Positions 1 to 64,000 of a stretch of DNA of 64,000 nucleotides are shown piece after piece. Position numbers and translations under genes: made by a program. The first letter of the stretch is position 1; each line of letters begins with the position of its first letter. The notes beneath the pieces were generated by a model, which saw only the letters and a program-made list of their open reading frames with translations, was not told where the DNA came from and searched no databases. This DNA comes from Sphaerochaeta sp. (lineage in GTDB: Bacteria > Spirochaetota > Spirochaetia > Sphaerochaetales > Sphaerochaetaceae). Location: the NCBI GenBank assembly GCA_018399495.1, contig JAGYOG010000002.1:62001-126000 (forward strand). Direction: 5' to 3'.

Positions 1-2253
1 ATCGTGTACATCTCCCTTCACGGTAGCAAGCACAGCAAGCTTCTTTTGATTCCCTGTTTCGTGCAAGTTCTTCTCTAGATATGCAGTAATTCGCGGTTGG
101 AGGATATCAACAGCGATTTTCATCGTTCTCGCACTTCGAACCACCTGGGGCAAGAACAACTTTCCTTTCCCAAACAACCGACCAACTTCCTTCATACCAT
201 CCATCAAGGGACCTTCCACCAAGGAGAGAGGATTTTCTTCAGCCGCCGCTTCCAGATCTTGGGCGAGGTAGGTATGGTCCCCGGATATCACGGCATCATA
301 AAGTCGCTCAGTAGCACTTCTCTCAGTCCGAGGGGCAACCTTCTTCTTTGGTGTATCCTCGCTTTGCATCGTCAGAGCCAGATTGATGAGCTCAGCCCTG
401 ATATCTGCCAAATCTCCGCCTTCTGCCATCAAGGCATGCTCAATAGTGGTACGAACGTCCTTGTTCAATGTTTGAACATCAATAAGGCTTGCAGGATTGA
501 TGATTGCCATATCCAAGTCCGCCAACTCCAACAGAAGTGCATGCATGGCAGAGCGAAGGGCATCATTGCCACGGAAGGAGAAGGAGAGATTGCTCACCCC
601 TCCACTGGTATGGCAACGAGGATAGAGACGCTTGATCTTACGGGTGGCAAGAATAAAATCACGTGCATAGGTATCATGCTCCTCGATACCGGTAGCAATA
701 GATAGGACATTGGCATCAAAGATAATATCCTCATCCCTGATTCCTGCCTGCCCAAGCAGAGCATAGCTTCTTTTTGCTATGGCAATCTTCCGCTCATAGG
801 TAGCGGCTTGTCCCTCTTCATCAAACAACATTACCACCATGGCATGGCCATAGCGGGCAATTTGCTTGGCGTGGGAAATGAAGAGTTCCTCCCCCTCTTT
901 CAAACTGATTGAGTTAACGATTCCTCGTCCCTGAACCTCTCCCATCGCGGAAGAGATAACTTCCCAATCTGAAGAGTCGATCATGATTGCAGCCTTTGCC
1001 ACTGAAGGATCACTTGCGATATGACGCAGGAAGTTCGTCATACTTCGCTTTGCATCAAGCATGGACGCATCCATGCAGAGATCCAAGACAGAAGAACCGT
1101 GAGCTACTTGTTCACGGGCAATTTGTAAAGCCTCTTCCCACTTTTCTTCCTTGATCAGGCGGGCAAACTTCCTCGATCCTGCCACATTGGTTCGCTCTCC
1201 AATCAAGAGCAGTTTCCCCTCTTCCTTTCTCACAAGGTCCATCCCGCTCAGGGAAAGAGAGGAGGCGAACGTGGGAAGTTCTCTTACCAAAGCCTGCCCA
1301 GATACTTCCTTCAATGCCTTGATATGGAAGGGGGTGGTACCACAGCATCCACCGAGAATATTCAGATAGCCTTTTTGCAGGGCAGGAGCAAGATCCTTTG
1401 CCATCTGCTGTGCCTGTAGCTGATAATTTCCTTCCTTATCCGGGAAGCCGGCATTGGGATGTGCACTGACATAGAAGGGACAGACCTCAGAGAGCTTCTC
1501 GATAAGGGGAAGCATCTCATTCGGCCCGGTGGAGCAGTTGAGCCCAAGACTGAATAAGGGAAAGGGTACAAGGCTTGCGACAAAAGCCTCCAGGGTCTGA
1601 CCACTAAGTGTCCTTCCACTCTGGTCACTGAAGGTTACGCTTACCATTAAGGGAATATTCCTCTGCTGCTCTTCCATTTCTTGCAGACAGGCTATAATGG
1701 CACTTTTGGCTACCAAGGTATCAAAGACCGTCTCAATGAGGAGAAGGTTAACACCTCCCTGCAACAGTGCACGCGCCTGTTCACGATACATATCCAGAAA
1801 GGATGAAAAGTCTTTCTGTCTGTATGCGGGATCTTCTACCTTCTCAGAGAAGGATAGGGACCGGTTGGTAGGACCAAGAACCCCGGCAACGAAGGCATAC
1901 CCGTCATGAGTTGCTTCAAAGTCTGCCGCTGCTTCACGAGCAATTTCACACGCTGCCAGGTTGATAGGTTCCACTTCTCCCGAAAGGCCATACTCTGCAA
2001 GGTTGAATGCATTCGCGCAGAAGGTATTGGTTTCGATTATATCAGCACCAGAGGATAAGTACTCCTGATGAATCTGGTAAATGACATCACCCCTGCTGAG
2101 ATTGAGTAGCTCATTGCAGCCAGGAGCGGAAATATCTTCCAAGGTATAATCCTCGACCTGTAACCCCTGCTTCTGGATCATGGTACCCATAGCCCCATCA
2201 AGGAGCACGATTCTCTTTTCAAGCAGAACCCGTAAATAATCACTTCTATTCAT
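1..2253 (-). CDS. metH: Cobalamin-dependent methionine synthase, partial (C-terminus beyond window start)
   Basis: Transfers a methyl group from 5-methyl-tetrahydrofolate to homocysteine through cobalamin. The visible 751 residues contain the homocysteine-binding barrel (about 1-310) with its zinc cysteines in GLNCSTG (near residue 237) and GGCCGTTP (near 302). The pterin-binding barrel (about 325-600, starting LLIGERTNVAGSRKF) and the four-helix cap (about 640-735) follow. The window cuts the gene at the start of the B12-binding motif: the last visible residues are VKGDVHD, so the Asp and His of the DxHxxG motif are present. Whether the SAM reactivation domain exists cannot be seen. The ATG at 2253 lies one base beyond the stop of the UPF0280 gene, so it is the last visible gene of a sulfide-to-methionine operon. 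Confidence 0.97.
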   Translation of the reverse strand, partial: MNRSDYLRVLLEKRIVLLDGAMGTMIQKQGLQVEDYTLEDISAPGCNELLNLSRGDVIYQIHQEYLSSGADIIETNTFCANAFNLAEYGLSGEVEPINLAACEIAREAAADFEATHDGYAFVAGVLGPTNRSLSFSEKVEDPAYRQKDFSSFLDMYREQARALLQGGVNLLLIETVFDTLVAKSAIIACLQEMEEQQRNIPLMVSVTFSDQSGRTLSGQTLEAFVASLVPFPLFSLGLNCSTGPNEMLPLIEKLSEVCPFYVSAHPNAGFPDKEGNYQLQAQQMAKDLAPALQKGYLNILGGCCGTTPFHIKALKEVSGQALVRELPTFASSLSLSGMDLVRKEEGKLLLIGERTNVAGSRKFARLIKEEKWEEALQIAREQVAHGSSVLDLCMDASMLDAKRSMTNFLRHIASDPSVAKAAIMIDSSDWEVISSAMGEVQGRGIVNSISLKEGEELFISHAKQIARYGHAMVVMLFDEEGQAATYERKIAIAKRSYALLGQAGIRDEDIIFDANVLSIATGIEEHDTYARDFILATRKIKRLYPRCHTSGGVSNLSFSFRGNDALRSAMHALLLELADLDMAIINPASLIDVQTLNKDVRTTIEHALMAEGGDLADIRAELINLALTMQSEDTPKKKVAPRTERSATERLYDAVISGDHTYLAQDLEAAAEENPLSLVEGPLMDGMKEVGRLFGKGKLFLPQVVRSARTMKIAVDILQPRITAYLEKNLHETGNQKKLAVLATVKGDVHD

Positions 2254-2254
2254 A

Positions 2255-2989
2255 TCAGGTACCTACCTCCAAACGGCCACCTACGGCCAACGTATCTTCA
2301 AACACCACGACAGCTGAGAGGACTTCTTCCTGTTTAGTGAGCGCTTCACATACCTTCCTGACATCCTCTTTCCGCGTTACACGGTTGCAGTACGCAGTAG
2401 CATAGGCATCTGCAAGAGCAGCATCAAGACAAGCAACCATAACGGCATCAGCCTTGCCGAAACTCATTGAGTGCCCAATTTTTCCTGAGCTGGTACAGAC
2501 TCCCATCGGGCCATACGAAGGATCAACAATAATGGAAAGCTTCCCTGAAAGAAAACTTGTTGGTGCAAAAAGCTGTACAGAAAGAGGTTTTAGGACATCA
2601 ATATACAAATCGCCACCATTCTCAACAACAATCTCTGAAAGACCGAACTGCTCTTTAAGATGCCTTCCAAGGCGCTCTGCAATTGCTCCCGCAACACTGG
2701 AAAAAGGGCCAGTCCCAGAACGCTCTCCTGCATTGAACATGCTCGTTAAAAGTTCAGATAGAGCTCCCATTGGATGTAAGGGAACAAGGCTGGTAAACAG
2801 CTGTGGATCCCCATAGTCCAGAAGCTCCCTTCTCAGTCGTCTTAAAAGGGAGCCCGCTTCCTTCTGTAAGGAACTCCTATCAGCATGTCCTTGAAACCCA
2901 ATCCAAACATCACTCTCCCCTACAGAGAGGGAGAGTGAAGTGAACCGGGAATCTCCCATGCTTTGCCGATAGGCTCTCCTCTGATACAT
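2255..2989 (-). CDS. UPF0280 (COG2122, ApbE-like) protein of the homocysteine-synthesis set
   Basis: A 244-aa UPF0280 protein, distantly related to ApbE flavin transferases. Recognisable blocks are the Gly/Ser-rich GPFSSVAGAIAE (about residues 142-153), VVENGGDLYID, and CTSSGKIGHSMSFGKADAV near 190-210. Work in Methanosarcina and bacterial fitness studies linked COG2122 to homocysteine formation from aspartate semialdehyde together with DUF39 and NIL-ferredoxin proteins. The biochemical step of this member is not settled. It lies 2 bp after the NIL-ferredoxin gene and 1 bp before metH, which supports that role. The function is inferred from family and context; no catalytic residue can be assigned with certainty. 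Confidence 0.88.
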   Translation of the reverse strand: MYQRRAYRQSMGDSRFTSLSLSVGESDVWIGFQGHADRSSLQKEAGSLLRRLRRELLDYGDPQLFTSLVPLHPMGALSELLTSMFNAGERSGTGPFSSVAGAIAERLGRHLKEQFGLSEIVVENGGDLYIDVLKPLSVQLFAPTSFLSGKLSIIVDPSYGPMGVCTSSGKIGHSMSFGKADAVMVACLDAALADAYATAYCNRVTRKEDVRKVCEALTKQEEVLSAVVVFEDTLAVGGRLEVGT

Positions 2990-2991
2990 GA

Positions 2992-3405
2992 CTAAGCCTC
3001 CCGTTCGTGGGACACCTCAAAGAGCCTCATCGGACAGGCGTGGACACAGAGCCCACAAACGACACAGTGTGAGACATCAAATTGCAGCTTTGCCTCAGCG
3101 TCCATCCACAACGCACCCGAGGAACAGACAGCTGTACAAGCGCCGCAGTCAATGCATCCTTCCTGGTTGAAGAGTAACTCCTTAACCATTTCTGAGACTA
3201 TGACACCGATCTCACCAAGATACACGACACTTGCATCCAAGTCTTGCTCGGTTCCACTCAACTCTACAATGAGCTTCCCTCCACGACCACTGGCAACATC
3301 TGCGTTGAGTATGTTGATGTCCACATCGTAGGAACGGGCCAGCTTACTTACAATGGGTTGCTCCACCAAGGTGGGGGAAAATCTTAGTGCGTATCGCTTT
3401 TTCAT
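2992..3405 (-). CDS. NIL-domain ferredoxin, homocysteine biosynthesis electron carrier
   Basis: A 137-aa protein with an N-terminal NIL domain (about 1-75, a small ligand-binding fold also found in methionine ABC transporters). A C-terminal 2x[4Fe-4S] ferredoxin follows, with cysteine sets CIDCGACTAVC (about 97-107) and CVVCGLCVHAC (about 119-129). This architecture matches the MA1822-type partner of DUF39 proteins in the aspartate-semialdehyde plus sulfide route to homocysteine, where it probably supplies electrons. Its ATG overlaps the DUF39 stop by four bases, so the two are translationally coupled. Assignment of role rests on the conserved gene pair. Confidence 0.92.
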   Translation of the reverse strand: MKKRYALRFSPTLVEQPIVSKLARSYDVDINILNADVASGRGGKLIVELSGTEQDLDASVVYLGEIGVIVSEMVKELLFNQEGCIDCGACTAVCSSGALWMDAEAKLQFDVSHCVVCGLCVHACPMRLFEVSHEREA

Positions 3406-4562
3406 TTCTCACCTCCTTCGCGAGGAACCAAAGGTTTTACAAAACTATCAGTAGGAAACGTATGCACCGGCTCAGAGAGAAAGAATCGTTTCTCCTTAAT
3501 CCAAGAAGCCAAGAGTTCGGCAATCTCCCGTGCCTTGGCAAGCGAAGAGAGGGGAGCTGTCTTTACTTCCTTTCCATCGCTCAAGGTGACCAATCCACTG
3601 GCAAGCTCAGCATAAGAACAGGTTCCAACTGATGGGTGTCCATCCTGACCGTAGTCCAGGATATTGGTGGTGATCTTCTCATTTGAAATGGCTAGGTGTG
3701 CTGCCATTTTCTCATCAAGCACAGGAATAGGGATTCCAATGCCAACGAACATCGATACACCATACTTCTCATAGTACGCTGATCGGATGTATTCCCTCGA
3801 CATCTGTTTGGCATCCCCTATGACAGCAAGGGTAGCCCCAGGAAGGGTAGGAATACCTTCAGCGGTACGTTCTCTTCTGGTATTGAACTGGGTTCCATTC
3901 CACACCACATACCCTTCTCCTCCACCGAGGAAGATTCGTGTTCCCAATCCTATGGTTCTTAGGTAAGGGTCGTTAAGCAGGGGACTCAGCTCGCCACTGG
4001 TAGAGTAGGTTACGTTTGAAAACTGGGGAAGAAGACTGCCCATGTAGGTGTACTTGATCCGGTTCGTGCTGTTGGTTGCCGCGGCATAGTTCTGGTAGGC
4101 ATTTCGAGGATTGAACAGATAGAATTCGTTGATTGTATCCTTGTTGATGTAGGTATCAATCTCCTTGGTAGGATAGCAGTCGGTCCCTTTTCCTCTGGCA
4201 TGCAGTCGTACATCCTTGCCATCGATCAACTCCTCAATAACATTCGAACCACCGTAGGTAGCATCGAACTTTGATTCGCTGGCCGCTCCAATGTAGGTAT
4301 CCACTGCCGCCAACCCTTCGTATGCGTTCACCCCATTGAGTGTAATTTCCTCCATACGAATTCCTGGCGACCAGTGGCCGAAATTGATGATTGCACCGCT
4401 GGAACACATCGGACCAAAGGTAGCAGTGGTAACAATATCCACTTCTTCACTGAGCTCTTTCAGGTCCTTTTCCTTTGCCATAGCGGAAAAGGCTTCTGCA
4501 CTAACCACGACAACCGTACCTTTTTTAATTTTCTCATTGATCTGGGCAACTGTCTTTGCCAT
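3402..4562 (-). CDS. DUF39/COG1900 homocysteine biosynthesis protein
   Basis: A 386-aa DUF39 protein, the core enzyme of the non-canonical route that inserts sulfur into aspartate semialdehyde to give homocysteine. Two cysteines in conserved surroundings are visible: C53 in TFGPMCSSGA and C129 in KGTDCYPTKE. In the archaeal homologue a cysteine pair has been implicated in persulfide chemistry; their equivalence here is inferred. There is no C-terminal CBS pair, so it is the short form. The gene starts 8 bp after the YqfO-like gene and ends overlapping the NIL-ferredoxin gene. The operon implies the organism does not need activated homoserine esters for this route. Confidence 0.93.
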   Translation of the reverse strand: MAKTVAQINEKIKKGTVVVVSAEAFSAMAKEKDLKELSEEVDIVTTATFGPMCSSGAIINFGHWSPGIRMEEITLNGVNAYEGLAAVDTYIGAASESKFDATYGGSNVIEELIDGKDVRLHARGKGTDCYPTKEIDTYINKDTINEFYLFNPRNAYQNYAAATNSTNRIKYTYMGSLLPQFSNVTYSTSGELSPLLNDPYLRTIGLGTRIFLGGGEGYVVWNGTQFNTRRERTAEGIPTLPGATLAVIGDAKQMSREYIRSAYYEKYGVSMFVGIGIPIPVLDEKMAAHLAISNEKITTNILDYGQDGHPSVGTCSYAELASGLVTLSDGKEVKTAPLSSLAKAREIAELLASWIKEKRFFLSEPVHTFPTDSFVKPLVPREGGEK

Positions 4563-4570
4563 AGGAACTC

Positions 4571-4900
4571 CTATTCGTCACTCAACCCTTCAAGAGTCAA
4601 GACCGGGATCAGATGATAAGCAGGGACCTCATAGGGATGACTCTCCAAGAGCGCCTCTACCACTTGGGCAGCAAATTCTTCATCAACCACCAATTCTAGA
4701 CGCCACTCCCTTTCTTGTGCAAGCTCTCCAACCTGCCCAATGAAGGGAGAAGAGCCTTGCAATGGACGAAATTGGCCGGTTCCTTCGCTCTGGTAGCAAC
4801 AAGAATCATAGGAACCCATTTTTCCAGCTCCTGCTTTAAAGAGTGCCTCTTTCACCATTTCTAGATGAGAATCAGGAACATAGGTTACCAGTATGTACAC
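4571..4900 (-). CDS. YqfO/CutA-like domain protein, first gene of the homocysteine-methionine operon
   Basis: A 109-aa protein matching the CutA/PII-like domain found as an insertion in Nif3/YqfO proteins and as free-standing proteins. Markers are an N-terminal VYILVTYVPDSHLEMVKEALFKAGAG and a C-terminal ESHPYEVPAYHL segment. I chose the GTG at 4900 because AGGAGA lies just upstream of it. A longer reading frame reaches 5047 but would overlap the divergent pth gene. The family has no established biochemical role; a metal or small-molecule sensing or trimer scaffold function is only a guess. Placement 8 bp before DUF39 suggests co-expression. Confidence 0.8.
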   Translation of the reverse strand: MYILVTYVPDSHLEMVKEALFKAGAGKMGSYDSCCYQSEGTGQFRPLQGSSPFIGQVGELAQEREWRLELVVDEEFAAQVVEALLESHPYEVPAYHLIPVLTLEGLSDE

Positions 4901-4935
4901 CTTTTCTCTCCTTCTGTTTGTCCGTATGATAGGGT

Positions 4936-5466
4936 ATGGTAAAACTTCTGGTATTTCTCGGCAACCCTGGCAAAGCGTATGAGAAAACCCGGCACAATGT
5001 TGGCTGGATGGTTTGTAATCATATGTATCCATCAGTATCTTGGTCACAGAAATTCAATGGACAGATTGCTCAGGATATGAGTAAGAGGCTACTCAAGCCC
5101 CACACCTTCATGAATGAAAGTGGAAAATCAGTTCGGTCTTGTATGGATTTCTTCTCCTTAACAGCACAGGAGGTCCTGGTCATCCATGACGATCTGGAGC
5201 TTCCCTTTGGTACGCTCAGAATGCAAAGTGGAGGAGGTCTGCAAGGACACAATGGATTGAAGTCAATCAAGAGCCATATCAAGGACGACGGGTTCATCCG
5301 ACTGCGCATAGGAATCGGAAGACCAAAGCATGGCTCTGTTTCCTCTTTCGTATTACAACGATTCTCCCCTGAGGAAGAGATTTCTCTGCCCATGATTCTG
5401 AAGAAAGCAAAAGATATGCTTAGAGATACTTTTTCTATACTTCCTGTCACAAATACATTAGTCTAA
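4936..5466 (+). CDS. pth: Peptidyl-tRNA hydrolase
   Basis: Cleaves peptidyl-tRNA released by stalled ribosomes. The 176-aa protein has the usual residues: N10 in GNPG, catalytic H20 in TRHNVGW, N in TFMNESG, Asp in VIHDDLELPFG, and GHNGLKSI. The domain is complete but slightly shorter than most family members (about 185-200 aa). It is transcribed divergently from the homocysteine operon with only 35 bp between start codons. There is no clear Shine-Dalgarno; a TATGAT hexamer at 4925-4930 sits 5 nt before the ATG, but no good -35 is visible. Confidence 0.97.
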   Translation: MVKLLVFLGNPGKAYEKTRHNVGWMVCNHMYPSVSWSQKFNGQIAQDMSKRLLKPHTFMNESGKSVRSCMDFFSLTAQEVLVIHDDLELPFGTLRMQSGGGLQGHNGLKSIKSHIKDDGFIRLRIGIGRPKHGSVSSFVLQRFSPEEEISLPMILKKAKDMLRDTFSILPVTNTLV

Positions 5467-5491
5467 CAGTAGCCAATTCCCAAGAAAGTGG

Positions 5492-5519
5492 TTACAAGCA
5501 TGGGCACTCGTGATATACT
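5492..5519 (+). promoter_or_regulatory. Predicted promoter of the GH13 gene
   Basis: TTACAA at 5492-5497, 16-bp spacer, TATACT at 5514-5519. It would give a leader of about 40 nt containing GGGAGG (5554-5559) six bases before the TTG start of the GH13 gene. Confidence 0.5.
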
Positions 5520-5565
5520 TGGGGTACCACTATCAGGGATATAACCACCCTCAGGGAGGCGTGAT

Positions 5566-8500
5566 TTGATTACACGTGATTTTCGCATTTCAGTTCGTAC
5601 AAGGACTGAAATTGATTTTTTTCCTGCGTTGTTTCCGTCAGATGCCGACCTTGGAGATCTCTATAAACAGGCAACGGAACTAGCTTACCTTTTCAACACA
5701 AAAGTAAAGGCCAAGGGAGGGAATGACTGGGTCTCGTCGGCAAGACTCCATGCCTCGGCTGTCCTTCACAAACTCTATCAGAGTGTCCTTTCCCATTACC
5801 TAAGCTACAGTGAACCTGATTTCTTCACCCGTCTGACCACTTTGGTCAACAAGAACCATGCAGCCCAAGAAGTACTTGCTTTCTATATGAAGGAATTCCC
5901 TTCGCCTCTTTTGGTCGAACAAGGTTTACCACTGGAGTACTTCTACGAGGAGTCTCTCAGGGGCTATTTTATTCATCAGGTCATGCAGGAAAACCCTGCG
6001 CTTATAAAAGCATCCAAACCATTCCTTGCCCCAGAAGGGCTCTCCTTCCCCAAGGCCGCTCAAGCGGTCACCGCATTAATGGGAGGATACACCCTTTCCA
6101 GCGCGTCGATGACCAATAGTGATGAGGATATATTCTCCTTCCTTACCCGACCTGCAAAACTCTACCCTGATTCCTTGATCGACCAAATCTCCTACATCGT
6201 CGATTCGTGGGGGGACCTCATTCCCCAGGGATTGAAGGAACTGCTCCTGAAAGCCATCGATGTGGTTAAGGAAGAAGAAAAACCACATTTCGGCGGAGAC
6301 GGTGGAAACCCAGTAATGGTCGTACCGGACTACACACTCTTTGACCAGGAGTATGAGGCATTCACTGCTGACCGGAATTGGATGCCCAATGTCATCATGT
6401 TGGCAAAATCTACTCTTGTTTGGCTGGACCAGCTGAGCAAGGAGTATGAATACCCCATCGATACCTTGGACAAGATTCCTGACCGAGAGCTCGATTTGAT
6501 TGCAATTAGGGGTTTTACTGCTCTCTGGCTTATCGGTCTGTGGGAGAGAAGTACCGCCAGCAAGAAGATCAAGAACCTCTGTGGCAATCCTGATGCAGAG
6601 GCATCTGCCTATTCATTGAAAAATTACGAGATTGCACAGGTCATCGGAGGATGGCCTGCCTTGGATAATCTACGACAACGTTGTGCAAGCCGTGGTATTC
6701 GTCTTGCCAGCGATATGGTTCCGAACCATTGTGGCATCGATGGTGACTGGATTTTTACTCATAGCGATTACTTTGTCCAACAAAGCTATCCACCTTTCCC
6801 TTCCTATACCTATGATGGTCCAAACCTTTCTCCTGATCCCGATATTGAGATTAAGCTTGAAGATCATTACTACGATCGTAGTGATGCTGCAGTAACATTC
6901 AGAAGGCAGGATCTGAGAAGCGGGGAAACCACCTACATCTTCCATGGAAATGACGGTACATCGATGCCATGGAATGATACTGCGCAGTTGGATTTTCTCA
7001 ACCCGGTAACCCGCGAAGCGGTGTATCAACAGATCAAGCATGTTGCAAGCAACTTTCCCATCATCCGCTTCGATGCTGCAATGACCTTGGCAAAAAAACA
7101 CATCCAACGACTTTGGTACCCGAAACCGGGCCACGGAGGTGATATTGCTGGGCGAGTCCAGTATGGCATGAATGAGGCTGACTTCAATCGTCTCATACCC
7201 AAGGAGTTTTGGAGAGAGGTGGTGGACAGGATCAATGAAGAGTTGCCTGACACGTTATTGCTTGCTGAAGCTTTCTGGATGATGGAAGGATACTTTGTCC
7301 GCACACTGGGCATGCATCGAGTCTACAACAGTGCATTCATGAATATGCTTAAAAACCAGGAGAATCAGAAGTACCGGGAGACCATCAAGAATACGCTTAG
7401 CTTCGACCCTGAGATTCTCAAGCGGTTCGTGAACTTCATGAACAACCCAGATGAGGAGACAGCCATCACCCAATTTGGAGATGGAGACAAGTATTTTGGT
7501 GTCTGCACCTTGCTTGCAACCATGCCAGGGCTTCCTATGTTTGGGCATGGACAGGTTGAGGGATACCAAGAGAAATACGGTATGGAATACCGCTGTGCAT
7601 ACTGGGATGAAAAGCCCAACCAATATTTGGTTGGTGAACATCATAGGAGAATCTTCCCGCTCTTGAAGAAACGGTATCTCTTCAGTGGTGTTGACTATTT
7701 CCAGTTGTTCGATCTCTATCGAGATGGGGATGTGCAACATTCAGCATTCTGTTACGTTAATGGGACAGAACATGAGCGGGTCATGGTTCTATACAATAAC
7801 CAGTATGAAGGGGTGGAAGGGGAAATCAAATCCTCCGTTCCAAAAGTGAGAAAATTAAACGGTGACAAGCATCTTGAGGAAGTTAGCCTTGCAGAAGCTC
7901 TGAATCTGACGGTTGGAGGTAGACAGTACGTTATCACTGATTCATTCAACGACGGTCTTACCTATATGAAACCATCATTGAAAGTCTTTGACGAAGGATT
8001 CTTTTTCCACCTTCGTGGGTTTGAAACCAAGGTGTTCCTGAACATCCGGGAAGTAGAGGACTCTGATGGGATCTACTCCGCCCTGTATGAACAAATTGGG
8101 GAATCAGGTATTGCAAACTTTGAACAGGAGATTCTTGCCTTACGGCTCAAACCAGTCTACAAGGCAATGGATCACTTTCTCTCACCTTCCTTCTTTAAGC
8201 AAATCAACCGACTTTTGAGAGGGAAAGCAACCAGTAAAACAGAACGTACACTTATTCTCTTGTTGGCAGAGGCATATACTCACCTTTCGGCAGTGGTGGA
8301 AAATCTACACCCCGAAGCACGAAAGTCCTTGCCTTCCCTTCCTAGGGAAATTAGTCCAAGTTCAATGCTGGAAGAAATCCAGAGAATGAGTTCTCTCTTC
8401 AGCAAAGAAGAAAGTAGACTCTTTTTACAGGGGACCTTTATTCTTGATGAAATGGAATCAGTAATGGCTGTAGCATTCTTCCTGAAGCCTTTCCTAAGCG

Positions 8501-8907
8501 ATAATGCAACTATTAGTGATGCAATGATAGCAAGTGACAAGTTATTGCTCTCTCGTTTCTTCTCAAAACAGCTATGTGAAGTAGGTTTTGAACAGGAACT
8601 TTCTAGAAAGGCATGCCATAGTGCAGCCATTCTTGCAGCCAGTGCAAATATGGTCGACGACAGTGAGGATGATCCAAGACAGATTTTGGCAAATCTGCTT
8701 GAAGACCCTTCTCTTAGAGCTTACGCCCAGGTCAACGAACATCAAGGGGTGACATGGTACACCAAGGAGGCAATGCAAGAGATCATCTATCTTTCCGCTC
8801 TCTCCCTTGCAATTCATAAGGGAATGTCCAATGCACAGGAGTATGTAAAAACCTTGATGGATGCAGAGACGGAAGCACTCTATAAACTTGATCGGCTTTT
8901 AGGGTAA
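5566..8907 (+). CDS. Very large GH13 (alpha-amylase family) protein, exact specificity unknown
   Basis: A 1113-aa protein with a TIM-barrel glycoside hydrolase 13 core at roughly residues 270-700, flanked by long helical segments that I do not recognise (1-270 and about 790-1113). Catalytic regions are visible: region I DMVPNH (about 383-388), region II IIRFDAA with nucleophile Asp near 503, and region III LLAEAFW with acid/base Glu near 568. Region IV reads NNPDEE (about 626-631), with Pro where the usual NHD has His; the transition-state Asp is kept. This argues for a transferase or phosphorylase-like specificity rather than a plain amylase, but that is inference. No signal peptide is seen, so it is probably cytoplasmic and concerned with storage glucan. 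The TTG start is supported by GGGAGG six bases upstream. Confidence 0.85.
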   Translation: MITRDFRISVRTRTEIDFFPALFPSDADLGDLYKQATELAYLFNTKVKAKGGNDWVSSARLHASAVLHKLYQSVLSHYLSYSEPDFFTRLTTLVNKNHAAQEVLAFYMKEFPSPLLVEQGLPLEYFYEESLRGYFIHQVMQENPALIKASKPFLAPEGLSFPKAAQAVTALMGGYTLSSASMTNSDEDIFSFLTRPAKLYPDSLIDQISYIVDSWGDLIPQGLKELLLKAIDVVKEEEKPHFGGDGGNPVMVVPDYTLFDQEYEAFTADRNWMPNVIMLAKSTLVWLDQLSKEYEYPIDTLDKIPDRELDLIAIRGFTALWLIGLWERSTASKKIKNLCGNPDAEASAYSLKNYEIAQVIGGWPALDNLRQRCASRGIRLASDMVPNHCGIDGDWIFTHSDYFVQQSYPPFPSYTYDGPNLSPDPDIEIKLEDHYYDRSDAAVTFRRQDLRSGETTYIFHGNDGTSMPWNDTAQLDFLNPVTREAVYQQIKHVASNFPIIRFDAAMTLAKKHIQRLWYPKPGHGGDIAGRVQYGMNEADFNRLIPKEFWREVVDRINEELPDTLLLAEAFWMMEGYFVRTLGMHRVYNSAFMNMLKNQENQKYRETIKNTLSFDPEILKRFVNFMNNPDEETAITQFGDGDKYFGVCTLLATMPGLPMFGHGQVEGYQEKYGMEYRCAYWDEKPNQYLVGEHHRRIFPLLKKRYLFSGVDYFQLFDLYRDGDVQHSAFCYVNGTEHERVMVLYNNQYEGVEGEIKSSVPKVRKLNGDKHLEEVSLAEALNLTVGGRQYVITDSFNDGLTYMKPSLKVFDEGFFFHLRGFETKVFLNIREVEDSDGIYSALYEQIGESGIANFEQEILALRLKPVYKAMDHFLSPSFFKQINRLLRGKATSKTERTLILLLAEAYTHLSAVVENLHPEARKSLPSLPREISPSSMLEEIQRMSSLFSKEESRLFLQGTFILDEMESVMAVAFFLKPFLSDNATISDAMIASDKLLLSRFFSKQLCEVGFEQELSRKACHSAAILAASANMVDDSEDDPRQILANLLEDPSLRAYAQVNEHQGVTWYTKEAMQEIIYLSALSLAIHKGMSNAQEYVKTLMDAETEALYKLDRLLG

Positions 8908-8921
8908 TCCCTACAGTTTGA

Positions 8922-8950
8922 TTGACTTGCTAGAGTTGTTAAGATACTCT
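8922..8950 (+). promoter_or_regulatory. Predicted promoter giving a near-leaderless symporter mRNA
   Basis: TTGACT at 8922-8927, 17-bp spacer, TACTCT at 8945-8950. The ATG at 8959 follows after 8 nt and no Shine-Dalgarno is present, so transcription should start within about 2 nt of the start codon. Confidence 0.55.
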
Positions 8951-8958
8951 TGGAAGAT

Positions 8959-10206
8959 ATGAAGACGTGGATTAGTTATCTAGCTGCAACAGCCTTGGCG
9001 CTGGCTGCAACCCTTTTATTCGGGGATTCGACTGTTTTTCAGCAGCTGATGTACACCATCACAGCCCTGTTGGTACAACTGGGTGGTTTTGTCTTGATTC
9101 CCTTGGTATTTTTTGGATTTTCTTCGGGAATTGCATCCTTGAGAAAAGATAAAAAAGGATTTGTCTTCAGTCGGACAACCATCCTCTGGAGTCTGTTCTC
9201 CACTCTGTTTCTCGCAATCTCGGGAGCTATTGTGTTTAGGGTATTCCCCACCTACTTCCCTGCAAGCAGTAGTGCAGGTGCTGATGCAACCTCACTGTCA
9301 GTCCTTGCTCCCCAGTCATTGTCCACACTTTTTGAATCCTTACTTCCCATCAACCCGTTCTATACATTGGCAAATGCTGAAAGTTTCCTGCTTCCAGTAA
9401 TTATCATTGCATTGGTCTTTGGGTACTTCCTAAAACCAAACGTAGAGGTAATCCGTCCAGCCTATGTAACAATGAATTCCTTGAGTGAGACAATGTTCCG
9501 ATTGACTCGTTCCTTTGCCAGTGCAGGCCATTTTTTTGTTTTCTTTGGTGCATCCTACTGGTTCAGTCACCTACAACAAGAAGGGACCATATTTGTTGCA
9601 GGGAGGTTCCTGCTGATGTTGCTTGGTTCCACGTTTGCTGTACTCCTTGTAGTATTGCCATTGCTTTTTGCTATTGCCACACGGTTCAAGGTGAACCCCT
9701 ACCGAGTGCTCTACAGAATGCTTGCGCCAGCTTTAGCAGCGCTGTTTACCGGAAGTATCTTCTTCTCCAGTCCTATCAGTATTCCACTTTCCAGGCATAA
9801 TCTCGGATGTCAGAAACGAGTTAGTGCAACTGCATTCCCACTCTACACCCTGATAGGAAGGGGTGGATCTGCTATGATTGCCACCTTGAGTATTCTCAGC
9901 TTGCTGTATGCAGCAACGGCAACCATGCCAACTGACAAGGTTATTCTCATAGTTGCACTTTCAAGTGCCATGTTCTCCTTTGCCAGCCCACTGTATCTCG
10001 GTTATGAGGTTTTTTTCATCTCCATTATTGCCTTGCAATTCTTGAAGATTGACCTCTATGGTGCAGAGATGACCTTGATTGCCCTCATGCCAATACTCAA
10101 TGGTCTGGGAATTCTTATTGACTCTTACATTGCTGCTTTTGGAGCTACGTATACCTGTCATCGGATGGGGGTACTGCTTGAGAGTGCCTACCGGGATATT
10201 CAGTAA
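8959..10206 (+). CDS. Dicarboxylate/amino acid:cation symporter (DAACS family)
   Basis: A membrane carrier of the glutamate/aspartate/C4-dicarboxylate symporter family, about 415 aa with 8 or more hydrophobic segments. The reentrant-loop region containing IFFSSPISIPLSRHNLG near the middle and the late segment ILNGLGILIDSYIAAFGATY are family-like. The substrate cannot be told from sequence. I prefer the ATG at 8959 over the TTG at 8950 because the TTG would lie inside the predicted -10 element. A membrane protein gene of unknown role follows after 6 bp and is probably co-transcribed. Confidence 0.85.
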   Translation: MKTWISYLAATALALAATLLFGDSTVFQQLMYTITALLVQLGGFVLIPLVFFGFSSGIASLRKDKKGFVFSRTTILWSLFSTLFLAISGAIVFRVFPTYFPASSSAGADATSLSVLAPQSLSTLFESLLPINPFYTLANAESFLLPVIIIALVFGYFLKPNVEVIRPAYVTMNSLSETMFRLTRSFASAGHFFVFFGASYWFSHLQQEGTIFVAGRFLLMLLGSTFAVLLVVLPLLFAIATRFKVNPYRVLYRMLAPALAALFTGSIFFSSPISIPLSRHNLGCQKRVSATAFPLYTLIGRGGSAMIATLSILSLLYAATATMPTDKVILIVALSSAMFSFASPLYLGYEVFFISIIALQFLKIDLYGAEMTLIALMPILNGLGILIDSYIAAFGATYTCHRMGVLLESAYRDIQ

Positions 10207-10212
10207 GACGTC

Positions 10213-10986
10213 ATGGGAAAGAATCTACGCTTCATATTTCTGGGAATTCAGTCAGTTATCACCCTGTTGCTCTCGATTGCAATTATCCATGCAATGGTAA
10301 GTTCACTGCAACAGCAGCAAGGAGTCTGGTCCATAGCCCAATCACATCTATTGCCATCCTTCATCCACCTCTGGGTTGCCTTGATCGCTGCGCTGTTACT
10401 CTGCTTTTTCTATAGGGCGAATATTGGGGCCGAGGCACGGGTACTCCCCCTGCTGCTTCTTACGATCAGCTTGGGAAATGTAAAAATTCTACCAGCATAT
10501 CAAGCGATGACCCAGATTTTCATCATCAGTCCTATGAGCATTTCTGTTCTGTACCACTTTTCACTGTTGTTTTCTTCATTTTTGTTTCTTGCTTCTGGTA
10601 TTTTTCAGCAGACTATCAATCCGGTAAAGCTTGGGCAGTATTCATTCTTTGGTGCCGCTAGTACCTTTATGCTTTCAATCCTTGTACCGGTTTCGGTCAA
10701 CAGCCCATCTTATCTTTGGGAAGCAAAGATAACCAACAATCTCTTTTTAGGGATTTGTGTTTTGATTAATGTGTTGGCTGTGGCAACATTTCTCATTGCC
10801 ATGTTTGAGGAGCACTTCAGCAGACAGAATTTTTCACGTTGCCTGGCCTTTATCTTGATGATTGTGGGAAACGCCATGGTAACCATAAGCCAAAACATCT
10901 TGTATAATTTCCTAGGCCTCTTGCTCTATGTTGCTGGAACAACCACGTTAATCTTGGTTACCAGGACGTACCACATCTGGACATAG
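10213..10986 (+). CDS. Integral membrane protein of unknown function
   Basis: A 257-aa protein with about seven or eight hydrophobic segments (first at residues 6-28, then about 47-66, 78-100, 105-130, 140-160, 175-197, 207-250). I do not recognise the family. Charged residues are few, and the protein ends soon after the last segment. It begins 6 bp after the symporter stop without a clear ribosome site, which suggests translational coupling and a linked role, for example as an accessory subunit. It ends 2 bp from the convergent aldo/keto reductase gene. Confidence 0.75.
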   Translation: MGKNLRFIFLGIQSVITLLLSIAIIHAMVSSLQQQQGVWSIAQSHLLPSFIHLWVALIAALLLCFFYRANIGAEARVLPLLLLTISLGNVKILPAYQAMTQIFIISPMSISVLYHFSLLFSSFLFLASGIFQQTINPVKLGQYSFFGAASTFMLSILVPVSVNSPSYLWEAKITNNLFLGICVLINVLAVATFLIAMFEEHFSRQNFSRCLAFILMIVGNAMVTISQNILYNFLGLLLYVAGTTTLILVTRTYHIWT

Positions 10987-10988
10987 AT

Positions 10989-11843
10989 TTAAGTAAACAA
11001 CGGGGTTATACTCTCTTTCTCAACCAAAGCTTCCATCTCATCATCACTTGGCTTTATGATTAGTTTCTGTGCGGCCCTCAGAAGAAGATGCAGTATATGG
11101 ATATCGCCGGTACTGTTGAGAAAGACCTGCTCATTGGAAAGAACCCAATGGATAGCCTTCTGGATGGAATCCTCATCGGTAAGCGGGTCATACCATGTTG
11201 CATGAATCTTCTCCTTGTCCCTGATTTCTCCGCGGGCAAGGGATTTTATCGTCTGTACGGCAACCTCCCGTTCCCTGCATACCGTGAGGAGCTTCTCTAC
11301 ATGCTTTCTGTAGTACGGATTCTGCATCATCGTATAGTTGTAAGGCAGCAGTACTGAATCAAAATCATACACTTCCAGACTTTTCAGATGTGCAGAAGGG
11401 GCATCGACTCCATGGCCGGTAACGCCAAGAAAGCGAACCAATCCCTGCTCTTTCGCTTCGATTGCAGCTTCCAAGGCACCGCCCTCTCCCATGGCTGTCT
11501 CCCATTCATCAGGGGCAACCAGAAAATGCAACTGCCACAAATCTAGATAATCGGTTCGCAGGCGGGTAAGGGTTTGTTTCAACTCCTCCAGCGCCTCCTT
11601 TTTAGTACGCATGCCTGTCTTTGAGGCAAGAAAGAATGTGGAACGATGATCCTTCATCCAAGGACCAATACGCAACTCAGCATCACCATAGCTTCTGGCG
11701 GTATCGATATGGTTAATCCCATGATCAAGCAGAAGAGACAAGGTAGTATCCGCTTCCTTCTGGCTTACCTTACCAAGCGCAGCCGCTCCGAAAAGCACTC
11801 TGCTTGATGTATGGCCGGTCCTCCCAAATGCCTTATATTCCAT
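10989..11843 (-). CDS. Aldo/keto reductase
   Basis: A 284-aa NAD(P)H-dependent oxidoreductase of the aldo/keto reductase superfamily. The catalytic tetrad is visible: D47 and Y52 in HIDTARSYGDAE, K75 in ASKTG, and H106 in LWQLHF. The length is somewhat short for the family (about 300-330). It has a strong AAGGAGGA ribosome site before the ATG. The physiological substrate is unknown. It lies downstream of gpmI on the same strand, separated by a perfect hairpin that may reduce read-through. Confidence 0.92.
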   Translation of the reverse strand: MEYKAFGRTGHTSSRVLFGAAALGKVSQKEADTTLSLLLDHGINHIDTARSYGDAELRIGPWMKDHRSTFFLASKTGMRTKKEALEELKQTLTRLRTDYLDLWQLHFLVAPDEWETAMGEGGALEAAIEAKEQGLVRFLGVTGHGVDAPSAHLKSLEVYDFDSVLLPYNYTMMQNPYYRKHVEKLLTVCREREVAVQTIKSLARGEIRDKEKIHATWYDPLTDEDSIQKAIHWVLSNEQVFLNSTGDIHILHLLLRAAQKLIIKPSDDEMEALVEKESITPLFT

Positions 11844-11864
11844 TGATTCCTCCTTCTGAAAGCA

Positions 11865-11890
11865 GAGACAGGGCCCGTAGGCCCTGTCTC
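11865..11890 (-). terminator. Perfect 11-bp inverted repeat between gpmI and the aldo/keto reductase gene
   Basis: GAGACAGGGCC at 11865-11875 and its complement at 11880-11890, with loop CGTA. No T-run follows closely on either strand, so it may be an attenuating or mRNA 3'-end stabilising hairpin rather than a classical terminator. Confidence 0.55.
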
Positions 11891-11908
11891 ATGATAGCAC
11901 AATCCTTT

Positions 11909-13555
11909 TTACTTCACAGTAATAATACTCGGGTCGTACTCGCTTGGTACCTCATAGTCAAGCAGATTCATACAGGTAGCTGCAATACTGCTGATCCCAA
12001 GACCACTCTTAAGTTCGGCCTCATACTCTCCCTGATAGTTACTATCACAGATGATGCATGGCACAGGATTGAGTGAGTGACTTGTCTTAGCCTGGGGGTC
12101 ACCATTCTCCTTGTATTTCACACTACCATCCTTAGTATGTTCAAACATGTCATCAGCGTTTCCATGGTCAGCAGTGATTACCATCACGCCACCTGCTGCC
12201 ATGACCGCTTTGTAGATCCTGCCAATCTGCAGGTCAAGGCCTTCCATCGAGCAGACGACTGCCTGATAGTTCCCAGTATGACCAACCATATCTCCATTGG
12301 GAAAATTCAGCTTGATGAAGTCCCAGCCGCCATTCTCAACCTCATCGATGACGCGGTCAGCAATTTCAGCACACTTCATCCAAGGTCGTTCCTCGAAGGG
12401 GACGATATCACTAAGAACCTCTACATACTCTTCAAGGGTATTGTCGAATTTTCCACTCTTGTTTCCATTGAAAAAGTAAGTTATATGCCCAAACTTTTGT
12501 GTCTCACTGATGGAGAACTGCTTCACTTTTGAAGCACAGAGATACTCGGCAAGTGTCTTGTCGATTGCTGGTGGCGTTACCAAAAATTGAGCTGGGACAT
12601 GTAAATCTCCATCGTATTCCATCATGCCGGCATACTCGACCTTGGGACGACGCTTACGATCAAATTCGGTGAGTTTCTCAGCCTCGAAGGCCTTGGTAAT
12701 CTCAAGAGCGCGGTCACCACGGAAGTTGAAGAGAATAACGCTGTCCCCATCCTCGATGGTTCCAACCGGCTTGCCATCTTTTGCAATTACGAACGGAGGC
12801 AGGTCCTGGTCAATTGCCTTTGACTCTTCACGGAGTGTCTTAATAGCCTCATGAGCACCATCAAACATTCTCCCTTCACCCAATACATGGGTTTCCCAGC
12901 CCTTCTTGACCATATTCCAATTGGCGTTATAGCGGTCCATGGTGATAACCATTCTTCCACCACCGCTGGCAATCTTTGCATCAAAGCTTTCATCATTGAG
13001 ACCGGATAGGAACTCCTCGAATGGATCGAAGTATTCAAGAGCACTGAGCTCACCTACATCTCTTCCATCGAGTAGTGCATGCACACGAACCTTGGAGACC
13101 CCTTCATCTTTTGCCTGAATAATCATCGCCTTAAGGTTGTCAATATGGGAGTGTACATTCCCATCGCTCAGCAAGCCGATAAAATGCAGGGTGGATTGTT
13201 TCTCTGTTGTATTGTTGATTAATTTCTTCCAACTAAGTCCTTCATACATGGCACCTGTGGCAATGGAGGCATTAACCAGCTTCGCACCTTGTGCAAAAAC
13301 CCGTCCACAGCCCATGGCATTATGACCAACTTCACTATTACCCATATCATCATCTGAAGGGAGACCAACAGCAGTACCATGAGCCTTAAGCTTGGTCCAA
13401 GGGTTTGCCTTGTACAACTTATTTAGTGTTCCGGTCAGCGCAGATGCCACAGCATCGCCTTCCTTGTATTTTCCAAAGCCTACGCCATCCATGATGACCA
13501 AGACTATAGGACCTTTACGGGAAATCTTCCCCATTTTTTTCAATGCTTCAACCAT
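11909..13555 (-). CDS. gpmI: 2,3-bisphosphoglycerate-independent phosphoglycerate mutase
   Basis: Interconverts 3- and 2-phosphoglycerate in glycolysis using a phosphoserine intermediate and two metal ions. The 548-aa protein starts its alkaline-phosphatase-like domain with VLVIMDGVG (metal Asp). It carries the phosphorylated serine in DMGNSEVGHNAMG (near residue 75) and the second metal cluster in ITADHGNADDM. The length matches the family. AAGGAG precedes the ATG at 13555. Confidence 0.97.
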   Translation of the reverse strand: MVEALKKMGKISRKGPIVLVIMDGVGFGKYKEGDAVASALTGTLNKLYKANPWTKLKAHGTAVGLPSDDDMGNSEVGHNAMGCGRVFAQGAKLVNASIATGAMYEGLSWKKLINNTTEKQSTLHFIGLLSDGNVHSHIDNLKAMIIQAKDEGVSKVRVHALLDGRDVGELSALEYFDPFEEFLSGLNDESFDAKIASGGGRMVITMDRYNANWNMVKKGWETHVLGEGRMFDGAHEAIKTLREESKAIDQDLPPFVIAKDGKPVGTIEDGDSVILFNFRGDRALEITKAFEAEKLTEFDRKRRPKVEYAGMMEYDGDLHVPAQFLVTPPAIDKTLAEYLCASKVKQFSISETQKFGHITYFFNGNKSGKFDNTLEEYVEVLSDIVPFEERPWMKCAEIADRVIDEVENGGWDFIKLNFPNGDMVGHTGNYQAVVCSMEGLDLQIGRIYKAVMAAGGVMVITADHGNADDMFEHTKDGSVKYKENGDPQAKTSHSLNPVPCIICDSNYQGEYEAELKSGLGISSIAATCMNLLDYEVPSEYDPSIITVK

Positions 13556-13593
13556 TATGTGTAACTCCTTATAATTTTCATTCCATAGACTGC

Positions 13594-15363
13594 CTAGAGG
13601 GGTCTTGTTGCACCCTTCAGATACTCCAGCGCATCTTCATCAACCAAATGCTTCAGCTCTTCATATACCCAGCGATGATATGCATCAACCATAGTTATCT
13701 CTTGAGCTGAAAGCAAATTCTTATCTATCAATCTGCGTTCAAACGGGCAAATGGTCAAGACCTCAAAGCTCAAGAACTGGCCGAATTCCGTTTTCACATC
13801 CTCTCTGACTGCAACAATATTTTCAATACGAATACCATGTCGGCCTTCTTTATACAGGCCAGGCTCATCACTGACCACCATCCCCTTCTTCAGGGGAACA
13901 GACAGGGGCTTTGGACTTATTGAGTGAGGACCTTCATGGACGTTGAGACGGAATCCGACACCATGACCGGTACCATGAAAGTAACTCAACCCCTGTTGCC
14001 AAAGGAACTGCCGGGCAAGAACATCCAACTGGTATCCACATGTTCCCTCAGGAAATCGTGCAGAAGCTATGGCTAGATTGCCTTTCAGCACCAAAGTGTA
14101 GTCTCGAATCTGTTCGTCAGTAGGTTCACCGAAGAGAATCGTCCGGGTCACATCAGTCATCCCAAAGGTATACATCCCACCGGTATCGAGGACCAGCAAT
14201 CCATTCCCTTCTACCGATGCATTACTCTCCTCTGTTGCACTATAGTGACACATCGCACCATGTTCTGCCCAGCCGCTAATCGGAGAGAATGATTCTCCAA
14301 TACAAGCAGGATTGCGCATTCTCTGCTCCTTGAGCAGGTTTGAAATGTTAATCTCTGTATAGGTTCCTCGTTTGGTATCGAGACGGGAGAGAAAGTTGAC
14401 CAATGCAACCCCATCAAGCAGATGTGCTTTTCGCATCCCTTCCATCTCAGTGACATTCTTGCAAGCCTTCAAGTCAGTAGTAAAATCGAGACCGGTGATG
14501 GTTTCTATTCCACTAACGGTTTCTGCAATAAGGAGATTAGTCTTTTCAGGATTGAGGTAGACACTATCGCCCTCCTTCAGAATATTTTTGAGTGTAGGAA
14601 CGACATCCTGATAGGGAAGAATGGTAAAATCCTGGGAAACATCTTGAGCAAGGGTATCGGTAAACCTTTTTGGATTGGTGAAAAGCCAAGCTTCCTGCTT
14701 ACCAACCACAAGGTATGCAAGGAAAACCGGATTGTAAGGAACATCATCACCTCTCAGATTGGTTACCCAAGCAATATCATCCAAGGAGGAGATTACCGTA
14801 TAGGAAACACCTTGCTGCACCATGGCATAACGAACCATGGCAAGTTTCTGACTACGGGAGAACCCGGCAATATCATCGGGGAGTGAAAGCACTTGCTTTC
14901 CAGGTACCTCACTTCTATCCTTCCAGACATAGTCCAGCAAGTCATCAGAGGGAACCAACGTCAAGTCTTCTTTGAAGGCCTTATGCAAGTCCTGTTCTCC
15001 CTTTACAGTCAACGTAGCTTTGTCGATTCCTATGCTACTCCCTTTCTGCAGATGTTCCTTCAAATACGTGCTGGGATCAGGGTAGGAGGGAGTATCAATC
15101 TTCATCATCTGAAAACAGGTTCCCTCAATCTGCTGCTGAGCTTGGATAAAATAGCGTGAATCAACCCAAAGCAATGCATCCTCTTGGGTAATGATAACTG
15201 TTCCCGCACTTCCAGTAAAACCACTGATCCATGCACGGCCTCTCCATCGGTCACATACATATTCGCTTTGATGGGGATCGGTTCCATTGATGATCCACCC
15301 ATTAAGTTGGTTCTTAGACAACAGGGAACGAAGTTCTTCAACCCGTTCGTCAATTACTGACAT
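13594..15363 (-). CDS. Xaa-Pro aminopeptidase (M24B family)
   Basis: Removes N-terminal residues preceding proline. The 589-aa length and two N-terminal creatinase-like domains (about 1-310) match the large AMPP-type subgroup. The pita-bread catalytic domain shows LDTGGMYTFGMTDVTRT (two metal aspartates), HGTGHGVGFRLNVHEGP (metal His), SDEPGLY and IRIENIVAV (two metal glutamates). It is cytoplasmic with no signal peptide. The start has AAGGAG upstream and overlaps the lgt stop by 14 bp, indicating coupling. Confidence 0.95.
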   Translation of the reverse strand: MSVIDERVEELRSLLSKNQLNGWIINGTDPHQSEYVCDRWRGRAWISGFTGSAGTVIITQEDALLWVDSRYFIQAQQQIEGTCFQMMKIDTPSYPDPSTYLKEHLQKGSSIGIDKATLTVKGEQDLHKAFKEDLTLVPSDDLLDYVWKDRSEVPGKQVLSLPDDIAGFSRSQKLAMVRYAMVQQGVSYTVISSLDDIAWVTNLRGDDVPYNPVFLAYLVVGKQEAWLFTNPKRFTDTLAQDVSQDFTILPYQDVVPTLKNILKEGDSVYLNPEKTNLLIAETVSGIETITGLDFTTDLKACKNVTEMEGMRKAHLLDGVALVNFLSRLDTKRGTYTEINISNLLKEQRMRNPACIGESFSPISGWAEHGAMCHYSATEESNASVEGNGLLVLDTGGMYTFGMTDVTRTILFGEPTDEQIRDYTLVLKGNLAIASARFPEGTCGYQLDVLARQFLWQQGLSYFHGTGHGVGFRLNVHEGPHSISPKPLSVPLKKGMVVSDEPGLYKEGRHGIRIENIVAVREDVKTEFGQFLSFEVLTICPFERRLIDKNLLSAQEITMVDAYHRWVYEELKHLVDEDALEYLKGATRPL

Positions 15364-16309
15364 GCTTTACTCCTTTACGCCGATTCAGGTACACAGCGAA
15401 AATACTTGCTGAAACAATCATGGCCAAGCAGAAAAGCTGGCCCATGGAGAAATTAAAAAATGATTGGAACAGGGCAATAGTGTCTGACTCTTTTCCCAAG
15501 GCAATGATATAACCCAGATTCTGATCAGGAGCCCTGAAGTACTCAATGAAAAACCGAAACAATCCATATCCTGCCGTATACCAGACCAAACCAAACCCTG
15601 AAGGATGTTTCTCTCTTCTTGGCCTAATCACAAACCAAAGAAAAAGAAAAAGCAATACTCCCTCGAACAGTGCTTCATAAAGCTGACTTGGATGCCTAGG
15701 AAGATTTACCATGGCTCCATTTTCATACGTAATACCTACTTGTTCGGCTATCTCTCGTACCCATGCATAGTTGGTGGAAAAAGAAGGCGCATCAGGAAAA
15801 ATCATTGCCCAAGGCTTGGTAGAAACCCTGCCAAATAGTTCTCCATTGATAAAATTACCTAAACGTCCGAAGGTATACCCAAGAGGAGCTGCAAACGTTA
15901 CGGTATCGGCAAGAGAAAAGAAGGATATCTTGTACCTTCTACTGTAGATCCAGCCTCCGATAACAGCACCAACCAAGCCGCCATGGTAACTCATACCAGG
16001 AAGACCAATAAATCTCCCACCTCTAAAAGGCCAGAAAATCATCCAAGGGTGAGTCCAATAATAAAAGGAACCATCGTAGAAGAGAACGCTGAACAAGCGT
16101 GCTCCAAGAATGAGGCCAACCACACAATACAAGACCAGATTCAGTGTTTGGTCGGCATCGAGGGCTATCTCACCCTTTCTTGCCTGCACCCGAATCATCA
16201 GATAGGCAACACCAAAGGCTACTACGTACATCAGACCATACCATCTGAGAGGCAGACCGGGTATGATTTCCGGCGAAATCCAACTGGGAAATTCGATGAA
16301 TAAGGTCAT
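15350..16309 (-). CDS. lgt: Prolipoprotein diacylglyceryl transferase
   Basis: Adds diacylglycerol from phosphatidylglycerol to the lipobox cysteine of prolipoproteins in the inner membrane. The 319-aa protein has seven or so membrane segments. It contains LRWYGLMYVVAF near the N-terminus, the YHGGLVGAVIGG block, and the family signature GRLGNFINGELFGR. A TTGACC-N17-TACACT promoter ends only 6 nt upstream of the ATG and no Shine-Dalgarno exists, so the message is probably leaderless. Confidence 0.96.
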   Translation of the reverse strand: MTLFIEFPSWISPEIIPGLPLRWYGLMYVVAFGVAYLMIRVQARKGEIALDADQTLNLVLYCVVGLILGARLFSVLFYDGSFYYWTHPWMIFWPFRGGRFIGLPGMSYHGGLVGAVIGGWIYSRRYKISFFSLADTVTFAAPLGYTFGRLGNFINGELFGRVSTKPWAMIFPDAPSFSTNYAWVREIAEQVGITYENGAMVNLPRHPSQLYEALFEGVLLFLFLWFVIRPRREKHPSGFGLVWYTAGYGLFRFFIEYFRAPDQNLGYIIALGKESDTIALFQSFFNFSMGQLFCLAMIVSASIFAVYLNRRKGVKHVSN

Positions 16310-16315
16310 GAAGTA

Positions 16316-16344
16316 AGTGTAATGTGCCGCGCTGGTGTGGTCAA
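16316..16344 (-). promoter_or_regulatory. Predicted leaderless promoter of lgt
   Basis: On the minus strand TTGACC (16344-16339), 17-bp spacer, TACACT (16321-16316), then 6 nt to the ATG at 16309. No ribosome site. Confidence 0.6.
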
Positions 16345-16391
16345 TACTCGTTAACCTAGCCGATTTCCTTCCAATAATGTATATTTAGTAT

Positions 16392-17831
16392 ATGAAGAGC
16401 ATAAATACCCGTAGGCTTAGCCTAAGTTTTATAGTACTGTTGATGATTCTTCCCCTCTTCGCAGGGGGCTCGGTGGAGCAGGTTCTTGCTTCCCCGTTAT
16501 CGGGTGGCTATACCTCCCAGGAATCAAGCGAAGACCAAATCTCATTCGATATGGCATCCTTGGAGCGGTTGTACCGCTATGTGGATTCCATCTATATCGA
16601 TGACGTCGACAAAGAGAAAATGTTTGATGACCTTGCATCGGCACTGGTAGCCAGTCTCGATGACCCGTACTCTTTCTATGTACCCCCTTCCGAGGCGAAA
16701 GAATACCAAGAAGAGACCGTGGGAGTGTACGGTGGAATAGGAACCTATCTCAACAAGCCAGTTCCTGAAAACAAGAATCCCAGCGAACCCTCTACCTATA
16801 TGATCACCATTGTCTCACCGTTCCCAGGTTCCCCTGCCCAACGGGCGGGTCTCCGTGCTGGAGATTTGATCAGTCATATTGAAGGGGAAGCAGTAGATGA
16901 ATTGACCAGTTATGAGGCAAGTATGCTCCTTCGTGGAGAACCAGATACCTCTGTCACCATCACTGTCTACAGGAGTGGAACCTCCTTCGACATTACCCTT
17001 ATCAGGGAGTTAATCACTACCCCGACAGTGGATAGCGGAGTTATAGAAGGCAATATTGGATATGTTATTCTTTCTGAATTCACTCCCCAGACAGGGAAAC
17101 AACTGCTCGAACATGTTGAGAAACTCATGGAAGAAAACATCGTTGGCCTCATTATTGATGAGCGAAACAACGGAGGAGGAGCTGTTGACGGAACCATGCA
17201 AGCAGCAAATATTTTTCTTGGGGAAGGCAAAACGCTGGTTACCATCCAGGGGAAGAAGGGAACAAGAAAGGACCAGCGCTATATCTCCAGCGGGGAACCA
17301 GAGGTTCCAGAGGACCTTCCCATTGTCATCCTTACCAACACAGGATCAGCCTCCTCGGCAGAGATTTTTGCAGCTGCAATGAAGGACAACAATCGAGCCA
17401 CCTTGATCGGCACAAAAACGTTCGGGAAGGGAATCGTACAGGATGTATTCCAATTTGGCGATGGGTTTGCGCAGGTCACCACTGCGCACTACTACACCCC
17501 CAATGGAGAGAACATCCATGAGAAGGGTATTGAACCCGACATCTTGGTGGAGGAAATAGAGCTCAGCGATGAGGAGATCCCTCTCTTTGAAGCGCTAATG
17601 ACAGACAATGTACTCTCCTCCTATATCGAAGAGTACCCAGAGCCAACAGATGAACATATTAGGGCGTTTGCCAAGCAGTACAAGGAAAGGGGAATCAATG
17701 AGGAAATTCTGCTTTTGTTGATCAGAAATGAGTATCTTTCCAAGATACCCTATGAAGATCGCCCTATCGCAGACCCCATCTTTGACGGCCAATTAAGACG
17801 TGCTATTGAGTTCATCAGGAGTGGCTCGTGA
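16392..17831 (+). CDS. S41-family carboxy-terminal processing peptidase
   Basis: A periplasmic serine protease of the CtpA/Prc type, 479 aa. An N-terminal signal or anchor segment (about residues 8-33, ending near the alanine in LAS) is followed by a PDZ domain (about 105-200). The catalytic domain has the nucleophile serine in NTGSASSAEIFAAAM and the general-base lysine in KTFGKGIVQ. The substrate is unknown. It overlaps rsmE by four bases. A TATATT hexamer at 16380-16385 ends 6 nt before the ATG without a ribosome site, but no convincing -35 is seen. Confidence 0.95.
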   Translation: MKSINTRRLSLSFIVLLMILPLFAGGSVEQVLASPLSGGYTSQESSEDQISFDMASLERLYRYVDSIYIDDVDKEKMFDDLASALVASLDDPYSFYVPPSEAKEYQEETVGVYGGIGTYLNKPVPENKNPSEPSTYMITIVSPFPGSPAQRAGLRAGDLISHIEGEAVDELTSYEASMLLRGEPDTSVTITVYRSGTSFDITLIRELITTPTVDSGVIEGNIGYVILSEFTPQTGKQLLEHVEKLMEENIVGLIIDERNNGGGAVDGTMQAANIFLGEGKTLVTIQGKKGTRKDQRYISSGEPEVPEDLPIVILTNTGSASSAEIFAAAMKDNNRATLIGTKTFGKGIVQDVFQFGDGFAQVTTAHYYTPNGENIHEKGIEPDILVEEIELSDEEIPLFEALMTDNVLSSYIEEYPEPTDEHIRAFAKQYKERGINEEILLLLIRNEYLSKIPYEDRPIADPIFDGQLRRAIEFIRSGS

Positions 17832-18625
17832 GGCAGTATGTACTGCCAAAAACATTCAGAGGGGAACCTTCTCTGGTACTCAAGGAGAAAGAAAGTCAAT
17901 ACTTGAGCAAGGTACTACGTCTCAAGGAAGGACAGCAAATTCTTGGTCGTGACCAAGAGGGAAAAGTTTACCAACTGACAATTGAGAAAATCAGTAAACA
18001 GCAGTGCACACTCTCCTGTCACCAAGTAAAAGAAGATGCATCGGTCCAAACAACCGATGCGCTTCCTTCCTATTCTGGTCCCTATCCAAACTTGACGCTC
18101 ATGCAATGCCTTTGCAAAGGAAAAAAGGAAGACCAGATTGTACGTCAGGCCACAGAAATAGGAACCAGAGAAATTATGCTCATCCAAAGCAGATACTGTG
18201 TTCCAAACCTCTCGAGTAAAAATGAGAAAGCTCTAGGCAACCGCTTTGAACGGCTGAATCGACAAGTTAAGGAAGCCATTCAGCAGAGTGGGTCCCCAAT
18301 TCCCACTGAAATAATTCCAGAGGTTATTACCCTTTCAGAGCTTCCTACATGGTGGAATAATCGAGGCCCTGTCCTGTTCTTCCATCAGAGCAAACGTTAT
18401 GAAACACAAAAAACCTTGCATGAGATTGTGGGGAACCTTCCCATTGAAACACCAATTGCATTGCTTGTAGGTCCAGAAGGGGGGTTCAGTGAGGAAGAAT
18501 GTACTACGCTTGAGGATGCAGGATTTCATCCGGTACTCCTAAGAACCAATATTTTACGTAGCGAAACAGCAGGGATCTATGCTCTCTCGGCAATACAGAC
18601 CATCATGACAGAGAAAAATACTTAA
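17828..18625 (+). CDS. rsmE: 16S rRNA (uracil1498-N3)-methyltransferase
   Basis: Methylates U1498 of 16S rRNA using SAM. The 265-aa protein has an N-terminal PUA-like domain (about 1-80) and a SPOUT knot with LLVGPEGGFSEEE and LLRTNILRSETAGIYALS at the C-terminus. Length is normal for the family. The GTG start overlaps the ctpA stop (GTGA), so translation is coupled. Confidence 0.96.
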   Translation: MRQYVLPKTFRGEPSLVLKEKESQYLSKVLRLKEGQQILGRDQEGKVYQLTIEKISKQQCTLSCHQVKEDASVQTTDALPSYSGPYPNLTLMQCLCKGKKEDQIVRQATEIGTREIMLIQSRYCVPNLSSKNEKALGNRFERLNRQVKEAIQQSGSPIPTEIIPEVITLSELPTWWNNRGPVLFFHQSKRYETQKTLHEIVGNLPIETPIALLVGPEGGFSEEECTTLEDAGFHPVLLRTNILRSETAGIYALSAIQTIMTEKNT

Positions 18626-18765
18626 CCGGTACACCTCTCCAAGAAAGAGTAGAACGTAATTTCTCTAGCTCCCAAAATCATATCGAGGAATACACGAATC
18701 TAACTTTGTTGACTCTCCAATTGCTGTCTCGGGTATTCCTATGTTTACGTATAGGGAGTCTTTAT

Positions 18766-19890
18766 ATGTCTCTGTTCATCCTCTCTTCAGACTGGCGTTT
18801 CAAGGAACAGTTCAAGCATCATTTTAGCCACGGGTTCCTTCATGAATTCACGATTGCCTATAAACTTTTGGAGGCACTAGATAGTAGTACAGCAAATCCA
18901 GAACTACTTGTCATCGATGATCACATAAACCAAGGAACTCATTGTTCAATTCTTGAACAACTCACCTACCAAAAATGCACTGTCCAAATATTGCTCTTCA
19001 CCAGCAACAAAAGCTTAATTGACAAGCAATCGTTCCAGAATCTCAATCTTCAGATAATACAAAAGGTGGGCATAAATTATGATTCCCTGTTTTCCGAGTT
19101 AGATCATTTTCTCGGAAAAACGGAGAGCAAAGAACCTAACAAAACCTATGTACCCTGTGGTCTAATCGGAAAGAGCCCTGGTATGCAGAAATTAAGAACA
19201 GACCTCTACCGATTTGCGAAACAGAACTGCTCAATTCATCTCTATGGAGAAACTGGAACCGGAAAAGAGCTTGCAGCAATATATCTTCACAGCCTCAGCT
19301 ATCCACACCGGAATATGATATCGGTCAATTGTTCACTCCTCTCCAGTTCATTGGGAAACTCGATGTTCTTCGGACATGTAAAAGGTGCCTTTACTGATAG
19401 TAAAGCAAACCTCCCAGGCATGGTCCATGAAGCCAATCAATCAACACTGTTTCTGGATGAGGTGGAAAACCTTTCTCCCTCCTTCCAAGCTTATATGCTC
19501 AGGCTCTTGGAAACTGGTCAGTATCGACATTTGGGAGACACCAAGTTGCATACATCCCGTTTCCGTCTTCTTACCGCTTCCAATGAAGATTTGGTGATGC
19601 TTATGCAAGAAAATAAAATCCGTAAGGATTTCTTTTACCGTATCAACGACGTGAATATCATCTTACCCCCATTACGGGATCATCTTGAGGATATTCCTCA
19701 GCTCTGTGAACACTTTCTTCTACGTTGTAAATCGAAGAAACAGTTAGATAAAAAGGGGTTGGAACTACTGAAAAGTTATTATTGGCCAGGCAATGTACGT
19801 CAGCTCTTCTCCACTGTCAGACGATGCATGATCAACAGTGAAGAAGAGCCGGTCGTACTGGTTACACACGATGATATCTATGTAAATTGA
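18766..19890 (+). CDS. Atypical sigma54-interaction-type AAA+ protein with receiver-like domain, no HTH
   Basis: 374 aa from the ATG at 18766, which has AGGGAG seven bases upstream; a longer frame to 18706 has no such support. Residues 1-115 look like a degenerate response-regulator receiver with LLVIDDH at the phospho-acceptor position. Residues about 130-365 are an AAA+ domain with Walker A GETGTGKE, Walker B STLFLDEVENL and the arginine region KDFFYRIND. The sigma54-contacting GAFTGA loop is changed to GAFTDS. The protein stops after the WPGNVRQL helix region, so the usual Fis-type DNA-binding domain is missing. It may regulate another AAA+ protein or act from solution; this is inference. 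Confidence 0.85.
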   Translation: MSLFILSSDWRFKEQFKHHFSHGFLHEFTIAYKLLEALDSSTANPELLVIDDHINQGTHCSILEQLTYQKCTVQILLFTSNKSLIDKQSFQNLNLQIIQKVGINYDSLFSELDHFLGKTESKEPNKTYVPCGLIGKSPGMQKLRTDLYRFAKQNCSIHLYGETGTGKELAAIYLHSLSYPHRNMISVNCSLLSSSLGNSMFFGHVKGAFTDSKANLPGMVHEANQSTLFLDEVENLSPSFQAYMLRLLETGQYRHLGDTKLHTSRFRLLTASNEDLVMLMQENKIRKDFFYRINDVNIILPPLRDHLEDIPQLCEHFLLRCKSKKQLDKKGLELLKSYYWPGNVRQLFSTVRRCMINSEEEPVVLVTHDDIYVN

Positions 19891-20042
19891 CAGACAGATT
19901 TGCTACCGCAGGATGCACAGCTTCCACTGCAAAAGGAGAATGTCGCTCCTTCTGCCTTTAAACGTTTTCTTTTCTTGATGTGTCTCACCAAGAGAAACAA
20001 AAGAAATCCCGCAGCACTAAAACCGATTACAAAATTAATCAT
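19878..20042 (-). CDS. FeoB-associated Cys-rich membrane protein
   Basis: A 54-aa protein with one membrane segment (about residues 3-20), a basic stretch RHIKKRKR, and a C-terminal cysteine motif FCSGSCASCGSKSVC. It begins 10 bp after feoB, with AGGAG seven bases before the ATG at 20042. Small proteins of this shape follow feoB in many bacteria and are thought to assist ferrous iron transport. Its last 13 bases overlap the convergent AAA+ gene. Confidence 0.88.
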   Translation of the reverse strand: MINFVIGFSAAGFLLFLLVRHIKKRKRLKAEGATFSFCSGSCASCGSKSVCQFT

Positions 20043-20052
20043 GGCTATTCTC

Positions 20053-22086
20053 CTACCATATCAAGAAACCAATAAGATTGATCATAAGAGCTACAACGTA
20101 GGCAGTCAGCATCTGAATCCCAACAGCCCCAGCAGTACGACGAACTGTTTTCAATTCCCGTTTCATTGCACCAACTGCTGCAAAACAAGGCATACAGAGT
20201 AAGTTGAATGCCATATAGGCCAAAGCAGCTTGTTTGGTACGAATATCCTGCCACAAGGTACGTAACCCTCCTTCATCGACTCCTTCCATCAATACCGCTT
20301 CAGCATAGATATCGAAAGCCTCATCAGCTGAATATCTACCATCAGAAAATCCCAAATTTAAGAGCTCGTCTCTATCCATGTTAGCGAAGTAGCCCGTTAA
20401 ATATTCCTCATTCACATCCTCACTATAGAGCTGAGCCATGGTCACTACGACCATTTCCTTAGCTATCCAACCGGTGACTACACCTACAGTGGGTCTCCAT
20501 TCTCCAAACCCAAGAGGCTTGAAGATGGGAGCAACAGTCTTACCAACCGAAGCAAGGAACGAGGTATCCATCTCAGCAAGAATTGTATCATTCTGTTCCA
20601 GGTTCTGACCGTTGAACGACGCCATATTGAAAGAAGAAAGCACCCATATCAAAATGGTTGCTGCCAGGATGATGGTTCCTGCCTTCTGGATAAATCCCTT
20701 CACCTTCTCATACCCATGAATCCAGACTGATCTTAGAGTCGGAAGCCTGTATTGGGGAAGTTCCATCAAAAAGTTGGAAACCTGTCCCTTGTATGCAATC
20801 CTATTGATCAACAGAGAAATAAGGATTGAAACCCCCATACTCAACGCATACAGAAAGAATAGAACCAAGGTCTTATTCCCATCAGCAAAAAAGATAGAAA
20901 CAAACATGATGAAAATCGGTAGCTTTCCTCCACAAGGCATGAACCCGGCAAGTAGGGTGGTTATCCTTCTATCCTTCTCACTGTCCAGCGTTCTGGTGGC
21001 CATGATGGCTGGGACAGAGCACCCAAAGCCCATCAAGAGGGGTATGAAAGAACGACCACTCAATCCAAATCGCCTAAAGATTCTATCCATCACAAATGCA
21101 ACACGGGCCATATAACCGCTATCTTCCAGAAAACTCATCAGCAGATAAAGGACCAAGATAAGCGGAAGGAATCCAATAATTGCTCCCATTCCTTCCAGTA
21201 CACCATCAATAACCAGACTGTAAGCCCATGGAGCAGCGCCTGCTGCCAATAATCCATGTGATACCAAGTCGGTAAGCCATCCCCAGAGTGTCTCCACAAC
21301 GGTTGCAAGCGCTATCCCTGGACTGGAAAATCCTTCAATAAAGAGAAAGTTCTCGCTAAAAGTGGCGGCAAAGAGCAGATACATCACCACTGCAAAAACG
21401 GGCAGAGCAAAGATACGATGTGTCAGTACCTTATCAATCTTGTCACTCCGGCTTTCCTTGAATCCTTCCAAAGAAGCACCTCTGCAAACAGCTTTCTCTA
21501 CCAATGAGGTTATATACGTATACCTTTGGTCAGCAAGAGTATCCTCATCCACAGTCCCATTAAGGCGGTAGATATCCAACAATTTTGGATGTCTATTGGC
21601 CTGAATGGTGTGCATAACTGCCTCCATCAGTTGATCAAGCCCTTTGTTGGTCCTTGCCTCTATCGGAACAACAGCAACACCGAGCTCCGCTTCCAATCGC
21701 TTACAGTCTATTGTATCTCCCTTCAACCGAACTTCATCCATCATGTTGATGGCCAGAACGGTAGGAACTCCCGTTTCCATGATCTGCAATGCAAGATAGA
21801 GATTTCGCTCCAAACTGGTACCATCGAGAACATCAATGACACACTCAGGTTTCTCTTCAACGATAAAAGTTCTGGTTATGATCTCTTCAGCACTATACGG
21901 ACTGAGTGAGTATGTTCCAGGAAGGTCCAGGATGGAGAATCTAGTATCCTTCCTATAGACACCTTCTTTCTTGTCTACGGTTACTCCTGGCCAGTTTCCT
22001 ACATGCTGGCGAGATCCGGTTAGCGCATTGAATACTGTGGTCTTCCCGGAGTTTGGATTTCCGGCAAGAGCTATGGTTGTGGGCAT
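20053..22086 (-). CDS. feoB: Ferrous iron transport protein B
   Basis: Inner-membrane Fe(II) uptake protein, 677 aa. The N-terminal G domain has GNPNSGKTTVFN (G1), WPGVTVDKKEG (G2), DLPGTYSL (G3) and NMMDEVRLKG (G4). After the helical GDI region come two gate repeats with conserved cysteines, one in the segment FMPCGGKLPIF. The C-terminal membrane part is complete. The operon order is feoA, feoA, feoB, Cys-rich protein. A palindrome matching the one before feoA lies in the gap upstream of this gene. Confidence 0.98.
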   Translation of the reverse strand: MPTTIALAGNPNSGKTTVFNALTGSRQHVGNWPGVTVDKKEGVYRKDTRFSILDLPGTYSLSPYSAEEIITRTFIVEEKPECVIDVLDGTSLERNLYLALQIMETGVPTVLAINMMDEVRLKGDTIDCKRLEAELGVAVVPIEARTNKGLDQLMEAVMHTIQANRHPKLLDIYRLNGTVDEDTLADQRYTYITSLVEKAVCRGASLEGFKESRSDKIDKVLTHRIFALPVFAVVMYLLFAATFSENFLFIEGFSSPGIALATVVETLWGWLTDLVSHGLLAAGAAPWAYSLVIDGVLEGMGAIIGFLPLILVLYLLMSFLEDSGYMARVAFVMDRIFRRFGLSGRSFIPLLMGFGCSVPAIMATRTLDSEKDRRITTLLAGFMPCGGKLPIFIMFVSIFFADGNKTLVLFFLYALSMGVSILISLLINRIAYKGQVSNFLMELPQYRLPTLRSVWIHGYEKVKGFIQKAGTIILAATILIWVLSSFNMASFNGQNLEQNDTILAEMDTSFLASVGKTVAPIFKPLGFGEWRPTVGVVTGWIAKEMVVVTMAQLYSEDVNEEYLTGYFANMDRDELLNLGFSDGRYSADEAFDIYAEAVLMEGVDEGGLRTLWQDIRTKQAALAYMAFNLLCMPCFAAVGAMKRELKTVRRTAGAVGIQMLTAYVVALMINLIGFLIW

Positions 22087-22106
22087 AAGTACTCCTCTGA
22101 ATATTT

Positions 22107-22122
22107 GTTAGATATTGCTAAC
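22107..22122. promoter_or_regulatory. Second feo palindrome, GTTAG-N6-CTAAC
   Basis: An inverted repeat with the same half-sites and the same 6-bp spacer as the palindrome at 22625-22642. It sits between the second feoA and feoB, 20 bp upstream of the feoB start. It may be an internal operator for a metal-responsive repressor. Confidence 0.5.
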
Positions 22123-22144
22123 TATAAGGGTAAAAAAAAGGGTT

Positions 22145-22369
22145 TTATAACATCTCAACTTCAATCAAGGAAGCTTCCTGCTTTCTTAGACTCAATTGAT
22201 AACCTCGTACCGTCAGCTCTAAGGGATCTCCTAAGGGAGCTACCTTTATTAACTGTACAACCACACGTGGGGTAATTCCCATATCCAAAATCCGCCTGCG
22301 CAATGCTCCTTGAGTCCCGATGGACAGAACTCTTGCCTTGTCCCCAGGACGTAGTGACCCTAATGTCAT
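22145..22369 (-). CDS. feoA: FeoA domain protein, second copy
   Basis: A 74-aa SH3-like FeoA protein with the family pattern: LRPGDKARVLSI at the start, RRRILDMGITPRVVV in the middle and RGYQLSLRKQEASLIEVEML at the end. FeoA proteins bind FeoB and support Fe(II) uptake. I use the ATG at 22369, which has GAGGAG upstream; an upstream ATG at 22408 overlaps the previous stop and has no ribosome site. Confidence 0.93.
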   Translation of the reverse strand: MTLGSLRPGDKARVLSIGTQGALRRRILDMGITPRVVVQLIKVAPLGDPLELTVRGYQLSLRKQEASLIEVEML

Positions 22370-22397
22370 ATCTCTATCTCCTCGTCTTATAACGATA

Positions 22398-22610
22398 TTA
22401 TGCAACATTAATTCGGTGTGCTAGTCCTCGACTCAAAGCAAGGCGGACACCTTTGATGGAAAGAATAATCCCCTGATTGCTGTTTCCCACAACCTCAACA
22501 CATGCTCCTGCAACGAATCCCATATCCAAGAGATGCTGTTTTAAAGCGTCTTCTCCATGTAGTCCTACAATCTTTCTTGTTTCCCCGACTTGAGCAAGTG
22601 ATATTGGCAT
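22398..22610 (-). CDS. feoA: FeoA domain protein, first copy
   Basis: A 70-aa FeoA protein (SLAQVGETRKIVGL, LLDMGFVAGACVEVV, LSIKGVRLALSRGLA). The ATG at 22610 has GGAGG seven bases upstream. A reading frame from 22643 would translate the palindromic operator, so I reject it. It differs clearly from the second copy, so the pair is not a recent duplication. Confidence 0.93.
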   Translation of the reverse strand: MPISLAQVGETRKIVGLHGEDALKQHLLDMGFVAGACVEVVGNSNQGIILSIKGVRLALSRGLAHRINVA

Positions 22611-22624
22611 AGGTAAACCTCCAT

Positions 22625-22642
22625 TGTTAGACTTAGCTAACA
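22625..22642. promoter_or_regulatory. Palindromic operator before the feo operon, TGTTAG-N6-CTAACA
   Basis: A perfect 6-bp inverted repeat with a 6-bp spacer, directly after the predicted transcription start of the feo operon. Its placement and its repetition before feoB fit binding by an iron-responsive repressor. The family (Fur or DtxR/TroR type) cannot be decided from two sites. Confidence 0.6.
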
Positions 22643-22651
22643 TACGTAATA

Positions 22652-22680
22652 GTTATAACCTACCCTATATTCCTTGTCAA
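22652..22680 (-). promoter_or_regulatory. feo operon promoter
   Basis: Minus strand TTGACA (22680-22675), 17-bp spacer, TATAAC (22657-22652). A near-consensus promoter immediately upstream of the palindromic operator. Confidence 0.7.
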
Positions 22681-22697
22681 GGCTGAGAATGATATAC

Positions 22698-24224
22698 TTA
22701 TAAAAGTGTTACAAACCTGTCTCTTCCTGCTTTCTTAGCCTGGTAGAGTGCTTGGTCCGCCCGTTTGAGCACATCAATCTCAGATTTATCACTGGGAAGG
22801 AAGGATGCGAACCCAAGTGAAATGGTCAGCGTTATCTGGGTAGTCTCATGTTCGACTTCCACAGTTCTTGCTGCACCGAGCAAGGACTCTGCCATCTTGT
22901 TTGTTTGTTCTGTTGTAAGTGGAGGACACACAATGAGAAACTCATCACCACCCCACCTAAAAAGCGCATCCTTTGAGCATGCCAAATCCTGCAGTGTTTC
23001 GGTAAGCTGTATCAGACACCTATCTCCTGCATCATGTCCGAAGGTATCATTGATATGTTTGAAAAAATCAATATCGAAGATTGACACTAACCCGGCACCA
23101 TTACCCTTCTTGTTCTCGAGATAGGCTTTCTTCAAGGCCAATAAACCACTTCTACGATTTCCAATTCCGGTTAATGGGTCCCTATAGACTTGATCCTCAA
23201 GGTTTTTTGAATGAATTTTATTCCGTTGATGCTCCAGTCCTATCAGCAGGACAGAATGAAGAACAAAGAGCAGAATAATTGCACCAATGAAAATCGGGGT
23301 AATTTGCCCCACAATACTTGCACTCTTGTTTGCTGTATCCTCTACATACAAGGCAAGATCATCAAGGTGGATGCCCATTGCAACAATCCATTTAAAATCC
23401 TCGTAGTGTCTTGCATAGGTGAGTTTCTCTGAGATGACATCACTATCCATTTTCTTGAAGAAATAGGTAAAGTAAAGCTCTCCATCCTTTTTGATCCCTT
23501 CCAACTCAGTCTTGTAGGGAGTTGTTCCCTGTACATCTGTCATGTCGGTAGAGAGATATTCCCCCACAGAATCACGAAGGTTGGGATGAATTCTTCGGAT
23601 AGCATAATTATCGCCACCCTCATAGTTAATCACCTCATTGACCCAGATATAGGAATTCTCCGGATACTCACTATTGTATATTTCTTTTGCAATGTACTTT
23701 TTCACTTCCTCATCGATTAATTCTTGAGAAATTCCGATAAAGAGGGTGTAGGGTGCATATGAGTGTAATTCATACAACTGGTAACCGTGAAGTAGTTTGT
23801 TTACCACTTCAATGGGAGGATCTGATTCCGGGATGATTCCTTGGCTATCCAAAAATACCTCCCCGGTTTCTCGTTGCCAAAGTACTGCTGTCCAAATGGG
23901 GGATACTTCCTGAGTAAAAAAGGAATTTGCTAGCTGAGGAAAGGTCTCAACATTAGCTGCATAGGCAGTATCCATATGCCATTTGATTTGTGCTAGCTGC
24001 TTTTTATATTCCGTTTGGTGGATTGCTCGTTGTGTATCGATCCGATTGATTTGGTTACTAACTGAACTATAGAGGAACTGTCGTTTCAACGTTTCGAGAG
24101 TCTGGGAAGTCTGCTCACTGTACACCCGCTCTATTCTAGATAAGGTGCCCAAAGAAAAAACTACCAACAATAAAGTCGAAATTAGAACCAGAGAGGTACT
24201 CAGTATCCATGTATTGCGTTTCAT
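22698..24224 (-). CDS. Membrane-bound diguanylate cyclase with extracytoplasmic sensor domain
   Basis: 508 aa from the ATG at 24224, which follows TAGGAGG. An N-terminal membrane segment (about 5-28), a roughly 250-aa periplasmic region resembling a CACHE sensor, a second membrane segment (about 300-325) and a C-terminal GGDEF domain are visible. The active motif WGGDEF is intact and a DPLTGIGNRR start is present, so c-di-GMP synthesis is expected. The usual RxxD inhibitory site upstream of GGDEF is absent. The ligand is unknown. It is transcribed away from a DnaA-box cluster. Confidence 0.93.
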   Translation of the reverse strand: MKRNTWILSTSLVLISTLLLVVFSLGTLSRIERVYSEQTSQTLETLKRQFLYSSVSNQINRIDTQRAIHQTEYKKQLAQIKWHMDTAYAANVETFPQLANSFFTQEVSPIWTAVLWQRETGEVFLDSQGIIPESDPPIEVVNKLLHGYQLYELHSYAPYTLFIGISQELIDEEVKKYIAKEIYNSEYPENSYIWVNEVINYEGGDNYAIRRIHPNLRDSVGEYLSTDMTDVQGTTPYKTELEGIKKDGELYFTYFFKKMDSDVISEKLTYARHYEDFKWIVAMGIHLDDLALYVEDTANKSASIVGQITPIFIGAIILLFVLHSVLLIGLEHQRNKIHSKNLEDQVYRDPLTGIGNRRSGLLALKKAYLENKKGNGAGLVSIFDIDFFKHINDTFGHDAGDRCLIQLTETLQDLACSKDALFRWGGDEFLIVCPPLTTEQTNKMAESLLGAARTVEVEHETTQITLTISLGFASFLPSDKSEIDVLKRADQALYQAKKAGRDRFVTLL

Positions 24225-24240
24225 CACCCCTCCTAGAAAA

Positions 24241-24269
24241 ACTGTATCACAGCTTTTCATGCTGGACAA
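24241..24269 (-). promoter_or_regulatory. Predicted promoter of the GGDEF gene
   Basis: Minus strand TTGTCC (24269-24264), 17-bp spacer, TACAGT (24246-24241). It gives a short leader of about 10 nt carrying GGAGG. Confidence 0.5.
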
Positions 24270-24377
24270 GATTTTGCACTAACAGCAGTTTTTTGTTGGA
24301 CAAAACACATCATTACATATTCCAGGCTAAGTCACCTAAGAAGGTAAGTTACTACACAAAATACAATGTGCAAAGGT

Positions 24378-24630
24378 TGTGGATAACTTGTTGATAACTC
24401 GTTTATTTGTTATAAATCCAACCTCCTTACTAAACAATAAGAAGTGCATTAAACCTATATAAAAATACGATGAAACCTGTTTGGTAAACTTATGTTTTAT
24501 TTATTTCAATGTATATAGTTGTCATATCCATCGATACCGTATAAAAACCTCTAGTTCTTATTGGAAATTAGTCCTAACTGCACCCTATGTCAACCTAGGT
24601 ACCGTTTGGTTGTGGATAGCTTGTGGATAA
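24378..24630. other. DnaA-box cluster in a gene-free stretch between murA and the GGDEF gene
   Basis: Perfect boxes TGTGGATAA at 24378-24386 and 24622-24630. One-mismatch boxes are TGTTGATAA at 24389-24397 and TGTGGATAG at 24611-24619. All lie in the same orientation, in two pairs flanking about 210 bp of AT-rich DNA. The whole gap 24270-24680 holds no gene I can support. It resembles a DnaA-titration or secondary unwinding region. Confidence 0.6.
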
Positions 24631-24680
24631 CTTCTGGACTAGGCTGTAGACAACCGAGCGAAATTCAGTAAAACAGGGAT

Positions 24681-25970
24681 TTACGCATCCCGTTCGATGG
24701 CTAAACCAAGGGCTTGGAGTTTACCACTCAAGTTTTCATAACCTCGTTCAATCTGATAAATATTCTGGATGACACTAACACCTTTTGCACAAGCAGCGGC
24801 AATTACAAGCGCCATTCCAGCTCGTACATCAGGACTGGAAAGTTCTGAACCTAGCAGTTGACTAGGCCCGTTGACCACTGCACGATGCGGGTCACAGAGA
24901 ATTATATCAGCTCCCATCCTAATCAACCAATCAACGAAGAACATCCGCGACTCAAACATCTTCTCATGAATAAGGATAGAACCTTCCATCTGGGTAGCGC
25001 AGACAGTGATGATGCTCAACAGGTCAGCAGGGAAACCAGGCCAAGGAGCATCATCAATCTTAGCTGTATGCCCTCCTACTTCCTTTGCAAGAATCCGTTT
25101 CTGTCTTTTTGGTACAAGGATAGAAGATGGCCCATCAATAACGAAGGTGATCCCAATGCGCTCAAAGCCTAAACGAATCATTCTTAGATGTTCAGGATCG
25201 ACACCCTTAAGCAACAACTGTCCTTCAGTTGCACCAGCTAGGCCAATATAGGAACCAGCTTCCATGTAATCAGCTGTAAGACGAAACTCACAGCCATGGA
25301 GTTTCTTCTGACCGGAAACATAGAGCCGGTTGGAACCAATTCCCTCAATACGACACCCCATGCTGTTGAGCATTCGGCAAAGGTCCTGTACATGAGGCTC
25401 ACTTGCTGCATTGTTGATAATGCTTTCTCCCTCGGCAAGCGATGAAGCCATGAGAACATTCTCCGTCGCCGTGACGGAAGCTTCATCAAGGAAGATGTCA
25501 TTTGCCTTTAACCTGCTTCCCTTGGCTTTGATATGAATCTCCCCTTCCTCATTGATTAGGCAAGAAGCCCCCAAGACAGAAAGGCCAATGAAGTGTGTGT
25601 CAAGTCTACGTAGCCCGATAACATCTCCTCCAGGGGGAGTTAAACGAACTTCATCGGTAGTAGCCAACAATGGACCCAAAAGGAGAATGGACCCTCTTAC
25701 GGATTGGACAAGTTTTTTCTTGAGGCTACCGCTCCTTCCTCCACTCATGATGGTATAAGTGTTGGCATCCTCTTTGACTACCTTAGAACCAAGGTTTTCC
25801 AAGAGTTTAATCATAACCTGAACATCCTCTATATCTGGGATGTTCAATAATCTAACAGGTTCATTTGTCAACAAGGTAGCAGCAAGACAAGGAAGCGCAC
25901 CATTTTTGTTTCCACTAATCTGCACCTCACCACTTGCAGGATTTCCGCCGGTTATCCGATACGCTCCCAT
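24681..25970 (-). CDS. murA: UDP-N-acetylglucosamine 1-carboxyvinyltransferase, Asp variant
   Basis: First committed step of peptidoglycan synthesis: transfer of enolpyruvate from PEP to UDP-GlcNAc. 429 aa from the ATG at 25970, which has GAGGAGG upstream; a longer frame starting at 26081 runs into the divergent kinase gene. The N-terminal SGNKNGALPCLAA block and the RGSILLLGPLLA segment are typical. The catalytic loop reads PPGGDVIG, placing Asp116 where most MurA have the fosfomycin-binding cysteine. Asp at this position is known from mycobacteria, chlamydiae and Borrelia and makes the enzyme fosfomycin-insensitive while active. Confidence 0.96.
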   Translation of the reverse strand: MGAYRITGGNPASGEVQISGNKNGALPCLAATLLTNEPVRLLNIPDIEDVQVMIKLLENLGSKVVKEDANTYTIMSGGRSGSLKKKLVQSVRGSILLLGPLLATTDEVRLTPPGGDVIGLRRLDTHFIGLSVLGASCLINEEGEIHIKAKGSRLKANDIFLDEASVTATENVLMASSLAEGESIINNAASEPHVQDLCRMLNSMGCRIEGIGSNRLYVSGQKKLHGCEFRLTADYMEAGSYIGLAGATEGQLLLKGVDPEHLRMIRLGFERIGITFVIDGPSSILVPKRQKRILAKEVGGHTAKIDDAPWPGFPADLLSIITVCATQMEGSILIHEKMFESRMFFVDWLIRMGADIILCDPHRAVVNGPSQLLGSELSSPDVRAGMALVIAAACAKGVSVIQNIYQIERGYENLSGKLQALGLAIERDA

Positions 25971-26023
25971 TGCTGCCTCCTCGTTCATCCTACCCTTGGC
26001 AAGATAGTTTCGCAAGCTTCTTG

Positions 26024-26053
26024 TTGAATACAGATAGAAAGCAATGGTAGAAT
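26024..26053 (+). promoter_or_regulatory. Predicted near-leaderless promoter of the PfkB kinase gene
   Basis: TTGAAT at 26024-26029, 18-bp spacer, TAGAAT at 26048-26053, then 8 nt to the ATG at 26062 with no ribosome site. Confidence 0.45.
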
Positions 26054-26061
26054 AGCTGTAC

Positions 26062-27078
26062 ATGAAAGAGAGCGAGCACATGGTCTATGGTATTGGAAAT
26101 CCCCTCATCGACATCATTGTCAGTGTTGAGGAACATGATATTACATCACTTGGAATTCACAAGGGTACCATGGCCTTGATCGGTCCCCAGAGAATGGAAG
26201 AGCTTATGCTCCTCTCCAAGGAACGCAAAACCACCTACAGCTGTGGAGGCTCCTGTCCCAACACAATCATTGCGCTTGCCTCACTGGGAGTTAAGGCAAC
26301 CCTCGCAGGGAAGATTGGCAGTGATGAGAATGGACGCATCTACCAAGAGCGTCTCAAGGAACTAGGGGTTGCCGACCAGCTTGCTACAACCGATAAGGAA
26401 ATGACTGGTTCTACTGTCATCCTCATAACTCCTGATAGTGAGCGGAGTATGAACACCTTTCTTGGGGCAAACCGGTTATATGAGAAAAATGATGTGAATG
26501 AAGAAACTGTAGAAAAAGCATCCTTTTTTCACTTTACTGGCTATATGTGGGACACCAAAAGCCAGCAAGAGGCCATCAAAAAGGCTCTGGATATTGCAAA
26601 AGCCAATAATACGATTGTCTCTTTTGATCTAGCTGACCCATTCGCTGTAGGACGCTACAGAGAACCTTTCCTGAAACTCATCGAGCAAGAGTGTGATATT
26701 GTGTTTGCAAACAGGGAAGAAGCAAGAATCCTCTTTGATAATTATGACCCCTATGAGTGTTGCCGTTCCATGGGAAAGCTCTGCAGGACAGCCATTGTAA
26801 AGAATGGGAAAAAAGGTTCTTACGTCAGTCACGAAAGAAAGATCATAAATATTCCGGTCAAGGGACCAGTGGTTCCCATCGATACCACTGGTGCTGGGGA
26901 CGTGTATGCTGCAGGATTTCTCTATGGATTGTACCATGACTACTCAATTAAGGATTCAGGTACGATAGCATCCATCCTTGCTGGTGAAATCATCACCCAA
27001 CGTGGAGCCCAGTTCAGCAAGGAGAAAGCAAAAGAACTCAGAGATCTCTTTGCATCAGGAACGTGGAAAATGCTGTAG
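26062..27078 (+). CDS. PfkB-family carbohydrate or nucleoside kinase
   Basis: A 338-aa ribokinase-fold kinase. GIGNPLIDIIVSV opens the domain, CGGSCPNTIIALASLG is the first signature region, and DTTGAGDVYAAGFLYG carries the anion hole and catalytic Asp near the C-terminus. The N-terminal pattern resembles adenosine-kinase-like members, but the substrate cannot be fixed from sequence. It is divergent from murA. Its last 24 bp overlap the convergent MFS gene. Confidence 0.9.
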   Translation: MKESEHMVYGIGNPLIDIIVSVEEHDITSLGIHKGTMALIGPQRMEELMLLSKERKTTYSCGGSCPNTIIALASLGVKATLAGKIGSDENGRIYQERLKELGVADQLATTDKEMTGSTVILITPDSERSMNTFLGANRLYEKNDVNEETVEKASFFHFTGYMWDTKSQQEAIKKALDIAKANNTIVSFDLADPFAVGRYREPFLKLIEQECDIVFANREEARILFDNYDPYECCRSMGKLCRTAIVKNGKKGSYVSHERKIINIPVKGPVVPIDTTGAGDVYAAGFLYGLYHDYSIKDSGTIASILAGEIITQRGAQFSKEKAKELRDLFASGTWKML

Positions 27079-28257
27079 CATAGGCTTGGTCAGGAATAAA
27101 ATTCCCAAGATACCAACCAGTGCCGAGACCTTCCAGAAGAAAACAATCCCTCCTATGAGAAACAGTGATGCAGCAAATGCGTTTATCAGAACCCCACCAA
27201 CTTGCAGGCTGAATGAGGAGAGGCTGATCATACTCGTCCTGATCCTATCTTCTGCCACCTTGTTCAATACATATGATCCGACCACAGAGAGTACTCCAAG
27301 CAGTAAATAGATCAGGGAAAAAACTCCTAAGAACAGAATGACATGTTCAGTCATGGAGAGCAATATCTGTAGGATATACACAAGGATGAACAGTACACAG
27401 TAGATACCAATCGAATTGTTTTTCTTCACGACTATTTTCCCTGCCAACGACCCCAGTATACTGATGGAAAATATGAGTGCTGTAGTCATTCCCAAGATCC
27501 AGAGCATGGAATCATCCTGGAGCAACGCTTGAAGGTATGGCTGCCAATAACTCTCAAGGGAGGCCAAGAGCATACCCTGCAAGAGCACACTCGCACTATA
27601 ATAGACAAGAAAGGGAGAGGAGCGTAAAACTGAGGCGAACAAGCGGAACTGTTCCCCATAGGAGCTGCGCTTTACCTCTTTAGATACCTCTTCCTTGATG
27701 GAGAAGGTTACAATCACCATAGCACCAACCAAAAACAAGATACGTACAAGAAGCAGTGGTTGAGTGAGGGAGGACCCCTCTCTACCAAGGGTAAGAAGCC
27801 AACCTCCCAGTAGGGCTCCTACACTGAGTGAAATTCCTGAATTGAGCTCCAAAGCATACACCAGGTCCTCAAGCTTGTTTCCACTTCTCTGTCCATCCTC
27901 AATATATTTCGCATCGAGGCTCCCACTTCCAAAGGCTCTTCCCAGTCCGGTAAGCAAGAAGCCCAAACCAAGCAGGAAGAGGGAATTGAACAGAATGCAG
28001 AATGTTCCCACCAGAGAGAAGGCAATTCCAAGAAGAAAGCTCGCTTTCCTTCCCCACGTATCTGCAAACACCCCACTAGGAACTTCAGCCACCATTACAG
28101 CTACCGAATACATGACCATAATCACAGCCAAATACTCAAGCGGATATCCCTTGCTTATGACGATCAGACTCATCGCAGGCAGGGTTACCCCTAACGCAAG
28201 ATAGGAGGCTGACAGGCTTGCCAGATAGGAGGCTGGGAAAAAGGTACTGCTAAGCAT
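27055..28257 (-). CDS. Major facilitator superfamily transporter
   Basis: A 400-aa carrier with about 12 membrane segments. The loop-2/3 motif GVFADTWGRKASFLLG (about residues 60-75) is the MFS signature. The substrate is unknown. Its start overlaps the upstream ArsR-type regulator by 8 bp, so the two form a regulator-exporter pair that probably responds to a toxic or signalling compound. Confidence 0.92.
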   Translation of the reverse strand: MLSSTFFPASYLASLSASYLALGVTLPAMSLIVISKGYPLEYLAVIMVMYSVAVMVAEVPSGVFADTWGRKASFLLGIAFSLVGTFCILFNSLFLLGLGFLLTGLGRAFGSGSLDAKYIEDGQRSGNKLEDLVYALELNSGISLSVGALLGGWLLTLGREGSSLTQPLLLVRILFLVGAMVIVTFSIKEEVSKEVKRSSYGEQFRLFASVLRSSPFLVYYSASVLLQGMLLASLESYWQPYLQALLQDDSMLWILGMTTALIFSISILGSLAGKIVVKKNNSIGIYCVLFILVYILQILLSMTEHVILFLGVFSLIYLLLGVLSVVGSYVLNKVAEDRIRTSMISLSSFSLQVGGVLINAFAASLFLIGGIVFFWKVSALVGILGILFLTKPMLQHFPRS

Positions 28258-28771
28258 GGTAAGCCATCAGTGAGAAGACAAAGGGTTCAGTACCTTTCCT
28301 ATTCTTCTCCTTCTCATCGACAAAATCCCTGATAAGCTTATACAGCTCATCAGCATCCGATCTATTGAGATGGACTACTCCGGAAAGCTGGTCTGCCTGA
28401 AAATGACCATTCTCATCGGTAAATGATTGCGCCTTCTTATAGAAATCATCGTGGATTTGTCTGGTTACCACATCAGAAGCAAGTTTCCTTTTCTCTTCAG
28501 CAAGAGAGCTGAAACTCACCGTTACCAGGCTCTTTCGGTAATAGGTGGCGGTAATGCCATGGATTAATTCAGTGTGATCAACCTCTACTACCTGCAACTC
28601 CACCAAACGAGCAACATGATGTTTTGCACTTGATGGGGTCATTCCGAGTGCCTCGCTGAGCATCTTTGCCGTCATCGGACCCTGTACGCTCAACTCATGC
28701 AAGATCTGCTGCCGTTTAGGATGCATGTAGATTTCCAACTGTTTCCCATCTTGTATATAAAGCATATTCAT
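28250..28771 (-). CDS. ArsR-type winged-helix transcriptional regulator
   Basis: A 173-aa protein with an N-terminal winged helix (about 17-75: KRQQILHELSVQGPMTAKMLSEAL, then SSAKHHVARLVELQVV) and a C-terminal part of about 90 residues. That is longer than a minimal ArsR and may be the sensor. It precedes and overlaps the MFS transporter. A 19-bp palindrome lies just upstream, suggesting autorepression. The start is uncertain: the ATG at 28771 or the one at 28765 is possible and neither has a ribosome site. Confidence 0.88.
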   Translation of the reverse strand: MNMLYIQDGKQLEIYMHPKRQQILHELSVQGPMTAKMLSEALGMTPSSAKHHVARLVELQVVEVDHTELIHGITATYYRKSLVTVSFSSLAEEKRKLASDVVTRQIHDDFYKKAQSFTDENGHFQADQLSGVVHLNRSDADELYKLIRDFVDEKEKNRKGTEPFVFSLMAYHA

Positions 28772-28785
28772 AACATTATATATAT

Positions 28786-28804
28786 CATAACAATTATTGT
28801 TATG
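28786..28804. promoter_or_regulatory. 19-bp palindromic operator before the ArsR-type gene
   Basis: CATAACAAT, one central T, ATTGTTATG: a perfect palindrome 15 bp upstream of the regulator start and just upstream of a TATAAT at 28775-28780. A related half-site CATAACATT lies at 28769-28777. Most likely bound by the adjacent regulator. Confidence 0.65.
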
Positions 28805-28822
28805 TAAATTCCTGGTAGTATC

Positions 28823-28851
28823 TTGTAAAGAATCGTATTTTTTGGTATTAT
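28823..28851 (+). promoter_or_regulatory. metK promoter
   Basis: TTGTAA at 28823-28828, 17-bp spacer, TATTAT at 28846-28851. The predicted start near 28858 coincides with the first base of the P1 stem of the leader structure. Confidence 0.65.
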
Positions 28852-28857
28852 TTTTGA

Positions 28858-28920
28858 TGACGTCGATTTGTCAGCCTCCCGGCTTGCGGGCGTCAATAAA
28901 GAAACTTGCTAAAAGGGGAG
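28858..28920 (+). ncRNA. SAM-II-like riboswitch aptamer in the metK leader
   Basis: P1 stem TGACG (28858-28862) with CGTCA (28891-28895). Loop strand TCGATTT follows at 28863-28869. A pseudoknot is possible between CTCCC (28876-28880) and GGGAG (28916-28920). The 3' strand contains GCTAAAA (28908-28914) before the G-run. This order and these short conserved elements match what I remember of the SAM-II H-type pseudoknot. The gene downstream is SAM synthetase, as expected for a SAM sensor. A covariance search is needed to confirm the family. Confidence 0.6.
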
Positions 28921-28947
28921 CGTATCAATCCAAATGAGTTGAGTTCC

Positions 28948-28973
28948 CCCTTCCGCAGTTCCATAAGGAAGGG
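28948..28973 (+). promoter_or_regulatory. Hairpin sequestering the metK ribosome site
   Basis: CCCTTCC (28948-28954) pairs perfectly with GGAAGGG (28967-28973), the latter being the metK Shine-Dalgarno 6 nt before the ATG. The upstream AAGGGG (28913-28918) can instead pair with CCCCTT (28947-28952). This gives a mutually exclusive switch with the pseudoknot of the aptamer. Confidence 0.6.
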
Positions 28974-28979
28974 TGTAGT

Positions 28980-30125
28980 ATGTTAACACACGGTTCACAC
29001 ATTTTCACTTCAGAATCAGTCAGTGAGGGACATCCGGACAAGGTCTGCGATCAGATTTCTGATGCCGTTTTGGATGCCTGTCTTGCCCAGGACCCACAAA
29101 GCAGGGTTGCTTGTGAAGTTTTTGCAACTACCAACAGGGTCGTGGTGGGAGGAGAACTCTCCACCAAGGCAACAATCGACATCGAACAGATTGTCCGATC
29201 CACAGTAAAAGAAATTGGATATACTGACGAGGGATGCGGATTTGACTACCGCACACTTAAGGTTCTCAATTTCACCACCACCCAATCAGCAGATATTTCC
29301 ATGGGTGTGACTGCTGAAACATCTCTGTACGGCCAACAGGGTGCAGGGGACCAAGGTATGATGTTCGGATATGCCTGCAATGAAACAGAAAATCTCATGC
29401 CAGCTCCAATCTATTGGGCACATCAACTTCTGGAAAGGGCAAGCAAGCTGAGAAAAAGCGGAGAAGCCCCCTTTTTGAGACCCGATGCAAAGAGTCAGGT
29501 CTCCTTGCTGTACAAAGATGGCAAACCGGTTCATATTGACTCGGTGGTCATCAGTCACCAGCATACAGAACAGGCCCGTCGTGACACATTAATCCCTTAC
29601 CTCACCGAGCAGGTCATTGAAACAGTTCTTGGCCCTACTGGTCTGCTGAATGAGAAGACTAAATTGTACATCAACCCAACAGGAAGATTTGTTACAGGAG
29701 GTCCTGCAGGGGACACCGGACTGACTGGCCGCAAGATCATCGTAGATACCTACGGTGGCATAGGTCGCCATGGAGGAGGAGCCTTCAGTGGAAAAGATCC
29801 CTCCAAAGTTGACCGTAGCGGTGCCTATATGGCTCGCTATGTTGCAAAAAATCTGGTAGCAAATGGTTTGTGTACAACTTGTGAGGTCCAACTCTCCTAT
29901 GCAATCGGGGTTCCCTATCCCATCTCCATCTATGTCGATACCTTCGGCACCGGAGTAGAGGACGATGAGCAGTTGGAAAAGCTGGTACGAGAAAAGTTCG
30001 ACCTCACTCCTTCAGGCATCATAACGACATTGGATTTGAAACGGCCAATCTACCAGAAAACCATGAACTATGGACACTTTGGCAAGAGCGACCTTCCTTG
30101 GGAACAGATCATTTCACTCGCTTGA
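28980..30125 (+). CDS. metK: S-adenosylmethionine synthetase
   Basis: Makes SAM from methionine and ATP. The 381-aa protein has all family blocks: [24 protein letters not shown] at the start (metal and ATP contacts), [12 protein letters not shown], and the P-loop-like [19 protein letters not shown]. Length is normal. It stands alone behind its own promoter and a structured leader, and overlaps the convergent nrdG by 17 bp. Confidence 0.98.
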
Positions 30126-30816
30126 GATTCGGCTGCAAGAGGATCAACTTCTCTTGCAAGCCAATAACCTCCCGCTCACTGAGAGCGGGCAGGCCTACCC
30201 TCTCTCCATCCTTCTGCTTATACTCCTTCGGTGTACGATAGAAATTAAGTACCCAGCGGTTTACTTCCGGTAGCATGGTAGCAATCTCCAGCAAATCCTC
30301 TTCCATTAAGGTTGGGGCCAAGGTGGTTCTCACCTCCCAGCGAAAGGCCAGGTGTGTCTCTTGATACTCCTGGAGAAGCGACACACATCGTTGTACATTT
30401 GCTGGATCGGCTCCCTTTCCTGCTATTTCGCGATACCTAGCCCACGGCGCTTTCACATCCAAGGCTACATAGTCGAGCAGGCCTGCATTTAACAATTCCA
30501 AAAGCACCTTAGGCCTACTCCCATTGGTATCAAGTTTTGCCAAAAAGCCCAGCTTTTTTGCCAAGACAAAATACTGAGGAAGACTGGCATGCAAGGTAGG
30601 CTCCCCTCCACTGATGACCACTGCTTGCAGGAATCCCTCCCGTTTCTTTAAGAAACTTTCTATCTCTTGATAGCCTATATTACCCTTCTTATATGTAATC
30701 AAAGCACGATTATGGCAATAGAAGCAGTCATAATTACATCCTTGGGTAAACAAGACACAGCTCAACATTCCTGAATAATCCAAAAATGAAGAGCCTTCAA
30801 TACCACTTATGATCAT
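30109..30816 (-). CDS. nrdG: Anaerobic ribonucleotide reductase activating protein (radical SAM)
   Basis: Generates the glycyl radical of NrdD. 235 aa from the ATG at 30816, which overlaps the nrdD stop by four bases. The [4Fe-4S] motif CNYDCFYC (CX3CX2C) is near residue 30, followed by [11 protein letters not shown]. It is the longer form of NrdG rather than the roughly 155-aa enterobacterial form. Co-transcribed with nrdD under the cobalamin riboswitch. Confidence 0.94.
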
Positions 30817-32888
30817 GATACTTTCACCGTATATGACTTTCTCTGGCGATGCTCCTCTTGCTTTCCAGGATGAAAGTCCTCCTTGGGTCTGAGGTAGCCA
30901 ACCACCCGGGTCCATACCTCAGTCTTTTCCCCACAATAAGGGCAATACTCAACCTCGCCATCGAGATATCCATGGTTCTTGCAGGTAGAGAAGGTTGGGG
31001 TAAGGGAGACATAGGGAAGTTTGTAACGGGTACATACATTCCTTACCAACTGCTTGGCAAGCTTTGGGTCCTCTATTCTCTGGGCAAGATAGAGGTGTAG
31101 GACCGTACCTCCAGTGTATTGGCACTGCAGTTCATCCTGCTTCTCAAGTGTCTCAAAGAGGTCGTCTGTATACCCTACCGGAAGCTGGGAGGAGTTGGTG
31201 TAATATGCAACCTCTTCGCCGGCGGTGATGATATCACTATATGATTTCTTGTCGAGATTTGCCAACCGATAGCTCGCTCCCTCGGCGGGGGTCGCTTCAA
31301 GATTGTAAAAGTTTCCTGTCTCATTCTGGAAACCTTGGATACTTTCACGCAAGACGGAAAGTACCTGAAGGGCAAACGACTGTCCTTTCTCGGTTGTTAG
31401 GGATCCTTCCTTACCGAATAGATTGAGGCACGCTTCTTCCATACCTACGATACCGATGGTACTGAAGTGGTTTGCCCAGTAGCGTCCATTACGCTGCTTT
31501 ACAGCTTCCAAGGAGAATTGACTGAACGGATATATTCCACGCTCAGTTTGTTTCTCGATAACATTCCGCTTGATCTCAAGGCTCTCCTTTGCAAGCTTGG
31601 AAAGATCTTTAAGAACAGTGATGAATATATTCTCATCTTGGCTCTCATAAGCAAGACGGGGAAGGTTCAGTGTTACCACACCGATCGAACCGGTAAGAGG
31701 ATTGGAACCAAAAAGCCCACCACCTCGCTTCTTGAGCCCAGAGGTATCGAGTCTGAGTCGGCAGCACATTGATAGCGCATCCTCAGGGGAGAGATCACTG
31801 TTCACATAATTGGAAAAGTAGGGAATCCCATATTTTGCCGTCATTGCAAAAATGGAGTCCACAACGTTTGATTCCCATGGAAACTGTTTGGTAACATTGT
31901 AGGTAGGAATAGGAAACGTGAAGACCCTTCCTGAAGCATCCCCTTCCTCCATAACCTCACAGAAGGCAAAGTTGATCAAATTCATCTCATCCTGAAACTC
32001 TCCATAAGTCTCTTCTTGTGCGACCCCTCCACGGATGACCGAAACATCCTGCAAATTAGAAGGAACGGTGATATCAAAAGTAAGATTGGAGAAGGGACAC
32101 TGAAAACCTACACGAGTCGGGACATTGAGGTTAAAAATGAACTCCTGCATCGCTTGCTTGACCTCACGGAAGGTAAGTCCATCATATCTGATGAAAGGAG
32201 CACAATAGGTGTCAAAGGAAGACCAGGCCTGGGCTCCTGCACACTCACCTTGGAAGGTGAAGGTTGCATTCACCACCTGTCCCAATAAGGCTCTAAAATG
32301 TTTTGCCGGCTTACTGGAAACTTTCCCGTCAACTCCTCCAAATCCTGAGGTAAGAAGCTGGTGAAGGTCCCATCCACAACAGTAAGGTCCAAAAAAACCA
32401 AGGTCATGAAGATGCAATGACCCAATCTGGTGGGCATTACGGATAGCTTCCGGATAGATTTCATGCAACCAGTACTGCTCGGTAAACCGTTCTCGAATGT
32501 AATTGTTCATACCGTTGACCGATCGACGGGTATTGGCATTCTCCTTGACTCTCCAGGTTGTATCATCAAGATACGCACTGAACATCTCGTTTGTTGCCTT
32601 GACTAGAGCCTTACCCTCTCTCACCCGTTCCCTTCCCTTACGGTACAGGATGTAGGCTTTCGCGGTTGCTTGGTATGCCATTTCCATCAGGGATTCTTCG
32701 ACAAGATCCTGGATGTGCTCCACCTCAACCCTTTTCATTTCCTTGGTCTTGGACAAAACGAGCGTAGCTACCTTTTCGGCATCTACGTTTTGTCCTGCAA
32801 CATTTGCTGCTTTTTCGATTGCATCAATGATTTTCTGAATCTCGCAGAGAACCACCTGCCCGTCTCGTTTGACCACTTGCTGTTGCAT
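30813..32888 (-). CDS. nrdD: Anaerobic ribonucleoside-triphosphate reductase (class III)
   Basis: Oxygen-sensitive reductase making dNTPs by glycyl-radical chemistry. 691 aa: an ATP-cone (about 5-95), a ten-stranded barrel core with NPLTGSIGVVTLNLPRL, a C-terminal zinc site (C...CPYCG) and the radical-glycine segment RVVGYLRP near residue 660. The ATG has AGGAGG upstream. A cobalamin riboswitch precedes it, so expression should fall when B12 is plentiful. That suggests a B12-dependent class II reductase elsewhere in the genome. Confidence 0.97.
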   Translation of the reverse strand: MQQQVVKRDGQVVLCEIQKIIDAIEKAANVAGQNVDAEKVATLVLSKTKEMKRVEVEHIQDLVEESLMEMAYQATAKAYILYRKGRERVREGKALVKATNEMFSAYLDDTTWRVKENANTRRSVNGMNNYIRERFTEQYWLHEIYPEAIRNAHQIGSLHLHDLGFFGPYCCGWDLHQLLTSGFGGVDGKVSSKPAKHFRALLGQVVNATFTFQGECAGAQAWSSFDTYCAPFIRYDGLTFREVKQAMQEFIFNLNVPTRVGFQCPFSNLTFDITVPSNLQDVSVIRGGVAQEETYGEFQDEMNLINFAFCEVMEEGDASGRVFTFPIPTYNVTKQFPWESNVVDSIFAMTAKYGIPYFSNYVNSDLSPEDALSMCCRLRLDTSGLKKRGGGLFGSNPLTGSIGVVTLNLPRLAYESQDENIFITVLKDLSKLAKESLEIKRNVIEKQTERGIYPFSQFSLEAVKQRNGRYWANHFSTIGIVGMEEACLNLFGKEGSLTTEKGQSFALQVLSVLRESIQGFQNETGNFYNLEATPAEGASYRLANLDKKSYSDIITAGEEVAYYTNSSQLPVGYTDDLFETLEKQDELQCQYTGGTVLHLYLAQRIEDPKLAKQLVRNVCTRYKLPYVSLTPTFSTCKNHGYLDGEVEYCPYCGEKTEVWTRVVGYLRPKEDFHPGKQEEHRQRKSYTVKVS

Positions 32889-32964
32889 GGTTTCCTCCTA
32901 GCGGAGACAAGACGTATAAAAGGGGTGGTGCTCTGAGGCACACGCCTTATGTCATGCTCCGTGA

Positions 32965-33115
32965 CGGCGTGTCTGTACAGGCAAGGTCTTCTGGCTTAGG
33001 TTCTACATCCCAGGCTCCTTCCCAGATTTCTCCAGTGGATCTTACCCGAAACTCCCCATCACAGCGGCGGGACCGCGTGGGCTTCTACACCCAACTTCCC
33101 TTTTCCTATACACAC
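32965..33115 (-). ncRNA. Cobalamin riboswitch upstream of nrdD
   Basis: Read on the minus strand, the region contains the canonical elements in order: GCCGCTGTGATGGGGAG (around 33070-33054), CCACTGG...CTGGGAAGG (around 33037-33018) and the B12 box AAGCCAGAAGACCTTGCC (about 32997-32980). Downstream, GGCGTGT can pair with ACACGCC in a long hairpin (about 32940-32972) that is the likely expression platform. Boundaries are approximate. Confidence 0.9.
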
Positions 33116-33151
33116 AATATATAGTGTTTTGTGCCATACGGCACACTAGCA

Positions 33152-33180
33152 ACAGTAGGTCTGTTTTAAATATTTGTCAA
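33152..33180 (-). promoter_or_regulatory. nrdDG promoter
   Basis: Minus strand TTGACA (33180-33175), 17-bp spacer, TACTGT (33157-33152). It is followed by the riboswitch leader of about 250 nt. The same -35/-10 combination occurs before lysO. Confidence 0.7.
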
Positions 33181-33184
33181 GCAA

Positions 33185-33214
33185 ATAAAACCGGGAACCG
33201 TTTTTGGCTCCCGC
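33185..33214 (-). terminator. Rho-independent terminator after jag
   Basis: Minus strand stem CGGGAGCC / GGTTCCCG (33213-33206 with 33199-33192) with an A-rich loop, followed by GTTTTATTT. It ends the rpmH-rnpA-yidC-jag operon. Confidence 0.85.
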
Positions 33215-33221
33215 TTTCATG

Positions 33222-33899
33222 TTAGTTTCTCTCGTTAGAGATTCGAATTTGTTTGTACAGTCCGTCTCCCTCACTCTTGGTCTCTACCCCACCAAAATCA
33301 TTGAGTGCAGTATGGACAAGCCTTCTCTCGTACGGATTCATCGGCTCAAGCAACTTGCTTCTTCCGCTTTTCCTAACCTGTTCAGCTGACTTAAAAGCCA
33401 TTCTAATCAGTTGCTCCTCATGCCGCATGCGGTAGTTCTCACTATCGACAATGACCTTCATGTCAGGATCAAGTTGCCCAGCATAGACATTGGCAATAAG
33501 CTGGATGGCATCAAGGTTCTTACCTTTGCGACCGATAATGATATTTGAGTTATCACTCTCAATATTCAGCCCAAGCTTGCGTTCCTTCCTAAACCCGATG
33601 GATACTCTGCCTTCATAGCCCATCTTGTCCAAGACCGTCGCTACAAACGTCAGCAACTTATCCTCAAGTTCACTATTGATAGGCTGTTTAAGCTCTTTTT
33701 CATCATCTTCAAACGTATCCGGCTCCAAGTTGCTTCCATCATCAAAATGAATCCTAATCTTTACGTTACTTTTTTTGAACAGTCCTTTTTTGACCGGTTC
33801 AACAATTTCCACATCGAAATCTTCACGTTCAATATGCAGTTCTTCGATTGCTTTTGCAATAGCTTCCTGCTCGGTACGTCCTTCGAATTCTTTCATCAT
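33222..33899 (-). CDS. jag: Jag/KhpB-type RNA-binding protein
   Basis: A 225-aa protein with the Jag-N domain (about 1-52, EGRTEQEAIAKAIEEL), an acidic linker, a KH domain with the GRKGKNLDAIQ loop (about 143-153) and a C-terminal R3H domain (MNPYERRLVHTAL). Such proteins bind RNA, often with KhpA, and affect cell envelope growth. It is the last gene of the rpmH operon, 41 bp after yidC, a common order. Either of two adjacent ATG codons may be used. Confidence 0.95.
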   Translation of the reverse strand: MMKEFEGRTEQEAIAKAIEELHIEREDFDVEIVEPVKKGLFKKSNVKIRIHFDDGSNLEPDTFEDDEKELKQPINSELEDKLLTFVATVLDKMGYEGRVSIGFRKERKLGLNIESDNSNIIIGRKGKNLDAIQLIANVYAGQLDPDMKVIVDSENYRMRHEEQLIRMAFKSAEQVRKSGRSKLLEPMNPYERRLVHTALNDFGGVETKSEGDGLYKQIRISNERN

Positions 33900-33940
33900 A
33901 TATTACTCCGTTCGGGGGAAGCTCCCCCGCAGTTGAATTT

Positions 33941-35761
33941 CTATTTACGTTTTTTTCCCTTTGGTCCTGGGAATTGTTGTAATGTGTTCTGTTCTTCACT
34001 TGCTTCACGCTGTTTCTTTTTATTGGTATGCAGTTGCTGGAGAATAGAAAGTGCATTCATTACCGACCAATAGAGAATCAAACCAGACGGAGCATTGTAC
34101 AGCACAAAGAAGAACATCAGCGGCATTCCATAGGTCATGAATTTCATCATGCTCTGCTGGCTCCCTGCAGTGGAAGAATTCTGCGTTATTTTCATTGAGA
34201 AAATCATACTTACCGTATAAAAAATAGGTAGCAAGTGCAGCTCATTGCCAAGGAACGGCAGGGAGAACGGCAAACTAGCAACCGTATCTGGCCGGCTTAA
34301 ATCAGGAATCCATCCCGGGATGAACATCGCCCCACGAAGCTCAAAGTGCTTGTTAAGTAATCCGTAGAAGGCTATAAGGATTGGGAACTGCAACAACATT
34401 GGAAGACATCCACCCATTGGGTTGATTTTCTCTTTCTTGTACAGAGTAGCCATCTCTTCGTTCTGCTTGGTTGGATTGTCGGCATACTTTTCCTTAATCT
34501 CCTGCATTTTCGGAGAGAGGGAGGCCATCTTAGCAGTAGACTCCATACCTTTCTTGGTAATCGGATATAGGATCAGCTTAAGAAGGAAGGTCAAGAGAAT
34601 GATGCCTATACCATAGTTCGGGATTACCCTGTAGAGCATGTTCAAGATGGTCTTTAGGATTGTCTCTAACCATCCAAGCCATGAACTACTGTCTAGTGCC
34701 GATTCAAGCTGTAAACCGGATACTCCAAAGCTATTATCGGAGGAATCATTGTAGATTACCATGTCACGTTTGAGCTGTGGACCAGCATAGAACCTGAAGG
34801 TATCTGTTTGCGCTGCGCTCTTGATGGTTGGCCTGCTCAGGTAGATGCTTGACTGAAGAGGAAGTCCTTCGTCTGAAACTTCACTCAGACTGACCATGTA
34901 GTTGGTAGCATCAGGAATTGCAATCATGGAGAAATACTTGCCAACAAGAGCAACCCATGAGAGGGGCTTTGTTGTTGAGTATGCACCATTGCTCAACTTG
35001 ACCTTATCCTTCTTTGAAGATCCATCTTCCTTGATGTAAAAACGACGATAGTTGTAGTTGTTGTCCAAGGAAGAGAAAGAAGGTCCTATCTGTGGCTCAA
35101 AAGCGAGTGTATAAGCGAAATTCTCAAATGATAGTGGAATGGCCTTGTTCTCGCTGTTTATGGTTTCTACATCAATTTTAAAAAGGTAATCCTCTTCACC
35201 AAACGTGTAAGTCTTGGTAATGGTAAATGGTGCTCCTGGAGTCTTCCCATCTTCCCCGAGAAGAGCAAATTCTTGAGAGAACTGCACTTTATTCCCAATA
35301 ATCTGATAGCGGAAACTTGCATCAATGGGATTGGTATTGTCATTACCTGCATACATCATGAAAGCATCATTGGATGTTGCATCCTTGAACAAGAGTTCGA
35401 CTGGCTCTCCTTCATCAAGGTGATCTTTCAGTTTGAATGAGGCAATAGATGCACCATTGGGATTGAATTCAATCAAGAAGTAGTTGGTTTCAAACGTAAA
35501 AGAATTACTGTTTCCTTCACTACCAACTGCAACCATTGAACCTGGTAGATTGCTGTCCCAAGCTATGTTGGCTAAAACCTGACTCGATTGAGCTGGCGCC
35601 AAATAGGAAGTCTCACCATCATTGGTACTTGTGGCTTCAACACGTTCAGTGGTCGGCACTACTTCAGGGGTGGCGGGTGCAAAGAAAGTGGCTTGGATGG
35701 TCATTCCGAGAGTAATAACCAATACGGATAAAACAATGGCTAGAATGGTATTTTTGTCCAT
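33941..35761 (-). CDS. yidC: Membrane protein insertase
   Basis: Inserts and folds inner-membrane proteins with or without SecYEG. The 606-aa length, an N-terminal membrane anchor (about 6-28) and a large periplasmic P1 domain (about 40-350) identify the Gram-negative type. The C-terminal conserved region begins LLYRVIPNYGIGIILLTFLLKLILYP, where an arginine or lysine in the groove is expected. AGGAG precedes the ATG. Confidence 0.97.
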   Translation of the reverse strand: MDKNTILAIVLSVLVITLGMTIQATFFAPATPEVVPTTERVEATSTNDGETSYLAPAQSSQVLANIAWDSNLPGSMVAVGSEGNSNSFTFETNYFLIEFNPNGASIASFKLKDHLDEGEPVELLFKDATSNDAFMMYAGNDNTNPIDASFRYQIIGNKVQFSQEFALLGEDGKTPGAPFTITKTYTFGEEDYLFKIDVETINSENKAIPLSFENFAYTLAFEPQIGPSFSSLDNNYNYRRFYIKEDGSSKKDKVKLSNGAYSTTKPLSWVALVGKYFSMIAIPDATNYMVSLSEVSDEGLPLQSSIYLSRPTIKSAAQTDTFRFYAGPQLKRDMVIYNDSSDNSFGVSGLQLESALDSSSWLGWLETILKTILNMLYRVIPNYGIGIILLTFLLKLILYPITKKGMESTAKMASLSPKMQEIKEKYADNPTKQNEEMATLYKKEKINPMGGCLPMLLQFPILIAFYGLLNKHFELRGAMFIPGWIPDLSRPDTVASLPFSLPFLGNELHLLPIFYTVSMIFSMKITQNSSTAGSQQSMMKFMTYGMPLMFFFVLYNAPSGLILYWSVMNALSILQQLHTNKKKQREASEEQNTLQQFPGPKGKKRK

Positions 35762-35852
35762 ATCTGCTCCTGATGGGGTAATGTGTAGAGAAGAAAATAA
35801 TCACAGGAAAGATAGGACAGAACAACAGAATGAGGAGTGTTATGAAAGCGCT

Positions 35853-36203
35853 TTAAGACTGGTTAAACACCCCAGCCTTGACGCAGAGAGAGAGTATTTG
35901 TTCCTTTTGGAATGCATGATCAAGAACCTTTCCTGGATAAACAACAAAAGCAAAATCGTAACCGGGGACCATCCTTGGTTTTTCTGTACGCCAAATTTCC
36001 TTGATTTGCCTACGGATTCTGTTTCTTTGGACAGCATTACCGTAATGACGGACCGGAATTACCACAATCCTATCAACATCTAGTTGGTTTTGACTTACAA
36101 TAAGTTTCAATCCACGGCAGGAATAGTACCTGCCGGTTTTGAAAATACAATCAATCTCCGGTTTACGTTTTACAATTTCTTTTTTAGAAAGGCTTCTTCT
36201 CAT
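35853..36203 (-). CDS. rnpA: Ribonuclease P protein component
   Basis: Protein subunit of RNase P, which matures tRNA 5' ends. 116 aa from the ATG at 36203, which overlaps the rpmH stop by 20 bp as in many bacteria. The basic signature [18 protein letters not shown] (about residues 58-75) is intact. A longer reading frame from 36293 only retraces rpmH out of frame. No yidD fits in the 91 bp before yidC. Confidence 0.95.
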
Positions 36204-36351
36204 CACACACAGACAGCTTATGTCTGCCTTTGGCTCTTCTCCGGGCCAAAACCAAGCGGCCGCCCTTTGTTGCCATACGAGCCCTAAAACCAAACTTTCT
36301 ATTCCTCTTCACTCTGCTGGGCTGGTAGGTTCTTTTTCCTTTGTAACTCAT
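36184..36351 (-). CDS. rpmH: Ribosomal protein L34
   Basis: A 55-aa basic protein of the large ribosomal subunit: [21 protein letters not shown] followed by [19 protein letters not shown]. The C-terminal tail is a few residues longer than usual and runs into the rnpA start. GGAG lies before the ATG at 36351. First gene of the rpmH-rnpA-yidC-jag operon next to the origin. Confidence 0.97.
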
Positions 36352-36428
36352 GAGATAATCTCCAATTTTTACATCGCTTTACGCGGATAGTTTCTACTTA
36401 ATTCAGAGGATACTCCCCCGAGTGGTGC

Positions 36429-36457
36429 AGTATATAGACTGCCTGTATTTACGTCAA
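36429..36457 (-). promoter_or_regulatory. rpmH operon promoter
   Basis: Minus strand TTGACG (36457-36452), 17-bp spacer, TATACT (36434-36429). Near consensus, with a leader of about 70 nt to rpmH. Confidence 0.75.
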
Positions 36458-36461
36458 GTAA

Positions 36462-36782
36462 CTAAGAGCTTATCATCTGAATGCTCTTAATGCCAAGGGA
36501 TGGATACTTCTTTGCAAGCAGAGAAAGAATTTTTTTTTGCTGCATCATTGTAATCTGTGCCCAGGAAGGATGGTCAGCTTTCAGAACCAACGTAGCATAC
36601 TTTATTTCTACAATTTTAACATGGGGATACAAGCGGTTTCCAATAATCTTTTGCCATTCAAATCCAACGGCAGCTTTTGGATTATCAGGGCGAATATCAA
36701 GTCTACGCAAAACATAATCCAATACAGTCTTTGCTTCTAGTGGCTCATCATCCTTGCAGAGTCTTGTTTTCTTATCCTTCAT
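36462..36782 (-). CDS. dciA: DUF721/DciA-type replicative helicase loader candidate
   Basis: 106 aa from the ATG at 36782, which overlaps the recF stop. The DUF721 core reads EWQKIIGNRLYPHVKIVEIKYATLVLKADHPSWAQITMMQQKKIL. DciA proteins of this family load or assist the DnaB helicase in bacteria lacking DnaC/DnaI. Its place directly after recF in the origin cluster supports a replication role. Function is inferred from family. Confidence 0.85.
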   Translation of the reverse strand: MKDKKTRLCKDDEPLEAKTVLDYVLRRLDIRPDNPKAAVGFEWQKIIGNRLYPHVKIVEIKYATLVLKADHPSWAQITMMQQKKILSLLAKKYPSLGIKSIQMISS

Positions 36783-37863
36783 GGTTGATAAATCTTCCCT
36801 GTTCGACAGTATACACCAATGCGTTCTCATCTGCCAGAGAGAAGAAATAATGTTCTTCAGGCAAAAAAGTAAAGAAAGCCTGGCTATAAGATTGCATCAG
36901 TCTGAGAAATTGTGCTCGCCTTGTATGATCAAGCTCAAGGAGAACATCATCGACAAGTATCAAGGGTTTTTGTTTTGTTTTGTTTTCATAAAAAGCCATT
37001 TGCGCAGTACGAAAAATGAGGGAAGCAAGTCGTAATTGTCCGGTAGATCCCGTTTGTGAAAAATTTTGTGAACCTTCCATTACTTGAAATTTATCTCGAT
37101 GAATTCCGCTGGTTGTGGTCAACAGGTTTAAATCTCTGTCTCTTGTTTGTTCCAAGTAGTCAATTACCTCCTCCTTCGTTGCACAGGTACCCCAGGAGGG
37201 TTGGTATTCAATATGCACATTGATATCCTGACCCGAAACAGAACGATACATATCAGGAAAAATCTGGTCAAATTCAAATACAGCTCGTGTTCTTTCCTGT
37301 TGGATAGCAATGCCATAGGTGGCAAGTTGGATATCATAAACAGGAAGTAGCTCAAAATGTTGTTCCTTAATTGCCAAATTTCGTTGTCTCAAAACCAAGC
37401 GATACCGACGCATGTCATCAAAAAATAGTGGATTGTACATACTCATGATTTGGTCAAAGAATCTTCGTCGTTGTTCTGGTTCTCCCTTGATGAAAAAAAT
37501 ATCATCATGGCTGAACACAATACAGGGAATGTTATAAATTAATTCCTTTCTATCCCTGATTTCTCGTCCATCAAGCAGTACTGTTCTTTTTGCATCTTTG
37601 TATTCGAGAACGAGGGTGTGATATTGTTCATCATCTGTAACATATACCCCTTCAAGCTTGAAGTTTTTTTCCTTGTCTGTTGCAAGTTCCTTCAGCTGGT
37701 TTGTACGAAATGAAGAACCATAACAAAGCGTATATACTGCCTCAAGCAGGTTTGTTTTCCCCTGTCCATTCGGTCCAATGAGGAATACCTGCCGGTTGTC
37801 GACAGATATCTTATCACTTACAAGATTTCTAAATTGGTTAGTCCAAAGCTGGGTAAATTGCAT
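36772..37863 (-). CDS. recF: DNA replication and repair protein RecF
   Basis: SMC-like ATPase that loads RecA at gaps. 363 aa from the ATG at 37863, which overlaps the dnaN TGA. Walker A GPNGQGKTNLLEAVY, the signature region FSQTGSTGQLRLASLI, and Walker B LILVDDVLLELD are visible. Length is typical. Confidence 0.96.
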   Translation of the reverse strand: MQFTQLWTNQFRNLVSDKISVDNRQVFLIGPNGQGKTNLLEAVYTLCYGSSFRTNQLKELATDKEKNFKLEGVYVTDDEQYHTLVLEYKDAKRTVLLDGREIRDRKELIYNIPCIVFSHDDIFFIKGEPEQRRRFFDQIMSMYNPLFFDDMRRYRLVLRQRNLAIKEQHFELLPVYDIQLATYGIAIQQERTRAVFEFDQIFPDMYRSVSGQDINVHIEYQPSWGTCATKEEVIDYLEQTRDRDLNLLTTTSGIHRDKFQVMEGSQNFSQTGSTGQLRLASLIFRTAQMAFYENKTKQKPLILVDDVLLELDHTRRAQFLRLMQSYSQAFFTFLPEEHYFFSLADENALVYTVEQGRFINHEG

Positions 37864-38969
37864 CAAGCATTCGGTTGCATCGGCATGATGATATGAAAAT
37901 AATCCCTATTTCCATCAGGTTTTACTGTCATCGCTCGGGTCGGTTCAGTAAAGTTGATTGAGAAATATTCTCCTTCCATTGCCTTCAATGGATTTACTAG
38001 ATACGTGTAGTTTAAAGAGACCTTGCTATCGGGACCTTCATATTGACATGCAATAATTTCTTTTGCTTCTCCTACTTCGCTTTCATCACTGGTAAGCAAC
38101 ACTCCTGCTTCGCTGATATCCAAGAATATTCGTTTTGCTTTGTTCTCAACCAAAAGTGAGACTCTTCTTAAAGCATCCAGCATATCTTGGATTCTCATGG
38201 TACAGATATAGGTTTGTGTTTCAGGAATTACTCTACGATAATTTGGATACTGTCCTTTGATTAAAGTTGTATAGAACGTTCTATTTCCAATTTTTGCAAA
38301 GAGGATGTTTTCTGTTATTGCAAGTTTAAGCATTCCTTCATCAGTTGAGAGTTTCTTTAATTCAGTAAAGAATTTAGGAGGAATAATACTAGATGGGAAC
38401 ATAGGAAGCTCTTCTTCAAATGTCCTCTCCACTATGGAAAGTCTTCTTCCATCAGTAGCAACCATGTTCATGCCACTTGTATTTCTTTCGAGATAGAGTC
38501 CGCAAAGAAAATATCTTGTTTCGTCTTCACTGATGGCAAACATGGTTTGATTTGCCATATCAGTAAAGGTTTTCTGAGGAATCGTGAAATACGAAGAAGT
38601 TTCTGAATCTTCCAGAGAGGGAAATTCATCAGCACCAATGGTTCTCAGTTTGAAATCAATGTTTTGTTCTTCAGGTTTGATTGTAAGCATATCATCTTCC
38701 AATGAAAAATCAATTCTGGTGTTGGGAAGACTTCTAAGGATGTTTAGGAGTTTTTCACAAAAGACAGTAGTTTTTCCTTCTTGTAGTGTTTCGACTGCAA
38801 TTTCTGTGCTGAAACCCAATTTTTGGTCTGTCGATTTGATGATGAGTTTTCCCCCAAAGGTTTCTAAATAGACGTTACTGGTGATAGAAAGAGAGTTTCT
38901 CTGACTGGTAAAATCCATTGAATATAGTATTTCGTTGAGGATGTCCTCTTTGTTGCAAATAAATTTCAT
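37863..38969 (-). CDS. dnaN: DNA polymerase III beta clamp
   Basis: Ring-shaped sliding clamp, 368 aa, three repeated domains. The C-terminal end YFHIIMPMQ is the usual clamp terminus. AGGAGT precedes the ATG. The origin region lies between it and dnaA; the dnaN-recF-dciA order continues leftward. Confidence 0.97.
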   Translation of the reverse strand: MKFICNKEDILNEILYSMDFTSQRNSLSITSNVYLETFGGKLIIKSTDQKLGFSTEIAVETLQEGKTTVFCEKLLNILRSLPNTRIDFSLEDDMLTIKPEEQNIDFKLRTIGADEFPSLEDSETSSYFTIPQKTFTDMANQTMFAISEDETRYFLCGLYLERNTSGMNMVATDGRRLSIVERTFEEELPMFPSSIIPPKFFTELKKLSTDEGMLKLAITENILFAKIGNRTFYTTLIKGQYPNYRRVIPETQTYICTMRIQDMLDALRRVSLLVENKAKRIFLDISEAGVLLTSDESEVGEAKEIIACQYEGPDSKVSLNYTYLVNPLKAMEGEYFSINFTEPTRAMTVKPDGNRDYFHIIMPMQPNA

Positions 38970-39185
38970 ATTAATACTCCTAGATTATTAAAAAATATAG
39001 TAATAATAGTAATAATAGCATAGATTCTGTGGATAACTTTTTAATTTCTTCTCCAAAAAATGATTAATTTTTGTTATCTTGTGGATAACTTGCTGAGTTA
39101 TCCACATTCCTTCCACAAGGAAAAAAGTTCTATCCACAAGTTTCCGAAGTTATCCACAATCTATACCTTGGCTATCCACAAGATT
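38970..39185. other. Chromosomal origin of replication (oriC)
   Basis: The dnaA-dnaN gap contains six DnaA boxes: TGTGGATAA at 39028 and 39080, TTATCCACA at 39098 and 39150, and CTATCCACA at 39130 and 39172. An AT-rich trio run is on the dnaN side. Box orientation changes at about 39092. Gene directions diverge around this area (dnaA side leftward, gyrBA rightward), as expected for an origin. Confidence 0.9.
38998..39018 (+). other. DnaA-trio run of the origin
   Basis: Seven in-register trinucleotides TAG-TAA-TAA-TAG-TAA-TAA-TAG, followed by 9 bp and then a perfect DnaA box (39028-39036). This is the arrangement described for the basal unwinding element of other bacteria. Confidence 0.7.
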
Positions 39186-40607
39186 TTACCGCTTACTATT
39201 TGTTAAGTCCCTTTTTAATTTTACAATGGTATTTGCAAAGGATTCATCTCCTTTCATTAGTGATTCAATTCTGTCATGTGCATGCATCACTGTAGTGTGG
39301 TCTCTCCCTCCAAATTCAGTACCAATTTCAGTGGTAGAATACTCAGTAATATCTCTAGCCAAAAACATGGCAATCTGCCGTGGTTGTATGAGAGATTTAT
39401 TCTTCTTTTTTCCTTTAATCTCAAAGTTGCTTACATTGAAGTATTCTCCCACTACCTTGATGATGGTATCTATTGAGAGGGTCTGGTTTGAGTTGGCAGC
39501 CAAGGAAGGGAGAATGCCAAGAAGTTCTTTTGCTTTGTCTAATGATATTTCCTGTCCAAGTAGTTCACTATAGGCAATGAGTTTGGTTAGTGACGATTCA
39601 AGATCCCTCACATTAGTGCATACATTGGTAGCAATATAGTTAAGAATCTCTTCACTCATAGAACTTCCCCGTTCTACAAGTTTCTTTTTGAGAATAGCCA
39701 TTCTTGTTTCATAGTTTGGTGGTTGTAAATCAACATTCAATCCTCTCTCAAATCTAGAACTCAGACGATCGGTAATGTTTTTCAGCTCGCTGATTGGTCG
39801 GTCACAAGTGAATACCATTTGTTTCTTTGACTCATAAAGGTTGTTGAAGGTGTGGAATAACTCTTCCTGGGTGCTGTCTTTTCCTTGCAGGAAGTGTATA
39901 TCATCAATGAGCAGCACATCCACTTTGCGAAACTTGTTTTTGAATTGTTGAGTTCTTTGCGAGCCAATTGATTCTATGAATTCATTGGTAAACATCTCAG
40001 CTGTTACATACATGACCTTCAACTCAGGAGTATTGTTGATAATGTAATTTCCAATAGAGTTCAAGAGGTGGGTTTTCCCAAGTCCTACACCACCATAGAT
40101 GAGACATGGATTGTAGCTGACTCCTGGGTTTTTTGCGATGGCGAGACTTGCATTATAGGCAAATGCAGAGTTATCTCCAATAACGAAGGTATGAAACTCA
40201 TAGGAAGGATTCAGATTGCAATCCTTTTTCATCCTTAATGTTTTTTCTTCGCTCATTTGTGGATTTGGTTGAATACTGATAATTGGTTTTTCCTTGGGGG
40301 GTTCTTTCGTTTCCTTTGATGGTTGTTGTATTTGTTCAATTTTTGAACGTGCAACAACTTCGAATACAATATCGATATCCTCTCCCGTTAATTCAATCAT
40401 TGTATTACGTATCATATCCCTGTAACGGGCTATTACTGTGTCAAGAATAAACTGGCTTGCCACGGCCAATACTACCTTGTGATTATCTGATCGTAGGTAG
40501 GCAATTCTATTGAACCAGGTATGGTATTCCTGTCCTGGAAGGGTTTCCTTGATACGGGAGGCAGTTTCCTGCCAGAACTCATAGTATATGTTTTGTGCTT
40601 CGCTCAT
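39186..40607 (-). CDS. dnaA: Chromosomal replication initiator DnaA
   Basis: Binds DnaA boxes and opens oriC. 473 aa: domain I (about 1-85), linker, AAA+ domain with Walker A GGVGLGKTH and Walker B VLLIDDIHFLQGK, and a DNA-binding domain with GGRDHTTVMHA. Length is normal. It appears leaderless: TTGCAC-N17-TAAAAT ends 6 nt before the ATG and there is no ribosome site. Confidence 0.98.
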   Translation of the reverse strand: MSEAQNIYYEFWQETASRIKETLPGQEYHTWFNRIAYLRSDNHKVVLAVASQFILDTVIARYRDMIRNTMIELTGEDIDIVFEVVARSKIEQIQQPSKETKEPPKEKPIISIQPNPQMSEEKTLRMKKDCNLNPSYEFHTFVIGDNSAFAYNASLAIAKNPGVSYNPCLIYGGVGLGKTHLLNSIGNYIINNTPELKVMYVTAEMFTNEFIESIGSQRTQQFKNKFRKVDVLLIDDIHFLQGKDSTQEELFHTFNNLYESKKQMVFTCDRPISELKNITDRLSSRFERGLNVDLQPPNYETRMAILKKKLVERGSSMSEEILNYIATNVCTNVRDLESSLTKLIAYSELLGQEISLDKAKELLGILPSLAANSNQTLSIDTIIKVVGEYFNVSNFEIKGKKKNKSLIQPRQIAMFLARDITEYSTTEIGTEFGGRDHTTVMHAHDRIESLMKGDESFANTIVKLKRDLTNSKR

Positions 40608-40613
40608 GCGGCC

Positions 40614-40642
40614 ATTTTACCTTGTAGTGTCAGACGGTGCAA
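40614..40642 (-). promoter_or_regulatory. Predicted leaderless dnaA promoter
   Basis: Minus strand TTGCAC (40642-40637), 17-bp spacer, TAAAAT (40619-40614), 6 nt to the ATG at 40607. Confidence 0.5.
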
Positions 40643-40726
40643 GTATTGTACAGCTTGCCAGTTATGTTGGTTTATAAAATCTTGTAATAAAAGAAGTAAT
40701 AAATTGGTTCGAATTCTTGTGCAAGC

Positions 40727-40755
40727 TTGCAACTCCCCCATAATTTTGGTATACT
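40727..40755 (+). promoter_or_regulatory. gyrB promoter
   Basis: TTGCAA at 40727-40732, 17-bp spacer, TATACT at 40750-40755. The leader of about 45 nt ends with AAGGAT before the gyrB ATG. A second TTGACA lies at 40765-40770 but has no convincing -10. Confidence 0.6.
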
Positions 40756-40807
40756 TAATAGGAATTGACACATGTATTTTTTTTATTATTACATAAGGAT
40801 ATAACGA

Positions 40808-42841
40808 ATGAGTGAAGGGAGCTTTGATAACGGAACGTTGGAGCCATCCTTGCACCAAGATGGTGTAGAGATGGCTTCTATTTCCCATGGTTATTCTGCC
40901 GGGAGTATTCAGGTCCTCAAGGGTCTTGAGGCTGTTCGAAAACGACCTGGCATGTACATCGGATCCACAGGTATTGAAGGGTTACATCATCTCGTATACG
41001 AGGTGGTTGATAACAGTATTGATGAGGCAATGGCCGGTTACTGTTCAGAAATTCGGGTTTTCCTAGATGTTGATGATGAGGGGAGGCAGATTTGTACGGT
41101 AGAAGACAATGGCCGTGGTATTCCTGTCGATCCACACCCAACTGAGAGAATAAGCTCGCTGGAAATTGCACTGACTCAGCTACATGCTGGAGGCAAGTTT
41201 GACAAGAATTCCTACAAGGTTTCCGGTGGGTTACATGGAGTGGGTGTCTCTTGTGTGAATGCCCTTTCGATTTCAATGGAAGTTACCATCTATCGCGATG
41301 GGGGAATATATCGCCAGCTTTACAGCTGTGGCTTGCCCAAGACCGAAGTACTACGTATAGGAGATACTGATCGTAGCGGCACAGTGGTAAAATTCTCTCC
41401 CGACTACTCCATCATGGAACAGAATGCCTTCAGCTATGAAGTGTTGGTCAACCGTTTTAGGGAGCTTTCCTTCCTGAATAAAGGTGTATCAATTTCTCTC
41501 ACTGATCGTAGGGAAGATACAGCTAAAGAACAAACATTTCACTCACAGGGTGGTATTTCCCAGTTTGTAAGTTATCTTAACGAATTTAAGCGAGTTCTGG
41601 TTGACCCTCCCATATCCATTGAGGGGGAAAGGGATTCCATCAAAGTAGAAATAGGTTTGCAGTACAATGATAAGTACGACGAAAAAGTACTTACCTTTGT
41701 CAACAATATCAACACTCGTGAGGGTGGGACCCATCTGACCGGTTTTAGAACCGGATTGAGTAGGGTTATCAACGTACAACTACAGAAAAACCCCAAACTC
41801 TTGAAAAAGTATGAAGAGAAACTCGAACAGAGTGATATCTCGGAAGGTTTGACAGCTGTTATTTCTGTGAAGGTTCCTGAGCCCCAGTTTGAAGGACAGA
41901 CCAAGATGAAGTTGGGTAACTCTACGGTAACCGGGGTTGTTTTCTCTATGGTGTATGAGAAGCTGGGTAACTATTTCGATGAGTTCCCCGCACAGACGGA
42001 AACAATTCTGCAGAAGATTATCAGTGCTGCACTTGGAAGAGTTGCTGCCCGCAAGGCACGAGAGCAGATTAGGAAGAAGAGTGAAGGTGGTGGCCTGCCC
42101 GGCAAATTGGCTGACTGTTCTGAAAAGGATCCTGCTAAGTGTGAGGTATTCATCGTTGAGGGTGACTCAGCAGGTGGTTCTGCAAAGCAGGGTCGTGACC
42201 GGAAATTTCAGGCAATTCTCCCTCTCTGGGGAAAGATGCTTAATGTTGAGAAGGCCCAAGAATTCAAAGTATTGGGGAATGACAAGCTTCAGCCGGTTAT
42301 TTCCTCCATCGGTGCAGGTATCACGCGATACAACAATATGGGCAAAGATGAAGATTTCGAAAATGATGTAAACTTTGATCTCAACAAAGCAAGATATCAT
42401 AAGATTATCATTATGGCAGACGCCGACGTCGATGGATCGCATATCAGGACATTGTTGCTGACGTTCTTCTTTAGATACATGCGACCCCTCATTGAAGCTG
42501 GCTATATCTACTTTGCAATGCCTCCTTTGTACAAGATCACCATAGGGAAAAAGGTTTTTTATGCCTATGATGAGGAAGCCAGAACCAAGATTCTCGAGGA
42601 ACACCATGTGAAAGATGAGAACAAGGTTGGTCTCCAGCGATACAAAGGTCTTGGTGAAATGAACCCCGATCAGCTTTGGGAGACAACCATGAATCCCGAA
42701 ACACGCATGATCAGTCAGATTTCTCTTGATGATGCAGAGGAAGCTGACAGGGTCTTCAGCATGCTCATGGGTGAAGAAGTAGAGCCACGTAGGGCTTTCA
42801 TTGACGCAAATGCCGTCTATGTTTCGAATTTGGATATCTAG
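40808..42841 (+). CDS. gyrB: DNA gyrase subunit B
   Basis: ATPase subunit of gyrase, 677 aa. The GHKL ATP site shows EVVDNSIDEAMAG and GGLHGVG. The TOPRIM domain shows VEGDSAGGSAKQGRDR and MADADVDGSHIRTL. The motif after TOPRIM reads LPLWGKMLNVEKA instead of the more common LPLRGKILNVEKA. The gene lies 15 bp before gyrA, forming an operon. Confidence 0.98.
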   Translation: MSEGSFDNGTLEPSLHQDGVEMASISHGYSAGSIQVLKGLEAVRKRPGMYIGSTGIEGLHHLVYEVVDNSIDEAMAGYCSEIRVFLDVDDEGRQICTVEDNGRGIPVDPHPTERISSLEIALTQLHAGGKFDKNSYKVSGGLHGVGVSCVNALSISMEVTIYRDGGIYRQLYSCGLPKTEVLRIGDTDRSGTVVKFSPDYSIMEQNAFSYEVLVNRFRELSFLNKGVSISLTDRREDTAKEQTFHSQGGISQFVSYLNEFKRVLVDPPISIEGERDSIKVEIGLQYNDKYDEKVLTFVNNINTREGGTHLTGFRTGLSRVINVQLQKNPKLLKKYEEKLEQSDISEGLTAVISVKVPEPQFEGQTKMKLGNSTVTGVVFSMVYEKLGNYFDEFPAQTETILQKIISAALGRVAARKAREQIRKKSEGGGLPGKLADCSEKDPAKCEVFIVEGDSAGGSAKQGRDRKFQAILPLWGKMLNVEKAQEFKVLGNDKLQPVISSIGAGITRYNNMGKDEDFENDVNFDLNKARYHKIIIMADADVDGSHIRTLLLTFFFRYMRPLIEAGYIYFAMPPLYKITIGKKVFYAYDEEARTKILEEHHVKDENKVGLQRYKGLGEMNPDQLWETTMNPETRMISQISLDDAEEADRVFSMLMGEEVEPRRAFIDANAVYVSNLDI

Positions 42842-42856
42842 TATAAGGACATAATC

Positions 42857-45409
42857 GTGGAAGAAATAAACGAAAATAGGACAATAGTGATAGACGTGGC
42901 AAAGGAGATGCGAACCTCGTATCTCAATTATGCCATGTCCGTCATTGTTAGCAGGGCACTGCCTGATGTACGTGACGGTCTCAAACCGGTCCATAGAAGA
43001 ATCCTCTTTGATATGCATGAGATGGGTCTAAGGGCCAACTCCTCATATAAGAAATGTGCACGTATTGTTGGTGACGTACTTGGTAAGTATCACCCCCATG
43101 GTGATGGATCAGTCTATGATGCTTTGGTACGCCTTGCACAGGATTTTTCCTTGCGCTATCCGGTGGTAAATCCTCAGGGTAACTTTGGGTCCATTGACGG
43201 TGACCCAGCTGCAGCAATGCGATATACCGAGGCCAAGATGAGCCGAATCGGCGAAGAGATGTTGCAGGATATCCAAAAGGAAACCGTTGATTACGGGCCC
43301 AACTACGATGACTCTATGACTGAGCCTTTGGTACTTCCTGCTTCTTTTCCGTTCCTGTTGGCAAACGGAAGTAGTGGAATTGCGGTCGGTATGGCCACCA
43401 ATATGGCTCCTCACAACCTACAGGAAATCTCTGACGCCATCTGTGCGGTCATTGAAAACCCTGATATCACCATTGATGAGCTGATGGAGCATATTAAGGG
43501 GCCTGATTTCCCCTCCGGTGGAGTCATCTGTGGTATGCAGGGCATTAAGGATGCATTTACTACTGGTCGGGGAAAGATTGTTATGCGTTCGGTATATGAG
43601 ATTGAGGAAAGTGACCGTGGTCACGACCAGATTATCTTCACCGAGATTCCCTACCAGGTTAATAAAGCTGATTTAGTGAAGAAGATTGATGACCTCCGCA
43701 AGGATGGTGCAATCCCTATGATTAGCATGGTACGTGATGAATCTGACCGTAATGGCATTAGGGTTGTGGTAGAGCTGAAAATGGGTTCCGAGCCAATGGT
43801 GGTACTCAATCAATTGTTCAGTCGGACCGCTCTACAGACCAATTTCAATGTAAACAATCTTGCATTGGTACGGGGAAGACCTAAACTACTCACTCTCAAG
43901 GAGATGTTGCTCTATTATATCGAGCATCGTACTGAAGTGGTAATCAGAAGGACCCAGTATGATTTACGGAAGGCACAAGAACGTGCTCATATTCTCAGAG
44001 GGTTGAAAATTGGTCTGGACAATATTGATGAGGTCATTAAAATCATCAAGGAGTCAGATGATAATACAATAGCTGCAAATCGTCTTGTAGAACGATTTGA
44101 GTTGGATGATGTTCAAGCCCAAGCAATCATCGACATGAAACTTGGTCGATTGAGCCACCTCGAGACTTCCAAGATATTGGATGAGTTGGGTGAACTTGAA
44201 CAGAAGATTGCGTATTATCAGGAATTGCTTGCAGATGATCAGAAAATCCTGGACGTTGTAAAATCTGAAGTTCGCTCCCTTCCCTCTTCCCTTGTACCAA
44301 AAGATCACAGACTCACGAGAATTGCTCGGGAGGAATTGGGGCAGGCAACTGATGAGGATTTTATCAAGGAAGAGAGTGTTGTTGTTTTGATCAGCAACAA
44401 GGGATTTGCCAAACGGATTCCTATTGGTGAGTACGACGCACACGGACGTGCAGGTAAGGGCACTAGGACAACAAAACTGCAGGACGGCGATTTCGTCAAT
44501 CATATGTTTGTTGCCTCAACCCATGAATATGTAATGTTTGTAAGTAATGCAGGTAAAGCATATTACATCAAGGGCTTTCAGATTCCTGAGGCTACCAAAA
44601 CAGCAAAGGGAACCAGTATCAAGAATATCCTTCAGTTGGAGACTACTGAGAAGATTACCTCTATTATTGCATTTAAAAAATTCAGTGAAGACAAGTATCT
44701 CATGATGGCTACCCGACAGGGTGTTGTGAAGAAGGTTTCCCTATCCAATTTTGTGAATGCAAAGGCTCGTGGTATCAGGGCTTTGTTCCTCGATGAAGGT
44801 GATGAGCTGTTAAGCTGTGATCTTGTTGAGGAAGGCGATGAAGTTATGTTTATTACCAAGTATGGTCGTGGGCTGCGCTTCCGACAGGATGATGTACGTG
44901 CAATGGGAAGAGCAAGCCGTGGTGTCCGTGGTATTCGTCTGATTGGAGATGACCAGGTAGCAGGGCTCTTGAAGGTTGATGATACCCATAGAATCCTCAT
45001 GATTACAGAAAATGGACAAGGTAAGCAGGTTACCTTCGATAGCTTCAATGTTCATGGTAGAGGAACACAGGGACAGAAAATCTTCCGTCTTGGAACCAAA
45101 GCAACCTTTATTGTTGGCGTGCTGAGTGTAAATGATGAGAATGATGTTGTGTGTGTCACCATGATGGGACAGACGCTCAGAGTCCATTGTGATTCGATCT
45201 CAGTGCAAGGAAGAAATGCTGCAGGAGTACGTGTTGTATCCATGAAGTGGAAAAACGACTCTATCGTGGCCATTGCTTCTACTGAGAAAGATGAAGAGGA
45301 AGAAGTAGAAATCCCAGAAGCCCCAAATCCAGAAGATGAGGAGCAAGCGGAGAGTATTGCGGATGATGAGTCTGAAGAGGATATAACTGACGATTCAGAT
45401 AACGAATAA
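42857..45409 (+). CDS. gyrA: DNA gyrase subunit A
   Basis: DNA cleavage and wrapping subunit, 850 aa, GTG start. The catalytic tyrosine is Y123 in [10 protein letters not shown]. The quinolone region reads [12 protein letters not shown], with Gly84 at the position of E. coli Ser83. The C-terminal beta-pinwheel begins about residue 510; the GyrA-box region reads HGRAGKG, a degenerate match to QRRGGRG. The last 40 or so residues are strongly acidic (EKDEEEEVE... DDSDNE), a tail that may tune wrapping. Confidence 0.97.
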
Positions 45410-45430
45410 AACATCTGTTAAGTGGTATAG

Positions 45431-45465
45431 TGGGCTGTTTCCGTAATAGGAAACAGCCCATTTTA
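45431..45465 (+). terminator. Terminator after gyrA
   Basis: A perfect 12-bp stem, TGGGCTGTTTCC (45431-45442) with its complement (45449-45460), loop GTAATA, followed by TTTTAG. Confidence 0.85.
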
Positions 45466-45662
45466 GACTCGAAAAAACTGCCCCTATCTCCAAGCATATC
45501 TGTACTGTTATATAGAAACATTGACATAAAAACCTGCAACTAGTGCACTGAATTGCTGATTTTTCATATTTTGAGATTCATTTGAAAATCGAGGGTAAAA
45601 AACCAACCAGATCCAATGATGTAGGTTCAATACAATAGTCTGTACTTACAGATCATGCTTAC

Positions 45663-45676
45663 GTTTCACGTGAAAC
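45663..45676. other. parS site 1
   Basis: GTTTCACGTGAAAC, the core ParB-binding palindrome, flanked by C and A. Confidence 0.9.
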
Positions 45677-45805
45677 ATAGAGTGATTAATGCATAAAATT
45701 CTAGGGTGTGCTTACCTTCAATAGATAGAGGATCCAAGAAAGAAAGAGGGTAGGGGACAGTAACGGTATGCTTATATCATTTGGTTCTTCTGATAGTGCT
45801 TTGGT

Positions 45806-45819
45806 GTTTCACGTGAAAC
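45806..45819. other. parS site 2
   Basis: GTTTCACGTGAAAC, perfect core palindrome. Confidence 0.9.
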
Positions 45820-46012
45820 CTCTAGCAGAAGGAAATAGTAATTGGATGGCATGACCACCTCAGGGGTATGTATAGTTGAATAAGGGGAGTGAGCTATTAC
45901 TGTAATACATCTCTTAGAACGAACTTCTTGTATATGGAGTCTGATTGGTAAAAGAAGTGTTATCGCAATTCGACTAAAATTATTAAGAATCATATGATAC
46001 TTTTTTATGATT

Positions 46013-46026
46013 GTTTCACGTGAAAC
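46013..46026. other. parS site 3
   Basis: GTTTCACGTGAAAC with flanking T and A, giving the full 16-bp consensus. Confidence 0.92.
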
Positions 46027-46114
46027 ATCGGTTATCTTGGTAGAGAGTTGATTCGAATAGATTGTGTAAATCGAAACGTGATTCAGGGTATAAAAAAATA
46101 CGTCCCACGCAAAT

Positions 46115-46128
46115 GTTTCACGTGAAAC
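46115..46128. other. parS site 4
   Basis: GTTTCACGTGAAAC, perfect core palindrome. Confidence 0.9.
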
Positions 46129-46152
46129 GTATCAAAAGTGATTTTCCGATTA

Positions 46153-46383
46153 TTATAGATCTGGGCTGTTAACCACAGTAAGATTCGGGTCAACGAAATT
46201 GCGAAGGTACCGTTCTACTCCGCCTTTCAAGGTCATCTGGGACATTGGGCAACCTGCACATGCGCCAACAAGACGAACAGTTACATCATTGCCAACCAAG
46301 CTTACAAATTCGATATCTCCACCGTCATTTTGCAAGGATGGCCTAATGTCCTCAATTGCTTTTTTGACTTTATCTTCTTTCAT
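46153..46383 (-). CDS. NifU C-terminal-domain iron-sulfur scaffold protein
   Basis: A 76-aa protein of the NifU-C/Nfu type: IRPSLQNDGGDIEFVSL and the cluster-binding CAGC in GACAGCPMSQMTL, then GVERYLRN. It likely holds and delivers [4Fe-4S] clusters. The ATG at 46383 has GGAGG eight bases upstream, so I reject the ATG at 46398, which is inside the ribosome site. It is monocistronic and divergent from parA. Confidence 0.94.
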   Translation of the reverse strand: MKEDKVKKAIEDIRPSLQNDGGDIEFVSLVGNDVTVRLVGACAGCPMSQMTLKGGVERYLRNFVDPNLTVVNSPDL

Positions 46384-46455
46384 GTAATTATCCTCCATAG
46401 GGTATCTTGAAGATACTATAGGGAAGAAGAAGGGTCAAGTTAACAACTTTATTGG

Positions 46456-46484
46456 GTGACATGAATGATTTTATTACGTATAGT
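46456..46484 (+). promoter_or_regulatory. Predicted leaderless parA promoter
   Basis: GTGACA at 46456-46461, 17-bp spacer, TATAGT at 46479-46484, then 7 nt to the ATG at 46492. No ribosome site. Confidence 0.55.
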
Positions 46485-46491
46485 GACTAGT

Positions 46492-47262
46492 ATGAGTGCG
46501 CAAACAATACTGTTTCTAAACCAAAAAGGTGGAGTAGGAAAAACTACTTCGGCAGTCAACTTGGGAGCTACGTTGGCGGGGCAGGGAAAAAAAGTGCTGT
46601 TGATCGACTTGGATGCACAGAGTAATCTAACCAGTGCTACTTCCATCGACGGCAGGCAGCCTGGTATGTATGAAGTGATAGCAGGTCAGTTACCTGCTGA
46701 GGAAGCAATACAGCAGACACCTGTTAAGAACCTCTATGCTATTGCCAGTAACATCAACATGGCTGGTCTCAATATTGAGCTCGTTGAAGAAGAAAAGCGA
46801 GAATTCTTTGTTAAACGAGCTTTGATGTCCTTGGAGGAGTCTTGGGAGTATATCCTGGCAGATTGTCCTCCTTCCCTTGGGTTGGTTACTGTTAACGCCA
46901 TGGCCTGGGCAAAGCGGGTGATTATTCCCATGCAATGTGAGTACCTTGCAATGGAAGGATTGAATCTGTTGATGAGAACAGTGGGAAATATGAAGAAATC
47001 GATCAATCCTGATCTTGAAGTCCTGGGAATTCTTTTCACCATGTACAGCAAGCGGACTAACCTTGCAAAGGAAGTGGTTGAGGATGTGAGTTCCTTTTTC
47101 CCTCAATTGGTCTTTAAGACAATGATACCCAGAAATATTCGACTTGCTGAAGCTCCCTCCCATGGACTTCCCATCTCCGTCTATGATGGTTCAAGTAGTG
47201 GAGCAAAAGCGTACAAGGCATTAGCCAAGGAGGTTATAAAACGTGTCGCAAGAAACCAATAA
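46492..47262 (+). CDS. parA: Chromosome partitioning ATPase ParA (Soj)
   Basis: A 256-aa Walker-type ATPase that moves ParB-parS complexes over the nucleoid. The deviant Walker A is NQKGGVGKTTSAVNLG at the N-terminus; LIDLDAQSN and ILADCPPSLG follow. An in-frame ATG at 46465 exists, but it lies within the predicted promoter and adds residues not typical of ParA, so I use 46492. It overlaps parB by 20 bp. Confidence 0.96.
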   Translation: MSAQTILFLNQKGGVGKTTSAVNLGATLAGQGKKVLLIDLDAQSNLTSATSIDGRQPGMYEVIAGQLPAEEAIQQTPVKNLYAIASNINMAGLNIELVEEEKREFFVKRALMSLEESWEYILADCPPSLGLVTVNAMAWAKRVIIPMQCEYLAMEGLNLLMRTVGNMKKSINPDLEVLGILFTMYSKRTNLAKEVVEDVSSFFPQLVFKTMIPRNIRLAEAPSHGLPISVYDGSSSGAKAYKALAKEVIKRVARNQ

Positions 47263-48196
47263 GAAACATGGATTGGGGAAAGGAATAGGTTCCCTGATGC
47301 AAGACTATTCATTCGATTCAGTTTTGGACTCCGCCCTTGGCCTTGCCTCATCGAAACCTGATGCAGAGAAAGAACAACGAGTTCTTGAGGTCCCTGTTGA
47401 GCAAATCAGGGCAAACCCAAATCAGCCGAGAAAGGATTTCAACCAGGAAGCACTTAAAGAGCTGAGCCAGTCAATTCAAAGAGAAGGTGTATTGCAACCT
47501 ATATTGGTGGAAGAGATTGCACCTGGGTTGTATAGTATTGTTGCGGGTGAAAGAAGATTCCGTGCCGCAAAAATTGCTGGGCTCGAACGGATGCCGGTAC
47601 TGGTGAAAGATTTTACTCAGATGCAACGCCTTGAAGTCTCCCTGATAGAGAATATCCAGAGGGAGAGTCTTAATCCCATTGAAGAAGCGAAAGCATACGC
47701 CTATCTTATTCAAGAAGCTGGTATTACCCAAGAGGAGTTGGCTAAGCGCTTGGGGAAAAACAGATCTACGATTAGTAATAGTATCCGTTTACTGCAATTG
47801 AGTTCATCCATGCAGCAAGATTTGCTGAATGGCAAATTTTCTGCAGGGCAAGCAAGAGCAATTTTGTCAGTAGTGAACCCTGCTGACAGAGAAATTCTCT
47901 ATCGTACCGTGTTGGAAAAAGATCTTTCTGTAAGAGCAACGGAACAATTGGCTTCACAGTTTAATATGGGTAAACGTGCTGCGTATCAATCAAAAAAGAA
48001 ACGAGCCAAAAAGAGTTTGGCCAAGGCACCAGAAATTATTGCTATCGAGGATAAATTCCTGCATGCAGTAGGATCACAGGTGGAAATTAAAGGTTCGCTG
48101 GAAAAGGGGAAGATTGAGATTCCCTTTACCAGTAGTGAAGAGTTGGAACGACTATATCAGTTGCTGATGCCAAATCAGGGATTGTTTGAACTATAA
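47243..48196 (+). CDS. parB: Chromosome partitioning protein ParB (Spo0J)
   Basis: A 317-aa CTP-dependent clamp that loads at parS. The N-terminal domain has IRANPNQPRKDF, VAGERRFRAAKIAGL (CTP site) and IENIQRESLNPIEEA. The HTH domain LAKRLGKNRSTISNSIRLL binds parS, and a C-terminal dimerisation part follows. GTG start within the parA end. Four parS sites lie 1.1-1.6 kb upstream. Confidence 0.97.
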   Translation: MSQETNKKHGLGKGIGSLMQDYSFDSVLDSALGLASSKPDAEKEQRVLEVPVEQIRANPNQPRKDFNQEALKELSQSIQREGVLQPILVEEIAPGLYSIVAGERRFRAAKIAGLERMPVLVKDFTQMQRLEVSLIENIQRESLNPIEEAKAYAYLIQEAGITQEELAKRLGKNRSTISNSIRLLQLSSSMQQDLLNGKFSAGQARAILSVVNPADREILYRTVLEKDLSVRATEQLASQFNMGKRAAYQSKKKRAKKSLAKAPEIIAIEDKFLHAVGSQVEIKGSLEKGKIEIPFTSSEELERLYQLLMPNQGLFEL

Positions 48197-48214
48197 GAAT
48201 AGCAAGGAGATACA

Positions 48215-49165
48215 ATGAAAAAGAATGAATTGAAGGACGGTTTGTACGCCGTATTGCATACTAGTAAGGGTGAAATCACCCTGTTTCTTGAGAGCAAGAA
48301 GGCACCAATGACCACAGCAAACTTCGTAGGTCTAGCAGAAGGGGCTTTGAATGTGAATGGGGAAGGAAAACCTTTCTATAATAATCTCACGTTCCACCGG
48401 GTTATTGAAAACTTTATGATTCAGGGTGGATGTCCCAAGGGTAACGGGACAGGGGGTCCTGGCTATACGTTCCCTGACGAGTTTGATGACTCCTTGAAGC
48501 ATACTAGTTCTGGAGTCCTCTCCATGGCAAATGCAGGACCTGGAACGAATGGGAGCCAATTTTTCATTACACATGTTGCGACCCCTTGGTTGGATGGTAA
48601 GCATTCCGTTTTTGGGCATGTTGTAGAAGGGATGGATGTGGTAAATTCAATTGCGCAAGGTGACAAGCTCAATCGTGTTGAGATTGTGCGTGTAGGAAAG
48701 GACGCTGAGGCGTTTGAAGTATCTCGTGAGATCTTCACCCAGTATGTACTTGTTGCAGAAGAGAAAAACAATAATAGAGAAGCCAAGGAAAAAGAGAAGC
48801 TTGAGAAAGAGCTTAAAAACCGTTGGCCTGATGCAAAAGTCACTGAAAGTGGTCTTCGGTATGTAGTGAAAAAGGAAGGGGAAGGGAAGAAAAGTCCGAA
48901 ACAAGGCCAGACTGTTACCGTTCACTATACCGGTTCCTTGCTTGATGGAAGGATTTTTGATAGTTCGGTACAACGAGGTACTCCTGCACAGTTTGCGATC
49001 GGCCAGGTTATTGAAGGCTGGAATGAGGCTTTGAAAACCATGACAGTCGGTGAGCAGCGAACACTGATCATCCCCCCTGAGCTCGGATACGGGACAATGG
49101 GTTATCCTGGAGTAATCCCTCCAAATTCATATCTGATTTTTGATGTGGAGTTGATAAAATTCTAA
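48215..49165 (+). CDS. Dual-family peptidyl-prolyl isomerase: cyclophilin-FKBP fusion
   Basis: 316 aa. Residues about 5-165 are a cyclophilin ([31 protein letters not shown], then [12 protein letters not shown]). A charged helical linker follows (about 170-205). Residues about 210-316 are an FKBP ([35 protein letters not shown]). Both cores look intact, so it may act as a two-headed folding helper. No signal peptide is visible. Bacterial fusions of this kind are known in Treponema and Flavobacterium. AAGGAG precedes the ATG. Confidence 0.93.
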
Positions 49166-49190
49166 ATACAGAAAATATAAGGAGATACTT

Positions 49191-50543
49191 GTGAAAGATA
49201 AGGCTGTTCATTACGTCTGTAGCCAGTGTGGCAGGGTTGAGACAAAATGGTTAGGACGCTGTCCGGATTGCGGAAGTTGGAACACCTTTGAAGAGGAAGC
49301 GGTAAGAAAACCCTCCGATGGCAAGCGTGCTGTAATCAGTACGGCCACCAAGCCAGTGAGCTTGGAAGAGGTTGAGATCGATCCGCTATTCCGCTATGAA
49401 ACAGGTATCAGTGAACTTGACCGGGTACTCGGTGGAGGAGTCATGCGTGGCTCTTCCATCCTCCTAGGGGGAGAGCCGGGTATCGGCAAGTCCACCTTGA
49501 TGCTCCAGGTACTTGAGAAGTGCTCAACGGGGCGGAAAGTGCTCTATATCTCGGGAGAGGAATCACCCAGCCAAGTGAAGCTACGTGCTCAAAGACTGGA
49601 ACTCAACCTTTCTTCCATTTCCATCTTCTGTGATACCAGGGTGGAAGTGGTTGTCAGTCTTTTGAGTGAAGAGAAGCCGGATGTAGTGGTAGTTGATTCA
49701 CTTCAGACGCTCTCCAGTGAGGATATCCCCTCCCCTGCTGGGTCAGTAAACCAGATACGGGCTTGCTCAACAACCTTGGTGGGACTTTGCAAGCAATTGG
49801 GAATTTCCTTGTTTCTCATCGGGCATGTGACAAAGGAAGGTGTTCTGGCGGGGCCGAAGGTCATAGAGCATCTGGTAGACACAGTCATCTATTTTGAGCA
49901 GATTTCCAGTGGGGTTAGGTTGATTCGAGCTGCAAAGAATCGGTTCGGTTCAGTTGATGAAATTGGTATCTTCAGCATGCATGAGAAGGGGCTCAGTCCG
50001 GTAGCTAATCCTTCCTCATTCTTTATTACCGATAGGCTCACAAAGGACATTCCTCCTGGGATATCTTATACCCCGGTTATCGAGGGATCTAGAACCTTCC
50101 TTGTTGAAATCCAGGCGCTTACAACCAGTGCCAAAAATGGGTTCACCCGTATCTATTCAGACCGAATTGACAGTGCTCGTGTCACTAGGGTAGCCGCCAT
50201 ATTGGAGCGCCATGCAGGCTTGCGCCTCAGTGATCAGGATATCTACGTCAATGTAGCAGGTGGGATGAAACTCAATGAGGTGTCCATTGAATTACCTCTT
50301 GCGCTTGCACTTTGGTCTGCCCTGACCAACAAGAGCATTCCCAAGGCTCTTATCAGCTTTGGAGAGCTTAGCCTAGCTGGAGAAGTGAGGGGTGTTGGGT
50401 TTCCTGACAAGAGAGAGAAGGCTGCAAAGGAGCTGGGTTTCAAACGTTCAATAGTCCCCAGAGTAAGTGCTCGCTCCCCATTGGTCCAGCATGCTTGCTC
50501 TACGGTGAAAGAAGCACTTGATCTTATGAATTCAATGAAATGA
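49191..50543 (+). CDS. radA: DNA repair protein RadA
   Basis: Branch-migration helicase that assists RecA. 450 aa: a C4 zinc finger (CSQCG...CPDCG) near the start, RecA-like core with Walker A GGEPGIGKSTLMLQ, the KNRFG motif, and a C-terminal Lon-like domain. GTG start with AAGGAG upstream. Length is typical. Confidence 0.96.
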   Translation: MKDKAVHYVCSQCGRVETKWLGRCPDCGSWNTFEEEAVRKPSDGKRAVISTATKPVSLEEVEIDPLFRYETGISELDRVLGGGVMRGSSILLGGEPGIGKSTLMLQVLEKCSTGRKVLYISGEESPSQVKLRAQRLELNLSSISIFCDTRVEVVVSLLSEEKPDVVVVDSLQTLSSEDIPSPAGSVNQIRACSTTLVGLCKQLGISLFLIGHVTKEGVLAGPKVIEHLVDTVIYFEQISSGVRLIRAAKNRFGSVDEIGIFSMHEKGLSPVANPSSFFITDRLTKDIPPGISYTPVIEGSRTFLVEIQALTTSAKNGFTRIYSDRIDSARVTRVAAILERHAGLRLSDQDIYVNVAGGMKLNEVSIELPLALALWSALTNKSIPKALISFGELSLAGEVRGVGFPDKREKAAKELGFKRSIVPRVSARSPLVQHACSTVKEALDLMNSMK

Positions 50544-50616
50544 CTATATAGTTAGAAATCCTAACAAATATATATAAATATACAATACAACAAGATAATA
50601 GGTTATTGATAGAATA

Positions 50617-50650
50617 TCAAAAAAGGTCGTATCATCAGATACAACCTTTA
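50617..50650 (-). terminator. Bidirectional terminator between radA and the traB remnant
   Basis: A 12-bp stem with one G-T pair (50622-50633 with 50638-50649). On the minus strand it is followed by a run of six T, which suits the traB remnant best; on the plus strand it lies 80 bp after radA. Confidence 0.75.
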
Positions 50651-50672
50651 TTGGTATATTAGTTAGCTTTCC

Positions 50673-51046
50673 TTATGAACCAAGCATACTCAAAAGAATT
50701 GGGAATATGACTACATTTCCGATGGATGCCAATAAGCTTGTATAGAGGAATACGAGAAGGGTATGTAATACACGGTTGCGATACAAACCCTTGAAGGTTG
50801 TAGCATCCTCTCCTAGTTGTTCAAAGTCCCGTACCTTTGGTTTTCTGAGTGTTGCTTCCATCAATCCACTCACCATACCTATTCCAATCCCTGGATGGAG
50901 GCTTGTAAGGGGGGCTGACAAAATACTCACCAACGTATTGAGTGGGTGAGCAAGAGCTAGAATTGCACCGATGGCGGTGAAGCTCATATTCACTGCCAAC
51001 CAGTAGCCGAACATTTTGAACCCTTCACTCTGCCCGAGATTGAGGT
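50673..51046 (-). pseudogene. traB-family paralogue, only the C-terminal membrane part remains
   Basis: About 124 codons matching the last part of the intact traB-family gene at 52712-53908 (MFGYWLAVNMSF versus MFGYWLGVNMSF, and similar to the end). Upstream, homology stops at a TGA near 51048 where transposon sequence begins; the TraB catalytic-like domain is gone. The stop codon and own terminator are kept, so this was an adjacent tandem copy before the insertion or deletion. Confidence 0.88.
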
Positions 51047-51920
51047 TTCAAGGGGCAAGCAGGACCCGGACCTAAGGCATTTCGCCATGGCAGCGGTGTA
51101 CAGCAGCAACGAGGGGAGGTGCTCCTACTACCGGCTGTACCGGGGGAACATACCCGACATCAAGACCATCGACAACTTCGTCGACGTGACCAAGGCGATG
51201 GGGTACAACTTCCGAAGAATGGTCTTGGACAGGGGTTACTGCAGCTACAGCAACCTCCATCGGCTGTACCATGAGTGCCGATACGACGTGATCATGTGCA
51301 TGAAGTCCAACATGTCGGTGTACAAGGATGCTCTGCAGACAACGCGTGGGACCTTCGAGGCCGACAGCACCTGCTACCTGGCGGAGCATGCGGTGTATGG
51401 CAAGACCGTTAAGCAGAGCATTGCCCTAACCGACAGCCTCGGAGTCGAACACCCTACCACTGCGTACGTACATGTCTACTACAACAGACTGAAGGCTGCC
51501 GAACAGGAGCCCAAGCTGTATAGAGACCTGGAGGACTCCATCGCCGAGCTGACCGAGAAGGTGCGGAAGAAAGAACTGTCCGTCAGCGATGCACAGAAGA
51601 GGTTGTTTTCCTGCAAGCAGAAGGCCCTGGTTTCAGTGCGCAAGACCGGCAACAGTAGGTGCGTCTTCGAGATGGATTGCAAGAAGGTCGACGGGGCTGC
51701 CGGCGAGCTAGGCTATTTCGTACTGCTGAGTACGGAGAATCTCACCGCCGCCCAGGTGCTGGACATCTACCGGTCAAAGGATGGTGTGGAGCGGGTGTTC
51801 AACAACGTGAAGAACGACATCGGGTTCGACCGCCCTGCCTTGAAGACCGATGCCACCCTCGAGGGCAAGGTGTTCATAGTCATGCTGGCAGGCATGCTTT
51901 CCACAATCATCCGCACTTTC
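51047..51920 (+). mobile_element. IS1634/IS4-like transposase fragment, both ends missing
   Basis: An open frame from about 51051 reads KQDPDLRHFAMAAVYSSNEG..., then LDRGYCSYSNL and YRSKDGVERVFNNVKNDIGFDRPAL, ending near LSTIIRTF. It covers the middle and C-terminal DDE-transposase region with the last catalytic Glu (GVERVF). The N-terminus with the first Asp is absent. GC content and codon choice are clearly higher in GC than in neighbouring genes. It is fused at about 51920-51938 to the IS256 fragment. Confidence 0.75.
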
Positions 51921-51937
51921 CCTTCCATGTCCACGGG

Positions 51938-52492
51938 TCTCACTACCATGATGGCGACGCTGACCACCTTCCCATTGTCCCTGATCTTCTCATACAGGGC
52001 ATCCACCCAGAGCACCGGGTATTCCTCATCCAGCGGCCTCTGGCGGAACTCCTGCCCCTGCCTGTCCAGTTCCGAGGTCATGTTGCTTACCTGCGATGCA
52101 CTGATGTTCTCAATACCGATCTTCTTTGCCAGGTTGTCGATTTTCCTGGTGGATACCCCGCTTACCCATGCTTCCTTGATCACGTCGATCAGGGCTTGCT
52201 CACTGCGCTTGCGTTCGGTGACAAAAAAGGGGATGTACCCACCGTTGCGCACCTTGGGGACCAGCATGTACAGTGTTCCCAAGCGGGTGTTGAACGTACG
52301 GGTACGATACCCGCTGCGATAGGCAGTCCTTGCCTCTTCATGGACACCCTTGGGTGCATTGCATTTATCCTCGATCTCAAGCTCCATGAGCCGTGCTGTC
52401 ATCCACTCGAGCATAGCCAGCATCGGGTCCTCTGCACTATGGAACTCCTGTAGTTTCATTTCAAAAAACGTGGTATCCTTGGTCTTGGTCAT
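51938..52492 (-). mobile_element. IS256-family transposase fragment, C-terminus missing
   Basis: From the ATG at 52492 (AGGAG upstream) about 185 codons match the N-terminal part of mutator-type transposases: YRSGYRTRTFNTRLGTLYMLVPKVR, WVSGVSTRKIDNLAKKIG, and LDEEYPVLWVDALYEKIRDNG with the first catalytic Asp in WVDA. Homology ends at IMVV, where the frame continues nonsensically into the opposed IS1634-like fragment. Non-functional remnant. Confidence 0.8.
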
Positions 52493-52592
52493 TGGGCTAA
52501 CTTCTCCTGTTCGTCTGCTAACAAACAGTATGGGGCACCCAGTGACCTTTTTCAAATCCTTAAGCAAATTGCGAACTTAACTGTACACTACC
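52493..52592 (-). mobile_element. Left end of the IS256-family element
   Basis: Untranslated leader of the IS256 fragment. The likely terminal repeat, on the minus strand starting GGTAGTGTACAGTT, is at about 52592-52579. The partner end was lost with the 3' half, so no target duplication can be read. Confidence 0.5.
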
Positions 52593-52632
52593 TTTCTGAA
52601 TAGTGGAAAACATAGAATAGAGAAGATATCCA

Positions 52633-52672
52633 ATTATTAAACCCCCCAAGGTTTCTTGAGGGGTTTAATAAT
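52633..52672 (-). terminator. Terminator after the intact traB-family gene
   Basis: A 13-bp perfect stem (52633-52645 with 52660-52672) extended by a small inner helix. AT-rich arms on both sides make it usable in both directions. It lies 40 bp after the traB stop. Confidence 0.75.
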
Positions 52673-52711
52673 TCTAAGCAGAGATTTCTCTATCTATACC
52701 ATTGCAGGGTA

Positions 52712-53908
52712 TTATGCACCTGCAATACTTAACAACACGGGAAACGCTACAAAGGTTCCAATCGAGGATCCTAGGCTGGTGAAGAAAAAGACAAGCAGGA
52801 TATGAAGCACACGATTGTGGTACCAACCTTTGAGACTCGCTGCATCATTGCTTAACTTTTCGAAATCTCGAACAAGAGGTTTCTTCAGTGTGGCCTGCAA
52901 AAGACCGCTGACCATACCTACCCCGATGCCAGGATGAAGACTGGTAAAAGGGGCTGCTATAATGCTTACCAATGCGTTTAGCGGATGCGCTAGAGAGATG
53001 AGTGTTCCCACTGCAGTGAAAGACATGTTCACTCCCAACCAGTAGCCGAACATTTTGACTCCTTCTTGTTGTCCGAGGTTAAAAAAACCGTGCAAAAAAA
53101 TCGAGACGATGATCACTGGTATTGCCCATGCAAGAATCTTACCGCCTTTGCCGGGTTTTGGGATGGTTGTAATATCGCTCAGGTCAGTCGAAAGAGAGCC
53201 TTCCTCAATTTTTTGGAGTGTCTTGATGACGCCACCTTGGTGACCAGCCCCGATAACGGCAAGCTTCTTATCCCCTGGGGAAAGATAGATGCTTGTAGCC
53301 AAGTATCTGTCACGTTCATCGATGAGAACCTCTTTGACTGAAGGAAGCTCTTTTGCCATTTCATCCATCATGTTTTGCATGACATCGGCTTTTTTCAGAT
53401 CTTCAAGCTCTTCGGCCGTAATCTTCTCATTGCTGAAAACGGCACTGATGATGGTTGCTATGAGCTTCATCTTGTTCCAAAGATTTGACAGTCGCCAAGC
53501 TCTGGTAAACGTTATCTGGATTTCCCTGTCGCAAAGAGAATAGGGGATTTCTTTTTCCTTTGCCAGTCTGGCTGCACTGAGAATTTCTTCTCCAGGTGCG
53601 CTTCCCGATTGGTCCCCCATTCGTTTCTGAAAGGAGGAGAGAGCCATATTTGCAAGCAAGAGAAAACCCTTGTTTTCCTTGAGGACTTTCTTGATATCCA
53701 TCTCTGACCAGGAAGATTTCTCTTCCCTGTTCTTCATCCGTCCATCATCAAGCTCGAGGCAGATATGGTCAGGTTGCTCACTCTCAATGAGTTGAGCCAC
53801 TTCATCAACACTCTCTTTGGAAACATGGGCAGTCCCCACAAGGAGGATCTCTCTTCCATCGTTGAGTGTGAGTCGGTGGAAGGTATTACTCATTTTTTCA
53901 TCAGTCAT
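52712..53908 (-). CDS. TraB/PrgY-family membrane protein
   Basis: 398 aa from the ATG at 53908. The N-terminal TraB domain has LVGTAHVSKES (about 22-32), CLELDDGR, and IGAGHQGGV near residue 210. The C-terminal part has three or four membrane segments, including FGYWLGVNMSFTAVG. TraB relatives include the pheromone-inhibiting PrgY and are suspected metalloproteases, but the function of chromosomal members is unknown. It appears leaderless (TATAGT ends 7 nt before the ATG). A truncated paralogue lies downstream beyond a transposon scar. Confidence 0.9.
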   Translation of the reverse strand: MTDEKMSNTFHRLTLNDGREILLVGTAHVSKESVDEVAQLIESEQPDHICLELDDGRMKNREEKSSWSEMDIKKVLKENKGFLLLANMALSSFQKRMGDQSGSAPGEEILSAARLAKEKEIPYSLCDREIQITFTRAWRLSNLWNKMKLIATIISAVFSNEKITAEELEDLKKADVMQNMMDEMAKELPSVKEVLIDERDRYLATSIYLSPGDKKLAVIGAGHQGGVIKTLQKIEEGSLSTDLSDITTIPKPGKGGKILAWAIPVIIVSIFLHGFFNLGQQEGVKMFGYWLGVNMSFTAVGTLISLAHPLNALVSIIAAPFTSLHPGIGVGMVSGLLQATLKKPLVRDFEKLSNDAASLKGWYHNRVLHILLVFFFTSLGSSIGTFVAFPVLLSIAGA

Positions 53909-53915
53909 GCAGTAA

Positions 53916-53944
53916 ACTATACTGAAGGAAGGGCGGAGAAACAA
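53916..53944 (-). promoter_or_regulatory. Predicted leaderless promoter of the traB-family gene
   Basis: Minus strand TTGTTT (53944-53939), 17-bp spacer, TATAGT (53921-53916), 7 nt to the ATG. Its -35 lies 6 bp from the -35 of the divergent lysO promoter. Confidence 0.5.
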
Positions 53945-53950
53945 GGGAAT

Positions 53951-53979
53951 TTGACAGTCATGTGTGATTGATATACTGT
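53951..53979 (+). promoter_or_regulatory. Predicted leaderless promoter of lysO
   Basis: TTGACA at 53951-53956, 17-bp spacer, TACTGT at 53974-53979, 8 nt to the ATG at 53988. No ribosome site. Confidence 0.65.
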
Positions 53980-53987
53980 TTGTCCAA

Positions 53988-54932
53988 ATGGAAACACTTT
54001 GGTATCTGGCGAAACTCGCTCTTGCTTTAGTTCTTGGAATGGGTTCTGCACATCTTTTGGGCAAGGACCGGTTCACCCATGTCTCTGCTTATGCGCAAAT
54101 ATTCTTGGTCTGGCTCCTTCTTTTTTTCATGGGAGTAAACACTGGTGGAATCGATGGTATTACCTCTCAGTTCGGAACCATTGGAATAACAGCGTTGCTT
54201 ATCACTCTTTTCGCTTTAGCCGGTACCATTATTGTTTCATTACTTTTTTCTTTCATACTGACACCTTCATTACGTTCAGAACATATTGCTATAGCAAAGA
54301 GGAAGGAACAGAGCTTCATCAGAAGACTGTACGACATTATAAAAGAACCCCTGATCTTGGTGTCCATCGTGATTGTGGGATTGTTGTTGAGACTGGGAAC
54401 GAACGCCTTCTCTTGGTTTGACAGCTCCCTGGTTACCTACCTGCTCTATGTACTGTTGTTTTTTGTCGGCATGGGTATGGTCCATAAAAAGATAAGCTTC
54501 AAAGGGGTTTTTGCTGACAGAAGCTTATTCTTTCTCCCGCTTTACACCATCCTCGGTACCTATGTTGGTGCATTGGGAGTGTTCGTTTTCACTCCCAATA
54601 CACTCGCAGAGGTCATAGGAATGCTTAGTGGTTTTGGATGGTACTCACTCTCGGGTATCCTTATCACAGATTTGGGATACCCTGTTCTTGGATCCATCTC
54701 GTTCTTGTCCAATCTTCTGAGGGAGAGTTTTTCTTTTTTCCTCATTCCTCTGTTTGGAAGACTTGGAAAGCGATACTACTATCCCGCAGTTTGTACTGCC
54801 GGGGCTACCAGCATGGATGTCACCTTGGTACTGCTCTCTTCCCACTTTGGAACACGGACCATGGTTGGATCGATCTACCACGGCGTGATCATGAGCTTGG
54901 TTGCACCACTTCTCATCCCGCTCTTCTTCTAG
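53988..54932 (+). CDS. lysO: LysO-family (DUF340) lysine exporter
   Basis: A 314-aa membrane protein with about eight or more segments. GFGWYSLSGILITDLGYPVLGSISFLSN and AGATSMDVTLVLLSSHFG are the LysO signatures. The E. coli homologue exports lysine and thialysine. I use the ATG at 53988; a GTG at 53964 would lie inside the promoter. It ends overlapping the convergent hypothetical gene by 4 bp. Confidence 0.88.
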   Translation: METLWYLAKLALALVLGMGSAHLLGKDRFTHVSAYAQIFLVWLLLFFMGVNTGGIDGITSQFGTIGITALLITLFALAGTIIVSLLFSFILTPSLRSEHIAIAKRKEQSFIRRLYDIIKEPLILVSIVIVGLLLRLGTNAFSWFDSSLVTYLLYVLLFFVGMGMVHKKISFKGVFADRSLFFLPLYTILGTYVGALGVFVFTPNTLAEVIGMLSGFGWYSLSGILITDLGYPVLGSISFLSNLLRESFSFFLIPLFGRLGKRYYYPAVCTAGATSMDVTLVLLSSHFGTRTMVGSIYHGVIMSLVAPLLIPLFF

Positions 54933-55357
54933 CGCTGTGTCCAGAGTTGGGCAATAACGGTAAGAGGATTCTCCTTCAGAAGTCTTAAATAGATGACAGG
55001 TGGCCCATCAAAGAGATTGTCTATGGATGAAGATAAAGAGGCAATTGAAGGAGGAGGGGCAAGTTGACAGAAGGTATAGCTTCCTTCTTCAAGATAGAAA
55101 GGAGCCTCTACCGTGGGAAGGGGAAGCCCTTTCTCAACAGCTTCCCTTGTTGCCTCGTCAGGGCTTTCCTGTACCCCTGCAAAGAGCAATGCAAGGGTGG
55201 AAGAGAGGGCAAGACATCCTTCACTGCCCACAGGTTGTGTATCGAGATGGGTGAGCATCTGTTGATAAGCATCCTCAGCGTCAGAAGCAGAGAATGGAGC
55301 TGTTTGATAGGGAATCGCCTGGTTAAGGTGTAAAATCATGGACTTGCTTTGTTGCAT
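54929..55357 (-). CDS. Hypothetical protein, family not recognised
   Basis: 142 aa from the ATG at 55357; a longer frame from 55582 would overlap the divergent protease gene across its whole start. The sequence is soluble-looking, with no membrane segment. It is rich in Ala/Ser/Leu, with a middle segment GCLALSSTLALLFAGVQESPDEATREAVEKG. There is no ribosome site, but a TACAGT hexamer ends 7 nt before the ATG. I cannot suggest a function. Confidence 0.6.
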   Translation of the reverse strand: MQQSKSMILHLNQAIPYQTAPFSASDAEDAYQQMLTHLDTQPVGSEGCLALSSTLALLFAGVQESPDEATREAVEKGLPLPTVEAPFYLEEGSYTFCQLAPPPSIASLSSSIDNLFDGPPVIYLRLLKENPLTVIAQLWTQR

Positions 55358-55363
55358 GGGTGA

Positions 55364-55370
55364 TACTGTA
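55364..55370. promoter_or_regulatory. Shared bidirectional -10 element
   Basis: TACTGTA reads TACTGT on the plus strand (6 nt before the ATG at 55376) and TACAGT on the minus strand (7 nt before the ATG at 55357). The two -10 hexamers overlap by five bases. A TTTACC 17 bp away (55388-55393) can serve as -35 for the minus direction; the plus -35 is weak. Confidence 0.5.
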
Positions 55371-55375
55371 GCAGA

Positions 55376-56077
55376 ATGAAAACAGACGGTAAAGTAGAAA
55401 ACATACCATACACCCTTCTCTATAGGAGAGGTCTTCGGCATATAACGGTTCGGGTCAAAGCGGATGGGAAGGTGAAGGTAAGCGCCCCATACGGAATATC
55501 GAAGGCCGCGGTAGAGCGGGTGATTATCAGCAATAAAGAGAAATTGCTCCATACTATTGTAAAACAGCAACAGGCAATGCATACCTATCAGAGTGGTGAG
55601 ATGTTTCTCTATGCTGGAGAGCGCTACACACTATTGTTGGAGGAAGGAGCGCATGCCACAATTACTCCTCGTGATTCCTCTTTGATCGTGACTTATGATC
55701 CTAGGAAGCCTCTGGAATCCTTTGGTATATGCCACCTGATCAAGGAACTCTATCGGGAAGAAGCACGCAAGAGGCTCTCTCCTTTGGTTGCTTATTGGGC
55801 AGAGGTCCTGCATGTTCCCATTCCTCCTTTTTCAGTACGTGACTCAAAAACCCGATGGGGTAGTTGCTCAGCAAAGGGCAGGTTGAATTTTTCCCTGCGT
55901 TGCCAAGCTCTAAGCGAAAAGCAACTCTCCTATCTGGTTCTTCATGAAATGGCACACCTCGTTCATTTCAATCACTCAAAAGAGTTTCATTCCCTACTTT
56001 TTCATTACATGAGCGACTATAAACAGGTGCAACGAGCCATTTTTTCTTTGCAGCAGGAGACCCAGCTCTGTCTTTGA
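55376..56077 (+). CDS. YgjP/DUF45-type zinc metalloprotease-like protein
   Basis: A 233-aa protein with the M48-like motif HEMAHLVHFNHSKEFH near residue 187 and the conserved DSKTRWGSCSAKGRLNFS before it. Members include E. coli YgjP/UpfP-like proteins and SprT-related zinc proteins; the substrate is unclear. It appears leaderless. It is divergent from an unknown protein with which it shares a -10 element. Confidence 0.88.
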   Translation: MKTDGKVENIPYTLLYRRGLRHITVRVKADGKVKVSAPYGISKAAVERVIISNKEKLLHTIVKQQQAMHTYQSGEMFLYAGERYTLLLEEGAHATITPRDSSLIVTYDPRKPLESFGICHLIKELYREEARKRLSPLVAYWAEVLHVPIPPFSVRDSKTRWGSCSAKGRLNFSLRCQALSEKQLSYLVLHEMAHLVHFNHSKEFHSLLFHYMSDYKQVQRAIFSLQQETQLCL

Positions 56078-56245
56078 TTCCCCAACGGAGCGAGTGTAGG
56101 GAAAGCAAGGTGAGATACTCTGTCCCTTGGGACGGAAAATGAGACAACGCCTCTTGAGTCCAGGGCTTGCTCTGGAGTATTGATGCCTTTCATTCACAAA
56201 TCTGATATAATTGTGTATCTTTGAAAGAAGAGGAGATACGATACT

Positions 56246-57454
56246 ATGAAACCTGATGTACTTGCAGATGGTGTTTACCGAGTAGCTGCGAAGGTTGGCA
56301 GTCGGGACCTGTTTGAAGGAATATGGCCTATCCCTGACGGAGTGATGTTGAACTCCTATGTGGTAAAAGGCAGTGAGAAACGTGTATTGGTCGATTTGGT
56401 GAAGGATTGGGATGGTGCACTGAAAGCTGTCAACGAACAGCTGGAGAGTCTTTCCCTCGGTGAGGGGGAGCTGGACTACATAGTCATCAACCATATGGAA
56501 CCCGATCACACCGGGGCAATGGCTGAAATTGTCAAGCACTACCCCGATGTAGAAATCCTTTGCAGTGCAAAAGCTGTTCCCTTGATAAAGCACTTCTATA
56601 AGATTGAGAAGCATGTCAGGGCAGTCACTGACGGGGAAACCCTCGACCTTGGGGGAAAGACCTTGAAGTTCTTCATGACACCGAATATCCACTGGCCTGA
56701 AACCATGATGACATACTTGGAAGAGGATGGGATTCTCTTCAGCTGTGATGCCTTTGGTTCTTTCGGTCGCTATGAACACTGCTTTGATGATGAGTTGAGT
56801 GCTGAAGAGACGGAAAAGATTGTAAGTGAAACAGAGCGCTACTATGCAAACATTGTCTCCTCCTTCTCGTCCTTTGTAATTAGGGGAATCGCCAAACTTG
56901 ATGGGCTTGCTATCAAGTTGGTTGCTCCGAGCCACGGAGTTGTATGGCGTTCAGAACCTGAGAAGATTATCGAGTGGTACAAGACCCTGGCCACCTACAT
57001 GCAAGGACCCAGGGAGAAAGAAGTAACCGTGGTCTGGTCAAGTATGTATGGAAACACCCAGGCTTTGCTCTCATCAATTATTGATGGCCTGGAGAGTGAG
57101 GGAATTCCTGTCCACGTATTGCAGATTCCCCAAACCCATGAATCCTTTGTCTTGGAGAAGGTGTGGAGAAGCGAGGGCTTAGTCATCGGTATGCCTACCT
57201 ACGAGTATAAGATGTTCCCCCCGATGTACCACGTTTTGGATATTCTTGAACGAAGCCATGTGCAAGGCAGGAAAACACTCCGCTTCGGATCGTTTGGATG
57301 GTCTGGTGGTGCGCAAAAGCAGTTTGATGAATTCTCTACTGCCATGAAGCTGGACTGTCGTGGTGTGGTTGAATATCAGGGTTCTCCTAGCGAAGAGGAC
57401 AAACAGAAAGCCTATGATCTGGCAAAGGCATTGGCCAAGGATATAAAGGGCTGA
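56246..57454 (+). CDS. Flavodiiron protein (A-type), O2/NO reductase
   Basis: A 402-aa cytoplasmic enzyme that reduces oxygen to water or nitric oxide to N2O, protecting anaerobes. The metallo-beta-lactamase half (1-250) has the diiron ligands NHMEPDHTGAM, CDAFGSFG and the late His in APSHGVVW. The flavodoxin half starts VVWSSMYGNTQAL near residue 258. There is no rubredoxin extension. AGAGGAG precedes the ATG, and TATAAT at 56206-56211 is a likely -10. Confidence 0.95.
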   Translation: MKPDVLADGVYRVAAKVGSRDLFEGIWPIPDGVMLNSYVVKGSEKRVLVDLVKDWDGALKAVNEQLESLSLGEGELDYIVINHMEPDHTGAMAEIVKHYPDVEILCSAKAVPLIKHFYKIEKHVRAVTDGETLDLGGKTLKFFMTPNIHWPETMMTYLEEDGILFSCDAFGSFGRYEHCFDDELSAEETEKIVSETERYYANIVSSFSSFVIRGIAKLDGLAIKLVAPSHGVVWRSEPEKIIEWYKTLATYMQGPREKEVTVVWSSMYGNTQALLSSIIDGLESEGIPVHVLQIPQTHESFVLEKVWRSEGLVIGMPTYEYKMFPPMYHVLDILERSHVQGRKTLRFGSFGWSGGAQKQFDEFSTAMKLDCRGVVEYQGSPSEEDKQKAYDLAKALAKDIKG

Positions 57455-57478
57455 TCTGACTAAATACAAAAACCAAGA

Positions 57479-57511
57479 GAGGCTGTTTCCTGAAAGGGAT
57501 ACAGCCTTTTC
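57479..57511 (+). terminator. Terminator after the flavodiiron gene
   Basis: AGGCTGT with ACAGCCT plus inner pairs (one mismatch), followed by TTTTC. It also separates the convergent puuD-like gene. Confidence 0.75.
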
Positions 57512-57512
57512 A

Positions 57513-58229
57513 TTATGCTTCTGCTACCTCAACAAACGCCTTGAAGAGAGGAATCATCTCTTCGGCCATGCTCTCAGGGTGCCATTGTACTCCAAGGATC
57601 CAGGGTCCAGTGGTGCACTCAATTGCTTCAATGCAACCATCGTTGCTTCTTGCTGTACACTGAAAATCAGGAGCAACTGCGTCAATGCATTGGTGGTGAA
57701 GACTGTTGACCCCAATCTCCCCACTTCCCAGTATGGATGCAAGTTTTGTGTTTTTCTGAATTATGACTAGGTGGCTAACTTGATCAAAGTGTTCCAGGTC
57801 TGGATGGGCGATGTGGTGGTCCTCTCTCATTGTATAGTCCTGGAAGAGCGTTCCCCCCTCAGCAACATTGATCAACTGACACCCCCGGCAGATACCGAGG
57901 ATAGGTTTTCCCATTTTCTTGGCAGCATGGTAGAGAGCAATCTGGAACATATCACTTTCTGCATCACTTTTTCCACAGGAAGGATGACGCTCTTGATGAT
58001 ACAATGATGGCTCGATATCCGGTCCACCTGACAGTAGAAGGCCATCACAGAGTGATAAAAGGGCATCAATGTTAACACCTGTGTTGGGAATTAGGATGAC
58101 AGAAGCCCTACTCTGTTCCAACTTTGAGACGTACCCTTCATTGGTGAAAATCCTCCGAAGGGAGGGGAACGCAGAGGTAGGCGGAGCCTGTTCATAGGTT
58201 CCGCCTATAGCGATGATCGGCCTACTCAT
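57513..58229 (-). CDS. Class I glutamine amidotransferase-like hydrolase (peptidase C26, PuuD-like)
   Basis: A 238-aa member of the gamma-glutamyl hydrolase group. The nucleophile cysteine is in ILGICRGCQLINVAEGG and the catalytic His-Glu in VQWHPES. E. coli PuuD cleaves gamma-glutamyl-GABA. With pepD next to it (4-bp overlap), a role in peptide or gamma-glutamyl compound breakdown is likely, but the substrate is not known. Confidence 0.92.
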   Translation of the reverse strand: MSRPIIAIGGTYEQAPPTSAFPSLRRIFTNEGYVSKLEQSRASVILIPNTGVNIDALLSLCDGLLLSGGPDIEPSLYHQERHPSCGKSDAESDMFQIALYHAAKKMGKPILGICRGCQLINVAEGGTLFQDYTMREDHHIAHPDLEHFDQVSHLVIIQKNTKLASILGSGEIGVNSLHHQCIDAVAPDFQCTARSNDGCIEAIECTTGPWILGVQWHPESMAEEMIPLFKAFVEVAEA

Positions 58230-59671
58230 GCAATGATTGAGAGAAGGTGACGGGTGAATCCACTGATACGATCAGCAGAGGATATGCTGAGGCGTTCCTT
58301 GGTGGAGTGGACATCAAACATATCAGGACCAAAGGAGACAGAGTCCATCCCTGGGATCCTGCTGTTGATGATGCCGCACTCAAGTCCGGCATGAATTGCC
58401 GTAATTTCCGGCTTCTTTCCGGTATACTCCTCATATGCCTTTGCACAGAACCCAGTCAACGCTGAATCAGGGTTTGGTGTCCAGGCAGGATAGGCTCCTT
58501 CAAAGGTTGTCTCGGCACCGGCAAGTGTAAAGACTGAAGCAAACCTGCGGGCAATATCGTTCCGCGCAGAGAGTACTGATGAGCGGTGGCTGCTGGTAAC
58601 ATGGAAAGCCTCTTTATCCAACCGAAGAATGGCCAGATTGGAAGATGTTTCCACGATGCTTGGAATCCTGAGGCTCATCGCATCGACACCATGCGGGGCA
58701 GCATACAGGCTGGTGAGCAGTTGCTTACTGATACGGCCATCGACGGCTCTCTTGGGAGTCTCTGTCTCTTCCAAGGTAAGTCGTACATCCGGGTCATTGA
58801 GTGCATATTCATCGCTGAATACCTGCTGGGTCTGTGAGACGAAAGCCTTCAATGTTTCAATGTCCCCAGAAGGTACTGCAAAAGAAAGGGAACAAACGGA
58901 AGGAATGACATTCCGTTTGGTTCCTCCTTCAGCCTTGAAGACCATACAGGAGGGAATCTGGCTCAATGTACGAGCTGCTACCTTGATGGCATTTGCTCGT
59001 TGTTTATGAATCTCTCCTCCGCTGTGTCCTCCAAGCATCCCGTCTGCAGTCAAGGTGAATGCCTTGTAGGAAGTAGGAACCGATTCCCACTGCACAGGAA
59101 GTGTTACATCAACCTCAATACCGCCAGCGCAGCCGATATAGAGTACTCCTTCTTCTTCAGTATCCAGGTTGATCAAAAGTCTGCTCTGTATCTTGTCTTT
59201 CTCGACGTGGAATGCACCAGTAAGCCCTGTTTCTTCACTGACGGTGAAGAGAGCTTCCAAGGGGCCGTGTTTAGCATCCTTGTCTGCGAGGATATCGAGC
59301 GCAAAAGCGATTGCAATTCCATTGTCTCCACCGAGGGTGGTTCCGTTTGCCTTGAGGAAGTCTCCATCGCGGACAAGCTCAATGGGGTCCTTGGAGAAAT
59401 CGTGATTACTCCAGGATTCCTTAACACAGACCATATCCATATGTCCTTGCAAGGCGACCGAAGGTCTCTTTTCATACCCTGGATAGGCTTTCTTTCGCAT
59501 GATTACATTGCCGATTGTATCAACAATAACTTCAAGTTCATGTTTCTTGGCAAAGGCGAGAAGGTACTGCCGTACACCTTCTTCATTGCCCGATTCTCGG
59601 GGAATGTCGGAAAGTTCAGAAAAATAATTCCAGAGTGGCTGGGGTTTCAACCCCTTTACTGATTCTTGCAT
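58226..59671 (-). CDS. pepD: Aminoacyl-histidine dipeptidase (M20 family)
   Basis: A 481-aa cytoplasmic zinc peptidase that splits Xaa-His and other dipeptides. Metal-binding blocks are LQGHMDMVC, LGGDNGIAIA and SEETGLTGA (catalytic Glu). The lid domain is in the middle and the final metal His lies near the C-terminus. AAGGAG precedes the ATG. Translationally coupled to the PuuD-like gene. Confidence 0.95.
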   Translation of the reverse strand: MQESVKGLKPQPLWNYFSELSDIPRESGNEEGVRQYLLAFAKKHELEVIVDTIGNVIMRKKAYPGYEKRPSVALQGHMDMVCVKESWSNHDFSKDPIELVRDGDFLKANGTTLGGDNGIAIAFALDILADKDAKHGPLEALFTVSEETGLTGAFHVEKDKIQSRLLINLDTEEEGVLYIGCAGGIEVDVTLPVQWESVPTSYKAFTLTADGMLGGHSGGEIHKQRANAIKVAARTLSQIPSCMVFKAEGGTKRNVIPSVCSLSFAVPSGDIETLKAFVSQTQQVFSDEYALNDPDVRLTLEETETPKRAVDGRISKQLLTSLYAAPHGVDAMSLRIPSIVETSSNLAILRLDKEAFHVTSSHRSSVLSARNDIARRFASVFTLAGAETTFEGAYPAWTPNPDSALTGFCAKAYEEYTGKKPEITAIHAGLECGIINSRIPGMDSVSFGPDMFDVHSTKERLSISSADRISGFTRHLLSIIA

Positions 59672-59695
59672 AGTCTCTTACTCCTTGTTTTTGTT

Positions 59696-60880
59696 TCAGA
59701 CAAAGCGATCACGGATTAGGTTGCCATCGACAAACAGACCCTTTATCTGCATATTGTCATCCAAGACAACCACATCCGCCTTATAGCCAGGAACCAACAT
59801 CCCTTGTTTTGCAAAGTTGTAGATTCGAGCAGGGTTCGTGGAACTCATCTGGCTTGCTTGTTGAATAGGTATTTCCCAATCTACTGCATTCTTCATACCC
59901 TGGAGCATGGTCAGTGCAGAACCTATGAACAGGTTAGGGTCCTTGATACTGACAAAAGCTCCATCCTCTCCCATTGTGCATTCAACCCCGTTTGCCATCA
60001 TGGAGCCACTTCTCTGTTTGGTGGGTTTGAGGCTGTCGGTTATCATGACGATATTGTCCAGTGGTTTCTCACGGAGCAACATTTTTATCAATTCAGGGTG
60101 AACATGTACTCCATCACAGATGATCTCACACTGCATATCTCTCTGGATGAGGATTGCTCCCACCGTTCCTGGGTTTCTGTGATGTAAACGGCTCATCGCA
60201 TTGAAGAAGTGGGTGGAGTGGAAGATGCCGCACTGCATCCCTTCCATAATGTTTTCATAGCTGGCATTGGTATGACCAGCAAGCAAAACAATGTTCCGTT
60301 CTCTTGCTAGGAGGGCCAATTCACGCATATGTTTGAGTTCTGGGGCTACTGTCATGCAAATGACCTTGCCTTGTCCTGTGTCGATTAGATCATTGAAGAC
60401 TTCAAGATTGACTGGTATAACTCCAGCAGGGTTCTGGGCTCCGACCCGTTCCATCGAGATAAAAGGCCCTTCCAGATTGATGCCCATGATCTTTGCACCC
60501 TGCTCACTACCCATGGCCTCAGCAATTGCCTTTGTACTGGCTTTCATTACATCAAGCTTGTCGGTGTATACAGTAGGCATGAATGCACTTACCCCAAAGT
60601 CTGCAAGTCGTTCACTCATTCCCAGGATTGAAGAAGCTTTTGCATCTTCTGTTCCATATCCTCCGATTCCATGAATATGGGAATCAATAAAGCCAGGCAT
60701 GATGTAGGAACCTCCCACATCAATCATGATGGTGTTGCTGGGTAATTGCTTTTCTGACAATCTTCTCATATTGAAGATGTCTCCAATTTCCCCTTTCTCA
60801 TCTATATAGAGGGCACAGTCTTTCAGTTTTGCATAGCCTGTTACAACAGTCCCATTGGTAAGTACGGTTCGTAGACTCAT
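59696..60880 (-). CDS. nagA: N-acetylglucosamine-6-phosphate deacetylase
   Basis: Removes acetate from GlcNAc-6-P during amino sugar use or cell wall recycling. 394 aa: metal HxH in IDSHIHGIGG, Glu in NLEGPFIS, His in LAGHTNAS, the substrate region FNAMSRLHHRNPG and the catalytic Asp in ITDSLKPT. No nagB is adjacent; it sits in a leftward block with peptidases and transporters. Confidence 0.95.
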   Translation of the reverse strand: MSLRTVLTNGTVVTGYAKLKDCALYIDEKGEIGDIFNMRRLSEKQLPSNTIMIDVGGSYIMPGFIDSHIHGIGGYGTEDAKASSILGMSERLADFGVSAFMPTVYTDKLDVMKASTKAIAEAMGSEQGAKIMGINLEGPFISMERVGAQNPAGVIPVNLEVFNDLIDTGQGKVICMTVAPELKHMRELALLARERNIVLLAGHTNASYENIMEGMQCGIFHSTHFFNAMSRLHHRNPGTVGAILIQRDMQCEIICDGVHVHPELIKMLLREKPLDNIVMITDSLKPTKQRSGSMMANGVECTMGEDGAFVSIKDPNLFIGSALTMLQGMKNAVDWEIPIQQASQMSSTNPARIYNFAKQGMLVPGYKADVVVLDDNMQIKGLFVDGNLIRDRFV

Positions 60881-60929
60881 GTAGATACCTCTCTTTTACT
60901 AACAACTATACGTTTATACGTAACCCAGG

Positions 60930-62294
60930 TCAATGAAAGGTAGCTGTCAGGTCATTAATCCATGCCTCTCTCTTGATACGGTATAGACCAATGAACAGCT
61001 TTGTGACCTCTTCCATCCCCAAAAGCAGGTAAAGCTGCCAGGTGTTGAGGTGAAGGAGGAAGACCCCGATGAAAGCAAGAGGAACCCCGACTGCCCAAAC
61101 TCCGAACATTTCTGCAAACATGGAGAATTTGGTATCTCCACCACTTCTGAGGACTCCCACAATAATGACCATGTTGATGCTTTTGATTGGAAGCAGGACT
61201 GCATTGATATAAAGACAGTAGATTGCTAGTTGCTTTACTCTATCAGAGATATTGAAGAAGGAGGTGAACAGGGGTGCAAGAAGGAATTCAAAGACCCCCA
61301 TGGCAATTCCCACCAGGAAAGCTGTGGTAATGAACCGTTTTGCATAGAGCAGGGCAAGGTGCCTTTGCTTTTCCCCAATCTTGACCCCGATCATGATCAG
61401 TGTTGCATTACTGACACCCATCATCAGGACAAAGAAAAGATTTCCTACTGATTCAGCGACATTGATGGAAGCGATGGCTTCAATTCCCATCTTGCTGTAT
61501 GCAACCTTGTAGGTGGCCATTCCCAAAGCCCAGAAAAACTCATTAATGATGACGGGCAAGCTGGTAGGTATGATATGCAACAGAAATGTCTTGTTCCAAC
61601 GGAATGCATCCCTATTTTTTATGGCTATGACAGGATGACGATGGTAGACAATCCACAAGAGTGCAATCACTTCAACCAGTCGACTTATGGTGGTAGCAAT
61701 TGCGGCTCCGGCTACACCCAATGCAGGAAATGGGCCGATACCAAAAATCAGGAGGTAGTTTCCAACAGCATTAAGGGTCAATGAGAAGAGAGCCACCTTT
61801 AAGGGAGTCTTTGCATATCCAATGACCCTCAGCGCAGTGGCAATCACTTGGCTGATTGCGGTAAACAGGTAGCTTATGCCGACAATCCTGAGGTAAGAGA
61901 TGCCTTGGCTGACCACTTCGCTTTCAGTGGTGAATATATGCATGATCTGTCGGGGTATGAACAAGGACGTCAAGGCAAAAAGCAACGCCCCGGATCCTGC
62001 CAGGGTGAAGGAGAGGCCGAGTACCCGTTGGATATTAGTTTCATTCTTGGCTCCCCAGTACTGGGAAAGGAAGATGGCTGAACCACTACAGACACCGAAG
62101 AACAGGACACTGATTAGGAAGAACATCTGGTTTCCCAGCGCAACAGCGGCAATAGATGTCTCACCGAGCTGTCCAATCATCAAGGTATCGACAAAGGAGA
62201 GGGAGTTGGTAAGTAAGCTCTGAAAGACCACCGGCAAGGCAATGGTCACCATCTTCTGATAGAACTCCCTATGTTCCGATATTGCTTTTTCCAC
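60930..62294 (-). CDS. MATE-family multidrug/Na+ exporter
   Basis: A 454-aa protein with about 12 membrane segments in two halves. Typical parts are LPVVFQSLLTNSLSFVDTLMIGQLG at the start and the matching second-half ISNATL-type region VLMMGVSNATLIMIGVKIG. The substrate is unknown. The GTG start comes 5 bp after the ygiQ stop, so coupling is likely. Confidence 0.93.
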   Translation of the reverse strand: MEKAISEHREFYQKMVTIALPVVFQSLLTNSLSFVDTLMIGQLGETSIAAVALGNQMFFLISVLFFGVCSGSAIFLSQYWGAKNETNIQRVLGLSFTLAGSGALLFALTSLFIPRQIMHIFTTESEVVSQGISYLRIVGISYLFTAISQVIATALRVIGYAKTPLKVALFSLTLNAVGNYLLIFGIGPFPALGVAGAAIATTISRLVEVIALLWIVYHRHPVIAIKNRDAFRWNKTFLLHIIPTSLPVIINEFFWALGMATYKVAYSKMGIEAIASINVAESVGNLFFVLMMGVSNATLIMIGVKIGEKQRHLALLYAKRFITTAFLVGIAMGVFEFLLAPLFTSFFNISDRVKQLAIYCLYINAVLLPIKSINMVIIVGVLRSGGDTKFSMFAEMFGVWAVGVPLAFIGVFLLHLNTWQLYLLLGMEEVTKLFIGLYRIKREAWINDLTATFH

Positions 62295-62299
62295 TAGGT

Positions 62300-64000
62300 T
62301 TACCGTCTTGTGAGAAGTATCCTCGACAAGTCCTTTCTCTGAGCTTTTTTCAAGGCCTCAAGAACCAAGGGGCGGTTTTCTTTTTTATTGTACTGCAGGA
62401 GGGCACGTTGCAGATGTCTTTCACGTCCCTTGGGAACGTATACACTGGCAAACTGCTTGCCAGGTCGTGGATCGAGACCAGTATAGTACATACAGGTTGA
62501 GACTGTCCCAGGAGTTGGATAAAATTCCTGCATTTGATCAGGAATGAACTGAAGTTTGTGTAAGTATAAGGCCAGGGTAATGGCATCCTCCAGCGTACTG
62601 CCTGGATGGGCAGCAATGAAGTAGGGTATCAGGTATTGTTTCTTTCCAGCTTCTTTAGTGGTTTTTTGGTAGAGTTCAGTAAACTCATCAAAGAGTGCTG
62701 CTCTTGGCTTCCCCATGGCATCAAGTACCTTGTCGCTGACATGCTCGGGAGCAATCTTGAGCTGACCACTGACATTGTGCCTAACAAGATGGTTCATAAA
62801 CCGTTCTCTGGTCTTTTTGTCACATACCTCCAGGAGATAGTCGTAGCGTATACCGCTTCTTATAAATACCTTCTTTACACGGGGAAGTGATTCAATTGCC
62901 TCAAGTAAATCGAGGTATCGTCCATGGTAGTCCTTCAAGTTGGCGCAAGGCCGGGGATAGAGACACTCTTTGGTTGGACAGGGCCCATAGGTTTTCTGCC
63001 TGTCACAGGCCAAGCCTTGGAAATTTGCAGTTGGACCTCCTAGGTCATGGATATATCCCTTGAATGCAGGATGCTCGCTCATTCTTTTGGCTTCCTTTAC
63101 CAAAGACTCCTTACTTCTTGTTTGAATCATTCTTCCCTGGTGACTGGTGATGGCGCAGAATGAACAAGACCCAAAACATCCACGATTACTGGTTATGGAG
63201 AACTGAACTTCCATGAGAGCAGGCACCCCACCTACTTTTTCATAGTCTGGATGTGCGTCAAGGGTGAAAGGAAGTTCATACAATTTGTCAAAAAACCCTT
63301 CTTCCAAGGGCAGGGCAGGAGGATTCTGGACAACCAAACGTTGCATGCAGGATTGAATGACTCTTTTTCCTGCTATAGGGTTTTCCTGCAGCATCTGCAT
63401 GCCAAATGCTTTTGCGTACGCCCTTTTCCCTGCTTCAGTTGGTGTATTGGACTGTTTGTTTCGTTCACTGACTTCTTCATAGGAGGGAAGTATACTCGTT
63501 GGTTCAGCTTCGATTTCAAAGGTATTTGGATTGGCCCAGTATACCGTTCCCTTGATATTCCTGAGGTGTGAGATAGGCTCACCCATATCAAGGCGACGGA
63601 CGATTTCAAGGGTCTGTCTCTCTCCCATACCATAGACCAAGAGATCGGCCTTTGCATCAAGAATGATGGGTTTGCGTACCTTGTCACTCCAATAGTCATA
63701 GTGACTAAGTCTTCTCAGTGAAGCTTCCAATCCCCCTATGATTATCGGGATGTCTTTACCGTACGCTTGTCTTGCCTTTGCAGTATACACCAATGTTGGG
63801 CGGTCGGGGCGAAGTCCTGCCTTACCATCGGGACTGTATTCATCTTCACTACGAGGTTTTGCATTGGCGGTATAATGGGAGACCATGCTGTCAATATTTC
63901 CTCCACTTATAAGGCAACAAAGACGGGGTTTCCCTAATTTGAGAAAATCTTTTGTTGAGTTCCAGTCGGGTTGTGCGATAATACCAACACGATAACCTTC
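62300..64000 (-). CDS. ygiQ: YgiQ-family radical SAM protein, partial (N-terminus beyond window end)
   Basis: 567 visible residues, open at the window edge. The frame continues upstream of the ATG at 63886 with YRVGIIAQPDW and GGNIDSMVSHYTANAKPR, which are typical internal YgiQ sequence, so that ATG is not the start. The iron-sulfur motif is RGCFGSCSFCAI (CX3CX2C), and HKLQFIPDQMQEFYPTPGTVST near the C-terminus is characteristic. The reaction is not established for the family. Confidence 0.95.
   Translation of the reverse strand, partial: EGYRVGIIAQPDWNSTKDFLKLGKPRLCCLISGGNIDSMVSHYTANAKPRSEDEYSPDGKAGLRPDRPTLVYTAKARQAYGKDIPIIIGGLEASLRRLSHYDYWSDKVRKPIILDAKADLLVYGMGERQTLEIVRRLDMGEPISHLRNIKGTVYWANPNTFEIEAEPTSILPSYEEVSERNKQSNTPTEAGKRAYAKAFGMQMLQENPIAGKRVIQSCMQRLVVQNPPALPLEEGFFDKLYELPFTLDAHPDYEKVGGVPALMEVQFSITSNRGCFGSCSFCAITSHQGRMIQTRSKESLVKEAKRMSEHPAFKGYIHDLGGPTANFQGLACDRQKTYGPCPTKECLYPRPCANLKDYHGRYLDLLEAIESLPRVKKVFIRSGIRYDYLLEVCDKKTRERFMNHLVRHNVSGQLKIAPEHVSDKVLDAMGKPRAALFDEFTELYQKTTKEAGKKQYLIPYFIAAHPGSTLEDAITLALYLHKLQFIPDQMQEFYPTPGTVSTCMYYTGLDPRPGKQFASVYVPKGRERHLQRALLQYNKKENRPLVLEALKKAQRKDLSRILLTRR

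Follow-up and report, generated by a model that had tools for sequence, protein, structure and literature searches.

A predicted SAM-II-type aptamer in the metK leader of a Sphaerochaeta genome

A probable SAM-II-type aptamer at the predicted metK transcription start

The leader of metK in the window, by which we mean the whole 64,000-nucleotide stretch analysed, very probably contains a SAM-II-type aptamer, as predicted from its pairing pattern, its core letters and its match to the SAM-II model. The aptamer itself is ordinary; its host, its target and its probable output are unusual. Together with a downstream platform in which one pseudoknot strand swaps partners, it appears to form a riboswitch that would repress metK translation at high SAM, a model of the joint device that we consider likely, with moderate confidence. 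The gene (28980-30125, plus strand) encodes a protein of 381 amino acids and is assigned as S-adenosylmethionine synthetase because all three S-AdoMet synthetase Pfam domains (PF00438, PF02772 and PF02773) score above their cut-offs.

The predicted aptamer is an H-type pseudoknot of three helices, P1, P2b and P2a, around a SAM-II core. The sequence-only reading had proposed a P1 stem, a CTCCC/GGGAG pseudoknot and a loop and GCTAAAA strand placed as in SAM-II RNAs, and each of these elements lies where it was put. On the plus strand, TGACG (28858-28862) faces CGTCA (28891-28895), and P1 can be extended to 28864/28889 with one U-G pair, giving the strands TGACGTC (28858-28864) and GGCGTCA (28889-28895). 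Loop L1, GATTTG (28865-28870), lines up with the SAM-II consensus GAUUUG in the RF00521 alignment and is presumably the ligand-site loop. It is followed by the 5' strand of P2a, CTCCC (28876-28880), and that of P2b, TTGC (28884-28887). The 3' strand of P2b, GCTAA (28908-28912), includes the U that is left unpaired in the SAM-II site, and we take this strand with its U to be part of the ligand site. The 3' strand of P2a, GGGAG (28916-28920), closes the pseudoknot and is separated from the metK ATG by 59 nucleotides. A sigma-70-type promoter is predicted at 28823-28851 (plus strand; TTGTAA, 17 nucleotides, TATTAT, with a TG before the second hexamer); this consensus match places the predicted transcription start near 28858, in a 401-base region that has three promoter-like sites on its two strands against 1.2 expected.

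In a scan of 301 bases against all 4227 Rfam families, the SAM-II model (RF00521, SAM_alpha) matches 28849-28933 with 30.3 bits and an E-value of 3.1e-5 (6.2e-5 when the whole genome is scanned). The covariance-model search suggested as a check thus came out in favour of the original reading: SAM-II is the only significant family at the leader, the next best having an E-value of 3.1. The score is below the gathering score of 36 bits that defines membership of the family, which is why the element escapes a default Rfam scan of the window, whose sole finding is a cobalamin riboswitch at 32969-33136. The other features that define SAM-II are present: an H-type pseudoknot of P1 and P2, in which P1 and P2a covary and the invariant P2b is uninformative; a GAUUU loop with UUGC/GC(U)AA, read from the window letters; and a place in the leader of a methionine or SAM gene, here metK. 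SAM-I (RF00162) has no match in the window at the gathering score or in the leader at E ≤ 10, nor in any of the 26 genomes of the window's genus, its own included, at E ≤ 1e-4.

A related pseudoknot with another ligand, such as SAH or a dual SAM/SAH sensor, or an RNA of the SAM-V or SAM-II-long-loops class, could look much the same. In one distant relative (G487), the element precedes an ORF that we presume to be ahcY, which is followed by metK. SAM/SAH RNAs are described before metK (PMC2864571, as excerpted), and SAM-V is described as having the same fold (PMC6061858, as excerpted). Against this, the SAM-V (RF01826) and SAM-II long loops (RF01726) models have no match at the locus, their best matches elsewhere in the genome being at E 2.4, a chance level, and E 0.36, respectively; no other Rfam family is significant, and UUGC/GCUAA is kept in all 38 distinct aptamers compared. 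We therefore regard another ligand or class as improbable.

Covariation of the aptamer

The compensatory changes that the sequence-only reading had called for are found in relatives: all six P1 pairs and four of the five P2a pairs are doubly changed among the 38 aptamers. When the pseudoknot is spelled out in the alignment, a pair is present in 88.4% of the paired cells (P1 95.4%, P2a 71.1%, P2b 100%). Some of the P2a mispairs come from aptamers whose P2b and P2a are one nucleotide closer together, a shift that the alignment fails to capture. Being invariant, P2b neither supports nor opposes its own pairing. When the partners are slid against each other, the paired cells drop from 88.4% to 33.5-48.5%. 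None of 500 shuffles attains the covariation score, the percentage of paired cells or either double-change count; on the last of the five measures, the number of further pair types, 38 of the 500 do. The aptamers are kin, and neither these figures nor those of the strand swaps below are probabilities.

Exchanging the 3' strands of 42 aptamers at random, the register being free in each, gave the same picture for both helices. For P1 the observed pairing score is 5.62, against a mean of 4.39 and a highest value of 4.85 in 1000 swaps; for P2a it is 3.50, against a mean of 2.66 and a highest value of 3.15. The letters of P2a differ across the phylum, from CTCCC/GGGAG in the window to TCAC/GTGA in G180 and CTTAC/GTAAG in G296. 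One of the 42 aptamers (L195) lacks P2a pairing, and many aptamers away from metK have a P2a of only 2 bp.

Control at the DNA level, by a divergent ArsR-type regulator binding a palindrome and with the RNA likeness incidental, would not be expected to lead to such covariation of the element as RNA. The divergent ORF (28250-28771, minus strand) does have HTH_20 and ArsR-family Pfam matches above cut-off, and a 19-base palindrome (28786-28804) lies between this ORF and metK. The palindrome is nearer to the divergent gene than to metK, however, and in another genome (G080) the element precedes metK although the divergent ORF, judged by eye, is a different one. This explanation appears most unlikely to us. 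The palindrome is perfect except for its central base and overlaps the predicted promoter of the ArsR-type regulator.

Distribution among relatives

The bacterial family was sampled with 139 genomes; an order-level search gave the same number, with the same genomes listed. RF00521 matches 52 of them at E ≤ 0.1, 35 at E ≤ 0.001 and eight above its cut-off, compared with none of 14 control genomes at E ≤ 0.001, two at E ≤ 0.1 and all 14 at E ≤ 10. When the phylum was sampled evenly, a match at E ≤ 0.001 was seen in 11 of 392 genomes, five of them outside the family. Two leaders of metK itself score above the SAM-II cut-off, with 41.2 bits (G022) and 40 bits (G018). The sequence-only reading had left open whether the element is SAM-II outside its known range or a related but distinct SAM fold; since relatives of the same family cross the SAM-II cut-off, these two at metK, the former option fits better and the latter is not favoured.

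From the RF00521 matches in the family and the phylum, leaving out near-duplicates and five weak matches, a covariance model was built with P1 as its only helix (R1, the 38 aptamers described above). The five weak matches (L197, L201, L202, L203 and L204, with RF00521 E-values of 0.004-0.058) were judged to be chance, as they look like coding sequence and have no P1 or L1. At E ≤ 1e-4, R1 matches 57 of 139 genomes in the family, 36 of 346 in a class sample (15 outside the family) and 25 of 392 in the phylum sample (15 outside the family), uncontrolled counts that include the members, which match by construction. The family figure of 57 of 139 with this family-tuned model, members included, compared with eight of 139 for RF00521, suggests that a coherent set goes unseen at the Rfam cut-off.

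Of the 75 R1 places in the family, at least 41 either abut metK or are found upstream of it, on its strand, at a distance of no more than 300 nucleotides. This minimum comes from comparison with 55 metK places, and the other 34 R1 places are away from these. Model members account for 16 of the 41 and relatives of the same genus as members for 19; the remaining six (G089, G129, G131, G132, G134 and G135, five of them from genus g21) come from genera that contributed no metK leader to the model. The window's genus (g1) is represented by 26 genomes, its own included; of the 24 in which metK was located, 23 have the element next to it, and in the other one (G104) element and metK are on separate contigs. 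Twelve R1 matches outside the model were inspected, and eight have the core letter pattern (all except L218, L219, L230 and L232). A full Rfam scan of six of these twelve put two class-level matches above the SAM-II cut-off (L217, 46.1 bits, and L215, 43.1 bits) and gave a SAM-II match with an E-value of 0.069 for L218 and none at E ≤ 0.1 for L221, L223 and L226. In three R1-matching genomes outside the family (G432, G399 and G472), an ORF that starts within about 100 nucleotides downstream of the element reads as MetK from its first residues.

Named relatives of the MetK protein reach about 63% identity at most among the matches listed, and eight of the first nine listed are labelled spirochaetes, which makes a spirochaete host plausible. 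RF00521 matches none of 13 genomes behind named MetK loci, and none of the controls either; this zero does not show absence. Four of 80 named MetK loci have an R1 match at E ≤ 1. Three are before metK: in a Spirochaetaceae MAG (L096, 2900-2993, E 1.8e-4), in a Spirochaetes MAG (L047, 2920-2947, a partial match, E 0.023) and in a gammaproteobacterial MAG (L081, 1540-1617, E 0.041). The fourth, in SAR86 (L071, E 4.4e-4), precedes another ORF upstream of metK. Despite a SAM-II-like core in their metK leaders, L096, L047 and L081 have no significant Rfam SAM-II match; RF00521 gives only 11.4 bits in L096, and L047 has no match to any Rfam family at E ≤ 5. By eye, L096 and L081 have a hairpin inserted between P1 and GCTAA. 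The L081 locus also carries an SAH riboswitch, at 2844-2915, above the cut-off of its family.

SAM-I is found above its cut-off in 19 of the 139 family genomes and sits in the metK leader in G023, G031, G032 and G033. Five genomes, in assemblies of mixed quality, have both a SAM-I element above cut-off and an R1 match (G024, G031, G032, G059 and G131). At the thresholds used, the metK-bearing genomes of this one family thus have a SAM-II-type element, SAM-I, both or neither, and replacement of one riboswitch class by another is therefore traceable between relatives.

A possible partner-swap platform at the metK start

The Shine-Dalgarno region of metK, GGAAGGG (28967-28973, plus strand), ends six nucleotides before the ATG. 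Upstream of it, on the same strand, lie a putative sequestor, CCCTTCC (28948-28954), and two putative antisequestor strands, GGGGAGC (28915-28921), which overlaps the 3' strand of P2a, and GTTCCCC (28943-28949), with a linker hairpin between them (28925-28942, formed by TCAAT 28925-28929 and GTTGA 28938-28942). SAM binding would lock GGGAG (28916-28920) into P2a, leaving CCCTTCC free to pair with the Shine-Dalgarno region and turning metK off. When SAM is scarce, GGGGAGC would instead pair with GTTCCCC around the small linker hairpin; this pairing would weaken the Shine-Dalgarno hairpin, and ribosomes could enter. SAM would in this way restrain its own synthesis by negative feedback.

Sixty metK leader regions were compared (one of only 33 nucleotides, at a contig end), of which 29 are, by eye, of the long type seen in the window. 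The window leader and 22 of these 29, near-duplicates being omitted, were aligned. The RNAalifold consensus of the 23 leaders contains P1 and the hairpin of the pyrimidine strand with the Shine-Dalgarno region (CCCTTCC/GGAAGGG); AGGAAGG, at the Shine-Dalgarno site, is invariant in these leaders. The consensus also has a small hairpin that lies in the aptamer loop and would compete with P2. The covariation term of the consensus is weak, at −0.38, and three of its 17 pairs show double changes. Folded alone and free of pseudoknots, the window leader prefers GGGGAGC paired with GTTCCCC around the linker hairpin as its minimum free energy structure (z −2.1, a stability equalled by five of 200 shuffles). 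The 3' strand of P2a thus has two possible partners. The linker hairpin is weak: the window linker alone has a z-score of −0.3 and 20 distinct linkers have a mean of −0.87, values that are rough, four of the 23 leaders (G092, G084, G083 and G082) being badly parsed.

Masking the P2 strands, to resemble the bound state, lowers the unpaired probability of the Shine-Dalgarno region in ensemble folds of all 23 leaders, from a mean of 0.37 to 0.14. The change is modest, and at most 0.03 in four leaders (G111, G084, G080 and G079). In 17 of the 23, masking the P2 3' strand closes the Shine-Dalgarno region more than masking any other upstream window of 13 nucleotides. The downstream pairing probability of the P2a 3' strand is only 0.21 in G101 and 0.25 in G096. 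Exclusion between the two pairings would be partial, as the antisequestor and sequestor strands share two nucleotides (28948-28949), and part of the Shine-Dalgarno region stays paired, through another short helix, when the window leader is in its apo fold. The case for the platform is built on folds of whole leaders because complementarity of the strands by itself is no better than that of shuffled strands: for the duplex of the P2a 3' strand with the pyrimidine tract, a fraction of 0.07-0.75 of the shuffled strands does as well across the 23 leaders. As a different output, a transcription terminator was considered and rejected, no terminator-like site being found in a scan of the 401-base region.

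The aptamer may act by another route, in which the pseudoknot blocks ribosome loading or alters mRNA stability from a distance and the Shine-Dalgarno hairpin is constitutive. Sinorhizobium SAM-II is described as controlling translation that starts 74 nucleotides downstream, and also RNA stability (PMC9373788, as excerpted). The Shine-Dalgarno hairpin is the best-conserved part of the platform. In G077 the Shine-Dalgarno sequence lies, by eye, within P2a just before metK, and in five g21 genomes the coordinates show that the element abuts metK. A constitutive hairpin does not fit well with the alternative pairing of the P2a 3' strand, which is predicted across related leaders despite their differing linkers. 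On balance, control without the strand swap seems the less likely course, and we favour the partner-swap platform.

Relation to known SAM riboswitches

The element resembles SAM-II in its H-type pseudoknot, GAUUU loop, UUGC/GC(U)AA, GC-rich 5-bp P2a and association with a methionine-cycle gene, and differs from the Rfam family in its score and in its probable spirochaete host. SAM-II is described from Alpha-, Beta- and Gammaproteobacteria (PMC2704228, as excerpted) and is listed in tandem with SAM-I/IV (PMC9481103, as excerpted). The SAM-II long loops variant RF01726, listed for Bacteroidetes and marine samples (PMC2864571, same excerpt), is like the present element in being a form of SAM-II outside Proteobacteria, but its model has no match here. 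We found no report of SAM-II or SAM_alpha from spirochaetes or Sphaerochaeta in the literature searched, part of it in excerpt, and an earlier report is possible. If our assignment is correct, the range of SAM-II would extend beyond the alpha-, beta- and gamma-Proteobacteria and Bacteroidetes named in these excerpts.

The target may also be new to the class. A survey of some 200 proteobacterial genomes gives metY, hom, metA, metX, metC and metW as SAM_alpha targets, and the excerpted part does not name metK (PMC4239095); the SAM synthetase itself would be added to the SAM-II targets. As to output, SAM-II is described as mostly transcriptional, with metX as a rare translational case, and as having a terminator or the Shine-Dalgarno sequence inside P2a (PMC6061858, the SAM-V paper, as excerpted), unlike the probable separate platform that would hide the Shine-Dalgarno region here. 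SAM-V shares the pseudoknot core and translational control with the present element, but has a P2a of 2 bp instead of five (same excerpt). The metA element of Sinorhizobium meliloti is similar in controlling translation from a start codon well downstream; there the Shine-Dalgarno sequence is within the riboswitch (PMC9373788, same excerpt), whereas our model for metK has the P2a strand change partners and assigns the Shine-Dalgarno region to a second hairpin. If the model holds, the element would show translational control through such an exchange of partners.

Possible variant outputs and neighbouring elements

The metK leaders of relatives differ in how the element meets the gene. Besides the G077 arrangement, G022 and G116 have a short ORF between the element and metK, and G026 has a run of pyrimidines, immediately upstream of the Shine-Dalgarno region of metK, that matches the 3' strand of P2a (both by eye). 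Tentatively, and with rather less confidence than we have in the switch itself, we picture SAM-II-type RNAs as a broad, largely Rfam-invisible spirochaete group that would feed SAM back on metK through three outputs (the Shine-Dalgarno sequence inside P2a, a hairpin hiding it with a partner swap, and short leader ORFs). Some would have an additional hairpin between P1 and GCTAA, and some would be carried by prophage-like elements, at times in tandem, ahead of a short MetK of their own.

The genome that contains the window has a second SAM-II-type element on another contig (C22:416-493; L002, L205), with an RF00521 score of 30.2 bits; neither this element nor the platform that would hide the Shine-Dalgarno region figured in the sequence-only reading. 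It has AGGAG in a P2 strand and precedes a short ORF and an ORF of 133 amino acids (beginning MQYT), for which no Pfam match above cut-off was found. Several genomes of genus g1 have similar pairs.

SAM-II-type elements also lie ahead of a short MetK of 262 amino acids in G118 (L199) and in G132 (L195, with an ORF in between). Relatives of this short protein are common on viral contigs (at least 80 loci; phrog_1569, of unknown function). Among the matches listed, two of 80 viral loci have tandem SAM-II-type elements ahead of the short MetK, at 859-930 and 985-1062 on L303 and at 1542-1613 and 1666-1744 on L236. L303 and contig C37 of G132 are probably the same contig, as they agree in length and in match position.

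Within the window, the cobalamin riboswitch reported by the default Rfam scan is on the minus strand (73.9 bits) and lies ahead of an ORF of 691 amino acids (30813-32888, minus strand), presumably an anaerobic ribonucleotide reductase.
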